Of a stretch of 56,143 nt of DNA, positions 1-56,143 are shown piece after piece. The position numbers and the translations under genes are program-made. The DNA lies in NCBI GenBank assembly GCA_017462755.1, contig JAFTQM010000075.1:1-56143 (forward strand). Direction: 5' to 3'. Within the stretch, counting starts at the first letter, position 1. Each line of letters opens with the position of its first letter. The notes under the pieces are model-generated. The model was not told where the DNA came from and searched no databases. It saw nothing but the letters and a program-made list of their open reading frames with translations. The stretch comes from Lachnospiraceae bacterium (GTDB lineage: Bacteria > Bacillota > Clostridia > Lachnospirales > Lachnospiraceae).

Positions 1-120
1 CTATGTTTCCATAGTCCTTGAATGTAGTGTCACCGTAGCAACCCTAACGCTTTTTGAACGTCCACTTATCGGCAGGACTCTCCCTTAATATTATTGTACC
101 AAATGCAATTCTTTTGTCAA
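1..120 (-). promoter_or_regulatory. Promoter and structured leader of a gene beyond the left edge
   Basis: Reading the minus strand, TTGACA (120-115) and TACAAT (98-93) are 16 nt apart and form a strong sigma-A promoter. The predicted transcript starts near 86 with AAGGGAGAGTCC, then has a short hairpin (GTCC...GGAC around 66-85) and a run rich in paired segments up to the window edge. No coding sequence lies in these 86 nt. Such a leader suggests a cis-regulatory RNA for a minus-strand gene off the edge. I compared it from memory with the common riboswitch classes (SAM, TPP, FMN, M-box, guanidine, T-box, cobalamin) and could not place it. Confidence 0.45.
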
Positions 121-192
121 TGAATTTCTATGATTTCATAATCTTTTTATATTTTTGTACGTTTCTAAAAATACTCAACCGAGAATTATTCT

Positions 193-1098
193 TTATGCCT
201 TTATAAACTCCATTCCGGCAGCCATCTCTAAAATATGCTTCTGTGCTTCCCTCATTTCCTCCGCACTGCCATGATACGCACAAATATCCTCATCGATAAA
301 ATACAACAGCCGGTCGGACAGATTCTGCAAAAACCTGCGGCACACCTTGCCGGACGCTCCTGCCAGCGCGCGAATCAGCGTGACATTATCCAGATTGCGC
401 AACAGAAGCTGAACGCTCCTATCATCCAAATCTACCAGTTCTTCCAACAAATCCACCGTCGCATCCACAGCAATGTATTTCTTCAAAATTTCCTCTCTGC
501 TCTCTTTTCGTTCAACTCCCTTTACCAACCTGCTTCGAAATTCCTTTCCCAAATGAGAAGCAATCAGCTCCCGCAAAAACACCTCGTTTTCTCCTGCAAA
601 AATTAGCTGCAATGCTTCACAAATCATTCGGCAACGCTCCGGGTGTTTTTCCTTTGCCGCATAATTGGCAAGCCATCCGAACAGCTGTCCGTGCGAAAAG
701 CCCATCCGCATACCATCCAGCAGCAGCCCGATTGCAAAGCTAAGAAAGGCTTCGGTTCCTTCCCTCCCTGCGGCCTCTTCCAATGCCAGCAGCCCTTCTT
801 GCCTGCTCAATGCGCAGTATTCCAGCAAGGTCTTTCCTACCTCAAAATCCTCCATCTGCTCCTTGGTATAGCGCTCATTCTCATCCATTCGCTTATCGCT
901 TCTGCCAAGCAGTTCATCCACTGAGGTTTCAAACAAATCTGCCAGCCGACACAAAAGCTCTACCTCCGGCACACTGATTCCGCGCTCCCATTTGGAAACT
1001 GCCACACTGCTGACACCGACAAACTCTGCCAGCTGCTCCTGCGTCCAGCCCTTCATCTTTCGGAATGCAAAAATCACACTTCCCGTTTTATTTTTCAT
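193..1098 (-). CDS. XRE-family transcriptional regulator with helical C-terminal domain
   Basis: The N-terminal 60 or so residues form a Cro/CI-type helix-turn-helix (motif WTQEQLAEFVGVSSVAVSKWERG), followed by a linker ending in LLGRSDKRMDEN. The remaining 230 residues are rich in Leu and Glu and look wholly alpha-helical, with no domain I can name. The ATG at 1098 is preferred over a GTG 12 nt upstream because GAGGGAA sits 5' of it. The protein probably binds DNA as a dimer; its leader carries an inverted repeat (1134-1165) and a 12-bp palindrome (TCGGATATCCGA near 1184) that could be its operator. Target genes are unknown; it is not in a tight operon. Confidence 0.85.
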   Translation of the reverse strand: MKNKTGSVIFAFRKMKGWTQEQLAEFVGVSSVAVSKWERGISVPEVELLCRLADLFETSVDELLGRSDKRMDENERYTKEQMEDFEVGKTLLEYCALSRQEGLLALEEAAGREGTEAFLSFAIGLLLDGMRMGFSHGQLFGWLANYAAKEKHPERCRMICEALQLIFAGENEVFLRELIASHLGKEFRSRLVKGVERKESREEILKKYIAVDATVDLLEELVDLDDRSVQLLLRNLDNVTLIRALAGASGKVCRRFLQNLSDRLLYFIDEDICAYHGSAEEMREAQKHILEMAAGMEFIKA

Positions 1099-1133
1099 AC
1101 GTTCCCTCACTTCTGCGCTGCCATTTCATCCTT

Positions 1134-1165
1134 CAAGTTTGTGACGCAGCGCAGACACAAACTTG
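1134..1165. promoter_or_regulatory. Inverted repeat in the leader of the XRE regulator
   Basis: Arms CAAGTTTGTG (1134-1143) and CACAAACTTG (1156-1165) are perfect 10-bp complements around a 12-nt GC-rich centre. There is no following T-run on the minus strand, so an operator or leader hairpin is more likely than a terminator. It lies 36 nt upstream of the regulator's start codon. Confidence 0.4.
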
Positions 1166-1268
1166 TCATGTACTACACTCATCTTATCGGATATCCGACT
1201 ACTTTTCCAGATTTCGCAGGTTTACTTTTATTAACCATCAGTTAACCGCTTTTTTAGTACCTCCTGAT

Positions 1269-1865
1269 TCATGCTCTTCTTCCTCTCACATCGAATTCTT
1301 TGGCATGCCCATAATAGACAGTTTGCAAGCCTTTGCTCAACAATGCATTCCAACTTTGCTCCAGCACTTCACTCTGATATGCCAAAACCGAATCCAACGG
1401 ATACAAATCTCCTACTATCGCGATTCCCTCATCCAACACCACAGAAACACTGTCCTCACTATGTCCCGGTGTCGCCAGAATCTCTCCGTCGATTCCTAAC
1501 TTTTTCAAAAATGCTCTGCTCTCTGCACAGGAAATCACCGTTGCCCGCTCCAATGAAATCGGCTTGAACGGCATTCTGTCATCCTTCGCAAAAATTGCAT
1601 CCGAAGAATGTACATAATCCTGTTGCAAATCCATCACCAAGAGACACACCCCTAACTCAACCAACTCTCCGGCAATCCCCATATGGTCCGGATGGTAATG
1701 CGTTATCAGTAAATATCCAATATCTTCCACCTTAATATTTTTTCTCTTTATCTCTTTAAAAAACGCCGGCAAGGTTCCTGCCCACGCCGTGTCAACGAGC
1801 AGACCTTTTGTACCACTTGCTATGTAATAGGTGTTGGTATTTCCGTATTTTAATATCTGTACCAT
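1269..1865 (-). CDS. MBL-fold metallo-hydrolase
   Basis: A single-domain metallo-beta-lactamase fold protein of 198 residues. The metal-binding set is visible: H56-x-H58-x-D60-H61 in THYHPDH, H135 in TPGHSEDS, D153 in VGDLYPLD, and H187 in YYGHAKEF. Family members hydrolyse thioesters, phosphodiesters or lactones, and the substrate cannot be told from sequence. No signal peptide, so cytoplasmic. It follows the acetyltransferase gene with a 21-nt gap and is probably the last gene of a small operon with the DUF3237 protein. The start fits a GGAG about 14 nt upstream, slightly far. Confidence 0.85.
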   Translation of the reverse strand: MVQILKYGNTNTYYIASGTKGLLVDTAWAGTLPAFFKEIKRKNIKVEDIGYLLITHYHPDHMGIAGELVELGVCLLVMDLQQDYVHSSDAIFAKDDRMPFKPISLERATVISCAESRAFLKKLGIDGEILATPGHSEDSVSVVLDEGIAIVGDLYPLDSVLAYQSEVLEQSWNALLSKGLQTVYYGHAKEFDVRGRRA

Positions 1866-1886
1866 TCTTCTTCATCTCTCTCCATA

Positions 1887-2288
1887 CTAGCGAAAATACC
1901 CTCTCAGTCCATGCTCCTCACACGTTTTCATTCCCACTGCCCGATAAAATGCATTGCTTTCCTCATCCTGTGCATCCGTCAGCAGCGTAAACATCCGCAC
2001 ATCCGCATATTTTTCCATTGCCATTTTCAACAGTGTTTTTCCGATTTTCTGGCGCTTGAACTCTGTGTCCACAATCAAATCCTGTACATATACAATATGC
2101 TCGCCATCACCAACACATCGAATAAATCCGACCAGTCTCGCACCTTTAAACGCTCCCAAAATATAGAGCGATTGCTTTAATGTCCGAAATAGCTTGTCCC
2201 TGTCCCCAAGGTACGCCTTCCAACCGGCTCTCTCATATAATCCATATACATCCTGCATCCGCTCTGTACGAAATTCTTTGTATTCCAT
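1887..2288 (-). CDS. GNAT-family N-acetyltransferase
   Basis: A 133-residue GNAT protein. The acetyl-CoA-binding motif A is seen as VDTEFKRQKIGKTLLKMAM (R/Q-x-x-G-x-G/K type), followed by the typical C-terminal segment with SNAFYRAVGMK, which corresponds to the usual N.A..fYeklGF motif. The start MEYKEF is chosen because GGAG lies 6 nt upstream; an earlier ATG at 2312 would overlap the preceding gene and lacks a binding site. The stop of the DUF3237 gene is 1-2 nt upstream, so translation is probably coupled. The acceptor (small amine, antibiotic or protein) is unknown. Confidence 0.85.
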   Translation of the reverse strand: MEYKEFRTERMQDVYGLYERAGWKAYLGDRDKLFRTLKQSLYILGAFKGARLVGFIRCVGDGEHIVYVQDLIVDTEFKRQKIGKTLLKMAMEKYADVRMFTLLTDAQDEESNAFYRAVGMKTCEEHGLRGYFR

Positions 2289-2289
2289 T

Positions 2290-2694
2290 CTAATCTCCAT
2301 TCCCTTCTCCATGGATCACAATCACTAGAAGCTCATTCTCACTTTCCATCGTCCCATACAACTCTTCGCTCTCCAAAAACTTCAATGCCGCGCTATCCGT
2401 CCAAATGTGCGGCTTGGTTATCGTCTCTGCTCCTGGCTGTATTACCGCTTCATTTTCGATATAAATCCGGCACGGCTGCTGCCTGATATCTGTCCCATCC
2501 AGAAAATACCGTGCCGACAATTTGGTACTGCCATCCTTCATTGCCTGTTGCGTATCCACCGCGCCCGGCAAAATCGTTCCCTGAAAAAAATCTCCATCAC
2601 AAAAACCGTCAAAAAACAACTGGCGCACCGTAAGCGCTTCCGATACCACCTCTGTCGCCCCTGTAATATTTACATGAATTCGAAGCAATTCCAT
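2290..2694 (-). CDS. DUF3237-like protein
   Basis: A 134-residue protein resembling the DUF3237 family, with the characteristic series FFQGTILPGAVDTQ, LSARYFLDGTD, CRIYIENEA and TKPHIWTDS, where short beta-strands alternate with a conserved Arg-Tyr. The family is widespread in Firmicutes and has no assigned reaction. The start MELLRIH is supported by GGGAG 9 nt upstream; a longer reading from 2730 adds 12 basic residues without a binding site. It leads a probable three-gene operon with the GNAT and MBL genes. Confidence 0.7.
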   Translation of the reverse strand: MELLRIHVNITGATEVVSEALTVRQLFFDGFCDGDFFQGTILPGAVDTQQAMKDGSTKLSARYFLDGTDIRQQPCRIYIENEAVIQPGAETITKPHIWTDSAALKFLESEELYGTMESENELLVIVIHGEGNGD

Positions 2695-2759
2695 TTCCGT
2701 ACACTCCCTTCGAAAAAAAGGATGAACCAACCCGGCACACCCTCTTTTTCATCTTATCA

Positions 2760-3017
2760 TCAATCATCAAAATCCACATGATAGACCTGCTCTCCGGCAT
2801 GAATATCAACACTGGACAAATTAAAATCCTCCTCATGAATCTGAATCCGATATTCCATCCAGACCTCGTCGTTCTGACGCGACATCAGCAGATACTCGCC
2901 CGACTCCTTATCCTCCATTTGGTCACAAATATCATTGTAAATATCGTAACCGCTTACCTCGCCCGGATATCCGGCTGCCCGAATCCGCTCTTCGATTGCA
3001 CGATAAAATTCTTCCAT
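2760..3017 (-). CDS. Small acidic protein of unknown function
   Basis: An 85-residue acidic soluble protein starting MEEFYRAIEERI, with an amphipathic N-terminal helix and a beta-rich C-terminal half (EYLLMSRQNDEVWMEYRIQIHEEDFNLSSVDI). AAGGAG lies 9 nt before the ATG, so it is likely translated. No catalytic motif, signal peptide or membrane segment is visible. It sits alone between the beta-helix transferase and the DUF3237 gene. I do not recognise the family. Confidence 0.6.
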   Translation of the reverse strand: MEEFYRAIEERIRAAGYPGEVSGYDIYNDICDQMEDKESGEYLLMSRQNDEVWMEYRIQIHEEDFNLSSVDIHAGEQVYHVDFDD

Positions 3018-3094
3018 TGTTTTACGCTCCTTATCTCACTCTCATCATATTATCTTCCGGTAACTTCACACTCCCAAACCGCTCCGCACTAACA

Positions 3095-3775
3095 TTAATC
3101 GCATTCTGCCGACATCTTGCCACAGATTTCTCCGGCTTTCTTGTAGATACTGTTCTCTGCCACAACGCCACGCACCATCGAAAGCGGATAGATATTGCTG
3201 TTTCGCCCGATGACCGTACCCGGATTTAATATTGAGCCGCAACCGACCTCTACATTATCTCCAAGCATCGCACCGAATTTCTTCAATCCGGTCTCCAGGT
3301 GCTCTGCGCCGTCATGTACCACCACTAAGGTTTTGTCGGATTTTACATTCGATGTAATCGAGCCTGCGCCCATATGGGAACGATATCCCAGAATAGAATC
3401 ACCAACATAATTGTAATGTGGCACCTGCACCTTGTTGAACAATACCACATTCTTCAGCTCCGTTGAGTTGCCCACCACGGCACCCTCACCAACGATTGCA
3501 TTGCCGCGAATAAACGCACAGTGACGCACATCTGCGTCCTTTCCGATAATCGCCGGACCATTGATACAAGCCGTCGGTGCCACCGTCGCACTCTTTGCAA
3601 TCCAAACATTTTCGCCGCGCTTTTCGTATTCCTCTGTAGACAATGTTGCCCCCAGCTTTACAATAAAGCTGCCGATATCCTTTAACACCTCCCAAGGATA
3701 TTCTGCTCCGGCAAACAATTCTGCCGCAATGGTCTGACTCAAAGCATACAAATCCTTAATCTTAATATTTCCCAT
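3095..3775 (-). CDS. Left-handed beta-helix (hexapeptide-repeat) protein, GlmU C-terminal-like
   Basis: A 226-residue protein made mainly of hexapeptide repeats (for example NVWIAKSATVAPTACINGPAIIGKDADVRHC and VVGNSTELKNVVLFNK), which fold into a left-handed beta-helix, preceded by an alpha-helical segment of about 50 residues. It resembles the C-terminal acetyltransferase half of GlmU; in Clostridia such proteins are often labelled UDP-N-acetylglucosamine pyrophosphorylase-related although the uridylyltransferase domain is absent. A sugar-nucleotide acyltransferase role is inferred only. GAGG lies 6 nt upstream of the ATG. It follows topB by about 30 nt and may be cotranscribed. Confidence 0.75.
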   Translation of the reverse strand: MGNIKIKDLYALSQTIAAELFAGAEYPWEVLKDIGSFIVKLGATLSTEEYEKRGENVWIAKSATVAPTACINGPAIIGKDADVRHCAFIRGNAIVGEGAVVGNSTELKNVVLFNKVQVPHYNYVGDSILGYRSHMGAGSITSNVKSDKTLVVVHDGAEHLETGLKKFGAMLGDNVEVGCGSILNPGTVIGRNSNIYPLSMVRGVVAENSIYKKAGEICGKMSAECD

Positions 3776-3808
3776 AATAGCCTCATTTCTTACTTTTTTC
3801 TATTACTC

Positions 3809-5968
3809 CTACGCTTCCTCTTTCGCCTGCTTTGCCGGCTTTCCGCTCTTATAATTCTGTGCAATGTCCATAAAGCAGCGCTGCAAATGTCCCTGATTAT
3901 TCAAGCCCTTCACGCCGTTCGTCAAGCGTCCGACGAAGCTTTCTAACTTCATCTGGTACTCCTCCTTGCTAATCGAGCCCTCTGCTACATAGGTCAGACC
4001 CTTTTCCCAGCTTGCCGTCAGCTCTGCATTGAGCAGGGATTTAATCGAAGCATTCACCACATCATAAATCATTTCGCCCATTTGCGTCGGTGTAATAATC
4101 TGTGTTTTTTTATTCAGATTCAGATACTCAATCTTCACCAATTTATTTAAAATCTCTGCACGGGTCGCACTGGTACCGATACCACTGCCCTTAATCTGCG
4201 CACGCAGCTCTTCATCCTCAATAAGCTGTCCGGCATTTTCCATTGCCAAAATCATCGAACCGGAATTGTAGCGCTTCGGAGCTGCTGTTTCTCCCTCCTT
4301 AATCGCAAAACCGGACACCGGTAGCTCGGCACCCTTTTTCAGATTTCGGATGATTTCAAAGAAATCCGCACCAAAGCTGTTCTCCTCGTCCTCATTCGGA
4401 TTCTCTCCGGCAGAACTCTTTTCGGTCTCTGCCGCAGCTTCGGACGACTTTTCTTTCTCCTGCTCTCCCTGCTTTTTGCCTGCATTGGCTACCGCCAGAT
4501 ATCCTTCCTCCATCAGCACACGAAAGCTTGCAAAATAACTCTCTTCGCCGATTTTTGCCACCAATGCAATCTTTTGATATACCGCAGGCGGATAAAAAAT
4601 ACTCAAAAATCGCTTCGCAATCGTTACATACACCCTCTTTGCAATCATCGGCAGCGACTGTAACGCTCCGAAGCCCTGTCCGGTCGGAATAATCGCATAG
4701 TGGTCTGTAATCTGTTTATCGTTCACATAGCGTGTCTTCGCCAGTCCCTTATGCGCTCCCTGCTCCAAAATCCACTCTGCAAACGGTGCAAACTGCGGCA
4801 GCTGCTTCATACCGCCAATGTTTTTGTGAATTTCCTTTGCTACCGCGGTCGAAAGCACACGCGCATCCGTTCTCGGATAAGTAACCAGTTTTTTCTCATA
4901 CAGCTCCTGTACGACCTTTAAGGTCTCATCCGGGCTGATTTTGAACAGCTTACTGCATTCATTTTGCAGCTCCGCCAAGTTAAACAGAAGCGGCGGATTC
5001 TTATTCTCTTTTTTCTTCTCGATGGACGTAACCGTTGCAAGCAACGGCTCTGCATCGGTGCGAAGCACAGCAGGATAGCTGTTCTTGCCATTTTCCGTAA
5101 CCGTCTGATACTCCGGCTCATAGCCTAATGCATCCGCAATCAGCTTCTCCGCATGTATCCGTTCACGGAAGCCGTTTTCCTTGTACAACAGCGGTGAAGC
5201 AAAATATTTCGAGCCCTCAACCGCACGAAATTCTCCCTCTATCGTATGCCCCTGCGCCTCCATGGATGCCAGAATCCGATAAAACGGTGTTTTTACAAAG
5301 GCTCTGATTTCCCGTTCTCTGCGCACCACCATGCCCAGCACACAGGTCATCACACGACCAACCGAAATCGCACTGCGCTTCTCGTTTTTCAGGAAATTGC
5401 TGACCGCATAGCCGTACTTCAGCGTCAAGACCCGCGAGAAATTGATTCCCATCAGATAATCCTCCTGCGCACGCAGATATGCGGCATCCGACAGATTATC
5501 ATATGCAGCAATCGGCTTTGCCTCGCGGATTCCTCGCAGAATTTCCTCCTCCGTCTGGGAATCAATCCAGACACGCCGCTTATCCTTCGTCTCCGGCACC
5601 TGTGCCATCTGGTCTACCAAACGGTATATGTATTCTCCCTCACGTCCGGAGTCGGTACAGACATAGATGCGTTCGACATCCTCACGATTCAGCAGATACT
5701 TTACTGTATTATATTGCTTTGCTACCGACGGAATGACCTCATACTTAAATTCCTTCGGCAAAAACGGTATTGTCTCCAATGTCCACCGCTTTAATGCCGG
5801 GTCATATTCCTCCGGATAGTTCATGGTTACCAAATGTCCGACACACCAGGTTACGATACTGTCCGGCGCCTCCAAATAACCATCTCTGCGCGAAAAATCC
5901 ACCTTTAATGCTTTCGCAAACTCCTGCGCCACACTCGGCTTTTCCGCGATATATAAATATTTTCCCAT
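3809..5968 (-). CDS. topB: DNA topoisomerase III (type IA)
   Basis: A 719-residue type IA topoisomerase. The toprim domain opens at YIAEKPSVAQEF and carries the Firmicutes form of the acidic motif, CTDSGREGEY (residues 104-113). The catalytic tyrosine is Y364 in TYPRTDARVLS. An acidic Lys/Glu/Ser-rich insertion of roughly 45 residues lies near 475-520, before the conserved GIGTSATRAEIL segment. There is no C-terminal zinc-ribbon region. It relaxes and decatenates DNA through a 5'-phosphotyrosine intermediate. The upstream spacer carries a plausible -10 (TATACT) on the minus strand but a poor -35. Confidence 0.93.
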   Translation of the reverse strand: MGKYLYIAEKPSVAQEFAKALKVDFSRRDGYLEAPDSIVTWCVGHLVTMNYPEEYDPALKRWTLETIPFLPKEFKYEVIPSVAKQYNTVKYLLNREDVERIYVCTDSGREGEYIYRLVDQMAQVPETKDKRRVWIDSQTEEEILRGIREAKPIAAYDNLSDAAYLRAQEDYLMGINFSRVLTLKYGYAVSNFLKNEKRSAISVGRVMTCVLGMVVRREREIRAFVKTPFYRILASMEAQGHTIEGEFRAVEGSKYFASPLLYKENGFRERIHAEKLIADALGYEPEYQTVTENGKNSYPAVLRTDAEPLLATVTSIEKKKENKNPPLLFNLAELQNECSKLFKISPDETLKVVQELYEKKLVTYPRTDARVLSTAVAKEIHKNIGGMKQLPQFAPFAEWILEQGAHKGLAKTRYVNDKQITDHYAIIPTGQGFGALQSLPMIAKRVYVTIAKRFLSIFYPPAVYQKIALVAKIGEESYFASFRVLMEEGYLAVANAGKKQGEQEKEKSSEAAAETEKSSAGENPNEDEENSFGADFFEIIRNLKKGAELPVSGFAIKEGETAAPKRYNSGSMILAMENAGQLIEDEELRAQIKGSGIGTSATRAEILNKLVKIEYLNLNKKTQIITPTQMGEMIYDVVNASIKSLLNAELTASWEKGLTYVAEGSISKEEYQMKLESFVGRLTNGVKGLNNQGHLQRCFMDIAQNYKSGKPAKQAKEEA

Positions 5969-6209
5969 GTGTTACCAACCTTTACTGCTTTACAACTATT
6001 ACTTTCTTCCATCAAAAATCACTGAAACACAGTATAACACAGAATAAATAAAAAATCTATCGGTAATACCCCGGAACACCGATTCCTATCGTTGCCCAAT
6101 GATTTGCCATTCTTCGCTCCTGTTCCAAATCCTCATTATTTTCGATTGAAATACTATCCCCTTTTGCGGCATTATTTCAATCTGCATACTTACCTCCGTT
6201 TCGAAGCCT

Positions 6210-6962
6210 TCATTCTCCCAGCAAACTTTCTAATATTTTCTCCGGTGCATCCATAAACCTTTTTGTCACAATATAATGCTCCGTATCCTTATAATCAACA
6301 GCTTTAATCCCGGCCTTTGTTATTTCCAATACTTCTGAATTTGGAAATGTCATCAATATTGGTGAATGTGTAGATATAATAAACTGCGAATTATTATCCA
6401 CTAATTTCTGCATACAAATCATTAAGCGCATAAGCCGCATCGGTGATAGTGCAGCTTCCGGTTCATCCAATATATATAATCCATTTCCAAAAAAACGATT
6501 CTCCACTAAAGACATAAAACTTTCTCCATGCGATTGCTTGTGTAATGACACTCCTCCATAATTTGAAATTATCTTCGGTTCGAATCCCGGTTCTGCATCC
6601 AGCTCATCTATATTGGAAGCCACATTATAAAAACTCTCCGCTCGTAAGAAAAAGCCATCTCTATGTCGCTTATAGCCTTTACAAATGGTAAGGTATTCGT
6701 GCAAGTTTGAATGAGAATCATTTGTGGAAAAATTGAAGTTCACAGTTCCTCCCTCCGGATTAAAACCCATAGCAACAGCAAGTCCCTCAATAAGAGTAGA
6801 CTTGCCAATTCCATTTTCCCCAACCAGAAATGTTACTTTTTTATTAAACTGCAGTTTTCCCATCGCACACAAATTATGTACTACCGGTAACTTGCTTAGA
6901 TAATTATTTTTAGGAATTTCCTTCGATATTCTAACATCACGTATGTATAAATCACCATTCAC
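6210..6962 (-). CDS. SMC/ABC-type AAA ATPase
   Basis: A compact 250-residue ATPase of the OLD/RecF/ABC type. Walker A is GENGIGKS (48-55), a signature-like HKQSHGESFM lies at 141-150, Walker B with catalytic Glu is YILDEPEA (163-170), and the switch histidine is in IISTHSPI. There is no long coiled coil and no nuclease domain. The start codon is GTG with GAGG 8 nt upstream. It has no partner gene next to it, so it is not obviously half of a two-gene defence system. The gap before topB carries only a doubtful short reading frame. Confidence 0.8.
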   Translation of the reverse strand: MNGDLYIRDVRISKEIPKNNYLSKLPVVHNLCAMGKLQFNKKVTFLVGENGIGKSTLIEGLAVAMGFNPEGGTVNFNFSTNDSHSNLHEYLTICKGYKRHRDGFFLRAESFYNVASNIDELDAEPGFEPKIISNYGGVSLHKQSHGESFMSLVENRFFGNGLYILDEPEAALSPMRLMRLMICMQKLVDNNSQFIISTHSPILMTFPNSEVLEITKAGIKAVDYKDTEHYIVTKRFMDAPEKILESLLGE

Positions 6963-7020
6963 ATCCTACACCTCATTTAACCCATGTATTTCGTTTTTTT
7001 TTACATGTTCTTTCAGTTAT

Positions 7021-7518
7021 TTAAAACTCCGGTAATTCCGTAAATACAACCTTCGTTCCGTCCGCAACTCCACCATAAAGCTCCTTCGTATATCGTCCCA
7101 CCTTAACGTAATGCTCCATCATACATTTTGCTGAAAACGGCATCGGTAGTTCCGCCAGCTCCTCTACCGAGAACCAACGAAGACTTCCCTCATCCGAGGT
7201 AAGCTCCGGCAGTGTATCCACGTCCACACGCGCAAAGAAATAATAATTCTGGCGAATCTCTCCGTTACTTCTTCGCAACGTAATATATCTCAGCTCCAAG
7301 TCACAAAGCATATCCTCCGTAATTGCCAGCTCTTCCTTCAATTCCCGCAACACACACGCCTTGGCATCATTCAGTTCGCACGCTTCAAAATGTCCCCCTG
7401 CCGAACCGATCCACATATTATTGACGACCTTCGAGCCCTGTCGATATAACAACAGCACCTTGTCATTGTGCCAAAGATAAATCGATGTCATGTTTCTTAA
7501 CTTTCCGATGTTGTCCAT
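7021..7518 (-). CDS. NUDIX hydrolase
   Basis: A 165-residue NUDIX protein. The box is GGHFEACELNDAKACVLREL followed by KEEL; it has two extra residues between the first Glu and the REL motif compared with the textbook spacing, a variant I believe is common in Firmicutes. Family members cleave nucleoside diphosphate-linked compounds such as oxidised dNTPs. The start MDNIGKLRN is chosen because GAAAGGAG lies just upstream; a longer reading adds 30 residues and has no ribosome binding site. Cytoplasmic, monocistronic. Confidence 0.85.
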   Translation of the reverse strand: MDNIGKLRNMTSIYLWHNDKVLLLYRQGSKVVNNMWIGSAGGHFEACELNDAKACVLRELKEELAITEDMLCDLELRYITLRRSNGEIRQNYYFFARVDVDTLPELTSDEGSLRWFSVEELAELPMPFSAKCMMEHYVKVGRYTKELYGGVADGTKVVFTELPEF

Positions 7519-7599
7519 GCGAAGCTCCTTTCTAAATCCTTCTGTCACACTCATATCCGTAATATGAAGTAGTGTAACACATTCTTTCATATATTGCAA

Positions 7600-7636
7600 A
7601 GGACACACCTACTACAAATCGTAATAAGTGTGTCCT
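7600..7636. terminator. Long hairpin between NUDIX and Rpn remnant
   Basis: AGGACACACCTACTAC (7600-7615) pairs with GTAATAAGTGTGTCCT (7621-7636), a 16-bp stem with G-U pairs and a 5-nt loop. On the minus strand it follows the stop of the Rpn remnant and is followed by only a short T-run, so terminator strength is uncertain. Confidence 0.5.
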
Positions 7637-7676
7637 CTTCTCATTCTTAACATATCATTGGGACTGCGCGCTTTTC

Positions 7677-8448
7677 TTACAAATACTTTAATACCTCTTC
7701 CTTGGTTACATTTTGGTATGCTTCATTCTTTACAATTGCCTGATATAGTACTTCCGGCTCTGAAATGTAATTTTTCAACGAAGCTACCAACGCTTCTAAC
7801 CCTCGGCTTAATCCTCTTTCCATCCCTCTCGCTTCTGCACGATCAAACAAATAGCACATCGTTATCCCTGCCTTTCTATCCTCTTCCGAAAACACTTTCC
7901 CAGCTTTTTCATAACGATCATCTCCCGTCATGACCTGCATTAACTTTAAAAATTCATCCACATGTCGAATCACAGCATTACTCGGACGATAATCTGCATT
8001 TTTTCTTGCATGAACAAAATAGTCTGCCACAATCCTGCAACTTTGGTCGAAAACTCTCCACTAAACTATTCGTGTAATTCCACGGTTTCATACCAAAATA
8101 CAAAATCATCGTAACAACCGGATAACGTTCTTTTTTTCCAGACAACAATTGAGAACGGTATGCCGCACCATCATAAGCGATTACCCGAAACGGCATATCT
8201 TTATCGGGTCTGGACTGATTCTCCATTCCCATCAAAACCAGATTCATTCCTAAAGCATTCCATATTTTCGATACATCTCGTTCTTCCTCATGAAGCTTAC
8301 CTGTATCTGCTTTATACTGGCTTCTTTGTTTGGTATCCTGCAATGCGTCCTCTCTAACTACCTGCTTTCCCTCAAAAAGCAATCCGTTACAGATATCCGC
8401 AAAAACATCATTGCAGGAAATCAGATTTTTTTCTACGCTATCTTTCAA
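7677..8448 (-). pseudogene. Decayed Rpn-family recombination-promoting nuclease
   Basis: Two overlapping frames together resemble the PD-(D/E)XK Rpn/putative-transposase family. The first part (from a TTG at 8448 with GGGGG upstream) holds YRSQLLSGKKERYPVVTMILYFGMKPW. After NSLVE the frame shifts: the second part reads RIVADYFVHARKNADYRPS, then the usual C-terminal region with MTGDDRYEKAGKVF. Compared with my memory of the family, some 40 residues between the two blocks are missing, so a deletion near 8045-8060 caused the shift. Intact members are DNA endonucleases; this copy is almost certainly dead. Confidence 0.75.
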
Positions 8449-8532
8449 ATTTTCCCCCGCTTTCTCTCTCCAGAAAGCAATTTTATATTATCATACAAAT
8501 ATGTCAGATATACGTCAAATCATCTTTTCTTA

Positions 8533-9174
8533 CTATCCCACTCTCTCTTCGATCTCCATCAGCGCATCAAAGACCTCCGCAGCAGTGATTTCATTCAAGG
8601 CACATCCCTCAAAAAATCCTCTCTCCATCAGCTTTACCGCTGCATTTACACCCTTTTCGTTATAAACCGAAAAATCCTGCAGCATTCGCTCCCGCTTTTC
8701 TTCCTCTTGATTATACAGCAATTCACGAATCGTCTGGAAGGCACGTTGCATATCTCCCAACTCATTATCCAGCCAAGTAATCTTGATTCCTTTACTTTTA
8801 GCAAAGCTACTATGCTGAATTAAATTCATAGCCCCACCGTAATCATCTCTCGCCGCAATGACCACATTTCGGATATGCCCCATAACCAAGGTTCCCATAC
8901 ACATAATGCACGGCTCCAAGCCCGCATACAGCGTATACGTTTTCGGATTCGGATGCTTTCTCACATCAAGATTGCGGATAGCCTCTGCCTCCGCGTGCGC
9001 CGTTGCCGGATTCGGCACATTGCACTCTGATATCTGATTTCTTCCCTCCGAGATGATCTCACCATTTTCATTTACAATCACTGCTGCAATTGCCTTGCTT
9101 CCTTCACAGATGGATTCCCACTCAAGCTCAAAAATCCGTTTCCACGGAAGCGACAAATCCGAATATCGTAGCAT
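8533..9174 (-). CDS. Nucleoside deaminase (CDA/TadA-like)
   Basis: A zinc-dependent deaminase of 213 residues. The metal site is complete: H60-A-E62 (TAHAEAEAI) and P88-C89-I-M-C92 (EPCIMCMG). The first 150 residues match the cytidine/deoxycytidylate and tRNA-adenosine deaminase fold; the last 60 form an extra helical tail (EVFDALMEIEERVG). Substrate could be guanine, cytosine or a nucleoside. ATG at 9174 is preferred over GTG at 9195 because AGAGG is 8 nt upstream. It probably ends an operon with the nucleotidyltransferase and acetyltransferase genes. Confidence 0.82.
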   Translation of the reverse strand: MLRYSDLSLPWKRIFELEWESICEGSKAIAAVIVNENGEIISEGRNQISECNVPNPATAHAEAEAIRNLDVRKHPNPKTYTLYAGLEPCIMCMGTLVMGHIRNVVIAARDDYGGAMNLIQHSSFAKSKGIKITWLDNELGDMQRAFQTIRELLYNQEEEKRERMLQDFSVYNEKGVNAAVKLMERGFFEGCALNEITAAEVFDALMEIEERVG

Positions 9175-9200
9175 AAGCTTACCTCTTTTCCTCACGATTT

Positions 9201-9599
9201 TTATTTTATACTCTTTAAGTCCTTCTCACGGATAAAAGCTTCAATTCTTTTAATATCCGCATAATCTTTCTCTCTGCTCAAATCTTTCTTCATAGCAAGC
9301 AGACCTGCAAGCGAGATAACCGGAATATTTTCAACCAACTCCACCTTATCGAATAACCAGTCTTCAAAAATCTCTATATCGCTCTCAACCTCTATCCTTC
9401 TCGTACCATCACTCATTCGAGTTGTTTTATAGCCCTGTTTTTCGAGTTCATCTGCCAGTCTCTTGCTGCACCCCAAATCAATATCTCCGGTTTCTTCTTT
9501 GATACCGTACAAAACCATTGCTCCACCGGTAATCAACCAGTACTCGTTTTTATCAAAATCCATTTTTTTCAATCGACAAATAAGCTCTGTCTTGTTCAT
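9201..9599 (-). CDS. Small nucleotidyltransferase-fold protein
   Basis: A 132-residue protein resembling minimal nucleotidyltransferases. The motif WLITGGAMVLYGIKEETGDIDLG (starting near residue 17) fits the GG/S...DxD pattern, and a third acidic position may be in ESDIEIFEDW. The C-terminal ISLAGLLAMKKDLSREKDYADI is the usual 'K-x-x-x-x-R-x-K-D-x-x-D' tail. The start MNKTELI follows GGGAGG. Such proteins modify small molecules, tRNA or, as MNT-like antitoxins, a HEPN toxin; no HEPN partner is present, so a metabolic or tailoring role is as likely. Confidence 0.65.
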   Translation of the reverse strand: MNKTELICRLKKMDFDKNEYWLITGGAMVLYGIKEETGDIDLGCSKRLADELEKQGYKTTRMSDGTRRIEVESDIEIFEDWLFDKVELVENIPVISLAGLLAMKKDLSREKDYADIKRIEAFIREKDLKSIK

Positions 9600-9622
9600 T
9601 TCTATGCCTCCCTGAAAGCCAC

Positions 9623-10096
9623 TTAACTCTTTTTCATTCGAACAAACATCCCTGTTCCGCTTGGTGTTGTTAATTCGCACGGAGCTCCGTCTATCTCAAA
9701 ACCTGCCTTTTGATAGCATTTTATTGCCCGCTGATTCCATGTCCGTACCTCAAGACAAAGCGGCTTATTCGGAGACTGCGCTTTCGATGTTCGGTAGACT
9801 TCATCTAATATCCGGCGTCCGAAGCCCTTCCCGCAGCAATTCGGTCGAACCCCGATGCCAATCAGTACCTCCGTGGACTCTTCCCTCCTATTGACAAAGC
9901 CTACTAACGTATCTTCCACCAAAAAGACACGGTAGTTCTTTTCCTTTTGAGGATTCATAAATCCACTTCCCGCCTTACACATTTCTTCGTATGACGGCAA
10001 ATTATAGATTGCATACTCTCCTTCATATCTCCAAGAACAAATCTCCCTCTTATCTTCTTCCGTTATGTCACGACATAACATGATTTTTTCTTCCAT
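9623..10096 (-). CDS. GNAT-family N-acetyltransferase
   Basis: A 157-residue GNAT protein. Motif A is IGVRPNCCGKGFGRRILDEVY (Q/R-x-x-G-x-G form, here CCGKGFG), and the C-terminal part has ..RAIKCYQKAGFEIDG, the typical NxxAIxxYxkaGF signature. It begins ICSWRYEGEYAIYNLPSYEEM, a form seen in RimI-like or aminoglycoside-like acetyltransferases. It starts 5 nt after the peptidase-like gene and ends 23 nt before the nucleotidyltransferase gene, so the three are likely one transcript. Substrate unknown. Confidence 0.85.
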   Translation of the reverse strand: MEEKIMLCRDITEEDKREICSWRYEGEYAIYNLPSYEEMCKAGSGFMNPQKEKNYRVFLVEDTLVGFVNRREESTEVLIGIGVRPNCCGKGFGRRILDEVYRTSKAQSPNKPLCLEVRTWNQRAIKCYQKAGFEIDGAPCELTTPSGTGMFVRMKKS

Positions 10097-10101
10097 CGGT
10101 A

Positions 10102-10596
10102 TTACCTCATTCTCTCTATCGCATCAAAAATCTGTTTACGGAAGCTTGCAAAATCCGTAATGTTCTTTGCAAACGGAATATGCACAAAGATCATTTTTGT
10201 ATCAAGATTGTTTTGAAAAATATATTGCAAACCGTTCCAATACAAGCAGTTGCAAAACGATGTTCCGGCATTGTGTGAGATTTTTGAGTTCATCCCATTC
10301 TCATTAAACAACTGCTTTAATTTATCACAATCAAAATTGGTTTCAAGCTGCAGTTCACCGTCTTTTGCAGTTGTCTCGATATGGACTTTGTTTTTGATAT
10401 TCGGTCGTTGTCCAAAGCTGATGACAAAATCCGGCTTGTCCTTCGCTATCGCATTTACTAACTTGTCCGAATCCTTCACTTTATCATTAGGTAACAAAAT
10501 GGTTCTGTAATCCTTGATATCCTTTATCAATTTTTCCGCAGAAGTACCACAAAAGGCGGTTAATATAATCCGGGACTTAATTATGTTTTGAATCAT
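10102..10596 (-). CDS. Pyroglutamyl-peptidase I-like protein (peptidase C15)
   Basis: A 164-residue protein similar to pyrrolidone-carboxylate peptidases but shorter than the usual 200-215. The triad can be placed: Glu in VHIETTAKDGE, the nucleophilic Cys in HNAGTSFCNCLYW (family NAGTxxCN), and His in IFVHIPF (family hVP). ISFGQRPN matches the substrate-loop region. Members remove N-terminal pyroglutamate from peptides. The ATG at 10596 is used; a TTG at 10614 with a good GGAG is an alternative and would add six residues. Confidence 0.7.
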   Translation of the reverse strand: MIQNIIKSRIILTAFCGTSAEKLIKDIKDYRTILLPNDKVKDSDKLVNAIAKDKPDFVISFGQRPNIKNKVHIETTAKDGELQLETNFDCDKLKQLFNENGMNSKISHNAGTSFCNCLYWNGLQYIFQNNLDTKMIFVHIPFAKNITDFASFRKQIFDAIERMR

Positions 10597-10623
10597 ATGC
10601 TCTGCCCTTTCCAAGCCTTTCTC

Positions 10624-11199
10624 CTACCTTCTCCCGAAGTACCTAAACGTATGCTTTCGGTAGTTTTCATACTCCTCGCCAAACATGCGGCGCATATGTT
10701 CTTCCTCCTGCAAAATCTGAAGATGCAGCATCACTGCCGCCCAAACAGATACAATTACCAGCGGAATATTACAAAACATAAGACATATGGACGAATATAA
10801 CAAATCAAATCCGACAAACGCCGGATTCCGGCTCCACTGATAGATTCCATCGGTAATCAGTGTTGTTTTTTCTTCCGGAATCCCTACTCTCCAGCTGCTT
10901 TTCATGGTAATTGTAGCAAACGCAAAGAAAAGTATCGCAATAACACCAAGTACCATTCCGGCAATTCGAACACCTTGCGGAAGCTCCTGCTTCACAAATA
11001 AAATACTGCTCACTTCAACCACTATCGTCAATACCGTGGCAACGCTCATAATCCGTTCAATCAACAATACTTTCTTGGGCTTGTTCCCCATGCCCATCTG
11101 ATTCGTCTTAATGGATTGTTTTTTCTGCAATACAATTTTCGCAATATAAAATGTATAAAATAAGATCAAAATAGAAAATGCTGCAATTTGATAAACCAT
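10624..11199 (-). CDS. Isoprenylcysteine carboxyl methyltransferase-like membrane protein
   Basis: A 191-residue membrane protein with about four hydrophobic helices. The C-terminal half has the ICMT/PEMT hallmark: GIYQWSRNPAFVGFDLLY, then LQILQEEEHMRRMFGEEYENYRKHTFRYF. The RNP and EE-x-x-x-x-x-F-G-x-x-Y residues bind S-adenosylmethionine in the family. Bacterial members methylate lipids or unknown small molecules. GGGGAGG precedes the ATG. It is followed closely by the peptidase-like gene (27 nt), so it may head that operon. Confidence 0.8.
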   Translation of the reverse strand: MVYQIAAFSILILFYTFYIAKIVLQKKQSIKTNQMGMGNKPKKVLLIERIMSVATVLTIVVEVSSILFVKQELPQGVRIAGMVLGVIAILFFAFATITMKSSWRVGIPEEKTTLITDGIYQWSRNPAFVGFDLLYSSICLMFCNIPLVIVSVWAAVMLHLQILQEEEHMRRMFGEEYENYRKHTFRYFGRR

Positions 11200-11318
11200 A
11201 TGTTCTTCCTCCCCTAAGCTTTGCTTTCATCAGCCATGCTCCCACTGGAATCTAGCCATCCCGTCTGCTCTGATATTTTCATTATATCCCGACCCGCTCA
11301 CCCTTTCAACAGAAACTA

Positions 11319-11347
11319 TTGCAATTCTCTCAGAAACTGTCTACAAT
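11319..11347 (+). promoter_or_regulatory. Sigma-A promoter for the LUD-domain gene
   Basis: TTGCAA (11319-11324) and TACAAT (11342-11347) are separated by exactly 17 nt. The predicted start is near 11354, giving a leader of about 54 nt ahead of the AGGAGG of the LUD gene. Confidence 0.65.
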
Positions 11348-11407
11348 GAAAGATAAGAAAATACCTGCTGATGCATTCCAGCTAGGTCAAAAACAAGGAG
11401 GATGCTT

Positions 11408-12043
11408 ATGTCACCGAAAAAGCAAAATTATGAGAATCTTGCGGACAGCATGATTGAGAAGTTTAATTTGAGAGGAATTGAGGGATATTACTGCGACAAT
11501 AAGGAAGAGGCTCTTGCTATGGCAAAGCGTTTTCTGACTCCGGGCTGCAGTGTCAGCTTCGGCGGCTCTATGACCTTAAATGAGATTGGTCTGATTGAGG
11601 AATTAAAAAAATCCGATTATGTACTTTATGACCGCGCAGATGCAGTTACTCCAGAAGAAAAAACGGCAATGTATGCTAAGATTGTAACTGCCGATTATTA
11701 CTTTATGAGTTCCAATGCGATTACATTAAACGGCGAGTTGGTAAATATTGACGGTTTTGGAAATCGTGTTGCCTGTCTGATTACCGGTCCAAAGAATGTC
11801 GTTATCATCGCCGGTATGAACAAAATCGTCCCGGATGTTGACAGTGCGATTGCACGTATCCGCAATATCGCAGCTCCGCCAAACGCCGTTCGTCTGCATA
11901 CCAAAACTCCTTGTGCCGAACTGGGACGCTGCGCAGATTGTCTGACCGACGACTGCATCTGTTGCCAGACCGTCATTACCAGAAAGTCACGCATTCCAAA
12001 CCGTATTAAGGTAATTTTGGTTGGGGAAGAGTTGGGATTCTAG
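11408..12043 (+). CDS. LUD-domain (LutC-like / DUF162) protein
   Basis: A 211-residue LUD-domain protein. The N-terminal part has the typical SVSFGGSMTLNEIGLIEEL segment and ADYYFMSSNAITLNGELVNIDGFGNRVA, which match the family core. Near the C terminus a Cys cluster (CAELGRCADCLTDDCICC) may bind a metal or Fe-S centre. Relatives act with lactate oxidation (LutABC), but stand-alone copies are common in Clostridia and have no proven role. AGGAGG overlaps an upstream ATG at 11402, so the ATG at 11408 is the start. It is alone on the plus strand. Confidence 0.82.
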   Translation: MSPKKQNYENLADSMIEKFNLRGIEGYYCDNKEEALAMAKRFLTPGCSVSFGGSMTLNEIGLIEELKKSDYVLYDRADAVTPEEKTAMYAKIVTADYYFMSSNAITLNGELVNIDGFGNRVACLITGPKNVVIIAGMNKIVPDVDSAIARIRNIAAPPNAVRLHTKTPCAELGRCADCLTDDCICCQTVITRKSRIPNRIKVILVGEELGF

Positions 12044-12306
12044 GAAGTATATAGCTACACAAAAATACACTGACTAGATAACAAGTTTCTTATTAGGCGA
12101 TTACAAAGCAGAATAATAGTTCCAAAAAGCGAGAGGATAAATTATTTTTTGTAAACATCTTAGATTCATAAAAAATATTAGATTTGTATATGAAAAGAGA
12201 GTTGAACTCTCATAGGGTTATCTGGGCACAACAATCCTAGGCTGCCAACTGACAGCTTGAGATTTTCTATATGCGAATTGCAAAAAACATGAAAGTGAGG
12301 TAACAT

Positions 12307-12912
12307 ATGTTAACACCAAGTGTCACAAAAACGATTTATGATATATTTTCAAATACACCGGATCAAAATGATAGACTTAACCTCCTCAGTTTTGAACTAA
12401 AAGAAAAACTAAACTTTGACGTAAACAGTCACACTGAAATAATAGACCCAATTCTTAACGAAATAGTAAAACTGGAATTCAACTGCAATTTTATAGCGGA
12501 GTTTGAAACAAGCGGAAACAATAGCACGGGAATAAAAGGTTCAGAAGTGTTCGCATGTCTGGAACCGATCCAGCACAATCAAAAACTGATTGTGTTAATA
12601 ATGTCCTTGTCGCAAATAATAGGGAGGAAGACAGCATTTCATATTAGAGCCATTCGCCATGAATTGAGTGCAAACGCACGCAGGAATGGAACAATCGAAA
12701 AGTATATCGAAAAGCATATTGATGAGTTTTCGTTATACAAGGGAAACTTATTATCCGATGTAAAAAATGTGTTTACCAAAAAAAACACCGAGGGCGCGTT
12801 TAATGAACATAATTACGGATATTTACTGATAGAATCTTACGACGGGCAAGATAGTGGTCACAATTGCAATATTTACACGGGAGGACGAGTAAATAAGGTC
12901 ATTATGTGGTAA
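12307..12912 (+). CDS. Orphan protein of unknown function
   Basis: A 201-residue soluble protein I do not recognise. It has no signal peptide, membrane segment or clear catalytic motif. The middle (KLIVLIMSLSQIIGRKTAFHIRAIRHELSANARRNG) looks helical and basic; the end is Asn/Gly-rich. Codon use favours A and T more than the neighbours, and it lies among a structured repeat, a decayed toxin locus and a recombinase, so transfer is likely. GTGAGG precedes the ATG. The leader has a perfect palindrome GAGAGTTGAACTCTC (near 12199) and a short GCTG...CAGC stem. Confidence 0.6.
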   Translation: MLTPSVTKTIYDIFSNTPDQNDRLNLLSFELKEKLNFDVNSHTEIIDPILNEIVKLEFNCNFIAEFETSGNNSTGIKGSEVFACLEPIQHNQKLIVLIMSLSQIIGRKTAFHIRAIRHELSANARRNGTIEKYIEKHIDEFSLYKGNLLSDVKNVFTKKNTEGAFNEHNYGYLLIESYDGQDSGHNCNIYTGGRVNKVIMW

Positions 12913-12945
12913 AAGTAACAATGGACTGCCCTATATAAGTAAAGC

Positions 12946-13099
12946 AAAGCCGTTGCAAAACAAATCAAAACTATCCTATCGCGGATGCGTTTTCACTACC
13001 TCGGACTCGTAACGGGTACATAAGGCGCTAAAATACAGCGCCTAAGTCCCTGGCTGTCTTCAAGTACCTGCTGATATTTTGTTCATTTGCAACGGCTTT
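12946..13099. repeat. Dispersed structured element, copy A
   Basis: A 154-bp non-coding element bounded by a perfect 14-bp inverted repeat, AAAGCCGTTGCAAA (12946-12959) and TTTGCAACGGCTTT (13086-13099). Its centre is a 7-bp hairpin, AGGCGCT (13023-13029) and AGCGCCT (13037-13043). The core is clearly related to a second copy at 55280-55494, including the stretch around GGTACATAAG...CTAAGT and the terminal TTCATTTGC. It sits between two convergent genes. It may be a non-autonomous mobile element or a structured RNA; see findings. Confidence 0.75.
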
Positions 13100-13158
13100 T
13101 CTGGACATTTTTACAAAATTTACAACTATTCTACTAATCGTTTCTTACATTTCACTTC

Positions 13159-13626
13159 TTATTTTACTCCTGCACCTCTCAGCGCACATACAATCATTGC
13201 AAAACCTGAAATGACGGATATATAGGCTCCGGCAGCAAACTCTAGCGAACTCCAATAATCATCAAAATAGCTACCAATAAAATAAAAATAAGCTATATAT
13301 GTTATGATTGACAAAACTAATGCCGGAATATGCTCTCCCGCATAAAAGCATCCCGCTGTAATAATCAACAATACCACAAAATATTCAATATTTGTTATAG
13401 CCAATGCTGTAGAACCTAAATAACTATCCAAAAACGGAAAAAACAATGTTGATATCAATGTAATAGCGGCTGTAACCATACCACTTACATTCCGTTCCAC
13501 CATTTGACAAGTTGGTGTCGGAATCGATGTTCTTCCAGCCCCCAAAAGACTGCCTACTGTTTTTCCGCATTGCGGACAAAACTTTGCATCTTCCGCAACC
13601 TCTTTTCCACATTCGCCACAAAACAT
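13159..13626 (-). CDS. Zinc-ribbon membrane protein
   Basis: A 155-residue protein with an N-terminal zinc ribbon, MFCGECGKEVAEDAKFCPQCGKT (CxxC-x12-CxxC), a Ser/Thr/Pro linker, and about four hydrophobic segments (for example AITLISTLFFPFL, VVLLIITAGCFYA, LVLSIITYIAYFYFIG). This layout is common in Clostridia and has no set function. The ribbon lies on the cytoplasmic side if the usual topology holds. AAAAGGAG precedes the ATG. It follows the Ig-like protein gene by 29 nt and is probably cotranscribed. Confidence 0.8.
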   Translation of the reverse strand: MFCGECGKEVAEDAKFCPQCGKTVGSLLGAGRTSIPTPTCQMVERNVSGMVTAAITLISTLFFPFLDSYLGSTALAITNIEYFVVLLIITAGCFYAGEHIPALVLSIITYIAYFYFIGSYFDDYWSSLEFAAGAYISVISGFAMIVCALRGAGVK

Positions 13627-13655
13627 AGCATTGATCTCCTTTTCCTAGTCATTCT

Positions 13656-14315
13656 TTAGTTCTTTACTCTTATCTTAATTTCTGCGTACTCTCCAGTCGG
13701 TAAGGTTGCTTTTATATACGCCGTTCCCGCTTTTTTCGTAGTAACCAAGCCTTTGCTCGAAACCGTTGCAACTGTTTTTTTAGAGCTTGTCCACTTCGCT
13801 TTATCGGTTGAGTTTTCAATCACTGCGCCAAGCTGTATTTTCGTACCTTTTACTACAGTAATCGAATAAGAAACCGTTGGAGTCTCGTCCGGGGTAAATG
13901 TGTAATAAAGATCTGTATAACTTTCTACCTTTCCTTGCACATAAACCGAAATATAGTATGTTCCTTTTTTCAAGCCTACAATTTCACTTCTTTGATTATC
14001 TCTCAATTCTCCTTCCTGTATTAGCACTCCGTTCGCATCCATTATTCTCCAATCCAACCTACAACTCTCATATGATAAATATATACTATTTACAGCAGTA
14101 CAATATAATGTTACTGTCCCTGCTTTCGAAAGTGTTATTGCATAATAATTGGTTACAGGGTTGTGTTTTCCTCCAAAATCCTCCGAAAAAAACTCCAACG
14201 GCTCCATCTTGATTGCGGTATCAAACATTCCTGCCGCCTTCGCTCGTACCGGCAACATTGATACTACCATCAATGCTGTTAACACCACTGCCATCCATCT
14301 CTTTACTCGTTTCAT
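13656..14315 (-). CDS. Secreted protein with PPC-like and bacterial Ig-like (Big_2) domains
   Basis: A 219-residue exported protein. It has an N-terminal Sec signal (MKRVKRWMAVVLTALMVVSMLPVRAKA), a PPC-like beta domain (about 40-140, with NYYAITLSKAGTVTLYC and GTYYISVYVQG), and a C-terminal Big_2 module (SKKTVATVSSKGLVTTKKAGTAYIKA). There is no sortase motif or lipobox, so it is probably secreted or loosely bound to the wall. GGAGG precedes the ATG. Its promoter region is the short spacer shared with the recombinase gene and contains the first palindrome. Confidence 0.82.
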   Translation of the reverse strand: MKRVKRWMAVVLTALMVVSMLPVRAKAAGMFDTAIKMEPLEFFSEDFGGKHNPVTNYYAITLSKAGTVTLYCTAVNSIYLSYESCRLDWRIMDANGVLIQEGELRDNQRSEIVGLKKGTYYISVYVQGKVESYTDLYYTFTPDETPTVSYSITVVKGTKIQLGAVIENSTDKAKWTSSKKTVATVSSKGLVTTKKAGTAYIKATLPTGEYAEIKIRVKN

Positions 14316-14350
14316 ACTTTTGTACCTCCATGTGTTTTTGTTTTTTGATG

Positions 14351-14372
14351 CAACATTTTAGATAAAGTGTTG
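14351..14372. repeat. Left palindromic site flanking the recombinase
   Basis: A 22-bp near-palindrome with arms CAACATTTTA and TAAAGTGTTG, followed by GCATTTT. Its reverse complement differs from the right-hand site (15074-15095) at one position. A second, shorter inverted pair lies inside: ATACTTATTA (14385-14394) and TAATAAGTAT (15039-15048). A possible promoter for the recombinase (TTGCAT-17-TATCTT) starts within the site's last three bases, so it could act as an operator, an att half-site or a terminator for transcripts from the left. Confidence 0.6.
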
Positions 14373-14437
14373 CATTTTCCTATCATACTTATTATCTTTT
14401 TACTGCTATCTAGTAAAATTATTTCAAGGAGGTTTTT

Positions 14438-15016
14438 ATGAGCACGACACAGCCAATCAGAGATTTGAAGGAGCTTGAGATTTTAAAAAACTATTATCGT
14501 ACCATTCGACCAAATCTACGAAACTATGTACTAATTCACACAGGATTAAATACCGCACTTCGCATCAGTGATTTACTTACTTTACAATGGAAAGATGTTT
14601 ATGACTTTTCCCGAAATTGTTTTCGAAACCATATCTCATTAATTGAACAAAAGACGGGAAAGGCATCTTCTATTGCCATTAATCATTCCCTTCATCAGAC
14701 ATTGTCTGAATACCTACTTTCCCTTCCTTCCGTACTTCCTGATGAGTTTCTTTTCCCCGGTCGGAATGCCAATATGCCACTTTCACGTTCACAAGCATTT
14801 CGCTTAATTAAGCATGCATGTACTCAAACTAAACTACCAGAGCACATCAGCTGTCACTCTCTACGCAAAACATTTGGTTATCACGCATGGGCTGCAGGTG
14901 CAAATCCAACAATACTCATGATGATCTATAATCATTCTTCTTTCAGTATCACAAAACGATACCTTGGCTTAGAACAAGACGATAAAGACCAAATTTTTTT
15001 GTCCATCAATCTATAA
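14438..15016 (+). CDS. Small tyrosine recombinase (FimB-sized)
   Basis: A 192-residue tyrosine recombinase consisting of little more than the catalytic domain. All catalytic residues are present: R42 (NTALRISDLL), K72 (EQKTGKAS), H140 and R143 (CHSLRKTFG), H166 (YNHSSFS) and nucleophile Y175 (TKRYLGL). The N-terminal arm-binding and SAM-like domains are missing, as in FimB/FimE-type inversion enzymes. AAGGAGG precedes the ATG. The gene is alone and is boxed by near-identical palindromes, so it may act on them. Its AT-rich base composition and codons differ from the neighbours, suggesting transfer. Confidence 0.85.
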   Translation: MSTTQPIRDLKELEILKNYYRTIRPNLRNYVLIHTGLNTALRISDLLTLQWKDVYDFSRNCFRNHISLIEQKTGKASSIAINHSLHQTLSEYLLSLPSVLPDEFLFPGRNANMPLSRSQAFRLIKHACTQTKLPEHISCHSLRKTFGYHAWAAGANPTILMMIYNHSSFSITKRYLGLEQDDKDQIFLSINL

Positions 15017-15073
15017 ATTTTTTTCTTTTTATCTAAAGTAATAAGTATATTATGTCGATATAAAAGAAGAATA

Positions 15074-15095
15074 CAACACTTTATCTAAAGTGTTG
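15074..15095. repeat. Right palindromic site flanking the recombinase; also a likely terminator
   Basis: A 22-bp near-perfect palindrome with arms CAACACTTTA and TAAAGTGTTG, followed by GCATTTTTTATTTT, 57 nt after the recombinase stop. As RNA it forms a 9-bp hairpin with an ATCT loop and T-tail, so it can serve as a plus-strand terminator. It is also the mate of the site at 14351-14372. Confidence 0.6.
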
Positions 15096-15219
15096 CATTT
15101 TTTATTTTCTCCAACTGCTTTTCCTTTTATTCTTCTCAGTATTAAACATTTAACTATGAATCAAACCCAAAAGCTACTTGACACAACAATACAAAAAACT
15201 TATAACTAAATTAAGAAAA

Positions 15220-15246
15220 GGGCATTGCCGATAGACGGTCTGCCCC
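15220..15246 (-). terminator. Hairpin at the 3' end of the decayed toxin locus
   Basis: GGGCA...CCGATAGACGG...TGCCCC folds into a two-part hairpin followed on the minus strand by CTTTTCTTAATTT. The form 'GGGGCAGACCGTCTATCGG' followed by 'CAATGCCC' is familiar from the 3' ends of Firmicutes type I (holin-like) toxin transcripts. A second stem, GCAACC (15272-15277) with GGTTGC (15292-15297), lies just upstream and matches the usual arrangement. Confidence 0.5.
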
Positions 15247-15308
15247 ATATAGTAGTTAGTTAAATGAATAAGCAACCACAACTTGGGCGGCGGTTGCTTT
15301 TTTCATGC

Positions 15309-15403
15309 TCATTTTTTCTTGCCTGACTCGTGCCATGCCACGGTAAGTACCAAGCTCACAATAGACAATTATCATATCATAATCCAAAAAAGTCGTAAGT
15401 CAC
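15309..15403 (-). pseudogene. Frameshifted type I (holin-like) toxin remnant
   Basis: On the minus strand GAGGA is followed by GTG and reads VTYDFFGL, the usual start of small hydrophobic holin-like toxins. A second frame then gives LSIVSLVLTVAWHESGKKK and a stop, the usual transmembrane-plus-KKK end. The distance is 95 nt, not a multiple of three, and stop codons lie between the parts, so the gene is broken. The two hairpins downstream are the 3' end of the locus. The 458-nt interval between recombinase and glyA holds only this remnant, the palindrome and terminators. Confidence 0.45.
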
Positions 15404-15412
15404 TCCTCAAAA

Positions 15413-15454
15413 AACCTCCCCTTTCATCAGGCTTACCTAACGAAAGGGGAGGTT
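15413..15454. terminator. Terminator of glyA
   Basis: AACCTCCCCTTTC (15413-15425) and GAAAGGGGAGGTT (15442-15454) form a 13-bp stem, followed on the minus strand by a T-run. It begins about 22 nt past the glyA stop. Confidence 0.85.
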
Positions 15455-15475
15455 CTATTTGTCTTTTTTTATTTC

Positions 15476-16714
15476 TTAGTACAACGGATAAGCGTCGGTC
15501 AACTTCTTTACGATAGCCATTGCCTGCTCCTTGTTGCCATCCAAATCCTTGATTGCAAGGGAGATTGCCTCTGCGATTGCATCCATATCCTTTGGCTGTA
15601 AGCCTCTGGTCGTAATCGCTGCAGTACCAAGACGGATACCGCTGGTTACGAATGGGGATGCAGGGTCGTTTGGAACGGTGTTCTTGTTTGCAGTGATGTT
15701 TACTTCATCCAGTGCATGCTCTGCAGCCTTACCGGTAATGCCCATGTTCTGCAGGTCTACTAACATTAAGTGATTGTCCGTACCATCGGAAACAATCTTA
15801 AAGCCTCTTGCCATTAAGCCCTTGCAAAGTGCCTGTGCATTGTCAATGATATTCTGTGCATATACCTTGAATGCAGGGTCGAGTGCTTCCTTAAAGCAGA
15901 CAGCCTTTGCTGCGATTACATGCATCAGAGGACCACCCTGGATTCCCGGGAATACTGCCTTGTTTAACTTATACTCATTTGCGAACTCTTCGCTGGAAAG
16001 AATCATACCACCTCTTGGTCCGCGTAAGGTCTTGTGAGTCGTAGTTGTGGTAACGTGTGCGTATGGGATTGGGCTCTCGTGGCAGCCTGCTGCTACCAAA
16101 CCTGCGATATGAGCCATATCCACCATCAGGAAAGCACCTACTTCATCTGCGATTTCACGGAATCTCTTGAAATCAATCTTTCTTGCATATGCGCTGGCAC
16201 CTGCTACGATTAACTTCGGCTTGCACTCCTTCGCAATACGCTCTACCTCTGCATAATCAATGAAACCGTCATCATTTACACCATAAGGTACGATATTAAA
16301 ATAATTACCGGAGAAGTTTACCGGGCTACCATGAGTCAGGTGACCGCCATGTGCCAGATTCATACCCATTACCGTATCGCCCGGCTTTAACAGTGCAAAG
16401 AACACTGCCATATTTGCCTGCGCACCGGAGTGTGGCTGCACATTGGCATAAGTACAACCGAACAGCTGCTTTGCACGCTCGATTGCCAGATTCTCAGCTA
16501 AGTCTACAAACTGGCATCCGCCGTAGTAACGCTTTGCCGGATAACCCTCTGCATACTTGTTGGTCATTGGGCTGCCCATTGCTGCCATAACTGCCTTGCT
16601 TACGAAGTTCTCCGAAGCAATCAGCTCGATATGATCCTGCTGTCTGCCCAGCTCTAAGCTGATGCTCTCAGCCAATTCCGGATCAAAATTCTTAATCTCA
16701 TCAAAAGAATACAT
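15476..16714 (-). CDS. glyA: Serine hydroxymethyltransferase
   Basis: A 412-residue PLP enzyme that interconverts serine and glycine while charging tetrahydrofolate with a one-carbon unit. Diagnostic blocks include [46 protein letters not shown] and the PLP-lysine motif [14 protein letters not shown] (Lys near residue 225). The start [11 protein letters not shown] is chosen because GGAGG lies 8 nt upstream; the earlier ATG (MEDKK) overlaps that binding site. Length matches the family. It has its own promoter and terminator. Confidence 0.96.
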
Positions 16715-16748
16715 CTTCTTATCCTCCATTATAAAAATCATTGTCTCG

Positions 16749-16754
16749 ATTATA
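16749..16754 (-). promoter_or_regulatory. Extended -10 promoter of glyA
   Basis: The minus strand reads TGGTATAAT, an extended -10 element, 35 nt before the glyA start codon. The -35 region is weak, which fits an extended -10 promoter. Confidence 0.5.
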
Positions 16755-16804
16755 CCACATTAATCTGCTAAAGGAAAGAACTTTTTCCAAAAAATTATCC
16801 GAAT

Positions 16805-18955
16805 TTACTCGCTTTTCAGCCGCTCAAGTTCTTTCTTTAAGTACGAATAATAATCATCCGTAATAATCGTCGCCGAAACATTAAATTTGTTCTTTACAAT
16901 CGACGAAACGGTCTTGACATAATCCTCCGGCAATTCCTCGTCGGTCAACTTTGTTACCTCGCCGGTCTTCGAATTGTACATTACCTTATCGGTAATATAG
17001 CTCTGGTTTGAGAACATAACAAGCGGTGTCGCCGTCGAAAGAATATCCTGTCCCATAAACAGTCTGGAGTCATATTCCACGCCGAACAGATTCAGTACGG
17101 TCGGTACAATATCCATTGCCGAGCAAGGCTTTTCAACCGTTATCGGCTCCATGCCCGGACAATACAGCACCAGATGACTCTTGTACAGTTCGAAGTTTCC
17201 CTCTACCTCATGACCTGCCAGCTCATCAATCTGCTCCTTCTCCAATCCGTACGGATAGTGGTCACCGGACAATACAATGACGGTCTTGTCTGCAACTCCT
17301 GCTGCCTCCAGCTCTGCCAGCAGATATTCCAGCGCGAAATCAAGCTCCTTTTGGCACGCCAAATATGCCTTAGCTTCGTCACTCAAATCCAGATGGGATA
17401 CATAACTCTTGTTCTTTGCCGACATGGAGTTGCCGGTAAAATTGTAATCCATATGACCGCTTACCGTCATATAGTAGGTGTGGAACTTCTCGTCTCCGAT
17501 ATATTCCGAAACCGTCTTTTCCATCATCTCAAGGTCAGACTCCGGCCAAGTCTTCTTTACCGTCAGACCATTGCCGAGTCCCTTATAATCATAGCCCATA
17601 TTCGGATGCGTCTGATCTCTGTGATAATAGGAATAGGTGTGGTTGTGATATGCGCGTGTCGAATACCCCAGCTCTCCAAAAATCCAGCCAAAGCCGAACG
17701 GCATATAATTATCCGCAGTCTTGGTAAAGCTGTTGGTTCCGGTCGGAATCAGACCGGTACACTCTACAAATTCACCATCACTGGTACTTGTCCACCAAAG
17801 CGGCGTATAATAATTTTCGAAATAAAAGCCCTCATGCACCATCTTGTAAAGCGTCGGTGTAATCTCCTCATTCACCGCCCACTGCGAATATCCCTCGGCA
17901 GTCAGCATAATCAGGTTGTAGCCCTCAAACATACCGGTATATTCGTTTTTATTGGTCGGTGTCGCATTTGCAAAATAGTTGTGCAGATTTTTTATCTTTT
18001 TCTTAGATTCGTTTTCCGCCAAGCCTGCAAAATCAATGTCTAACACGTTTGGTGATGTGTCGATCGGGGTTGGCGTCGGCGTTGGGCTCGGTGTCGGGGT
18101 CGGACTCGGCGTCGGCGTTGCATCCGGCTCTCTGGTTGGCTCCGGTCCTACTGTCGGCATTGGCGTCGGTGTGAATGTCGGCACCGGGGTCGGACTCGGC
18201 GTCGGCGTACTGTCCGGTATCTCGATAAAGGTCACATCATCCCCATCTCCTTCGACTCCAAACAGAATCTGCTTCAAATCCTTGCCGGTGGATGGCAGAA
18301 CTCCCAGCTTTTCCATCGACAAATCCATCAAAAATTCATTGTGATACAAATCATATGGTGTATGTGCTTCCTTTCCCGGAATCAACAGCACCAAAAGGAA
18401 GAGTACATACAGCACCACGCCCGCACCCAGCGTTCCCAATGACACCTTCCAGTTCTGCTTAGGAAACGAAATCCACTTCTTAACCAGCAACACAATCAAC
18501 GCAATCAATGGCAACAGGAACAGAAGAATCGGCAATATCTTCGCTCCGATGGCACGCAGTGCCTGCTCATAAAATTCCATCGCATCCGCACCATTTTCGC
18601 CAATCGAATAAATTGACAAAAAGGTTTTAAATATATGCTGATACACTAGCTGTGCGGAATACCAAATACCGGAAAGTACGGAAAACACAATTGCCAGTAC
18701 CCGGTTGACCTTTTCCGGACACAGTGTCAGAATTACGCTTCCAATCGTACCAATGGCAAGCGCAAATAACAACGGGTATACGATTTCTCCTGCCATTCCC
18801 CGAAACGCAAACAAATGAAACAACAGCTCTTCATAAAAAAACATGAGTGGCAGCCACAGCAGTCCTGCCAGCGTTTTAAACTCCGGCTTATTTCTTTGCT
18901 TTTCTGCGCTCTTACTCTTCGTATTTTCTTCCTTTTGCACTACTTTCTTCTGCAT
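16805..18955 (-). CDS. LtaS-like membrane sulfatase-fold phosphoglycerol transferase
   Basis: A 716-residue polytopic protein. After a charged N-terminus there are about five membrane helices (residues 30-195), then an extracellular Thr-Pro-Ser-rich linker (about 245-300), then an alkaline-phosphatase/sulfatase domain. Metal and catalytic positions visible: LTAEGYS (metal Glu), the nucleophile region TSTSDGEF near residue 390, VSGHMDY and LSGDHYPYG. LtaS-type enzymes move glycerol-phosphate from phosphatidylglycerol to teichoic or lipoglycan chains. The proline linker between membrane and catalytic parts is much longer than in staphylococcal LtaS. GAGG precedes the ATG. Confidence 0.88.
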
Positions 18956-19045
18956 TTCTTCACCTCATTATTCCTTTATACCGATTTTCCCACTCTTTTA
19001 TGCTATAGGAAATCGTCGTAAAACGACCACTTCCTGTAACATAAA

Positions 19046-19092
19046 AGATTACCGTCGGGCGAATATTACAAAATTCGTCCCAACGGTAATCT
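19046..19092 (-). terminator. Terminator of the large surface-protein operon
   Basis: AGATTACCGTCGGGCGAAT and ATTCGTCCCAACGGTAATCT form a stem of about 18 bp with a short AT loop; on the minus strand it is followed by TTTT. It lies 26 nt past the stop of the 1,930-residue gene. Confidence 0.8.
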
Positions 19093-19117
19093 TATCACAT
19101 TCCATGTGCTGTTTCAA

Positions 19118-22100
19118 TTACTGATTTCGATTTTTTTCTACATTTTTCTTCCTGGTATAGTGCATTGCTCCTACTGCACCACCACATGCTCCGCAGACTG
19201 CCAGTGCAATCCACATCCACCATCTTGATGCCTGCTTTGGTACCTCGACGCTTACATCCTGCTTGGACGCAAATTGAATCAATGCCGCATCCGTTTCTCT
19301 CGCACAATATACCGTCGTTTCCAGCATCTTTTCCGAGCCTTCCACTCCAATACGGACTATACATGCACCCGGCTTCTTGGCAACAAAGGAAACCTTCGCC
19401 ATTCCGTCCGAAGTGACTTCACTGATTTGACGAACCTCTACCAGCTCCTCATCCGACGTAGCCCACAGCGCAAGTCCTTCCAGTACATCTGCCTTTACTT
19501 TTACCGAAACGGTACATTCTTCTCCAAGCAACAGGTACATCGGCCACTCTGCTGTTAATTCTTCTACGCCTGTTTGGCATACCGCCTGCGTCGAATGCTC
19601 TGTAACATTCTTTCCGTTGTAGCCCTTCACCTGCGTCTGCACTGTCAGAGTACACGAACTTCCGCTCTGCGGAGCGGCATCCGTATATACCAGTCGGAAG
19701 CTGTCTGCTAACATCGTTCCTTCCGGATCGGCCACTGCATTGACCGGCTCTATTGTTCCGGAATATTGCTTTCCGTTCTGATCCTTTAATAAAACGGTCT
19801 TTCCGGTGACACTGTCAGTCTGCACATACATATCAAACCGGAAATATGCATAGTCCTCGTTTACGTACAGCTCTTTTACCACCGGAGCTGCTACTGCCAT
19901 CAGATTGATGTTTACCTCTGTTTGCGGCGGCGGAACCGGCAGCCACTCGGTTTCGTAGGTTTCATAGCCCTCCAGCTCGTATACTACCTTCCAAGCTCCC
20001 GGCGGAACCATCCAGCTATAGGTTCCCTGCGCAGAGGTATACAGCGGATTGCTCTGCTCATATTCTTCTGCATTCCAGAGTACAGGTTCCCCCTGCTCGT
20101 CCTGATAATATACCGTCGCTTTTACACCCTGCAGACGATTGTCCGTAATACCTGCATAGACATAACCGGATGGGTCTATTTCAACACCACTGTCCGGACC
20201 TTGAACCTTTCCTTCCGTCTCTCCCTCGTCCCGCTTCTCCGGTGTCCCCGTCGGTACCGGCCTGGTTGACGGAGTGCCGGTCGGCTTCGCTGTCGGAGTA
20301 TTTTCCCCCGTTGGTGTCGGAGTCGGTGTCATAGTCAGGATAAGCGTCGGAGTCGGTGTCGCCCGACATTTCTTAATTGTATCCATAACATCCTTTTCAA
20401 TCTGGTCTAACTGCCCGCCAATAGACATATCCTCCTGCTCCAACGCACGCTCCGGATCGTATTGGTAGAGCATTTCCTTCCCCTTCTCCATTACATTATT
20501 GACTCCCTCTTCTACCTTTTCTTTCGCATAATCCACTACCTTCTCTTCCGCATAGTCCCATACTCTTTGCTGCCAAGGTGTAAAACCAACATCTTTTACC
20601 ATTTTCTTATACACTGCACCTATTTTGGTATATACCCGCATAGTTGTCTGTCCTACATTGGTTTTTTTGACCATCTTAAGCGCTTTATCGGCAATCTTTA
20701 ATTTTTTTGCCAACTGCTCCGCTCCAATCTTCGCACCGGTCCGCAACACCTTATTGGCAATCTGCTTCTGCATCAGTGCCTTTGCCCGATTCCCCAAATC
20801 ATTCAAACCTGCCGTCAGTCCATCCGCAGAAATCTTAGCACACTCACTGTTTGGATACTGGCGCTGAAGCTCCTTCAACGCATCCGTCAGCTGCTGAATA
20901 TGCTCAATTTTACTCATATATGCATCATACTGTGCAGAATAATCCTTTATATCCAACCACGTATCATTCATTTCGATGATACTCTCACTAATACCGGTAA
21001 GTTCATCAATAAGATCCATTGTACCTTCTAAGGCATCTGATGTATATTCAAAGGCTTCTGCATATTTATTATATTGTTTATCCGGCAGGAAAACATGTAA
21101 TCCAACTACTTCCGAGACGCCATCTAATTGTTCCTTCAGCTCTTTTGCTTCCTCTAGTAACATCAGCTGCAGCTCACTTTCTTCTGCCTCGTACTCCAGC
21201 TCACTCTCCTCCACCTCATACTCCAGTTCATCGTTCGAATAAAAGGAAATCGCATAGGTAAATGTTCCCATCAATGCTTCACTGCATACAGTCTTACAAT
21301 AAAAGGCTCTGCCGTTCTCGTCTGTCATTTCGTCAAAGCCCATCGCCAGCAATTCCTCCGGTGTATGTACCGCATCAAAAACTTCCATACTGCTGTACAG
21401 CATGAAATCCATATTTAATTCATCAGAATGCACCCTACTCTCAAAGCTGACTCTGTTTTCATCATATTCCTCGCTGACAATCTCCTCCTTATCCAAATCA
21501 ATATCCAGCTCCGAGGTATCATCCAATAATAAATCTATGGATTCCTTTTCGTCCGACTTCTGCGATTTATTCACATATTTGATATAAAAATTGTACGGTA
21601 CATAGTTTTCGTCCTCCGAAAACTGTCCGGTGGCAATCCACAAATCCGAAGACTCATCATAAAATGCTTCCAACGACTTTTCGTTACCATCCGAACGGCT
21701 GACAATATAGACTCTCGACAAATTCTCATCACCGCTCATGCGCACCTCAAAGGTAAAGATACTGCCCGGCCAGTACTCATAGCGATAGGATTTGGTCATG
21801 AATTCCTCTCCGGTCAAGGTCATGGAGGATTTCTGCCCATGTACGAAATAATTCAGTGTAAATTGCTCCAGCGTCGGCGCAAAACGATTGTAGATAATCG
21901 TCTGCTGTTCCGTAACCAGCTCCTCAGAGGTTCCCCTGTTCATAACTGCCTGCAACGTATGCTCTCTCTTACTGTCACAATCCAACAGACTGACCTGTGC
22001 TGTATAGCTTCCATTCGCTTTTGCTACCGCAGAACCTACAATAGTACCATCCTCACATATCACAACCTCTGCTCCAGGCACTGCAATACCGTAAACATAA

Positions 22101-24910
22101 GCATTGCTCTCTGCGGTCATATTCGGCACCTGAAGGGTCAGCTGCACCATCTCGACACCAATACTGCCGATATACTGCTCTACTCTCTTTCCGGCAACAA
22201 ACATATGAACAAATGCCATTGCACTTAGATTCCCTGCAGTCTCTGTGCCTTCCACCATCATACTGACGGTACCCTGCATTTTCTCCAACGCTATCTTCAA
22301 ACGGCCATCCTCATAAACGTAGTCCGTCCGCTGCACACCATTCACGGTAATCGCCTCTCCGCACAGCTGTGTACCCTCTGCAAGCTCAAATACTGCCTGC
22401 AGCTGCTCTGCCTTCTCCGTATACTCTGCCTTTACCTGATAGCTCAGTGTCATCTGAACAATGCCCCCCACTGCACACACTGCACTATTGGTACGAAATG
22501 CGGTACCGGACGTTTCAAAATATTCACTCGACTGCTGTGGTGCCGACGGAACCTGAACATTATAATAGGAGCTACGACTTCCTGCTTCGATTACAAAATG
22601 ATCCGCAATGTAATCCACATGATTCTCCATCCCATATTCTTCATAGCAGGACAATTCCGAAAAGCGATAGCTTCCGCCTGCATCCCGGATAAATACCGCC
22701 GTATATTCACCATTCGGCATATAATCCGACCAGAACCAGTCTTCGCTAATAGCAATCGAACCATAGTACTTTCCGGCTGCATCATAGACATAAATTCGTA
22801 CATCCTCGGACTGCATTACATTACCCCGGTAGATTCCAAACTCCTTTGCGTGAAGCTCAAGCTGCATCTTGCCCTTGGAGTCAAACACAAACGTTTCGGA
22901 CAACGCCGGATACTTCCATTCCATCCCCTTACAGGACGCGGTAAGCTGCATCGTATGTCCCTCCGGACGCTCGGTAAAATAAATCCGGTCATCCTCTACC
23001 ACATAACCTTCGAATTCCTGTCCCGCCGTCTGGTCATAAATCGTAATAACGAAATCCTTCAGACTTCCTTCCGTTACCGGAACCACCTCGTTCTCCTCTG
23101 CCTGATTGGAGTATTGCGCCTTTGCTGCCAGATAAGGAGCTTGGTAAGGCTCAAAGGATAACGTTGCACCATATTCTGCACCAATCACACTAATGTAGTA
23201 GATACCTGCCTCCAAAGCAAGGTAAATCAGACTGTCCGCCTCTCCACTGCTCGCACACAGACGCGAGGTACCATCCGGACAAACCAGACGTACAAAGGTC
23301 ATCGTATACTGAGAAGCTGCCTTGAGCGTAATTACGGTTTCTGCCGGAATCTCCACTACAAACCATGCCTCTCCGGTATTGGAATTTTCTACATAAATAT
23401 CTCCCTCCGAGATCGTTATCGCCTGCTCCTGTTCGTATGCTAATGTATCATCTGCACTTCGGTATGCCACCTCTGCAGTTACATTGGCAGGTTCATAATC
23501 CTCCACCTTCATAAAGAGCTCCCACAGATCTCCGTCATTCTTCTTTCCGCCACTGGCAAAGGTAAGCACTCCGTTGATTACCTCTTGATTATTCTCAAAA
23601 AAGTCGCTGCTTACCGTCAGCTTTCCGATATTCAGAAGTCTTGGATTTGCCACCTGTAAAAAATCAATCCCTGATACACTATCCGCATCTATGTACATGG
23701 TATAAAACTCGCAGTTATTCAGATAAATCTGCTCGTAGCTTCCCTGTATAAAGGCATCCTCTACCACCGCATCTGCAACACTCAGCATACCTCCATTGGT
23801 CGATACCTTACCGTAATTTTTGTGTACACCTCTTCCCCAGCTTTCAAACACAACCACAGAATCCTCTGTCATAAGCTTTTCAATGCTGTACTTCTCCTCT
23901 GACGGCTCAAACCAGTCACAGCCGGTAACCGCCAAAAAGTCGCTGCAATCCTTTACATATGCATTATGCACGGTTCCCATATTGGTCACCGAACCCCCAT
24001 ACACAATCAGGTTGTCAATCGTTCCGGAATTTTCCAGATTCTTCGCCTGCGCCTCATATTCCCCATATTTTTCATCCGTTTCATGATAGGTGGTACTGCT
24101 TTGAATGACTACCGTATCAATATAACCTTCTTTATCCGCATTATCATCCCAGATGGCGCTATTAGATACCGCTCCGAGCTCTGTCACATACACACTGCCG
24201 GTATAGCTTCCCTGATTATTATTATAGCGATAACCTCCGGTTACAAGAGCGGATTCTACATAACCATTGTTTTCGTTACTAAAGCCCATTCCGGCGCTCT
24301 GCTCTACACGTTCTATCTGACCGTAATTAAACACATTACCATCTCCCTGGCATAGCAATGTCGCAATAACGGCATTTGATCCAATATAAATATCTCCGGT
24401 ACTTTCCGGCATCGTAACCATCCGACTCGTTCTTCCGTCAAAGCTGTTAAAGCCGTGTCCGGCATATTCAATTTCCTCAATATATGCGCCTGCACCGATA
24501 TTTACGTTGTTTGGTCGTGTATAATTACCTTCCCAATCCTCTCTTGCCTGCGCTGCCCCGCTCGATTGTATAAACAGAGTTCCCTTTACCTCTCCATAAC
24601 ATTCAAACACTGCATCATTTTCCAGCACAACATCACCCTCGATGCATGCACCGGAGTTTACCACCAGACTGCCGGAGGTAATCACAATTTTCGCCCCCTC
24701 CTGCAAGGTAACCCGACCGAACACATTGACATCCGTGGTAATCTCAATATCCTCTGTTGCGGTAAAATCCTCCCACCACTCATTCATATACTGATAAACT
24801 TCCGAATCCGCCGCCTTCGCTTCCACTCTGCCCTCCCATGGCACGAGCGTTACGAGCAATGCTGCAATCAGCATAACCGCAAGCCTTCTTTTCCGTCTTC
24901 CTGCTCTCAT
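19118..24910 (-). CDS. Very large membrane-anchored surface protein (1,930 aa)
   Basis: A giant exported protein. It has a Sec signal (residues 1-32), a beta-solenoid-like region rich in short Gly/Asn turns (about 40-470, e.g. NVNIGAGAYIEEIEYAG), several beta-sandwich segments including an Ig-like stretch near 900-980 (YGIAVPGAEVVICEDG), an acidic tandem repeat ELEYEVEES/ELEYEAEES near 1220, a long alpha-helical region (about 1235-1510), a Thr-Pro linker (about 1515-1575), a carboxypeptidase-regulatory-like domain (GVKATVYYQDEQGEPV to WKVVYELEGYETYE) and a C-terminal membrane helix with basic tail HYTRKKNVEKNRNQ. No sortase motif. Function unknown; adhesin or scaffold is a guess. GGAGGG precedes the ATG. 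Confidence 0.85.
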   Translation of the reverse strand: MRAGRRKRRLAVMLIAALLVTLVPWEGRVEAKAADSEVYQYMNEWWEDFTATEDIEITTDVNVFGRVTLQEGAKIVITSGSLVVNSGACIEGDVVLENDAVFECYGEVKGTLFIQSSGAAQAREDWEGNYTRPNNVNIGAGAYIEEIEYAGHGFNSFDGRTSRMVTMPESTGDIYIGSNAVIATLLCQGDGNVFNYGQIERVEQSAGMGFSNENNGYVESALVTGGYRYNNNQGSYTGSVYVTELGAVSNSAIWDDNADKEGYIDTVVIQSSTTYHETDEKYGEYEAQAKNLENSGTIDNLIVYGGSVTNMGTVHNAYVKDCSDFLAVTGCDWFEPSEEKYSIEKLMTEDSVVVFESWGRGVHKNYGKVSTNGGMLSVADAVVEDAFIQGSYEQIYLNNCEFYTMYIDADSVSGIDFLQVANPRLLNIGKLTVSSDFFENNQEVINGVLTFASGGKKNDGDLWELFMKVEDYEPANVTAEVAYRSADDTLAYEQEQAITISEGDIYVENSNTGEAWFVVEIPAETVITLKAASQYTMTFVRLVCPDGTSRLCASSGEADSLIYLALEAGIYYISVIGAEYGATLSFEPYQAPYLAAKAQYSNQAEENEVVPVTEGSLKDFVITIYDQTAGQEFEGYVVEDDRIYFTERPEGHTMQLTASCKGMEWKYPALSETFVFDSKGKMQLELHAKEFGIYRGNVMQSEDVRIYVYDAAGKYYGSIAISEDWFWSDYMPNGEYTAVFIRDAGGSYRFSELSCYEEYGMENHVDYIADHFVIEAGSRSSYYNVQVPSAPQQSSEYFETSGTAFRTNSAVCAVGGIVQMTLSYQVKAEYTEKAEQLQAVFELAEGTQLCGEAITVNGVQRTDYVYEDGRLKIALEKMQGTVSMMVEGTETAGNLSAMAFVHMFVAGKRVEQYIGSIGVEMVQLTLQVPNMTAESNAYVYGIAVPGAEVVICEDGTIVGSAVAKANGSYTAQVSLLDCDSKREHTLQAVMNRGTSEELVTEQQTIIYNRFAPTLEQFTLNYFVHGQKSSMTLTGEEFMTKSYRYEYWPGSIFTFEVRMSGDENLSRVYIVSRSDGNEKSLEAFYDESSDLWIATGQFSEDENYVPYNFYIKYVNKSQKSDEKESIDLLLDDTSELDIDLDKEEIVSEEYDENRVSFESRVHSDELNMDFMLYSSMEVFDAVHTPEELLAMGFDEMTDENGRAFYCKTVCSEALMGTFTYAISFYSNDELEYEVEESELEYEAEESELQLMLLEEAKELKEQLDGVSEVVGLHVFLPDKQYNKYAEAFEYTSDALEGTMDLIDELTGISESIIEMNDTWLDIKDYSAQYDAYMSKIEHIQQLTDALKELQRQYPNSECAKISADGLTAGLNDLGNRAKALMQKQIANKVLRTGAKIGAEQLAKKLKIADKALKMVKKTNVGQTTMRVYTKIGAVYKKMVKDVGFTPWQQRVWDYAEEKVVDYAKEKVEEGVNNVMEKGKEMLYQYDPERALEQEDMSIGGQLDQIEKDVMDTIKKCRATPTPTLILTMTPTPTPTGENTPTAKPTGTPSTRPVPTGTPEKRDEGETEGKVQGPDSGVEIDPSGYVYAGITDNRLQGVKATVYYQDEQGEPVLWNAEEYEQSNPLYTSAQGTYSWMVPPGAWKVVYELEGYETYETEWLPVPPPQTEVNINLMAVAAPVVKELYVNEDYAYFRFDMYVQTDSVTGKTVLLKDQNGKQYSGTIEPVNAVADPEGTMLADSFRLVYTDAAPQSGSSCTLTVQTQVKGYNGKNVTEHSTQAVCQTGVEELTAEWPMYLLLGEECTVSVKVKADVLEGLALWATSDEELVEVRQISEVTSDGMAKVSFVAKKPGACIVRIGVEGSEKMLETTVYCARETDAALIQFASKQDVSVEVPKQASRWWMWIALAVCGACGGAVGAMHYTRKKNVEKNRNQ

Positions 24911-24931
24911 GTTTTTCCCTCCGTTTCTTTA

Positions 24932-25411
24932 TTATTTCTCATCCTTATAGCAATCACAAATCGCAGCTCCCTGTGCCGCCTCTGTTCCGCAAGCCTCTAT
25001 GTATTCCTCAAATCCAAAGCTGACATAATGTACCTTGCGGTATCCGGCACGCACCAGCAGATTAAACGCATCTGCACTTTTCTTTCCTCCGCCGCACATC
25101 AGATACAGCTCCTTATCCTTCATTTCATTTTCTTCCAGATACTTCAAAAGCCATGTGCCATCCTCTTCATACGGTACATTGAGGGCTCCGTCGATATGCA
25201 TATACTCATAATCGCTATTATCTCTCAAATCAATCAGTACGGTCTTTTCATCCGTATCTCCGGCTATCTCCGGCAGGCTCGCATATTCTGTCAAAATCGT
25301 ATAGCTTACCGGCTCCTGCTTCCCGCAGCCCCAAAGCATCAGCCCTGTCATACACACAACCGCGGCAAGCCTGCTTCGTACACCTGCCCTTTTCTTCGTT
25401 CCTCTGCTCAC
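24932..25411 (-). CDS. Secreted rhodanese-domain lipoprotein
   Basis: A 159-residue lipoprotein: signal with lipobox cysteine C29 (LMLWGCGK), then one rhodanese domain. The active-site loop is intact, with nucleophile C106 in LYLMCGGGKKSADAF, and the CH2A-like VLIDLRDNSDYEYMHIDGALNVPY matches the family. Rhodaneses handle persulfide sulfur; an extracytoplasmic copy may act in redox or thiol exchange. The start is GTG with GGAG upstream. It is 11 nt after the CvpA-like gene and 21 nt before the giant protein gene, so the three form one operon. Confidence 0.85.
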   Translation of the reverse strand: MSRGTKKRAGVRSRLAAVVCMTGLMLWGCGKQEPVSYTILTEYASLPEIAGDTDEKTVLIDLRDNSDYEYMHIDGALNVPYEEDGTWLLKYLEENEMKDKELYLMCGGGKKSADAFNLLVRAGYRKVHYVSFGFEEYIEACGTEAAQGAAICDCYKDEK

Positions 25412-25422
25412 GTTTCACTCTC

Positions 25423-26853
25423 CTACTGACCCTTTACCAAATTTAACAATGCCATGTATTTTTCCCGACGCACAATGGTCTGTCCCTCCAAGGCTTGTAC
25501 CTCTAGCAGCAATTCTTTGGTTTCCTCCATGCTCAGTTCCTCGACACCAACCTCCATTGCGGCTACAATGCGAAACGCCACACTCAGCAGCTGCACCAGC
25601 TCTTCTTTCTTTTCGGATAAATTCCGCAAATCTTCTTCATATACCAGCTGTTCCAATTCGCCCTCCGAAAGCTGTTCGGTCAAGCGGTTGATAAAACGTG
25701 CTGCTACGATACCTCCATCGGAAAAGGCTGCAAATGCATCGACCAGTTCCCCGGCAGCCGATTCGCTCAAGCGCAATCTAGTATAATCTCCATCAAGATA
25801 CTTTTGTAATACCTCTTCCCGTATCAAAATCTCCGCCATATCGAGCACTGCCTTGGTGTCTGCCTCCAACGCTTCCAAGGTATCATAGCTTCTGTCCTCT
25901 AAAAACACATACCATAACTCCTGCTCATCCATCTGTCTTGAGGCACGCTTCAGCAAACGGTTCCCAAGATATACGATTTCTTCCGGCTTCAACAGCTCCG
26001 TATGATAACAAAACTCCGTCAGCTCCTCTATTGCATCAACATGCTCCTCCGAGATGGTTTCCGGCTCCCTTACACCTTCTGCAAGCACAACCACCTCCGG
26101 CATTTTTTTCAGCAGCTGCTCCATACTATCCGGAAAACTATAGCTGCTTGCTGCCGCCTCTGCACCGACTTCAACAGACTCTGCGGATACCTCGGAAAGC
26201 TCGGCATACAGCCAGCCGGTAAATGCCTCCATTCCTGTATAGCGATACAAGCCGGACAGCGGACTGGCATCATACAGCGTCAGAATCTCGAAATCCTCCG
26301 TCTCAATCAATTCATCAATCGTCACAAGCGTGTCATTCCGTTCAAGCAATCGGGATATCCCCGCAAACGGAAGCACAAGCAGCGCACTGAAGCAAATACC
26401 AAATACACCTCCTAACAGCACTCCTGCCCATTTGGCACCTTTCCCCGGCTGCTTTAGTCCCTTGCGCTTCAATCCCCAACGAACCATCCGATACAGGAAA
26501 TAGGTCACCACACAAGTCAGCAGCAGTAAAATAACAAAAACAAGCGGAGTGCAAAAAGAAAGCAACAGCGCCCCAAATGGCAACGCAAACACAACTGCTT
26601 CCTCTTCACAGCCCGCTTGATACAAGACATAATAACTAAGCTCTTTTATATTTTCAAATTCATAACCGCGCAGCTTTGCCAAATACAACAACAGCCAGCG
26701 TGTAACCCGTTCTGCAAGGCAGACAGCAACCGTAATCCCCGGCACCATCCACAACAAACGTACCGCCGAATATATCACACCTCTGCGATATCCCTTCCAC
26801 GCTTCAATTGCTATATAAATCAAAACTACAACCAATAATAATGTTCCCAGCAT
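25423..26853 (-). CDS. CvpA-like membrane protein
   Basis: A 476-residue protein. The first 190 residues hold four to five membrane helices with a CvpA-like start (IEAWKGYRRGVIYSAVRLLWMVPG). The rest (200-476) is a soluble, Glu/Leu-rich, probably helical domain (FEILTLYDASPLSGLYRYTG onward) that would face outside if topology is as expected. The start MLGTLLLVV is chosen because GGGGG lies 7 nt upstream; an earlier ATG has no binding site. First gene of the operon with the rhodanese lipoprotein and the giant surface protein. Confidence 0.7.
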   Translation of the reverse strand: MLGTLLLVVVLIYIAIEAWKGYRRGVIYSAVRLLWMVPGITVAVCLAERVTRWLLLYLAKLRGYEFENIKELSYYVLYQAGCEEEAVVFALPFGALLLSFCTPLVFVILLLLTCVVTYFLYRMVRWGLKRKGLKQPGKGAKWAGVLLGGVFGICFSALLVLPFAGISRLLERNDTLVTIDELIETEDFEILTLYDASPLSGLYRYTGMEAFTGWLYAELSEVSAESVEVGAEAAASSYSFPDSMEQLLKKMPEVVVLAEGVREPETISEEHVDAIEELTEFCYHTELLKPEEIVYLGNRLLKRASRQMDEQELWYVFLEDRSYDTLEALEADTKAVLDMAEILIREEVLQKYLDGDYTRLRLSESAAGELVDAFAAFSDGGIVAARFINRLTEQLSEGELEQLVYEEDLRNLSEKKEELVQLLSVAFRIVAAMEVGVEELSMEETKELLLEVQALEGQTIVRREKYMALLNLVKGQ

Positions 26854-26940
26854 TTCGTCGCCCCCTGTCATATACCACGCATCTTTTATGATGCCTTTAT
26901 TCAGTATATCCCAGATTGCGTTCTGCTTCAATATTTTTGT

Positions 26941-27792
26941 CTACACCCGGTCGTACACGCCATACAGATACTGCATTGCCTGAATTGCATTGTCCGGCAC
27001 GGTGTCCTCCATTGTCGCATGAATGTACGGCTTTTCTTTTTTCATGTAAGCCAAAATTGCTTCATAGTTCATCTCGCCGGTGCCCGGTGCGCATGCCTTC
27101 AAATCCTGCTCGCCCACAACAAAATCCTTCAAATGCACCATTGCGATTTCCTTGCCGAAGCACTCCAAGCTTTCCGCAAAGATTTCATCTCTCTGCTGAT
27201 AATTGGATTTATCCAACAGATTTACCGGGTCAAAAATGATTCTTAAGTTAGGCGAACCGATACGGTCTAACATCTGACGCGCACGCTTCGGGCTGTGAAT
27301 GATGTGACGTACCACCGGCTCGATTGCCAGTACCACACCAAGCTTTTCCGCATAACCCACTACGGTTTCCAGATTCTTCGACAGAATATCAAATGCCGCA
27401 TCACTCTTGCATTCCGGCACACTGCGATATTCCTTATTTGGCGCTCCGGTCTCCGTACCTACAACACCGCAGCCCAGCCAGGATGCAAAACGCAGCTGGG
27501 ACTCATACTGCAACAGATTGTGCTTTAATTCGTCTTCATCCGGGGTTGCCAGATTCAGATAACAGCCAAGTACCGCAATATCCACATGATTCTTTGCAAA
27601 TACCTCCTTCAGATGCATTGCAAAGCCCGGTGTCAGCGCACCGTCCGCTACCTTATATTCCTTAATCAGCTTCGCTAACGCAATGTGCGCACAGGCAAAA
27701 CCGTTTTCCTGCGCCATTGCTGCTCTCTCTTCAATGGTTCCCGGCTTCATGTCATGCATCCGGATACCGATTTTGATTCTTCCTGCGTCCAT
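26941..27792 (-). CDS. Sugar phosphate isomerase/epimerase (TIM barrel)
   Basis: A 283-residue xylose-isomerase-like TIM-barrel protein. Features include IKIGIRMHDM at the start, VVLAIEPVVRHIIHSP (Glu metal ligand and His), LRIIFDPVNLLD (Asp) and IAMVHLKDFVV (His-Lys-Asp). Family members interconvert keto-sugars or handle inosose-like substrates using a divalent metal. The start MDAGRIKIG follows GGAGG. It is the last gene of the galacturonate operon, so a uronate-related role is inferred, perhaps covering a step of the pathway not seen here (no uxaC is present). Confidence 0.82.
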   Translation of the reverse strand: MDAGRIKIGIRMHDMKPGTIEERAAMAQENGFACAHIALAKLIKEYKVADGALTPGFAMHLKEVFAKNHVDIAVLGCYLNLATPDEDELKHNLLQYESQLRFASWLGCGVVGTETGAPNKEYRSVPECKSDAAFDILSKNLETVVGYAEKLGVVLAIEPVVRHIIHSPKRARQMLDRIGSPNLRIIFDPVNLLDKSNYQQRDEIFAESLECFGKEIAMVHLKDFVVGEQDLKACAPGTGEMNYEAILAYMKKEKPYIHATMEDTVPDNAIQAMQYLYGVYDRV

Positions 27793-27863
27793 AATTTCCT
27801 CCATTCTGCACCGCCTGTGCTCACTCATACTGCGACACAACGCAACCCAGCCTGTACCGCACT

Positions 27864-29468
27864 CTAGCGTACCAGCTCATCTACGTTTTCAATCAGCTCT
27901 TTTTCGCCATCCTGACCGATGATTTCTACATTCTTCAATACCAGCTTTTTGATGTTCTTTGCAAACAAGCCCATCTTACAGCTTTTCCCTACGCCATCCA
28001 GCATCGCTGCATTTCCGCTGCGTGCATTTTCGGCAAAATCAATCTTGATGTTTTCCATGGAGAGCAGACCGATTTTACGCTCCGGCAGACCATAGAAAAA
28101 GCTTGCTGCAACATGGCAGTTATGGCATTCCATGTCCTTAAAAATCAATGCACGGATATCCGGGGTACGCTCATCGACCGGGAGCGCTTCCTTCGTCTGC
28201 ACATACTCACTGTGACCGTCGAAATCACAGAAATAGAAGCTGTTCATTACCAGAGGGGTCATAACCTCATCCATATGAATCCGCTCAAAAATAACATTCT
28301 CTACAATCGCATCCTGTCCGCGTCCGCGACGGGTTTTGATACGCAGACCACGGTCAGTATTGCGGAACATACAATCCTTTACCACCAGCTCCTTGACACC
28401 GCCTGCCATCTCACTACCGATGGTTACTGCACCGTGACCGTCCTCCATCAGACAGTTCCGGATGATGATACGCTCGGATGGTGTCTTGTAGGTCGAACCC
28501 GTATACAGCTTTCCGGATTTTACCGCGATACAATCATCACCTACCGAGAAATGAATACCGGCAATCAGCATATCCGTACAGGACTCCGGGTCCATACCAT
28601 CGGTATTCGGTGAATCTGCCGGATTGATTACCTCCAAATTGATAAACTGAATATGATTCGAGAAATACGGATGCAATACCCATGCCGGACTGTTCGTAAA
28701 GGTCACACCCTCTATCGTCACCTGACTGCACTGATGCAAGAACAGCATTCTCGGACGCCATGCACCACGCATTACCTTCGGGTCTACCCACCAATCGGAT
28801 GCCGCTCCGTTTCCGTTTACCACACCCTTACCATAAATCACAACATCCTCTACGCCAAAGCCGGTTACCAGCGCCGCATACATCGGCAACGGGTCACCTT
28901 CCCATGTACCGAGCAAAAATTCTTCCGATTCTGCGGTATTAAACGGCTTCTTTTTGGATATATCCGTGGTCTTTTCCACACCTGTCATCGGAACTGCTCC
29001 CGGCAGAACCGAAAAATCCTCTCTGTTCGGGCTTCCAAGCAGAGTAGCACCCTCTTGAAGCTCCATGCGCAAATGGCTCTTCAAAAAGATACTGGTAATC
29101 AGATAAGTACCTGCCGGCACCACTACTCTTCCAAACTTCGGGCATGCCATGATTGCCGTCTGAATCGCATGGGTATCATTATGTACACCATCACCCACCG
29201 CGCCAAACTCTCTGACATTCAGTACCAGTCTCTCGTTGTTGGTACGGAAGGTAAGGCTCTCGCTCTGTCCCTCTGCGCTCTCCACCGTCAATGTATACTC
29301 CGTATCCGGCTCCAAATCATACAGGGTGTTGATTACCTTATTGGTCTCCTGCGTTGACACACCATTTAACAATACCCGGTAACTGCTTCCGGTATGGTAC
29401 ATCGCGCCTTCCTCTTTTATTTCAAATGTAACGCTGCTCGCTGTTACAAGCATAACCTCGATATTCAT
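27864..29468 (-). CDS. Polygalacturonase-like glycoside hydrolase family 28
   Basis: A 534-residue GH28 enzyme. A fibronectin-III-like domain (about 1-78) precedes the beta-helix, which opens LNVREFGAVGDGVHNDTHAIQ. The four GH28 blocks are present: NTDGMDPE, VGDDCIAVKSG, GHGAVTIGSE and RGLRIKTRRGRG, giving the three catalytic Asp residues and the Arg-Lys pair. No signal peptide, so it probably acts inside the cell on imported oligogalacturonides. AGAGGG precedes the ATG. It lies between uxaA and the epimerase in one transcription unit. Confidence 0.92.
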   Translation of the reverse strand: MNIEVMLVTASSVTFEIKEEGAMYHTGSSYRVLLNGVSTQETNKVINTLYDLEPDTEYTLTVESAEGQSESLTFRTNNERLVLNVREFGAVGDGVHNDTHAIQTAIMACPKFGRVVVPAGTYLITSIFLKSHLRMELQEGATLLGSPNREDFSVLPGAVPMTGVEKTTDISKKKPFNTAESEEFLLGTWEGDPLPMYAALVTGFGVEDVVIYGKGVVNGNGAASDWWVDPKVMRGAWRPRMLFLHQCSQVTIEGVTFTNSPAWVLHPYFSNHIQFINLEVINPADSPNTDGMDPESCTDMLIAGIHFSVGDDCIAVKSGKLYTGSTYKTPSERIIIRNCLMEDGHGAVTIGSEMAGGVKELVVKDCMFRNTDRGLRIKTRRGRGQDAIVENVIFERIHMDEVMTPLVMNSFYFCDFDGHSEYVQTKEALPVDERTPDIRALIFKDMECHNCHVAASFFYGLPERKIGLLSMENIKIDFAENARSGNAAMLDGVGKSCKMGLFAKNIKKLVLKNVEIIGQDGEKELIENVDELVR

Positions 29469-29541
29469 GCTTTTCCCTCTTGCCTCCTCGCTTTGGTTAT
29501 TCGTAATAAAAAGTCATCTAAAACTATTTTCCCTATACCAC

Positions 29542-29579
29542 AATGCAACAACGCTACCTAAGGCAACGTTGTTGCATTT
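29542..29579. terminator. Hairpin between uxaA and the GH28 gene
   Basis: Arms of about 12 nt (AATGCAACAACG and CGTTGTTGCATTT) enclose ten nucleotides or so. On the minus strand no T-run follows, so it may protect the uxaA mRNA end or attenuate rather than stop transcription fully. Confidence 0.45.
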
Positions 29580-29604
29580 AAATTATACCTGTTCTTTTGA
29601 AAAA

Positions 29605-31089
29605 TTACAAGGTTACACCCTGCTTAAAGATAGCCATGTCATGATAGCCGTTTTCTTCGCTCTTTACCTTTTTGCCCGAAGCTACCTCAAGTACATAGCG
29701 GAAAAATTCTTCCTTCAGCTCTGCTAACTCTGCTTCGTCCGTCAGTACACCCGCATCGAAATCAATCCAGTTGGATTTCTTGCCTGCCAATGCAGAATTG
29801 CTGGAAATCTTGACGGTCGGTACCGGACTGGCAAACGGTGTACCGCGACCGGTTGTAAACAGAACAATCTGTGCGCCCGAAGCTGCCAGTGCCGTAGAAG
29901 CCACCAAATCATTGCCCGGTGCAGACAGCAGGTTCAGACCTGCGACCTTGACCTCCTCACCATAGGAAAGGACACCGCGTACCGGAGCATTACCGGATTT
30001 CTGCGTACATCCAAGCGACTTGTCCTCCAAGGTAGAGATACCGCCCTTTTTGTTTCCCGGAGAAGGATTTTCATAAATCGTCTGATTGTGACTGGTAAAA
30101 TAATTCTTGAAATCATTAATCAGACAAACCGTCTTATCAAACAATTCTTCGTTTGCACAACGGTTCATCAGAATTGTCTCGGCACCGAACATCTCCGGTA
30201 CCTCGGTCAATATCGTAGTACCGCCTGCCGCAATCAATGTATCCGAAAATGCACCAACCAGCGGATTTGCCGTAATACCCGACAGACCATCCGAACCGCC
30301 GCACTTCATACCGATAATCAGCTTATCTGCCGATACGGTCTCACGCTCTGCCTTAGCTGCCTGCTCTGCCAGCTCGCGAATCAGCTCCAGCGCGGTCTCT
30401 ACCTCGTCCTCCGCATCCTGCGATACCAGAAAACGTACCCGGCTCTCGTCATAATCTCCAAGATATTTCTTAATCTCATCAATATTGCTGTTTTCACAGC
30501 CCAGTCCCAGCACCAGCACACCACCGGCGTTTGGATGACGAATCAGATCTGCCAGCACTCTTCTGGTATTTTCCTGATCCTCTCCCATCTGGGAGCAGCC
30601 ATACGGATGACGGAATGCAATGATATCCTCGATGCTTCCGCTGATATACTTCTGCGCCTTCTTCTCAATCAGACCTGCCACATTGTTCACACAGCCAACG
30701 GTCGGAATAATCCAAATTTCGTTACGGACACCCACCTTACCGTCCGCACGCACAAAGCCCTGAAAGGTAGCCTGTCTCGGAGCAAGCTGTGCTTCCTCCA
30801 CCGGCTCGTAGGTATAGGTAAGCAAATCGCCCAGACCGGTCTTCAAATTGTGCGTATGAATCCACGCACCCTTTGCCACCGGTGCCTTCGTATATCCAAT
30901 CGGACTGCCGTATTTTACGACTGCACTTTTCTCTGCGATATCACAAAGTGCAAACTTGTGTCCGCGTGGAATATCCTCGCGCAGCTCTACGGTTTCCTCT
31001 GCCGAAATCCGTATACTCTGTCCGGCCTGCAAATCCACCAATGCCACTGCTACATTATCCAATTCATTAATCTTTATCGTATCACGCAT
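29605..31089 (-). CDS. uxaA: Altronate dehydratase
   Basis: A 494-residue enzyme with an N-terminal SAF-like UxaA domain (about 1-95, ending GLGDLLTYTYEPV) and the large galactarate/altronate dehydratase domain starting FVRADGKVGVRNEIWIIPTVGCVNN. Motifs HPYGCSQMGEDQENT and GMKCGGSDGLSGITANP are typical and contain the probable iron-binding residues. It dehydrates altronate to 2-keto-3-deoxygluconate. The start MRDTIKIN follows AGGAG. Downstream of uxaB after a 179-nt spacer with direct repeats. Confidence 0.93.
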   Translation of the reverse strand: MRDTIKINELDNVAVALVDLQAGQSIRISAEETVELREDIPRGHKFALCDIAEKSAVVKYGSPIGYTKAPVAKGAWIHTHNLKTGLGDLLTYTYEPVEEAQLAPRQATFQGFVRADGKVGVRNEIWIIPTVGCVNNVAGLIEKKAQKYISGSIEDIIAFRHPYGCSQMGEDQENTRRVLADLIRHPNAGGVLVLGLGCENSNIDEIKKYLGDYDESRVRFLVSQDAEDEVETALELIRELAEQAAKAERETVSADKLIIGMKCGGSDGLSGITANPLVGAFSDTLIAAGGTTILTEVPEMFGAETILMNRCANEELFDKTVCLINDFKNYFTSHNQTIYENPSPGNKKGGISTLEDKSLGCTQKSGNAPVRGVLSYGEEVKVAGLNLLSAPGNDLVASTALAASGAQIVLFTTGRGTPFASPVPTVKISSNSALAGKKSNWIDFDAGVLTDEAELAELKEEFFRYVLEVASGKKVKSEENGYHDMAIFKQGVTL

Positions 31090-31138
31090 GATGTTACTCC
31101 TATTCACGAGAAATTGTTACATCGTTCTAAGCTCTCTT

Positions 31139-31269
31139 GAAAGCACTTCTTTACTTCTCTCTATCGCGCCTGACTGACTGCGCCCCTCTGCTGTTTGTGC
31201 TTTTTACAAACGGCTATGTGAAAGCACTTCCTTGCTTCCTTCTGTCGCGCCTGGACGGTGCTTTCACAT
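31139..31269. repeat. Direct repeats and hairpin in the uxaB-uxaA spacer
   Basis: Two related 36-nt units (31139-31174 and 31220-31256) share GAAAGCACTTC, the CTTC runs and TCGCGCCTG. The second is enclosed by a perfect 12-bp inverted repeat, ATGTGAAAGCAC (31216-31227) and GTGCTTTCACAT (31258-31269), whose outer end coincides with the uxaB stop codon. The spacer has no reading frame of its own. Confidence 0.6.
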
Positions 31270-32726
31270 TACATTGCCTGCATCGCTGCACGCATACCGC
31301 TCTCGCGAATCTTCTCTACATGTGCAGCTACTGCCTCTGCTACACCCTCGCGCTTAGTCAAATCCTCACCAAAGAAATCTTCACGGCTAAGGAATGCATT
31401 TACCAGCTCTGCTGCCGGCTTTGCAGAATTTGCTGCAAAGAATTCTAACACTGCTGCATCATCCATAATCTTGTACTCTGCTCCGTCACGATGACCGATT
31501 AACGCACCCTCACGCAGCTCTTCGCCCTGATAGAATGCAATCAATGCAGCCAAAGAGAAGGTCAGACGCTTTGGCAGCTTGCCGAATTTCTCAATATATC
31601 CAAGGAAGCTTGGCATACAACGTGCTCTCCACTTCGATACGGAGTTCAACGAAATTGCCAGCAGGGAATGCTTAATAAACGGATTGTTGAAGCGGTCAAT
31701 TACTGCTCCTGCAAACTCCTCTAACTCTGCCTTTGGCAGGGAAAGGGTTGGAATTACCTCTTCAAAAATCGTATCATTCATATAGTTACGCACCAAATCA
31801 TCGCCCATCGAATCCAGTACGATATCGTGTCCCATCAGATAGGAAGCCAGTACGAAGGAGGTATGCGCACCATTTAAGATACGAACCTTTCTCTGCTTGT
31901 AAGGCTTCTGATTGTCGGTAAAGATAACCGGCAGACCTGCTGCATCGAGCGGAAGCTCATTCTTAATTTCCTTCTCGCTCTCGATTACCCAAAGTGCAAA
32001 TGGCTCTCCGGTAACGATGAGATTGTCCTGATAGCCGAAGCTCTCGCACATTGCTGCTGCCTCTTCTCTCGGATAACCGGTTACGATACGGTCTACCAAG
32101 GTACTACAGAATACACATGCCTCATCCATCCACTTTACGAACTCTGCTTCCAATCCCCAGAGTGCTGCCAGCTTATGTACGCACTCCTTCAAATGGATAC
32201 CGTTGTCATCAATCAGCTCTACCGGAAGAATGATAAGACCCTTGCTCAAATCTCCGTTAAAATGCTTGTATCTCTCATATAAGAAGCCGGTCAGCTTACC
32301 CGGATAGGTCTTCTGTGGCTTTAACTCAAACTTATCCGTTTCATCATATACAATACCTGCCTCGGTCGTATTGGATACAATAAAGCGCAGGCTGTCTAGA
32401 CGCGCATATGCAATGTACTTGTCGTACTCCTCATAAGCATCCACCGCATCCGATACACTGGTAATCACGCGGTTCTGTACGGTCTTTTCTCCGTTTACGA
32501 GACCACGCAGCGATACCGTGTACTGACATTCCTGATCATGAAACATCTTCAGGTTGCCGAACTCAATCGGCTTTACCAGTACGATACTGCCGTCGAACAT
32601 ACCCTTTTCGTTGGCAATATCAATCATATAATCCACAAAACCACGAAGGAAATTTCCTTCTCCAAACTGTAATACCTTTACCTCGCGCTCCTTTGCGCCT
32701 GCCATTTTCTTGTTCAGAAGTTCCAT
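31269..32726 (-). CDS. uxaB: Tagaturonate reductase
   Basis: A 485-residue mannitol-dehydrogenase-family enzyme. The N-terminal NAD-binding region is VLQFGEGNFLRGFVDYMIDIA, and the C-terminal catalytic segment KHSLLAISLNSVSKWRARCMPSF supplies the conserved Lys, Asn and Arg. It reduces tagaturonate to altronate, using NADH, in the isomerase route of galacturonate breakdown. GGAGG precedes the ATG. First gene after the operon promoter; UxaC, which would supply tagaturonate, is not in the window. Fructuronate reductase (UxuB) is the main alternative, but pairing with uxaA and GH28 favours UxaB. Confidence 0.9.
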   Translation of the reverse strand: MELLNKKMAGAKEREVKVLQFGEGNFLRGFVDYMIDIANEKGMFDGSIVLVKPIEFGNLKMFHDQECQYTVSLRGLVNGEKTVQNRVITSVSDAVDAYEEYDKYIAYARLDSLRFIVSNTTEAGIVYDETDKFELKPQKTYPGKLTGFLYERYKHFNGDLSKGLIILPVELIDDNGIHLKECVHKLAALWGLEAEFVKWMDEACVFCSTLVDRIVTGYPREEAAAMCESFGYQDNLIVTGEPFALWVIESEKEIKNELPLDAAGLPVIFTDNQKPYKQRKVRILNGAHTSFVLASYLMGHDIVLDSMGDDLVRNYMNDTIFEEVIPTLSLPKAELEEFAGAVIDRFNNPFIKHSLLAISLNSVSKWRARCMPSFLGYIEKFGKLPKRLTFSLAALIAFYQGEELREGALIGHRDGAEYKIMDDAAVLEFFAANSAKPAAELVNAFLSREDFFGEDLTKREGVAEAVAAHVEKIRESGMRAAMQAM

Positions 32727-32739
32727 TTTTATCCTCCAT

Positions 32740-32885
32740 TCCGAGAACGTTTTGGTTCGAGGAACGCACCGAGAATTTCAGATTCTCGGCTGCGATAAAA
32801 GCTTATTTGTGACGTTCTCGGCACAAATAGCCGTGTGAAAAATCTAAGAACCTTTGGTTCTTTGCATCAGCATGATTTTTCACGC
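32740..32885. repeat. Cluster of nested hairpins in the uxa operon leader
   Basis: Several perfect stems lie between the promoter and uxaB: GTGAAAAATC (32835-32844) with GATTTTTCAC (32874-32883), an inner AAGAACC...GGTTCTT, CCGAGAAT...ATTCTCGG near 32769-32789, and CACAAAT/ATTTGTG segments. The arrangement (a GTGAAA-stem followed by an AGCCG/ATTTGTG stem) resembles the uxaB-uxaA spacer. The 440-nt gap to the mraY-like gene otherwise holds the promoter/operator and nothing coding. Confidence 0.5.
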
Positions 32886-32982
32886 TCCCTTCATTTCTGC
32901 GCTGTTCTGGATTATTATCGTCCGCATTCTGTGGCACAGCGCTGCCCCGGAATCGGTTCTTTCACCATCCACCCACTCTTTA

Positions 32983-33030
32983 ATGTAAGTGCTTACATAT
33001 AATTCTACATTTATTTTCTGCCTTTGTCAA
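32983..33030 (-). promoter_or_regulatory. Promoter and LacI-type operator of the galacturonate operon
   Basis: On the minus strand TTGACA (33030-33025) and TAGAAT (33007-33002) are 17 nt apart. Directly over the predicted start lies ATGTAAGTGCTTACAT (32998-32983), a 16-bp inverted repeat of the TGTAAGCGCTTACA type bound by LacI-family repressors or CcpA. This position fits repression by blocking initiation. No LacI-family gene lies in the window. Confidence 0.8.
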
Positions 33031-33167
33031 TGTCGATTTTTCTAGTTTGCGGTCATATTTTGTAAGGGTTTACATTTTTGCTTTCGAAATTAAGATTCCT
33101 GCTATACTTTTTTAAATTTCTGTAGTAGAATAGACAACATAACATAGACAAATTGGGGAGGCTTTTT

Positions 33168-34130
33168 ATGCTATACTTACTCTTTGGCGATGCAGCCGCA
33201 AAGTGGATTGCGTTCTTCGGCTTGATACTCGCCTTTCTTATGACCTGCATCTTATTACAAACCCTGCAAAACATTCTGCCGCGGGACGGCGGCCGTGCTT
33301 TTGCCGTAAACGGAATCCTTTCCCAAGGAAAACCGCGCGGTGCAGGTATCGTTTTTATTTTAGTTTTTTGTCTCATGGCACTGCTTTGCGTACCAATTGA
33401 CCGCGAGCTGGTGATTTATCTGATTATGATTGTTGCTGCCATGCTAAGCGGCTACTTGGACGACAGCGCCAAGACCCCTTGGGGCGAATACAAAAAGGGC
33501 TTGATTGATTTAGTCATTGCCTTTGTATGTGCTTTTTCCTATGTCAATTTCAACGGCTCAGACCTGACAATTCTGCTGACCGGCACTACGGTTACTTTGC
33601 CGAAGGCAGTATATATCATCCTTGCCATGATATTAATCTGGGCATCCATCAATGTAACCAACTGCACCGACGGTGTGGACGGACTTTGCGGAAGCATCTC
33701 CATCGTCAGCTGCCTGTCCTTTTTTCTGGTATTTACCCAGCTCTTGGATAATGCAACCTACGGTCAGCTGTCTTTGATGATGATTATCTGCCTGCTCGGT
33801 TATCTGTGGTTCAACGCTTCTCCGAGTAAGCTTTTGATGGGTGATGCCGGTTCCCGCGCACTCGGTCTGTTTGCTGCACTGTTATCGCTCAAGAGCGGTT
33901 CCCCGCTGCTTTTCCTGGTGTTCTGCATCGTCTTTCTTTTCGATGGCGGTCTGGGCTTAATCAAGGTTGCTTTGCTCCGCTTTTTGAAAATCAAGATATT
34001 AAAGAATACCCGGACTCCGCTGCACGACCATGCCAGAAAGAATGCAGGCTGGTCCGATACACAGACCGTATTCCGCTTCGTGATTATTCAGGCGGTTATT
34101 TCCAGCGCGTACCTGTATGTGGTGCTTTAA
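33168..34130 (+). CDS. MraY-like phospho-sugar transferase
   Basis: A 320-residue polytopic protein of the polyprenyl-phosphate N-acetylhexosamine-1-phosphate transferase family with about ten membrane helices. Family motifs: GYLDDSAKTPWGEYKK (Asp-Asp, Mg site), NCTDGVDGL, GDAGSRALG and TPLHDHARKNAGWSDTQ. The last corresponds to the MraY PLHHHFEKKGW motif, with HDH in place of HHH. MraY makes lipid I in peptidoglycan synthesis; here the gene is outside any mur/dcw cluster, so it may be a second copy or serve another glycan. GGGGAGG precedes the ATG. Confidence 0.82.
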   Translation: MLYLLFGDAAAKWIAFFGLILAFLMTCILLQTLQNILPRDGGRAFAVNGILSQGKPRGAGIVFILVFCLMALLCVPIDRELVIYLIMIVAAMLSGYLDDSAKTPWGEYKKGLIDLVIAFVCAFSYVNFNGSDLTILLTGTTVTLPKAVYIILAMILIWASINVTNCTDGVDGLCGSISIVSCLSFFLVFTQLLDNATYGQLSLMMIICLLGYLWFNASPSKLLMGDAGSRALGLFAALLSLKSGSPLLFLVFCIVFLFDGGLGLIKVALLRFLKIKILKNTRTPLHDHARKNAGWSDTQTVFRFVIIQAVISSAYLYVVL

Positions 34131-34205
34131 TTCCTGCCATCTTTCGCAGGTATTGCCGGTTTTCAAAAATAAACGATTACATTTCTTCGTTCTAAGGAGA
34201 AACGC

Positions 34206-35090
34206 ATGGATATCAACTACGAATTATATAAGGTTTTTTATTATGTTGCCAAAACTCTGAGCTTTTCGGAGGCCGCCGCTGAGTTGTTTATTTCTCAATC
34301 TGCCGTCAGCCAATCTGTAAAGCTATTGGAAAAGCAGCTGAATCAGACGTTATTTGTCCGCAGTACCAAAAAGGTGCGCCTGACCCGCGAGGGCGAGATT
34401 CTTTACAAGCACATCGAACCTGCCATCAGTCTGATTAGTCGCGGCGAGAATCAACTGTTAAACGTTTCCAAGAGTGGCGGTGTACAGCTTCGCATTGCTG
34501 CAAGCGATACCATCTGCCGCTATTATCTGGTCCCTTATCTGAATCGCTTTCATCAGACCTGGCCGGAGGTACATATCAAGATTATCAACGGCACCTCTCT
34601 GCGGTGTGCCGAGCTGTTGGAGCGCAATCAGGTGGATTTGATTATCGCAAACTCCCCGAATCCCGCGCTCAACAACAATATGACACTCTGCGAGGTAAAA
34701 ACCTTTCAGGATGTCTTCGTTGCCAATCCGGACTATTTCCCACTGGAAGACCGGACGCTCTCTTTGTCCGAGCTGATCAGCCAGCCGATTTTGATGCTGA
34801 GCAAGCAATCCACGACCAGTGCTTTTCTGCACAATCTGTTTTTGCAGCATTCACTGGAGCTGGCACCCGCCATCGAGTTAAGCAGCAACGACTTACTGAT
34901 TGACCTTGCCAAAATCGGACTCGGTATCGCGTTCGTTCCGGACTTCTGCGTCCCTAAGCCTGCCGCTCAAAATCTGATTTTGCTAAAAACAAAGGAAGCC
35001 ATGCCGGAGCGCAAGCTGGTAGCCGCTTATGACAGCAGCCTGCCGCTTACCGAATCCGCCGGATACTTTATTGAATTGCTGCGTAATTAA
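34206..35090 (+). CDS. LysR-family transcriptional regulator
   Basis: A 294-residue LysR regulator. The winged helix-turn-helix (residues 1-60) includes SFSEAAAELFISQSAVSQSVKLLEKQL and TLFVRSTKKVRLTREG; the rest is the periplasmic-binding-like effector domain (about 88-290). Effector unknown. AAGGAG precedes the ATG. It follows the mraY-like gene by 75 nt on the same strand, but LysR targets are usually divergent, and the nearest divergent unit is the galacturonate operon on the other side of the mraY-like gene. Confidence 0.9.
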   Translation: MDINYELYKVFYYVAKTLSFSEAAAELFISQSAVSQSVKLLEKQLNQTLFVRSTKKVRLTREGEILYKHIEPAISLISRGENQLLNVSKSGGVQLRIAASDTICRYYLVPYLNRFHQTWPEVHIKIINGTSLRCAELLERNQVDLIIANSPNPALNNNMTLCEVKTFQDVFVANPDYFPLEDRTLSLSELISQPILMLSKQSTTSAFLHNLFLQHSLELAPAIELSSNDLLIDLAKIGLGIAFVPDFCVPKPAAQNLILLKTKEAMPERKLVAAYDSSLPLTESAGYFIELLRN

Positions 35091-35097
35091 AAAAATT

Positions 35098-35126
35098 GCG
35101 GTTTGAAATTAATCGTTTCAAACCGC
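35098..35126. terminator. Bidirectional terminator between LysR and transglutaminase genes
   Basis: GCGGTTTGAAA and TTTCAAACCGC form an 11-bp stem with a 7-nt loop, with ACATTTTTT on the plus side and a T-run on the minus side. It serves both convergent genes. Confidence 0.9.
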
Positions 35127-35133
35127 ACATTTT

Positions 35134-35988
35134 TTAGTGATAATATTTTATCGACTTATAATCATCCTTATCCTTCTTCATCTTATACGAAACTCCCGCC
35201 TGATAGTACGCAATATCCGAAGTAACATCAATCACATACCACTGCTTCTTTTTCGCATCATACACCTCATTCCACGCATGCAGTGTATCAATGCTTGGCG
35301 TATATCCGGTCACTACCTTCGCAATGATGCCCTGACTACGCAGCATCGCCGCGAACAACGAGGAAATATCGTAGCAGATGCCCATCTTATCCGTATAGGT
35401 CTGCGCCACGTTCGGAATATATCCGACAGTATCCCGTACCACATCTACCTTCGCATAATCATAGGAATAATTCTTCACCAAATAATTGTAAATTTTCGTA
35501 ATCTTGGTGGTATCCGTCTTATACTTCTTGCACAGAGAAGTCGCCTTCTTTACCGCCTTCTCCTTCATCTCATAATCTACGATAATATGCGGATTCGTAA
35601 ATACCTCATTTTCATTCTTTAAGTCTACCTCTAACGTTTCCGAATAGCGCACACTATACTTGGTACCGGTAATGTTCTTACAGATACGAATCTTGTAGCT
35701 GCCATTTCCTAACGTCATCGGAATTACCTCGGTCACAACACCTTCACTCAGATAATACTTATAGGATACACCATCCTTGGTTACCATTACCACAATCTTA
35801 GCTGCCTCGGTGTTGTCATAAACTACCGTAAAGGTACCGTTCTTATTGTCGGTAATACTGGTCTCGGTTTTCTCTGCCGCATACACCGGTATCACGGTAT
35901 CTGCCCCGGCTAAATTGCCCGGCACCGTACCAAACAGCAAAAGCCCTGCCAGCAAAAGTGCTATGATTCCTTTTCTCTTCTTTCTCAT
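35134..35988 (-). CDS. Secreted transglutaminase-like protein
   Basis: A 284-residue exported protein with a signal peptide (RKKRKGIIALLLAGLLLFGTVPGNLAGA), a beta domain (about 40-125) and a transglutaminase/protease-like core. The papain-like triad is visible: Cys in KMGICYDISSLFAAML, His in DTLHAWNEVYD and Asp in WYVIDVTSD. Such proteins act as peptidases or crosslinkers on surface polymers. The start MRKKRKG follows AGGAAG; a GTG 9 nt earlier is possible. It lies 60 nt past pilT and could share its transcript. Confidence 0.85.
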   Translation of the reverse strand: MRKKRKGIIALLLAGLLLFGTVPGNLAGADTVIPVYAAEKTETSITDNKNGTFTVVYDNTEAAKIVVMVTKDGVSYKYYLSEGVVTEVIPMTLGNGSYKIRICKNITGTKYSVRYSETLEVDLKNENEVFTNPHIIVDYEMKEKAVKKATSLCKKYKTDTTKITKIYNYLVKNYSYDYAKVDVVRDTVGYIPNVAQTYTDKMGICYDISSLFAAMLRSQGIIAKVVTGYTPSIDTLHAWNEVYDAKKKQWYVIDVTSDIAYYQAGVSYKMKKDKDDYKSIKYYH

Positions 35989-36048
35989 CCTCGCCACTTC
36001 CTTTCTGCGAATCTGTCTTTTCCCTTTTGTATCTTTTTCTTTTATCTG

Positions 36049-37107
36049 CTACAATCTTACATTTCGCTTCATGGCATCCTGATTCATGCAGTGTGCCATC
36101 GCAGTTCCCGCATCAATCCTGCCCGCCTTATACAGCTCTAAGATGCTGGCATCCATGGATTTCATACCGTCCTTTGCCGAAGCATAAATAACCGAATCAA
36201 TCTGGTGTACCTTACCATCCCGAATCATTGTGCGAATCGCACTGTTCGCTTCCAAAATCTCAAATGCCGGTACCAGACCGCCACCAACCGCCGGAAGCAG
36301 CTGCTGTGACACAATCGCATTCAGTACCATTGAAAGCTGTACCCGAATCTGCTGCTGTTGATTTGCCGGGAACACGTCGATAACACGGTCGATGGTATTC
36401 GCTGCTCCTACGGTGTGCAGTGTGGACAATACCAAATGTCCCGTCTCTGCCGCCGTCATTGCAATCTCTATCGTCGCCAAATCTCGCATCTCACCGATTA
36501 AAATTACATCCGGCGCTTCTCGTAACGCAGCACGCAGTGCCGTATGATAATCGACCGTATCAATACTGATTTCTCTCTGACTTACAATACTCTTTTTGTG
36601 CTTGTGCAAGAACTCAATCGGGTCCTCCAGCGTCAGAATGTGACAATTTCTTTTTTGGTTAATCTGGTCAATGATATACGACAGGGTGGTGCTCTTTCCG
36701 CTGCCTGCAGTACCGGTAACCAGTATCAGACCCTTATGCTGGTCGCTCAAGCCCACCACTGCATCCGGAATATTCATGGATGCAATATCCGGCAAATCAA
36801 AGGATACCGAACGTAAAACGGCGCTCCAGGTACCTCTCTGTCGGAAAATATTTGCTCGAAATCGTCCTACGCCCGGAATCGACAATGCAAAATCATCGTC
36901 TCCGTCGATACCGTTTTTCAAATCTCTGTTATCCGCCATCTGATACAGGGTCCGGACAATTTCCTCCGTATCTCCCTTTTGCAAATTCTCTGCTCCCTGT
37001 CGCTCTAACTGACCGCCAATCTTGTAAGAAACCGGCTGTCCTACCACAAAAAATATATCCGATGCCTTTTTCTCTATCGCACCTTTCAAATATGCTGCTG
37101 TATCCAT
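36049..37107 (-). CDS. pilT: Type IV pilus retraction ATPase
   Basis: A 352-residue secretion ATPase of the PilT class. Walker A is GTAGSGKST, the Asp box TLEDPIEFLHKHKKS, Walker B region APDVILIGEMRDLATIEIA and the His box AAETGHLVLSTLHT. The short N-terminal domain (ASDIFFVVGQPVSYKIGG) is PilT-like rather than PilB-like. The ATG at 37107 is favoured because GGAGG lies 11 nt upstream; the ATG at 37125 is the alternative. Retraction of pili drives twitching or DNA uptake. Last pilus gene in the operon. Confidence 0.93.
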   Translation of the reverse strand: MDTAAYLKGAIEKKASDIFFVVGQPVSYKIGGQLERQGAENLQKGDTEEIVRTLYQMADNRDLKNGIDGDDDFALSIPGVGRFRANIFRQRGTWSAVLRSVSFDLPDIASMNIPDAVVGLSDQHKGLILVTGTAGSGKSTTLSYIIDQINQKRNCHILTLEDPIEFLHKHKKSIVSQREISIDTVDYHTALRAALREAPDVILIGEMRDLATIEIAMTAAETGHLVLSTLHTVGAANTIDRVIDVFPANQQQQIRVQLSMVLNAIVSQQLLPAVGGGLVPAFEILEANSAIRTMIRDGKVHQIDSVIYASAKDGMKSMDASILELYKAGRIDAGTAMAHCMNQDAMKRNVRL

Positions 37108-37129
37108 CCGCAACAAATCCTCCATTACT

Positions 37130-37633
37130 CTATTCTATCACGCCGTCCCAGATTTCAAGCTCCTCGCCTGTGTACAAGCCATCCTCCTTGCAACGGAGGC
37201 TCCATCCGGTTACGTCACATATTTTCTCTGTAATATTTATCGTCATTTCTATCGTTTTACTGTAGTCCACTACGACCTCACATCGCAATGTTTCTTTCTC
37301 TGCATACACCCGCAGGTCATCACTGTCCACACCCAACTTCGCCAAAAATGTTGGCTCGGCTACCACTTTCTCTAACTGCTCTGCCACAGTCAAAGCACTT
37401 CGCTCCTGCCCGGACAGCTCCCGCCAGATATGCAGCACCTTCGCATACATACATTCTGCAGCCGTATCTGCTGCATAATATGCCTCTACCGATTCCGTAT
37501 TCTTCTTAGCCATCTCAAGCTCCCGGTAGGATGCTCGAACCGACAATACCGCAAATACCGTCATTGCTAACACCAGCATCAGCAAAAGCATCGATGCCGC
37601 ACCTATATTCAAATGATACTTCGAATCCTTCAT
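37130..37633 (-). CDS. Pilus-operon membrane protein, PilX/ComGG-like
   Basis: A 167-residue protein with one N-terminal membrane helix (NIGAASMLLLMLVLAMTVFAVLS) followed by a helical ectodomain (RELEMAKKNTESVEAYYAADTAAECM). This layout resembles PilX-type minor pilins, which have short leaders and an AYYAAD motif. The Gly before the hydrophobic stretch could be a cleavage point, but there is no Glu at +5. Ribosome binding site GAGG. Role in pilus assembly is inferred from its place between PilC and PilT. Confidence 0.7.
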   Translation of the reverse strand: MKDSKYHLNIGAASMLLLMLVLAMTVFAVLSVRASYRELEMAKKNTESVEAYYAADTAAECMYAKVLHIWRELSGQERSALTVAEQLEKVVAEPTFLAKLGVDSDDLRVYAEKETLRCEVVVDYSKTIEMTINITEKICDVTGWSLRCKEDGLYTGEELEIWDGVIE

Positions 37634-37677
37634 GCTCTTTCCTCATATTTCCTGACGTGTCACATCCCCGGTCAGGT

Positions 37678-38130
37678 CTAATCTGCCGCCTCTGACACCG
37701 CCACCTTCAAATGACACAAAAGCAGTTCTTCCTCTTCTGCCTGCAAATCGTTTTTCAATAATTTCATGATATCTGCTTCTGCTGCCAGCACCTCTGCAAA
37801 CCTCAGCCCCTCTTCTGCTTCGGTAAATGCTACCGCCACCTGATAACACACTTCCTCCGTCTGTTCCCATGCAGCATCATAATCTATGATATAATATTGC
37901 TCCTCCTGCCGTGTCTCATATTGCGCCAGTGTCTGTTCCACGCCCAACACCTTCAGCTTTTCTGCCAGCGTCTGGCAACACACCGTCGCAGAGCTGACCG
38001 CTACTGCTTTTTCCTGCAGCCGGTTCGCCGACATATACAGGCGCACCAAAAATACACTGACGATTGCGAAAATTCCGCTAACCAATACCAGCTCCAATAT
38101 TACCTTCCGATAACTTCCCTTTCCTGCCAT
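37678..38130 (-). CDS. Minor pilin-like membrane protein
   Basis: A 150-residue protein with a single N-terminal helix, KVILELVLVSGIFAIVSVFLVRLY. The Glu in VILEL resembles pilin E5, but the residue at -1 would be Arg or Tyr instead of Gly, so prepilin peptidase may not cut it. The ectodomain is acidic and helical. GGAGG lies 4 nt upstream of the ATG. It belongs to the pilus operon by spacing (45 nt to the next gene). Confidence 0.7.
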   Translation of the reverse strand: MAGKGSYRKVILELVLVSGIFAIVSVFLVRLYMSANRLQEKAVAVSSATVCCQTLAEKLKVLGVEQTLAQYETRQEEQYYIIDYDAAWEQTEEVCYQVAVAFTEAEEGLRFAEVLAAEADIMKLLKNDLQAEEEELLLCHLKVAVSEAAD

Positions 38131-38154
38131 GCTGCCTCCATCTCAGAGCTTTTG

Positions 38155-38661
38155 TCATTCCGTTACGCTCCGGTCAGAACGCAATCCCAACGAAAGGCTT
38201 TCTGATGCCCCGGCACGATTGGATGCGGTCACACAGAGCATTCCATCCGCTGTTTCTTCCATACAAAACTCTGCTATTTCAAAGGTCTCTATTCCAAAGG
38301 AAAGCTCAAAATAGCCATCCTTCTCCATAAAATGCTCTCTCACGTAGCCATCATAATGATAAATCAAGGTCTGATACCACGCTCCATCCAATTCTTCCTC
38401 TAACACCAGCACCTGCACACCCTCATGCTCTTTTAAATAGACCGCATTCTCCCTGTCATTCTGACGCACCCGGGTGGCAATGTACGAGAGCGATGTTCTC
38501 AAATCAAAATTTTCATCATTTGCCGTTACCACGTTCCGGTAAACCTGCACACCGATATTAATCAGAAACAGTGATGCTACCGCAAAAATACCAATGATAA
38601 ATAGGATGCTGACCAGACTGACCAGCCATGTACTTCTCTCCTGTTTTTCTCCCTGCTCCAT
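38155..38661 (-). CDS. DUF4860-like pilus-associated protein
   Basis: A 168-residue protein with an N-terminal membrane helix (WLVSLVSILFIIGIFAVASLFLINIGVQVY) and a beta-rich ectodomain with TSLSYIATRVRQNDRENAVYL, which fits the DUF4860 family seen in Clostridial pilus loci. There is no prepilin cleavage site. It lies 24 nt from both neighbours in the operon. Function is unknown; a minor pseudopilin role is likely. Confidence 0.75.
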   Translation of the reverse strand: MEQGEKQERSTWLVSLVSILFIIGIFAVASLFLINIGVQVYRNVVTANDENFDLRTSLSYIATRVRQNDRENAVYLKEHEGVQVLVLEEELDGAWYQTLIYHYDGYVREHFMEKDGYFELSFGIETFEIAEFCMEETADGMLCVTASNRAGASESLSLGLRSDRSVTE

Positions 38662-38684
38662 CCTGATATCTTTCCTCTCTACAG

Positions 38685-39005
38685 CTAACGCTCAAACACA
38701 TAAATCTCCGGCATGATATTGGAAGCAAAGCAATCATAGCTGATATAGTACTTTGCTTCATCAATCTCTAACTGATAATGCTCCTCTAAGTATTCCAACG
38801 TAGACGGATACATCCCCTCTACTGCATAGCAGGTCAGTACTGCCTTGCGAATTGCCTGCTCCGTCAGCGCAACGCCCTGCTCTTTATTTACCTTCACAAA
38901 ATGCTCCGTTCCGACTAAGAGTACACCAATCAGTACTCCAAAAATCAGAATCGGTATCAACACCGAACGAAGCAGCGTCTGCTTTTTCTTTTTTAGACTT
39001 TTCAT
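38685..39005 (-). CDS. Small single-pass protein of the pilus operon
   Basis: A 106-residue protein: a strongly basic N-terminus (KSLKKKKQTLLR), a membrane helix (SVLIPILIFGVLIGVLLVG), then an ectodomain with YAVEGMYPSTLEYLEEHYQL. The last motif (A..G.YP..l..L) is common in type II/IV pseudopilins. No Gly/Glu cleavage signal is visible. AAAGGAG precedes the ATG; 10 nt separate it from pilC. Probably a pseudopilin-like subunit. Confidence 0.7.
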   Translation of the reverse strand: MKSLKKKKQTLLRSVLIPILIFGVLIGVLLVGTEHFVKVNKEQGVALTEQAIRKAVLTCYAVEGMYPSTLEYLEEHYQLEIDEAKYYISYDCFASNIMPEIYVFER

Positions 39006-39014
39006 GAATCTCCT

Positions 39015-40064
39015 TTAACCTATTGCCGAAATCATGCTGACCAACGGTAACATAATCGAAATCAGAACGGTACCTACCATAACTGCCAATACAACTACCA
39101 TACCGGTCTCAATCTTACCGGACAGGGAAGAAAGCACCGCACCGCATTTCTCGTCATACTGCTTTCCAAGCTTGGCAAACACCTCATCCGAAGCACCGCT
39201 GCGCATTGCCACTCCTACCATACGGTATTCCCGGCCGCTTAGCAGTCCGCTGTGTCCCAATGCCTCATCGAGACCCTCGCCCTGCTCCAAAAGCTCCTTG
39301 CAACGTATAATCTTCGCCTGCACCTTTGCATTTTTACAACCGTCAATCGCCATCTCAAAGGTTTCCATCTGATCCATACCGCTTACCGTCATCAGTGCCA
39401 GCGACGAAACAAACTGTCCTGTTGCCATCAGCTCCGAAACTCTCCTGCTGGTTCGAAATACAAATACCAGCTTCTTTACCCAGGATACTCCCATGCCGTA
39501 GAGCACCAGCAGCACAATCAACAGCACAAACAACACACAGGTAACCCACGCAAAAATCTTGCCGGTCATCACACCGGTATTTAACATCTCTCCGGTCGCC
39601 TCTGCCACCTGCACATTCAGCTCCAGAAACATTTCCTCGAACATCGGTATAATCTTGCCTACCACAACCAGCATGATAACGGACATCATCGCAAACAATA
39701 TCACCGGAAAGGTTATCGCACTCTTGATTGCTGCGGTAACATTCGCTTCCCGCTCATAAAACACTGCCAGCGAACGAAGTACCTCCTCTAACTTACCGGT
39801 CATCTCGCCTACCTTTACCATATGTACCATATAATCCGGGAACGCACCGGTCTCCTGCAATGCCTCATAGAGATAGTGATTGTCCCTTACCAGCTCCTCA
39901 ATCCGTGACAATATCTCACTGGTTCGCTTATCCTCTACCTCTTCTGCCAGAATATATGCTCCCTCATAAAGCGGGATACCGCTGTTTAACAGCATCGCAA
40001 TCTGTTCACAAAAGGACGCCGTCTCCTCCGCGGTAAATCTCTTAGCCCTCTCTTTTCCCCGCAT
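39015..40064 (-). CDS. pilC: Type IV pilus inner-membrane platform protein (GspF/PilC)
   Basis: A 349-residue GspF-family protein with two repeats of the T2SSF domain and three membrane helices. Repeat 1 has FCEQIAMLLNSGIPLYEGAYILAEE, repeat 2 FVSSLALMTVSGMDQMETFEMAIDG; both end in the G-E-x-S/T-G-type helix (VKVGEMTGKLEEVL; VAMRSGASDEVFAKL). The start ATG at 40064 has GGAGG 8 nt upstream; a TTG 21 nt earlier is weaker. First gene of the operon. No PilB extension ATPase, major pilin or prepilin peptidase is nearby. Confidence 0.9.
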   Translation of the reverse strand: MRGKERAKRFTAEETASFCEQIAMLLNSGIPLYEGAYILAEEVEDKRTSEILSRIEELVRDNHYLYEALQETGAFPDYMVHMVKVGEMTGKLEEVLRSLAVFYEREANVTAAIKSAITFPVILFAMMSVIMLVVVGKIIPMFEEMFLELNVQVAEATGEMLNTGVMTGKIFAWVTCVLFVLLIVLLVLYGMGVSWVKKLVFVFRTSRRVSELMATGQFVSSLALMTVSGMDQMETFEMAIDGCKNAKVQAKIIRCKELLEQGEGLDEALGHSGLLSGREYRMVGVAMRSGASDEVFAKLGKQYDEKCGAVLSSLSGKIETGMVVVLAVMVGTVLISIMLPLVSMISAIG

Positions 40065-40101
40065 TCTGTATTCCTCCGTATCCAACCATCTGCCGCAATC
40101 C

Positions 40102-40117
40102 GATTAAAATTTTAATC
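40102..40117. promoter_or_regulatory. 16-bp perfect palindrome in the pilus operon leader
   Basis: GATTAAAATTTTAATC is fully self-complementary and lies just after the predicted transcription start of the pilC operon, a typical repressor position. Confidence 0.5.
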
Positions 40118-40134
40118 CCTGCTACAGCCAATTT

Positions 40135-40163
40135 AATATAGAATCATTGCAAAAATGTGTCAA
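40135..40163 (-). promoter_or_regulatory. Promoter of the pilus operon
   Basis: Minus strand TTGACA (40163-40158) and TATATT (40140-40135) with a 17-nt spacer. Start predicted near 40128, about 64 nt before the pilC start codon. Confidence 0.75.
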
Positions 40164-40204
40164 AACAATAAATTTTATCCTAAAACGGTACTTTCTTGTA
40201 TCTT

Positions 40205-41137
40205 TTACACATGTAACCGCCGAATCATTTTGTACACAATGCAATTCTGCACTACCAGCGGCTTGCTGTGTGCAAAGAAAATAACACCGTCACTCGGCGC
40301 GATAATCTGAGAAATTACCTCACCCTCAATCGGGTCTACGACCTCTGCCAGAATATCTCCAAACTTCACTTCATCTCCCGGCTTTTTTAATGGTCGGTAA
40401 ATTCCCGATACATCGGTCTTTATCGGCATCAGCCCCTCTTCCTCAATCGTACTCGCGATATATCCGGAATGGCAATTGTATTTAATGATTCCCATGCGGG
40501 TCAAAAAACGCAGCACTGCCGAAACCGCCTGTCTTGCCGACATCTCATCAATCGAAGCCGTTGCCGGAGTATAAATAGAAAATGCACTGGTTTCCTCCGT
40601 CTGCCAGCAGTAATTCAGTGTACCGGCATCAAACGGCTGCGGCTTTTTTAACAACACATACGGCAGACCAAACAGATTGGCAAGACTTGTATTCTGCTTT
40701 CCGGTATCCATTACACGGACATGCGGAATAAACTCTCCCGGCGTATGAAAGCTTCCGAACTGTATTCCGTAGCTGCAGTTTCTTACTTTTTCAAATACTG
40801 CTGCGGCGATTCGCTCCGTGGTTTCTCCGGTCGGATTGCCCGGAAACATCCGGTTGATATCCGTCTTGTCCATGCCCCAGAAACGCTTTTCTATATTCGT
40901 CGAAAATTGATTGATGGTCGGAATCACCATAATCTCATAGTTGTTAATTGCCCCTGTTTTCTCGAGACGTGCCAGCTCCTTAATAATCTGTGAGCAGATA
41001 TACTGCTGCTGAATTTCGTTTCCTCTGGTCGGTCCGACAATACATGCCGCCGTTTCTCCCCGGCCGAACCGATATGCCATAATATGCATATCGTCACGAT
41101 ACGGTGACTTTACGGTATAAACAATATCCTGAAACAT
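40205..41137 (-). CDS. Degenerate AstE/aspartoacylase-like protein (probable pseudoenzyme)
   Basis: A 310-residue paralogue of the next gene upstream. The fold signature remains (GPTRGNEIQQQYICSQIIKEL, TDINRMFPGN), but the zinc ligand His is Arg38, the second His of D-L-H is Gly128 (IQFGSFH), and the catalytic Glu is Tyr189 (FSIYTP). One Glu ligand (E41) and the substrate-binding Asn-Arg (N95, R96) stay. Its ATG overlaps the upstream stop by one base (TAATG), so translation is coupled. It probably pairs with or regulates the active paralogue. A shifted His131 might partly replace a ligand. Confidence 0.8.
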   Translation of the reverse strand: MFQDIVYTVKSPYRDDMHIMAYRFGRGETAACIVGPTRGNEIQQQYICSQIIKELARLEKTGAINNYEIMVIPTINQFSTNIEKRFWGMDKTDINRMFPGNPTGETTERIAAAVFEKVRNCSYGIQFGSFHTPGEFIPHVRVMDTGKQNTSLANLFGLPYVLLKKPQPFDAGTLNYCWQTEETSAFSIYTPATASIDEMSARQAVSAVLRFLTRMGIIKYNCHSGYIASTIEEEGLMPIKTDVSGIYRPLKKPGDEVKFGDILAEVVDPIEGEVISQIIAPSDGVIFFAHSKPLVVQNCIVYKMIRRLHV

Positions 41138-42072
41138 TAGCACTCACCTCCCAGAATACGCGCAATCAGCGAGCCCCGGTATACGACCGGATACTCCCGC
41201 AACGTAAACACCATGCCGTCACACGGCGCCAGAATATGCTCCTCTACCTCTCCGGTCAGACTGTTTACAATATCGCCCACAACATCTCCTTTGTGAATTC
41301 CCATCCAGTGTGCTACATTCGGCAGAAAAATGCCGGATGCCTCCGCATGAATCAACGTAACCGCACTGCTTTCCGTCGATACAATCGGCTCCTTTGGTGT
41401 TATCGTTGCTCCCTGCCAGATGCCAAGCTCTTTCATCAGGCAGAAGATGCCCTCCAGCAGCTGATCTCCGAATTCCTTGGTAATACGCATACCTACGCCC
41501 ATTTCCACCGCCAGCGTCGGCACTCCGACTGCATTCAGACTATGATACAGTGTCGCCGGACGTACCGTCGGAGACGAATGCATCCAGACAAAATCAGCAT
41601 TCAAAAGCTTCGCATACGGAAGCAGCTGCTCCTGCTCCTTCGTCAAACGTACCTGCGGAATCTCCCGCAGGAAAATATTACTCGCATGCAAATCGACACA
41701 GAAATCCGCTCCCTGCATATCCTCCAAAAGACGTGCCGCGGCATATTCCGTCATATCTCCTTCCATATTACCCGGAAAGCTGCGGTTCATATCCAAATCA
41801 AAGGTCGGCACTCGCCTGGTAATCGTCTCCATCCCGAGCGGATTGACACACGGATATACATCTACAATACCAGTCAGGCACTCCGGCTGCTCCTTTAAGC
41901 GACGTATCAGCTCATAGCAGATATACTGTCCCTCCAGCTCATCTCCGTGAATTCCGGTCACGATACAGATTCTTTTCTCTTCCCCGGTACAATGCTCCGG
42001 CTTTAACCGATTTCGCTTAATATGTAATGTCTCTGTAACCGGAAGCCCTACCGATACTACTGTTTTTATCAT
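41137..42072 (-). CDS. AstE/aspartoacylase-family zinc deacylase
   Basis: A 311-residue M14-related succinylglutamate desuccinylase/aspartoacylase-type enzyme. Zinc ligands H42 and E45 (GIHGDELEGQ) and H129 (DLHAS), catalytic E190 (LAVEMG) and substrate-binding N96-R97 (DMNRSFPG) are all present. Members remove acyl groups or cleave amides of small acidic molecules. The C-terminal 90 residues form the usual beta domain (GIFLPNVAHWMGIHKGD). Start MIKTVV follows GGAGG. It lies 17 nt after a secreted transglutaminase gene. The substrate is unknown. Confidence 0.85.
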   Translation of the reverse strand: MIKTVVSVGLPVTETLHIKRNRLKPEHCTGEEKRICIVTGIHGDELEGQYICYELIRRLKEQPECLTGIVDVYPCVNPLGMETITRRVPTFDLDMNRSFPGNMEGDMTEYAAARLLEDMQGADFCVDLHASNIFLREIPQVRLTKEQEQLLPYAKLLNADFVWMHSSPTVRPATLYHSLNAVGVPTLAVEMGVGMRITKEFGDQLLEGIFCLMKELGIWQGATITPKEPIVSTESSAVTLIHAEASGIFLPNVAHWMGIHKGDVVGDIVNSLTGEVEEHILAPCDGMVFTLREYPVVYRGSLIARILGGEC

Positions 42073-42089
42073 ATACTCCTCCATTTCTA

Positions 42090-43718
42090 TTACGGCATAA
42101 TCAACCCGATTTCCATCTGTTCCCATCCATAGAAATAGTCGATATCCTTCGGATAAATCTCATATACCGCCAAATCCGCATAAAAATTATCATACACCAG
42201 CCAGCCTAACGGCTCTGCCACCGAACGCTCATAAAAAATTCTTGTGACCAGCTCGCCCTTACGATAATTCGAGGCAATCTGCGCAATCAATGCCTTATAT
42301 GCCTTCTTTGCATCCGTATAGCATGGTACTCCTAAGCCTTCCGTAATCGAGTATTCCTCTGCATCTGCTACCATACCGTCCAATCGGAGCGTCGGCAACG
42401 GCACATGATCCTGAATCATCTCTTCATCGGTAAGACAGAAATAATCATAAGCATATCTCTGCGTTCCGCTACTTTCCTCATCATCCCAGGTTACGTCGAG
42501 ATTGTACCACTCACCATCCAGTTTTACCTTATTCCACATATGGTCGCCGTCAGCATCTCCGACCACCCCAATACACTCCAGACCAATCGACTGACACAGG
42601 TACATAAAGGTTCTCGAATAACTCGCACAATGTCCTACTTTATCTAAAAAGACGGAATCCACATGCGCAAGCAGGGATGCATCATTATTTAACACTTTTT
42701 TTCCGGTCGTCCGTATCATCTTATCATGCACATGCTTGATAAAATAAAACAGATTTGGTTCCTCGGTTGCTTCCGCAAGCCACTCCGCTGCTACCTTTTC
42801 TAACTTTTTCTGTCGTTTTGCAGCCTCCTCCTGCGTCTGATTGTAGCCCAAAATGAACTCACAGGTAATTCCATTATCCCATACCGTTCCCAAGCCTGCC
42901 ATTTCATTTACCCAAAACAGCTGCGGATTCTCCCAACTCATCATCTGCCAAATCACAAATGCATCGTCATACAAAATCTGATAATCCGCCAAATAAACAC
43001 TTTCCTCGTGTGCAAGTGCGGCATCGTATAATTCCTGATAAACCTCTTTCTCCTTTTTATTTAAGCTCTTGTAATACGGCTTTTTCGTATAATCCCACAG
43101 AATACTCTCGGATACATAATCCCGCTCAGGTATCTCAATCGTATAATTCATGGAAAGATATTGATTGTTCCAACCGGACTTTACTGCCAATATACGCAGC
43201 GTAGCTGTTTCATCAATCCAAATACCGTCCGCGGTATATGCGGCTGATTTCTTGGTTGGCTTGCTGCCATCCAGCGTGTAATAATACTTCACATTTTTCA
43301 ATGTAGTATCCAGTGTTACCGTCAAAGGTTCATCATAGCTTCCGGCTGCATGGCTGACGGTAACCTTCGGCTTAAATTTGTAGGTATAGGTCACAACCGC
43401 ACTCTTTTTGCCACCCGAAACTGCATAAATTTTCAATGTCGAATTTTTCGTCAGAGACAGCTTTTTCGTATATTTCTTATACCCTGCACCATTCAGACTA
43501 TAATAAACCGTAGCCCCCTTGGTAGTACAGGAAAGTGTGATTCCCTTCGCCTTCGACAAGGTATACGTTCCCGACTTGAGCGAAGCCTTCGGTGCGGCCG
43601 GAGCCTCTGCCGCCTCTGCCACAACTGCCACCATGTCCTCAAAACCAGTTGAAATCCCCACCATGCCTATCATGCAAATAATGATTACAAACCAAAGAAT
43701 TCTCGCCTGCTTCCTCAT
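42090..43718 (-). CDS. Secreted transglutaminase with chitobiase-like C-terminal repeats
   Basis: A 542-residue exported protein. After the signal (ARILWFVIIICMIGMVGISTG) come two CHB_HEX_C-like beta modules (about 40-205) with YYSLNGAGYKKYTK and YYTLDGSKPTKKSAAY, then a helical region and a transglutaminase core: Cys in VGHCASYSRTFMYLC, His in GDHMWNKVKLDG and Asp in WYNLDVTWDD. The type suggests cell-wall or polymer modification. The start MRKQARI follows GAGAGG. First gene before the AstE pair; all three appear cotranscribed. Confidence 0.85.
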   Translation of the reverse strand: MRKQARILWFVIIICMIGMVGISTGFEDMVAVVAEAAEAPAAPKASLKSGTYTLSKAKGITLSCTTKGATVYYSLNGAGYKKYTKKLSLTKNSTLKIYAVSGGKKSAVVTYTYKFKPKVTVSHAAGSYDEPLTVTLDTTLKNVKYYYTLDGSKPTKKSAAYTADGIWIDETATLRILAVKSGWNNQYLSMNYTIEIPERDYVSESILWDYTKKPYYKSLNKKEKEVYQELYDAALAHEESVYLADYQILYDDAFVIWQMMSWENPQLFWVNEMAGLGTVWDNGITCEFILGYNQTQEEAAKRQKKLEKVAAEWLAEATEEPNLFYFIKHVHDKMIRTTGKKVLNNDASLLAHVDSVFLDKVGHCASYSRTFMYLCQSIGLECIGVVGDADGDHMWNKVKLDGEWYNLDVTWDDEESSGTQRYAYDYFCLTDEEMIQDHVPLPTLRLDGMVADAEEYSITEGLGVPCYTDAKKAYKALIAQIASNYRKGELVTRIFYERSVAEPLGWLVYDNFYADLAVYEIYPKDIDYFYGWEQMEIGLIMP

Positions 43719-43837
43719 CAACTCACATCCTCTCCGCTCACAAAACAAAAGATACTTTTCCAATCATATTTTACTATATTTTCTCCCATATGTAAAGAAA
43801 GCTTCGTTTTCAATTTAGGTTCAAAAAATGAAAAAAA

Positions 43838-43876
43838 CCTGTTTCTGAAAGCTTTTCGCATCCTTTCAGAAACAGG
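43838..43876. terminator. Bidirectional-type terminator after the clostripain-like gene
   Basis: CCTGTTTCTGAAAG (43838-43851) and CTTTCAGAAACAGG (43863-43876) form a perfect 14-bp stem, with a T-run on the minus strand side and TTTTTT on the plus side. Confidence 0.9.
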
Positions 43877-43914
43877 CTTTTTTCACTTATCTTTCTACTA
43901 TCTTACGCAATTCC

Positions 43915-46005
43915 TTAATCCTCATAAACCGTCGTATAGATTTCTCCATCCTTGCAATCGAAGGTAACTGCATCCGAATAAGCATAATTGCCCATTGCAT
44001 CACGCATCTCAAATACCATGGAATAGCTTCCGTTCGGCAGTGCCATTTCTGCAAATGTCGTATCCTCTGTTACCGTAAAGGTCTGTGCCTGATAAGCTTC
44101 GAATTCATCCTCACCGGAATAGGATGCCATATACCAGATGGTCGTAATCTCGTCACCCACCTGCAACAGACGCATTTCCTTATCTGCCATACCGCTCTCG
44201 TCAATGCCCTGACGTGCGCCGATAATGCCCCACTGCTCCAGCGTAAAGTCATAAACCACCTGCAAATTGTACTCTTCGCCGTTCAGCAGTACAGGTACCG
44301 AATAAAGGTTATAATCCTCACCCTCAAAGCTCAGCTCCATATAAACCATGTTGCCGTCGATGCTTCCCCATACACCGCGGAAATTATCTGAAAAAATACC
44401 ATTTTCCCAATCCGCGTTCATATCGTTATCTGTACCAAGCATCATCATAGTGTCCGTTGTCTCATCCACATAGTAAAGTGAAAATCCGATGCTTGCCAGA
44501 ATATTAGACGCTTCCGGTCCCAATACCATAAAAGCAGAACCCTCTTCATCCACATCCAGCGGTACACCATCCCAGCCTACCGTAGTCAGATTCTGTACCT
44601 CCGGCAATTCATCAAAATTCATATTCGCAATATATTCCATACCGGATTCATCCAGTTCTCCGGTAAGTCCATACGCATAATAGTATTTGAATGCAGTACT
44701 TGCACCAACTCCTGCATAACCGTTAAAATCATTTACATCACCGTTGTAGGAATAATAACAGGAAAGTCCGGTAGCCTCCGTACGATACTGTCCGCCCACC
44801 TTATACAGTACGCAATCATCCAGCGCATCCAGTACACTTTGTGCAGAACCTAAGATACCGCTGCTCTGACGTGCCATATGTCCTAAATCCACCATATTGG
44901 TGTATCCCTGTTCCTTTGTATTACCGCCATAGTTCTCACTCTGTACGGCCACGCGGGCAAGCTGTGAAAAGAATGCAGGGTCGGTACAAGCGGCAGACAA
45001 TGCCTCTGCACCAAAAAGCTCATATGCCTCCAGTAACGGGGCTACCTTCGTCAAATCTGTCAGCGAAAGCGTGGTATTATCCTGTGTTCCTACCTCTACG
45101 CAGCCCGCATAATAGGCATCACAGATAATCTTACCGAGTGTTTCACCGTTCATGGAGCTATCTGCTGCCAATGCACCTACCCACTCAGAGTAGTACCAGC
45201 CGTTTGCCGGTTCCGTTTCCTCGGAAGCAACAAGATAATGAGCGATATCGCAGAAGGTATTTGCTACATCCACCGTTGCCATCAGACAGGTATCAAAGCC
45301 GACCAGTTCCAATGGCTGACTCTCTACGGAAGGCTCCCACACACTGCTAAATGCCGCATACATCTCATCCAAAGTCAAAGAATCCATTCCGTACAATTCA
45401 TCAAACGCTGCTCCGGAAACCGAGCCGCCACCATGATTCCAAAATACTACCGCCGTCTTTTCTGCCGGATAATTTGTCTTTGCAAAATTCAAGAAATCCG
45501 CCAGTGTCTGAGCGTCACCCATGCTTGCAGACGGCTGCTCATCCACGAGCTTCAAGCCTTCACTATCATAAACCCAGCGCTGCAGCTTGCTGGCATCCAC
45601 TACATTATTCTGCCACACAGTAGAACCACCGGTTTCAATAACTACCTTGACATCCTCCGGCAATGCCACCTGCAACAGCTCATTCATATCACCGGTAGCA
45701 AAGCCACCACCGGACTCCAAATCACTACCGCACAAATACCAGTAAATCGACCAGCTTCCCGGCTCTGCTTCCGCTACAGGTGCCGTCGGTTCCGGCTCCT
45801 GTGTCGGTGTATTCTGTTCTGCTTCAGGTGTCGGCGTACTTTGCTCCGCCTCCTTGGTTGGTGCCGGTGTATCCGTATTGGTCGGATTCTTCTGCTCCGC
45901 ACCTGTAGTAGGTGTGTCCTGAGCTGTCTCTTCTCCACCTCCGCATGCCGTCATTGAAACTACCATACTACATCCTAAAAGCAATGCTAATAATTTCTTT
46001 TTCAT
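43915..46005 (-). CDS. Clostripain-family (C11) cysteine peptidase lipoprotein
   Basis: A 696-residue lipoprotein. Lipobox Cys is C21 (SMTACGGG), followed by a Thr/Pro/Glu linker (22-80). The C11 domain opens WSIYWYLCGSDLESGGGFATGDMNELL and has catalytic H191 (WNHGGGSVSG) and C240 (GFDTCLMA). The C-terminal third is beta-rich. C11 peptidases cut after basic residues. It would act on the outer face of the membrane or wall. AAGGAGG precedes the ATG; 21 nt separate it from lemA, so both are cotranscribed. Confidence 0.9.
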   Translation of the reverse strand: MKKKLLALLLGCSMVVSMTACGGGEETAQDTPTTGAEQKNPTNTDTPAPTKEAEQSTPTPEAEQNTPTQEPEPTAPVAEAEPGSWSIYWYLCGSDLESGGGFATGDMNELLQVALPEDVKVVIETGGSTVWQNNVVDASKLQRWVYDSEGLKLVDEQPSASMGDAQTLADFLNFAKTNYPAEKTAVVFWNHGGGSVSGAAFDELYGMDSLTLDEMYAAFSSVWEPSVESQPLELVGFDTCLMATVDVANTFCDIAHYLVASEETEPANGWYYSEWVGALAADSSMNGETLGKIICDAYYAGCVEVGTQDNTTLSLTDLTKVAPLLEAYELFGAEALSAACTDPAFFSQLARVAVQSENYGGNTKEQGYTNMVDLGHMARQSSGILGSAQSVLDALDDCVLYKVGGQYRTEATGLSCYYSYNGDVNDFNGYAGVGASTAFKYYYAYGLTGELDESGMEYIANMNFDELPEVQNLTTVGWDGVPLDVDEEGSAFMVLGPEASNILASIGFSLYYVDETTDTMMMLGTDNDMNADWENGIFSDNFRGVWGSIDGNMVYMELSFEGEDYNLYSVPVLLNGEEYNLQVVYDFTLEQWGIIGARQGIDESGMADKEMRLLQVGDEITTIWYMASYSGEDEFEAYQAQTFTVTEDTTFAEMALPNGSYSMVFEMRDAMGNYAYSDAVTFDCKDGEIYTTVYED

Positions 46006-46026
46006 ACACTCTTCCTCCTTCTGTAA

Positions 46027-46554
46027 TCAAAGATAATTCACTCCAAGCTCCAAATAATCCCGCTGCCGAAATCCGAGCAGCCCGGCAATCAGACAAATCG
46101 GAAGCACCCGAATCATTCGATTGAATTTTGTCACCGAATCATTATAAATCAACCAACTGGTATGCAACATTTTCTCATAACAATCCACAGCATTCCGGTA
46201 TTTCGCATAATCTCGGTCTTTTTGTAATTCCGGATATTGTTCTGCCATCATGGCAATGCGTTCTAACGCATCATAGATTACTCTTTCCTGCTCCATCACA
46301 TCACTTGAGCCGGATTTCGCAGTAATCATTCTTCTTTTCGCGCGAGTACTTTCCACCAAATCCAATGACTCATACCCGACATAATGCTTTATCAAATCCA
46401 ACAATGCCATTAAAGCTTCAAAGCGTGAAGCGAGTTGCACACCAATTTGACTCATGGCATTGTTGACATTTTCATCCAAAATCGACAGCTTACGTTGGAC
46501 GGAAATAATCCACATAATTATAAACGCGATAATAGCGCCAATAATATATCCCAT
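46027..46554 (-). CDS. LemA-family membrane protein
   Basis: A 175-residue LemA protein: one N-terminal membrane helix (YIIGAIIAFIIMWIISV) followed by helical coils with the typical LSILDENVNNAMSQIGVQLASRFEAL start and NAVDCYEKMLHTSWLIYNDSVTKFNRMIR. LemA proteins are membrane-linked helical bundles of unclear role, often near peptidases. GGGAGG precedes the ATG. Here it directly precedes a C11 peptidase, a pairing worth noting. Confidence 0.88.
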   Translation of the reverse strand: MGYIIGAIIAFIIMWIISVQRKLSILDENVNNAMSQIGVQLASRFEALMALLDLIKHYVGYESLDLVESTRAKRRMITAKSGSSDVMEQERVIYDALERIAMMAEQYPELQKDRDYAKYRNAVDCYEKMLHTSWLIYNDSVTKFNRMIRVLPICLIAGLLGFRQRDYLELGVNYL

Positions 46555-46632
46555 ATCAAACCTCCCGCATCACCAATTTCTCGTCCTATCTCCTAACAGG
46601 CGCTTTGTTTTACATACTTTTTATTGCAACTA

Positions 46633-46660
46633 AGGCGGATGCGGTATTTCGCATCCGCCT
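46633..46660. terminator. Strong hairpin between lemA and the small lipoprotein gene
   Basis: AGGCGGATGCG and CGCATCCGCCT form a perfect 11-bp GC-rich stem with a 6-nt loop, 43 nt past the lipoprotein stop. There is no good T-run on the minus strand. Confidence 0.6.
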
Positions 46661-46702
46661 CAGTTTCCAAACAGAAGCTCACACTGTTTTCCTTTGTTTC
46701 TT

Positions 46703-47032
46703 TTATAAACCGTACTCCGACTTTACCTCATCAACCCATCCGTCAACATCCGAAAGCCAATCCTGAATCTTTGTCAAATCCTCTTCTGCAATATCCTTGT
46801 CACTGCTTAAAAGCGCACTGTACTCATTCAACAGATTTGCCATATCTACCATTACTTCAACTAACTCTGCCGGGTAATCTGCCGAATTTGCATTAATTGT
46901 AGCTGCTATCTCGTTGAAAGCCTTGCTTGTGTTGTTGAATGCATCAATGGTCGGCTGCTTATCCGGTCCGCCACAAGCAACCAAAGACATACAAAGTACC
47001 ATCGCCATTAAAATTTTCGCCATTTTTTTCAT
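46703..47032 (-). CDS. Small lipoprotein
   Basis: A lipoprotein of about 109 residues: signal MKKMAKILMAMVLCMSLVACGGPD with lipobox VAC, then an acidic helical part (FNNTSKAFNEIAATINANSADYPAELVEVMV, DWLSDVDGWVDEVKSEYGL). No known domain. Three in-frame ATGs lie after AGGAGG; the one ten nucleotides away is used here. Its neighbours are LemA and the sensor kinase. I do not recognise a function. Confidence 0.75.
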   Translation of the reverse strand: MKKMAKILMAMVLCMSLVACGGPDKQPTIDAFNNTSKAFNEIAATINANSADYPAELVEVMVDMANLLNEYSALLSSDKDIAEEDLTKIQDWLSDVDGWVDEVKSEYGL

Positions 47033-47150
47033 AATCATCATTCCTCCTATTTGTATATAGCCATTTGGCTTATACACAATATACGCTTTTTTCACGCAAA
47101 AAGGGGGTGTCCTGCCTGAATCGACCGAAAATTGCATCGAATCGACTCAA

Positions 47151-48419
47151 TCAAACAGACACCCGCAATGTGAATTTCTTATTTTTTACAGAAAACGTAT
47201 ATATTCCGTTATACCGCTCTACCAAAGCACAAATACTACGCACACCGAGTCCATGTCCCTGCTTATCCGTAACCGGAATGCCCTGCTCCAGCATTACATC
47301 CTCATCACAGGAATTCTCGATTTGGATAAAAAGCTTTCCTCCCTTTTCATAGACCAAAACATCAATTAAGCCTGTTATCCCCTTTGCCTTTAAGCCCTGA
47401 CAGGCATGCAACGCATTCTCTAATGCATTCGAAAGTAACACACACAAATCACTTTCCGATACGGCAATAATTTTGGGAATCTCTGCTCGGATATTGATTG
47501 GAATGTTCTGTTCTTTGGCACGTCCGGCAAACGCAGAAAAAATCAAATTCGTGGTTTCATTATCACAGTAACAGATTACCTTACTCGCTTCAATCTCCGC
47601 ACAGATGTCACGAATATATGTCTGCGCCCGTTCCGACTGCCCATTTTCGATGCAGGCAGAAAGGTACTGCATATGATGGCGCAAATCGTGCCGGTAGGTC
47701 CTTGCCTGCTGCCACGAATCCCGTAACAATTCTATTTCCCGCACCGCCTGCAGCACCTGCAGGTTTAGATTTTCCTGTGCCTGCTCCATCTGACTTTTTA
47801 TCTGATTCTCCTTGCTGGTATGAAGCACAAATACCAAATATGCCACGCTGCATACAAAGGCCATAAACTCTGTCACAAGCGGTGTTCCCTTTACAAACAG
47901 ATTCGTGTATATTTGTGTCACATAATCAAACAAATAGCCCAATACCGGAATAAAAGCAAACTGACATTGTATCGAAACAGACAGCTTGCCGATATAGCGG
48001 ACGGACGGAGCAATAAAGCGTATTAATACCAGCAGTAACGGCACCGTTATCGCTATCTCTATAATCTCCTGTGTGACAGCGTTACCGGATACAATCGCTA
48101 CGATCAACAGTGCCAGCCATCTGCGCAGTTGACAGCACAAATACGCAGTAAAAACAGAAATAATATTCCAAAACCATTTTCTGCCAAGCGCACATAACAG
48201 TATTATCAACGGAACATGCGTAATGAGCGGATAAAGCACCTGCACCGTACTTCTGTCAACCAAGAAATAAACAGCCCCTTGCAACAGCAGGATTCCTGCC
48301 ATACCACCTGCCATCAGCCATCGCTTTTTTCGCGACCACAAAATATTGCAGAATGCAGCCGACAACAGCATGCCAAACAATCCCACCGCAATACCATTTA
48401 ACATATAAACATCAATCAT
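47151..48419 (-). CDS. AgrC-type sensor histidine kinase (GHKL)
   Basis: A 422-residue kinase with about six N-terminal membrane helices (1-200), a coiled linker (MEQAQENLNLQVLQAVREIELLRDSW) and the phospho-acceptor H244 in TYRHDLRHHMQYLSACI. The ATPase part has the N-box LLSNALENALHAC and the G-box GHGLGVRSICALVERY near the end. This is the AgrC/ComD type, which usually senses small peptides. No AgrB/AgrD genes are nearby. The ATG overlaps the regulator's stop as ATGA, showing coupled translation. Confidence 0.9.
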   Translation of the reverse strand: MIDVYMLNGIAVGLFGMLLSAAFCNILWSRKKRWLMAGGMAGILLLQGAVYFLVDRSTVQVLYPLITHVPLIILLCALGRKWFWNIISVFTAYLCCQLRRWLALLIVAIVSGNAVTQEIIEIAITVPLLLVLIRFIAPSVRYIGKLSVSIQCQFAFIPVLGYLFDYVTQIYTNLFVKGTPLVTEFMAFVCSVAYLVFVLHTSKENQIKSQMEQAQENLNLQVLQAVREIELLRDSWQQARTYRHDLRHHMQYLSACIENGQSERAQTYIRDICAEIEASKVICYCDNETTNLIFSAFAGRAKEQNIPINIRAEIPKIIAVSESDLCVLLSNALENALHACQGLKAKGITGLIDVLVYEKGGKLFIQIENSCDEDVMLEQGIPVTDKQGHGLGVRSICALVERYNGIYTFSVKNKKFTLRVSV

Positions 48420-49153
48420 GGCAAACAAACCTGCTTTCTGCGAAACACATAGTCAAGATATTTGTTTTTAATTTCAGAACATTTGCCGTGCGGAATTGGA
48501 ATCTCGGTAAGATTACTCAACGTAATCGCCCGATGCGAAATATTCTGAACATACTCCATATTCACCAAAAAAGAACGGTGCGGACGTAAGAAGCTTTCGT
48601 ATTGTGCCAGCTGGTCACATAATTCATCCATGCTTCCGACTCGCTCTACCACCTTTCCGTTCTCCAGATAAAACAGCAAGGTACGTCCAAGGACTTCACA
48701 ATATATCAGTCGGCTTAATTCTATTCTGGTAATGCCCGTCTTGCAACGCAAAATCAGACTGAACTCCTGCTCCTTTTTGCATTCAGAAATAACCGAATCC
48801 ATCAACCGAAAAAAACTTTCTGCCCAAATAGGCTTCAACTGATAAAAATACGCTCCGACCGTATAGGATTGTACTGCAAATTCAGAGGAGGAGGTCAGAA
48901 AAATAATTTTGACATTGCTGTCATATTCTCTGATTTCTTTGGCTACGTTGATTCCATTCTCTCCCGGCATGATAACATCCAAAAATAAAATATCTACACG
49001 CATCCCCTTTTCGATTTCTGCCAGCAACTCCAAAGGACTATGAAAGGCGCTGTATGCAATATCTCTATTATGCTCTACCCGGTACTGGTCCAGTAAACCA
49101 CTAATTTCATTTAACACCGATAAATCATCATCACAAAACGCTACTTTTATCAT
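48416..49153 (-). CDS. LytTR-family response regulator (AgrA-type)
   Basis: A 245-residue regulator. The receiver domain (1-120) has acidic D8-D9, phospho-acceptor D59 (ILFLDVIMPG) and the signalling Lys in FYQLKPI. The LytTR DNA-binding domain (about 135-240) includes SRLIYCEVLGRTLLFYL and SFLRPHRSFLVNMEYVQNI. LytTR regulators bind paired 9-bp repeats upstream of peptide, bacteriocin or surface-protein genes. First of the two-gene unit with the sensor kinase. Start codon ATG, weak AAGGAAAG upstream. Confidence 0.9.
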   Translation of the reverse strand: MIKVAFCDDDLSVLNEISGLLDQYRVEHNRDIAYSAFHSPLELLAEIEKGMRVDILFLDVIMPGENGINVAKEIREYDSNVKIIFLTSSSEFAVQSYTVGAYFYQLKPIWAESFFRLMDSVISECKKEQEFSLILRCKTGITRIELSRLIYCEVLGRTLLFYLENGKVVERVGSMDELCDQLAQYESFLRPHRSFLVNMEYVQNISHRAITLSNLTEIPIPHGKCSEIKNKYLDYVFRRKQVCLP

Positions 49154-49218
49154 ACTACTTCATCTTTCCTTTTCTATCATCCCACACTCCTTGACATCTG
49201 TCAGAAGCATACTTCTCA

Positions 49219-49247
49219 TTGACATATCAAGGTAAAATTACTATAAT
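49219..49247 (+). promoter_or_regulatory. Sigma-A promoter of the MerR gene
   Basis: TTGACA (49219-49224) and TATAAT (49242-49247), consensus at all 12 positions with a 17-nt spacer. The leader to the start codon is about 90 nt and has an inverted repeat CGTAC...GTACG near 49258. Confidence 0.85.
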
Positions 49248-49310
49248 CATTTTACACCGTACACCAATGTACGATGCAAGTTTTTTCTACAATGACTAAC
49301 ACTTGATTCT

Positions 49311-49324
49311 GTAGTATATACTAC
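49311..49324. promoter_or_regulatory. 14-bp palindrome upstream of the MerR gene
   Basis: GTAGTATATACTAC is a perfect palindrome 20 nt before the start codon, with TTGATT 5' of it. MerR proteins bind such dyads between the -35 and -10, so a second, autoregulated promoter is possible. Confidence 0.45.
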
Positions 49325-49344
49325 TTATGAAACGGAGAAGCCAT

Positions 49345-50118
49345 ATGATTAAAAAAGAAAATAACATGATGTCCATCGGTGAAGCTGCAAAGGCTCTAAA
49401 CATTTCCAGACGAATTATTCTCAATTACGAAGACAAAGGGCTTTTGGTGCCGGATAAAAAAGACGGTGCCACCGGGAACCGATATTATACCGCAGATTCT
49501 GTATCTCGGATTCGCACCATTCGGGTCATGCAAAATCTCGGGCTCTCTCTCGACGAAATCTATGCTTACTATAATAGCTTAACCGATTTGACTCCTTTGA
49601 TTTCACGTCTTGAAACCCTTCGGGATGAGCTTAATCTCAATATCGAAAAGCTAAAGGAACGTGTTAAAAATATAAATCGCAACGAGATTCTGACGGCTCA
49701 CATCCCGGCTCAAACGGTCTATCAAAGAACGCAGCGCACAAGCACCGTCAAGGAACGCTCCGACTTATTGCGTGATTTTTTTCTTCTTGCCATGCGGCAA
49801 TATGGTTCCGATACCAGTAGGCGGATGTTTTTCATCGAATATCCGCTCGATGACCCGGATTTGATTACCTATCGCATTGCTATTCCACAGGCAAATCAGG
49901 GCGAGAATATCCTTGATTTACCCGCGGAACAGGCTTTATGCGTCTTTCATCACGGGAGCTACGAATCTCTCCCTGCCGTAAGGGACCAAATTATCGCCTA
50001 TGCCAAGGAACAAAGTATCGAATTGAAGGGCACCTGCCGACACATCTATCTGGAAGGTCCACCGCAGCACAAGGAGCCGGAAAAATTCATCACACAGGTA
50101 GCCGTATTGATACAGTAA
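49345..50118 (+). CDS. MerR-family regulator with GyrI-like effector domain
   Basis: A 257-residue regulator. The MerR helix-turn-helix is MMSIGEAAKALNISRRIILNYEDKGLLVPDK, with the wing NRYYTADSVSRIRTIRVMQNLGLSLDEI, then a dimerisation helix (about 75-112). The C-terminal 140 residues resemble the GyrI/BmrR ligand-binding fold (TYRIAIP; ALCVFHHGSYESLPAVRDQI). Members sense cationic or hydrophobic drugs and switch on efflux genes. GGAGAAG precedes the ATG. No efflux pump gene is adjacent. Confidence 0.88.
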   Translation: MIKKENNMMSIGEAAKALNISRRIILNYEDKGLLVPDKKDGATGNRYYTADSVSRIRTIRVMQNLGLSLDEIYAYYNSLTDLTPLISRLETLRDELNLNIEKLKERVKNINRNEILTAHIPAQTVYQRTQRTSTVKERSDLLRDFFLLAMRQYGSDTSRRMFFIEYPLDDPDLITYRIAIPQANQGENILDLPAEQALCVFHHGSYESLPAVRDQIIAYAKEQSIELKGTCRHIYLEGPPQHKEPEKFITQVAVLIQ

Positions 50119-50166
50119 TTTTATTCTTTGATTCCAATTAAATATTTTTCCGTTTATATGCAAAAA

Positions 50167-50198
50167 GAATTTCGGGTGCAGACCCGAAATTCTTTTTT
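50167..50198 (+). terminator. Terminator of the MerR gene
   Basis: GAATTTCGGGT (50167-50177) and ACCCGAAATTC (50182-50192) form an 11-bp stem with a GCAG loop followed by TTTTTT. Confidence 0.9.
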
Positions 50199-50262
50199 GG
50201 CTTATATTACATTCTTATATTGCTTTCTTTATATTTCCGGTAGTGATTTCCGATTACTTCGA

Positions 50263-52227
50263 TTACTTCGATTCCTCAGTTACCTCAATCTTGCGGATTT
50301 CCTTCGTACGAATTTCCTCGCAAATTGCGGCAATGAAATCAGACAACGACTTCTGACCCTCATCACCTAAGAAGCGGCTGCGAACGGACACAACGCCTTC
50401 TTCCTCTTCCTTCTGACCTACTACCAGCATATACGGTACACGGTTCAATCTGGTCTCACGAATCTTGAAGCCAATCTTCTCTGCTCTGCCATCCAGCGTA
50501 GCTAAGATACCGTTCTTGCGAAGCTCTGCCAATACCTTCTGTGCATAGTCATTGTACTTCTCAGAAATCGGCAGAATGCGTACCTGCTCCGGACATAACC
50601 AGGTCGGGAAATTACCGGCATACTTTTCAATCAGCCATGCCAAAGTTCTCTCGTAACAGCCCATGCTGGTTCTGTGGATGATGTAAGGACGTACCTTATC
50701 ACCGTTCTGGTCAATATAGTACATATCAAACTGCTCGGACAGCAATGCATCCCACTGAATGGTAATCATCGTATCCTCCTTGCCATATACGTTTCTTGCA
50801 TTGATATCTACCTTTGGTCCGTAGAAGGCTGCCTCTCCGACATCCTCAGTAAACGGAATCTCAAGCTCATTCAAGATGTCACGGATGTGCTGCTCGGTCT
50901 GCTCCCAAACCTCCGGCTCACCGATATACTTCTCACGGTTGTCCGGGTCCCACTTGGACAGATGATAGGTTACATCCTCCTCTACACCAAGCGTGGTCAG
51001 ACTGTGCTTTGCCAATGCGAGACAGTTCTTGAACTCCTCTACCATCTGATCCGGACGCACGATTAAGTGACCCTCGGAAATCGTAAACTGACGTACACGG
51101 GTCAAACCATGCATCTCACCGGAATCCTCGTTACGGAACAGAGTCGAGGTCTCGCCGTAACGCAGCGGCAGATCACGATAGGACTTCTGGCTTGCCTTGT
51201 ATACATAATACTGGAATGGACAGGTCATCGGACGAAGTGCAAATACTTCCTTGTCCTTTTCTTCCTCTCCCATTACAAACATACCATCCTTGTAATGATC
51301 CCAGTGACCGGAAATCTTGTACAAATCGCTCTTTGCCATCAATGGAGTCTTGGTACGCACATAGCCCCACTCATTATCCTCCAAATCCTCAATCCAGCGC
51401 TGCATCGTCTGAACCATCTTTGCACCCTTTGGCATCAGTAATGGCAGACCCTGTCCGATCACGTCAACAGTAGTAAACAGCTCCATCTCACGACCAAGCT
51501 TGTTGTGGTCTCTCTTCTTGATATCCTCTAAATGTGCCAGATATGCATCCAGGTCTGCGTTCTTCGTGAATGCAGTACCGTAAATTCTGGTCAGCATCTT
51601 GTTCTTCTCGCTTCCTCTCCAGTAAGCACCGGACGAAGAAATCAGCTTGATTGCCTTGATATTCTTGGTGCTCATTAAGTGAGGACCTGCACACAGGTCT
51701 ACAAACTCACCCTGACGATAGAACGAAATCTCCGCATCCTCCGGCAAATCCTGAATCAGCTCTACCTTATATGGCTCGCCGCGATCCTCCATGAACTTGA
51801 TCGCTTCTGCTCTCGGCAGGGTAAAACGCTCTAACTCCGCACCCTCCTTGATAATCTTCTTCATTTCCTTTTCCAGCTCATCGAGTGCTGCTCTGTCAAA
51901 TGGCGGGCAATCGAAATCATAGTAAAAACCGGTATCAATCGACGGTCCGATTGCAAGCTTTGCCTCCGGGTACAGTCTCTTTACTGCCTCTGCCAATACA
52001 TGAGAGGTTGTATGACGATAAGCTGCCTTACCAGCTGCATCATCAAAGGTCAGAATGCTTAAGTTGCAATCCTTATCTACTACGGTTCTTAAATCTACTA
52101 CCTGACCGTCTACTTCGCCTGCGCAAGCTACTCTTGCCAGACCTTCACTAATATCCTTTGCGATTTCCATAACGGACATCGCCTGTGCATACTCCTTTAC
52201 CGAGCCATCCTTTAACATAATCTTCAT
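50263..52227 (-). CDS. thrS: Threonine--tRNA ligase
   Basis: A 654-residue class II synthetase. Domains in order: TGS (1-60), editing domain with the HxxxH motif HTTSHVLAEAVKRL, catalytic core (about 240-530) with motif 2 SYRDLPLRYGETSTLFRNEDSG and GLTRVRQFTISEGH, motif 3 HRTSMGCYERTLAWLIEKYAG, and the anticodon-binding domain (from WLCPEQVRILPIS). It charges tRNA-Thr. GGAGG precedes the ATG. Controlled by the T-box upstream. Confidence 0.97.
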   Translation of the reverse strand: MKIMLKDGSVKEYAQAMSVMEIAKDISEGLARVACAGEVDGQVVDLRTVVDKDCNLSILTFDDAAGKAAYRHTTSHVLAEAVKRLYPEAKLAIGPSIDTGFYYDFDCPPFDRAALDELEKEMKKIIKEGAELERFTLPRAEAIKFMEDRGEPYKVELIQDLPEDAEISFYRQGEFVDLCAGPHLMSTKNIKAIKLISSSGAYWRGSEKNKMLTRIYGTAFTKNADLDAYLAHLEDIKKRDHNKLGREMELFTTVDVIGQGLPLLMPKGAKMVQTMQRWIEDLEDNEWGYVRTKTPLMAKSDLYKISGHWDHYKDGMFVMGEEEKDKEVFALRPMTCPFQYYVYKASQKSYRDLPLRYGETSTLFRNEDSGEMHGLTRVRQFTISEGHLIVRPDQMVEEFKNCLALAKHSLTTLGVEEDVTYHLSKWDPDNREKYIGEPEVWEQTEQHIRDILNELEIPFTEDVGEAAFYGPKVDINARNVYGKEDTMITIQWDALLSEQFDMYYIDQNGDKVRPYIIHRTSMGCYERTLAWLIEKYAGNFPTWLCPEQVRILPISEKYNDYAQKVLAELRKNGILATLDGRAEKIGFKIRETRLNRVPYMLVVGQKEEEEGVVSVRSRFLGDEGQKSLSDFIAAICEEIRTKEIRKIEVTEESK

Positions 52228-52285
52228 GCTCTATTTCCTCCTTTTTGCTGCCTTGCGGCGTATCACGTAGAATTTCGCACAAGCA

Positions 52286-52418
52286 CGCATTTCCCGGACT
52301 ATTTTCCCCGTGCTGCAAAACTATCCGATAGAGTTCTGCGAGCAGAACTCCCTGCGCCGAGCGCGGTCACAAAGTGACAATTTCCTTTCGCGCGAGTGCG
52401 CATTTCCCGGACTATTTT
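52286..52418. repeat. 20-bp direct repeat in the thrS leader
   Basis: CGCATTTCCCGGACTATTTT occurs twice without mismatch, at 52286-52305 and 52399-52418 (113 nt apart). Between the copies are several small hairpins (GAGTTCTG...CAGAACTC, GTCAC...GTGAC, GCGC stems). The outer copy overlaps the 3' arm of a 16-bp inverted repeat next to the T-box terminator. No reading frame is present. Confidence 0.7.
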
Positions 52419-52439
52419 TATTTTGTAAAAATAAAAATA

Positions 52440-52472
52440 GTCCCTTTCGGAATCAAACATTCCGAAAGGGAC
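52440..52472 (-). terminator. T-box terminator hairpin of thrS
   Basis: GTCCCTTTCGGAAT and ATTCCGAAAGGGAC form a 14-bp stem, followed on the minus strand by TATTTTTATTTTT. This run pairs in turn with AAAATAAAAATAGTCC further downstream. Confidence 0.9.
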
Positions 52473-52679
52473 GAATTTACTCGCGGTTCCACCCTTCTTG
52501 CAAAGCATACTGCTCTGCCAGCTTTCCATGGATGATAACGGTATCCTGCCGGACCGGATTGGGGTCACTCTGAGGTAGTCTTCACAGGAATTGATATGAG
52601 GATGTTTCCAGCTGCCCATCCCTCTCTGTCACACGCCGCCTGCTACTCGTCTCTTCTACGTGTTATTTTTATTTTCTGT
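52440..52679 (-). promoter_or_regulatory. T-box riboswitch controlling thrS
   Basis: On the minus strand the leader carries the T-box antiterminator sequence AGGGTGGAACCGCG (52494-52481) just before the terminator hairpin. The upstream part has the stem I features (AGAGAG, GGATGGG...CATCC) and a specifier region GTGAAGACTACCTC, in which ACT and ACC are Thr codons. Uncharged tRNA-Thr would stabilise the antiterminator and allow thrS expression. This agrees with the gene downstream. Confidence 0.93.
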
Positions 52680-52685
52680 GCTTCA

Positions 52686-52713
52686 ATTATAGCACAGAAA
52701 AATCGGTTGTCAA
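52686..52713 (-). promoter_or_regulatory. Promoter of the T-box/thrS transcript
   Basis: Minus strand TTGACA (52713-52708) and TATAAT (52691-52686) with a 16-nt spacer; both hexamers match the consensus. Start predicted near 52679. Confidence 0.85.
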
Positions 52714-52804
52714 GAGGCACATCTTTTGAGTTCCCGCATTTTGTTCCTGCTTTTTTCGCTTGTTGCAGACAAAGGATTACAAAACTCAACAGAAACCATC
52801 TCTA

Positions 52805-53323
52805 TTATCCGTTACCGACTCCACGCTCCAGCCGGAGCAATACACCTACAATCGGCACAATCAGTATACCGCAAAAGAAATTACTTACTCCATGAATCGC
52901 ATCCCACGGCAATCCTGCAACAATCCAGGCAAGCATCCCATCGAAGCTCAATCCGAACAGAATGGCCTGCGCCGGCGCATAGAGTGTTCCAAACAGAAAC
53001 CCATGACACGCATTGACCACCATATATACCACCGGTTTTGCTTTTTTCGGCAGTCTCTTCGGAAGCAACATCGTTACTCCCCACAATACCGTCCATACAT
53101 ACAAATACGGAATCCACCAAGTTGCAAATCCGCTAAATATTCCGTTCAGAAGAACGTAAGTATATATTGGGTACAACGCTTTTTTTCGATATACTACCGT
53201 AAATGCAATGGTAAATACACCTAACAAATGAATATTTGGCGCAACCTCCATCAGCATTTTAGAAGCATACATCAGTGCTCCCAACATACTGAACACTACG
53301 ATTTCTTTTACTGTCAGCTTCAT
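52805..53323 (-). CDS. ECF transporter S component, probably for cobalamin
   Basis: A 172-residue membrane protein with about six helices, typical in size for an energy-coupling-factor S component (start MKLTVKEIVVFSMLGALMYASKMLMEVAPNIHLLGVF). S components bind a vitamin and join a shared EcfAAT module, not present here. The ATG overlaps the stop of the DUF4430 gene by one base, so both are made together. The upstream cobalamin riboswitch points to vitamin B12 or a precursor as ligand. Confidence 0.82.
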   Translation of the reverse strand: MKLTVKEIVVFSMLGALMYASKMLMEVAPNIHLLGVFTIAFTVVYRKKALYPIYTYVLLNGIFSGFATWWIPYLYVWTVLWGVTMLLPKRLPKKAKPVVYMVVNACHGFLFGTLYAPAQAILFGLSFDGMLAWIVAGLPWDAIHGVSNFFCGILIVPIVGVLLRLERGVGNG

Positions 53324-53775
53324 TACTTCTCTACTTTAAAGGTATAGGTTTTACCCTCTTCGATTTTCGTCGTATCGACACCTGAGGACGCGTACTCACC
53401 ATTGACATAAAATGCCCAATAGGTTTTGTCGGTATCGTAATCTGCCGTGATTCCGTTGACCTTTTTCACATACAGACCATATGCCCCCTGATCTCCTTCA
53501 ATCAATTCGAGCTCCAATAATGCATCTCCGACCATTTCCTTCTCTGTGTGGATTTCATATTTGGTTTCATTTCCATCCTTGTCCACCACATTGAACAGAA
53601 ACTTGGTCTTACCCTCGCCTACTACCTGCGTTTCCTGCGAGTCAGACACTCCTGTTGTTGACGCATTACCGTCATCCTTTTTCGTGCCACATCCGACTGT
53701 TGTAAATGCCATAGCCACAATAAGCATCATACAAAGGAGACACGAAGTAAATTTTTTGTTACTTCTGAATTTCAT
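53323..53775 (-). CDS. DUF4430 (transcobalamin C-terminal-like) lipoprotein
   Basis: A 150-residue lipoprotein: signal and lipobox (AFTTVGCGTKK), a Ser/Thr/Glu linker, then a DUF4430-type domain (FLFNVVDKDGNETKYEIHTEKEMVGDALLELELI to ...YWAFYVNGEYASSGVDTTKIEEG). The family is related to the C-terminal domain of transcobalamin/intrinsic factor, which helps bind cobalamin. AGGAGG precedes the ATG. Encoded under a cobalamin riboswitch and coupled to the S component, it probably captures corrinoids at the surface. Confidence 0.85.
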   Translation of the reverse strand: MKFRSNKKFTSCLLCMMLIVAMAFTTVGCGTKKDDGNASTTGVSDSQETQVVGEGKTKFLFNVVDKDGNETKYEIHTEKEMVGDALLELELIEGDQGAYGLYVKKVNGITADYDTDKTYWAFYVNGEYASSGVDTTKIEEGKTYTFKVEK

Positions 53776-53849
53776 TTGTCTTTTCCTCCTGAATTTTAAG
53801 TTTTTTCACTTTTTGCCGGCGCTCGCAGCTTCTTGCAAAGTATTATAAT

Positions 53850-54010
53850 ATCCGGATATTTCGACTCAGCGATACATACATCCGCCTTCTCAGAATTGCT
53901 TCCAATGGCATTTCCCGGATTGTGGCGTCCGGTAAGGATATATGAAATTGATTCGCATCACGGCGACGGGCTCGTATAGGATTTACACCTATTTCCCCGA
54001 ATATTACTCT
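53850..54010 (-). promoter_or_regulatory. Cobalamin riboswitch
   Basis: The minus strand reads GGGGAAATAGGTGTAAATCC followed by TATACGAGCCCGTCGCCGTG, which fits the conserved cobalamin core (GGGAA..GGTG.AA.TCC....CCCGC.AC.G), then GCCATTGG...GAGAAGGC and GAGTCGAAATATCCGG, corresponding to the P6/B12-box end. It lies about 75 nt before the DUF4430 lipoprotein start. No clear terminator follows, so control may act on translation. Confidence 0.85.
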
Positions 54011-54044
54011 CTATCATAAATTTATGATATACATTATAACCAAA

Positions 54045-55253
54045 CTATTTATTTACCATCAGCTTACCCATTGCCTGATTCAGCCCTGCTACCGTCAGCT
54101 TGTACATTGGGAACAGCTCCTTAATTGCGGTCTCCGCTTCTCTCCAAGGGGCATGTCCCGGTGCCATCTTTGGATTCAGCCAGACTACCTTCTTATAATG
54201 CCTCTTTAACAGCTGTAACCAATCCCAGCCTGCCAAGCCGCCGTTCGGTCCGCGATAATTGCCCGTGGTAGAATACAGCTCCTCCGGTGCCATTGCCGCA
54301 TCTCCGACAATAATGACCTTGTAATCCTTGTCCAACTGCCGGAATACCCAGTCCGTATCCACCCAGTCACCGTTCTCACATTCCGGTGTCCGATACAGCT
54401 TACTATAAATACAGTTATGAAAATAATAGGTTTTGACATCCTTGTAATGATTCGATTTATGCACTGCCTGAAACAAATCATTTAACAGGGAGCTAAACGG
54501 TATCATTGTGCCGCCGGAGTCCATCAAAAGCAACAGCTTTACTGCGTTTTTGCGCGGCTTCTTCATCACAATCTGCAGGCATCCGCCATTGTTACAGGTC
54601 TTATCCACGGTTCCGTCGATATTCAGCTCCGTTTCCGGAATATCTAACTTGGAAGAAAGCTGACGAAGCTTTCGCAGCGCCAGCTGAAACTGCCGCTTGT
54701 CAAGCACGCGGTCATCACGGAAATCCCGATACTTACGCTCTCCAATCACTGCAAAGGCTGACTGGTGTCCGGTCTTACCACCGACACGCAGACCGCCAAC
54801 ATTGGAACCACTGTTACCGTAGGAGGTCTTACCCATACTTCCGATCCAGAGATTACCGCCATTGTGCTCATCGTCTTGCTCCTTGAGTGTCTCACAGAAC
54901 TTCCGCTCGATTTCTTCCTTATCCACATGCGACTGCAAATCCTCAGTTTCATTCAGCTTGGAACGCGCTTCCTCGTCTGCCAGCTCCTGCAGCTCTGACT
55001 TGTCCAGCCAACGCAACATCTGCGCCGAAACTTCCTTCTCGTACTGCACTGACTTGAAGCATTCCTCAAACGCCATATCAAATTTATCAAAATCCGTCTC
55101 ACTCTTCACCAGAATCATGCGCGCCACATGATAAAACTGCGTCAGACTGCTTCCGCACAAGTCCTGCTGCAGCGCTTCCTGCAACGTCAAAAACTCTCCC
55201 AACGTCACATGCAGATTCTTCTCTCTTAAGCTGTGAAAAAACTTTGTGAACAT
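54045..55253 (-). CDS. VWA-domain protein (CoxE-like), partner of MoxR ATPase
   Basis: A 402-residue protein with a helical N-terminal half and a C-terminal von Willebrand A domain. The metal-site motif is LLLMDSGGTM (DxGGT in place of DxSxS), with a second loop GDAAMAPEEL. The acidic middle contains a Gly/Asn-rich stretch (GNLWIGSMGKTSYGNSGSNVGG). The start MFTKFFHSL follows GAGAGG; the 12 codons before it belong to the inverted repeat of the structured element. Acts with MoxR-type AAA+ proteins in cofactor insertion or complex assembly. Confidence 0.82.
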   Translation of the reverse strand: MFTKFFHSLREKNLHVTLGEFLTLQEALQQDLCGSSLTQFYHVARMILVKSETDFDKFDMAFEECFKSVQYEKEVSAQMLRWLDKSELQELADEEARSKLNETEDLQSHVDKEEIERKFCETLKEQDDEHNGGNLWIGSMGKTSYGNSGSNVGGLRVGGKTGHQSAFAVIGERKYRDFRDDRVLDKRQFQLALRKLRQLSSKLDIPETELNIDGTVDKTCNNGGCLQIVMKKPRKNAVKLLLLMDSGGTMIPFSSLLNDLFQAVHKSNHYKDVKTYYFHNCIYSKLYRTPECENGDWVDTDWVFRQLDKDYKVIIVGDAAMAPEELYSTTGNYRGPNGGLAGWDWLQLLKRHYKKVVWLNPKMAPGHAPWREAETAIKELFPMYKLTVAGLNQAMGKLMVNK

Positions 55254-55279
55254 AGCATTTCCTCTCACAAAATATACTT

Positions 55280-55494
55280 GATTAGGCATTTATGAAAATA
55301 AATAAGTTTCGAATCGCCCTTGCAAAATGAACTAAAACCGCCGCAGGCACGCTCTCGCTACCGTCGTCACACAGCGGTACATAAGACGCTGAAATACAGC
55401 GTCTAAGTACCGGCGGTCTCCAGGTACCTGCTTGGGTTTTATTCATTTGCCGGGCTTTACCGTAACTTTCCATACTTTTCATAAATGCCTAATC
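55280..55494. repeat. Dispersed structured element, copy B, with 19-bp terminal inverted repeat
   Basis: The outer arms GATTAGGCATTTATGAAAA (55280-55298) and TTTTCATAAATGCCTAATC (55476-55494) are perfect complements. The inner core (about 55320-55450) matches copy A: TTGCAAAA at one end, TTCATTTGC at the other, and the hairpin AGACGCT (55384-55390) with AGCGTCT (55398-55404). It separates the MoxR and VWA genes, which are otherwise expected to be adjacent. Confidence 0.75.
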
Positions 55495-55532
55495 TTTTAT
55501 ATTTTTCTTGTTTTTTAGCCTTAAAGCACTCT

Positions 55533-56143
55533 CTACATCAGGTGTGCGTTGCGGCGTACAGTTTCCAAGTCCTCGTCCTTCTTTACGACTACACCGACAA
55601 ATGGCAGCGTACTCATGATTTTATCTGCCGGAATGCCACCTAACTGCAGGGCATTTACCCAGTCAATCAGCTCTGAGGTGCTCGGCTTTTTGCGTATATC
55701 CCGCAACGAACGAATCCGATAAAATACATCCATCGCACTCTTTAACAGATTTTCCTCTACATCCGGATAATGTACTCGCACAATCTGTTCCATCAGCTCT
55801 GCATCCGGGAAATCAATGTAATGGAAAATGCAGCGGCGCAAAAATGCATCCGGCAATTCCTTTTCCGCATTGGAGGTAATAATGACAATCGGACGATGCT
55901 TTGCCTTTACGGTACGCTTGGTCTCATTGATATAAAATTCCATCTGATCCAATTCCCACAAAAGGTCGTTCGGGAATTCCAAATCTGCCTTATCAATCTC
56001 GTCAATCAGCAATACTACCTGCTCGTCACTTTCAAATGCCTCTCCGAGATTACCGAGCTTAATATAGCGCGAAATATCATCTACGCCTGCCTCACCAAAC
56101 TGTCCATCGTACAGTCTCTGAATGGTGTCGTACACATAGAGAC
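55533..56143 (-). CDS. MoxR-family AAA+ ATPase (N-terminal part beyond the edge)
   Basis: The last 200 or so residues of an AAA+ protein; the Walker A part is off the right edge. Visible are Walker B VVLLIDEIDKADLEFPNDLLWELDQ, sensor 1 VIITSNAEKELPDAFLRRC (with the Arg finger region) and the lid domain (IVRVHYPDVEENLLKSAM). This is the MoxR/RavA pattern and fits the following VWA gene as its partner. The real start is outside the window. Confidence 0.88.
   Translation of the reverse strand, partial: LYVYDTIQRLYDGQFGEAGVDDISRYIKLGNLGEAFESDEQVVLLIDEIDKADLEFPNDLLWELDQMEFYINETKRTVKAKHRPIVIITSNAEKELPDAFLRRCIFHYIDFPDAELMEQIVRVHYPDVEENLLKSAMDVFYRIRSLRDIRKKPSTSELIDWVNALQLGGIPADKIMSTLPFVGVVVKKDEDLETVRRNAHLM

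Follow-up and report, generated by a model that had tools for sequence, protein, structure and literature searches.

A probable MITE-like mobile palindrome with a conserved foldable centre in the Lachnospiraceae

The window analysed here, the whole stretch of 56,143 nt from the genome of a Lachnospiraceae bacterium (assembly GCA_017462755.1, contig JAFTQM010000075.1), contains two copies of a palindromic element (Table 1), both of which were found where the original prediction had placed them. Copy 1 is flanked by convergent open reading frames (ORFs), one of 201 aa without a Pfam match and the other for a zinc-ribbon protein. Copy 2 is flanked by an AAA protein gene and a VWA/CoxE-like gene (a weak match), and its core strand (minus) is co-directional with both. 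A cobalamin riboswitch aptamer was also recorded in the window (53834-54049, minus strand, 48.1 bits).

Table 1. Positions of the two element copies and their parts in the window.
Feature	Position	Strand	Basis or remark
Copy 2, whole element, 209 bp, intact	55283..55491	-	Inverted ends of 16 bp without mismatch; folds as one long hairpin
Copy 2, left terminal inverted repeat TAGGCATTTATGAAAA	55283..55298	.	Similar to TAGGYAATTGCGAAAC in copies that have a target-site duplication
Copy 2, right terminal inverted repeat TTTTCATAAATGCCTA	55476..55491	.	Perfect 16-bp pairing with left end
Copy 2, apex stem-loop	55365..55422	-	Covariance model R1, 72.7 bits
Copy 2, mini-hairpin GC-GAGA-GC, GNRA loop	55351..55358	-	Sequence; loop tallied over copies
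Copy 1, inner arms and core, degenerate	12946..13099 (extent as originally predicted)	-	R1, 47.2 bits
Copy 1, apex stem-loop, one conserved T-A pair broken	13003..13062	-	Model R1
Copy 1, mini-hairpin GT-GAAA-AC	12989..12996	-	Sequence; compensated relative to copy 2

Nearly the whole element can fold back as one hairpin, and its centre is conserved across many genera. The region 55262-55512 around copy 2 folds as a single long hairpin of -104.0 kcal/mol; no target-site duplication was seen by eye at this copy. Copy 1 is a decayed copy of the element, with 47.2 bits against 69-87 bits for the other 31 apex matches of its own genome. Its arms AAAGCCGTTGCAAA/TTTGCAACGGCTTT have retained their pairing despite degeneracy, and neither recognisable TAGG-type ends nor a target-site duplication was found there. 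When window positions 9000-17000 were compared with congeners, four of six genomes matched (the own genome included) and no usable empty site for copy 1 was obtained.

The core is read from the complement of the printed strand, the only strand on which the GNRA loop is present. Its apex stem is closed by an invariant neck, CGGUACUUA...UUAYGUACCG, which carries a variable, Watson-Crick-paired upper stem and a G-U...U loop and is adjoined by a GNRA mini-hairpin with a stem of 2 bp. The minus-strand sequence GGTAGYGARARCG, earlier noticed as common to both copies, is this mini-hairpin, and the difference between GT-GAAA-AC and GC-GAGA-GC adds a second compensated pair to the one already pointed out in the central stem, where AGGCGCT/AGCGCCT versus AGACGCT/AGCGTCT is a true compensated change from G-C to A-T. 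The additional shift proposed for the flanking GGGTAC/GTCCC stem turned out not to be compensatory and reflects decay of copy 1; among 30 aligned copies of the own genome, 29 have T-A at this pair and only copy 1 departs from it.

Two copies were an undercount. Covariance model R1 gave 33 matches in the own genome, corresponding to about 31 copies, as one match is the opposite strand of another (contig C34) and those on C20 and C42 are probably two parts of a single copy interrupted by contig ends; with these matches, chance similarity of the two window copies was ruled out. A BLAST search with copy 1 retrieved 30 places in the same genome at E < 2e-9, copies 2 to 30 spanning 4e-29 to 1.4e-9. 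The search of further Lachnospiraceae genomes that had been suggested as a check likewise yielded copies: the apex model matched in 139 of 397 family genomes, or 126 of 334 genera, at E<=0.01 (E-values in this search are rough), 119 genomes, counted from the list, reached E<=1e-4, and 258 had no match. Up to 14 matches per genome occurred among the matches listed, and copy number spans 1 to at least 32 across genomes. Six copies were found in a second genus (genome G007), and a DNA search found none in five congeners of the window genome. In a class-wide sample six of 291 genomes were positive, every one of them Lachnospiraceae. A pattern scan of named genomes returned at least 118 stretches, mostly from Lachnospiraceae among the titles listed, Coprococcus catus and Butyribacter intestini being two of the carriers; a few titles of metagenome-assembled genomes name other groups (Gastranaerophilales, Muribaculum), the labels being taken as given, and a match in Formosa (L184), which has no fold, was dropped as chance. 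An origin from phages or plasmids was rejected: the exact core pattern occurred in 0 stretches of the viral contigs of IMG/VR, PLSDB plasmids gave no match, and phage records yielded three weak, partial matches to unannotated faecal phages. Searches of the window, of 4 loci and of 11 loci against Rfam 15 gave no match to the core at or above the gathering score, so that identity with a known Rfam family was rejected and the earlier statement that no named family with this core was known was upheld for Rfam; no description of such an element was found in a literature search of open-licence papers.

Evidence for mobility was obtained from the ends. Among the loci examined, 44 elements could be delimited by their inverted ends alone, without reference to the apex, and 42 of these measure 200-219 bp, the other two 260-269 bp. 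The ends are TA...TA terminal inverted repeats (TIRs), of the TAGGYAATTGCGAAAC type in many genera. Target-site duplications of 9-14 bp were found in 29 of the 44 elements, 26 of them abutting the ends exactly (two of 9 bp, ten of 10, six of 11, seven of 12, three of 13 and one of 14 among the 29), and none in the other 15, compared with a mean of 0.05 and a maximum of one duplication-bearing element in 20 shuffles; a single genome (G200) supplied 11 of the 29, some of these having been retrieved via the end pattern. We take the duplication length to resemble that of IS4-family elements. When 177 copies were scanned with the apex as anchor, 16 had repeats of at least 10 bp (2, 2, 1, 2 in shuffles) and nine had repeats of at least 12 bp (0, 1, 0, 0 in shuffles). 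The TIR pattern matched 73 times in G200 and 11 times in the own genome (G000), with 0 matches for the reversed pattern; two of ten apex-positive genomes tested, G302 and G233, had strong apex matches (1.1e-18 and 3.5e-18) but no match to it. An empty site was recognised in the sister genome G585, where 6 nt stand in place of 288 nt of G219; nine further congeners, inspected by eye at this site, lack the core. In G693 (L285, C30:6200-6800) the site that is empty in G585 holds a different long palindrome with a CGCTCTCGC motif and another apex.

Duplications, ends, length, copy number and intergenic spread define a MITE-like element. The element is thus best read as a small, non-autonomous mobile palindrome belonging to a new MITE-like family of the Lachnospiraceae, with ERIC and YPAL compared by description only; we give this reading a probability of about 0.7. 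The non-autonomous mobile element that the original prediction had offered as one option is borne out by the TIR-delimited lengths and the target-site duplications. It would be moved by a transposase supplied in trans, which is a guess because a search for TIR pairs at insertion-sequence distance revealed no autonomous partner in G200, in the own genome or among the matches listed for ten further genomes. Several shortened forms were observed. L040 (G000 C11:131799-131839) has kept its arms and lost the apex. L041 (G000 C20, ~6297-6337) and L042 (G000 C76, ~42029) are bare hairpins with the AAAGCCGTTGCAAATG arms of copy 1 and no core, probably core-deleted derivatives. Mini-hairpins of ~40-100 bp with little beyond both ends were seen at L349 (G000 C75:29378) and as close end pairs, e.g. 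G184 C59:14798-14845.

Paired changes are frequent. In the 30 own-genome copies a compensated double change was found at 16 of 40 predicted pairs; with the six copies of G007 added to the own-genome copies, 95.6% of cells pair and double-change cells number 68 versus 17.8 after shuffling. In 86 non-redundant copies both sides change at 18 of 25 pairs, giving 366 double-change cells versus 104 after shuffling and 36-76 in slid controls. Selection of these 86 used a regular expression in which the neck is fixed and GNRA favoured; the invariance of the neck and GNRA columns is therefore partly built in, and free evidence comes only from the mini-stem, the upper stem with its variable pairs and those pairs that lie below the neck. 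An absence of further copies and of covariation had been named as grounds for giving up the original prediction; the about 31 copies and the excess of double changes speak for the opposite outcome. The step from covariation to a selected fold is invalid for a palindromic mobile element, because one arm of a palindrome can be copied from the opposite arm; G-U intermediates are few in the variable apex stem, and in the outer arms single A-C mismatches are as common as G-U.

The strongest rival explanation accordingly holds that the covariation reflects arm correction and not selection of a fold: template switching would copy one palindrome arm onto the other, and a mutation would therefore be compensated in one step. 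We consider this a serious alternative, with somewhat less than an even chance. It is favoured by the variable upper apex stem of the 86 copies, which is nearly without intermediates, with double changes in 164 of 344 cells and G-U in just two; such near-absence of G-U is unusual for an RNA evolving via wobble intermediates. Compensated transversions in the outer arms point the same way. When 12 closely related copies of the own genome are compared, little varies in their inner and middle parts, and the outer arms show 70 compensated, 151 uncompensated and 392 unchanged cells; the compensated changes comprise 14 transversions beside 56 transitions, and single A-C mismatches number 47 versus 31 G-U. 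Arm correction or pairing as DNA accounts for this mismatch pattern no less well than selection on RNA. At one site shared by two sister species (L118/L101) the arms are completely different and each set is still complementary, as arm correction would allow, but this could be explained by rapid arm turnover or by two independent insertions. Uncompensated arm changes in some shared copies weigh against the rival: the sister-species copies L115/L114 have near-identical arms with two uncompensated changes, and in the sister-species pair L110/L105 the latter is a decayed copy. Nor does arm correction account for the conserved neck, for unpaired bases that never vary or for a GNRA loop lying off the palindrome axis.

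Further variation was observed in and around the arms. L240 and L254 have left and right arms from different subfamilies, as if recombined through the core. In an own-genome subfamily (L014-L029, e.g. L022) an extra paired layer TTGAGTTTCC...GGAAACTCAA flanks the element, and a separate small hairpin near L011 shares its ends with that subfamily. At six loci (L046, L047, L325, L326, L346, L367) the GNRA loop or the apex loop has taken up additional hairpins, so that one hairpin is nested in another.

Selection on the core is argued by its invariant unpaired bases and the GNRA loop, and not by covariation. In an unbiased tally of 188 copies, 176 have a closable 2-bp mini-stem and 12 do not; the 176 loops comprise 161 GNRA, 13 ANRA and two others; in 174 the third loop base is a purine, and the closing pairs are compensated (GC/GC, GT/AC, AC/GT). 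A comparison of mismatches between the strands was less uniform. Over all arm positions G-U and A-C were balanced (448 vs 444); at 11-40 nt from the apex their ratio of 172:63 favours the core strand, within 10 nt of the apex it runs in the opposite direction (23:40), beyond 40 nt there is no G-U excess, and the 86-copy core without three columns of fixed or frequent wobble has 18 G-U and 22 A-C. Because this test is mixed, strand-specificity rests mainly on the GNRA loop and the three wobble columns. Of the small structured RNA earlier proposed, the strand-specific folded core thus stands, with a fold conserved far beyond two copies, but covariation alone is no proof of such an RNA.

For the mobile palindrome preferred here, it is simplest to suppose that the core is read as a folded single strand, either RNA or single-stranded DNA during replication or transposition, by the factor responsible for moving or maintaining the element. 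The reader of the core would be the mobilising enzyme or a host protein that lets the element persist. The outer arms would drift quickly because only arm complementarity would matter, and one arm may be re-copied from the other in the hairpin. As to the nature of the strand, the GNRA loop points to RNA and the near-absent wobble in the upper stem to single-stranded DNA, so both remain candidates. A more specific version, which we regard as rather unlikely, makes the element a structure-recognised mobile palindrome with a folded single-strand intermediate, in which the GNRA-and-apex core is a putative protein-binding site and arms and ends may change provided that their pairing is kept. The core-binding protein may then be a reverse transcriptase, an HUH or DDE enzyme or a host RNA-binding protein, and the element, if this were true, would in effect be a bacterial counterpart of a SINE.

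It could also be proposed that the core is a structured RNA with a host function, a transcribed sRNA or a protein-binding mRNA hairpin whose fold is selected and whose mobility is incidental. The nearly constant purine at the third GNRA position, the compensated closing pairs and the retention of the fold in 126 of 334 genera agree with this, but the genomic context gives it little room. Flanks of 900 nt or more on each side were available for 135 of 178 distinct copies, and only five of these lie inside an ORF of at least 150 aa as called by a simple script. The 130 classified copies comprise 51 in antisense-tandem, 40 in sense-tandem, 21 in divergent and 18 in convergent position, and no recurring neighbour ORF adjoined the element in 18 loci read by eye, after which a partner gene was rejected. 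Because orientation is near-even and no neighbour recurs, no one-strand role in cis is evident. A copy number of 1 to at least 32 between genomes, the 258 of 397 family genomes without a match and the rarity of G-U among the variable apex-stem cells weigh against it as well, and a host function as the primary explanation is judged improbable. Ordinary transcription terminators or their by-products are a very improbable source, since the constant length near 210 bp, the exact TIR-delimited duplications, the 91 of 130 classified copies between co-directional genes and a conserved core with no role in termination outweigh the resemblance of some arms to terminator stems (AAAGCC...GGCTTT in copy 1) and the bare hairpins with the arms of copy 1 elsewhere in the genome, which fit core deletion as in L040.

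Known RNA families were met near a few copies. Clostridiales-1 RNA was matched below its gathering score of 48 at L050:1119-1261 (40.9 bits) and L054:1389-1512 (24 bits), neither on the core, the latter overlapping the left arm on the opposite strand. A ZMP/ZTP riboswitch lies ~150 nt downstream of the element in a single-copy genome (L073:1708-1810).

In the human and ruminant gut, the Lachnospiraceae are one of the chief families of butyrate producers. More than a third of the sampled family genomes carry the element, often in at least ten copies, and an unnamed intergenic repeat with target duplications affects assemblies, operon spacing and transcript structure. The usual rule for MITEs is reversed, as the centre is conserved and the ends are not, and for this reason the enzyme or partner of the centre is a defined, findable target. 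The element also offers a natural test of whether palindrome covariation stems from RNA selection or from arm correction.

Among known systems, REP/REPIN sequences with their RAYT transposase are dispersed hairpins with a GTAG-like foot, unlike which the present element is much longer and has terminal repeats and target duplications. Prokaryotic MITEs are described in the excerpted account of PMC10969869 as short, non-coding, intergenic sequences with inverted ends, target duplications and hairpin-forming transcripts, type II MITEs resembling autonomous insertion sequences (IS) only in their TIRs. The element is short, non-coding and multi-copy; it has terminal inverted repeats, with copy 1, G302 and G233 lacking this type, and target-site duplications in 29 of 44 cases, neither window copy showing one. 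Unlike the type II MITEs of that account, its conservation is not confined to the ends: the centre is kept more widely (apex in 139 of 397 genomes, two of ten apex-positive genomes being without the TIR), and no IS was found among the matches listed. Correia/NEMIS elements, palindromic neisserial MITEs whose transcript hairpin is cut by RNase III (excerpts of PMC10969869 and PMC2229807), differ in their hosts and, as far as these excerpts go, in that the element conserves a core and not ends alone. The excerpt of PMC2229807 presents YPAL (RU-2) as an intergenic palindromic mobile element without protein, whose ~168 bp contain internal inverted repeats, whose ends lack TA and whose target-site duplications measure 3 to 26 bp. 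Both are intergenic, protein-less palindromes with duplications of variable length; by that description, however, the length, internal repeats and TA-less ends of YPAL were not found in the Lachnospiraceae element, which has terminal repeats starting with TA, ~210 bp, duplications of 9-14 bp and a GNRA core across genera. ERIC (IRU, RU-1) appears in the same excerpt as an enterobacterial multi-copy intergenic palindrome of 127 bp with TIRs, a duplication and TA ends (PMC2229807), and thus shares with the element, by description, all of these features except its length and its hosts; no comparable conserved apex with variable, compensated arms is described in that excerpt. In the best reading, likened by description, the element would work like ERIC or the YPAL of Yersinia.
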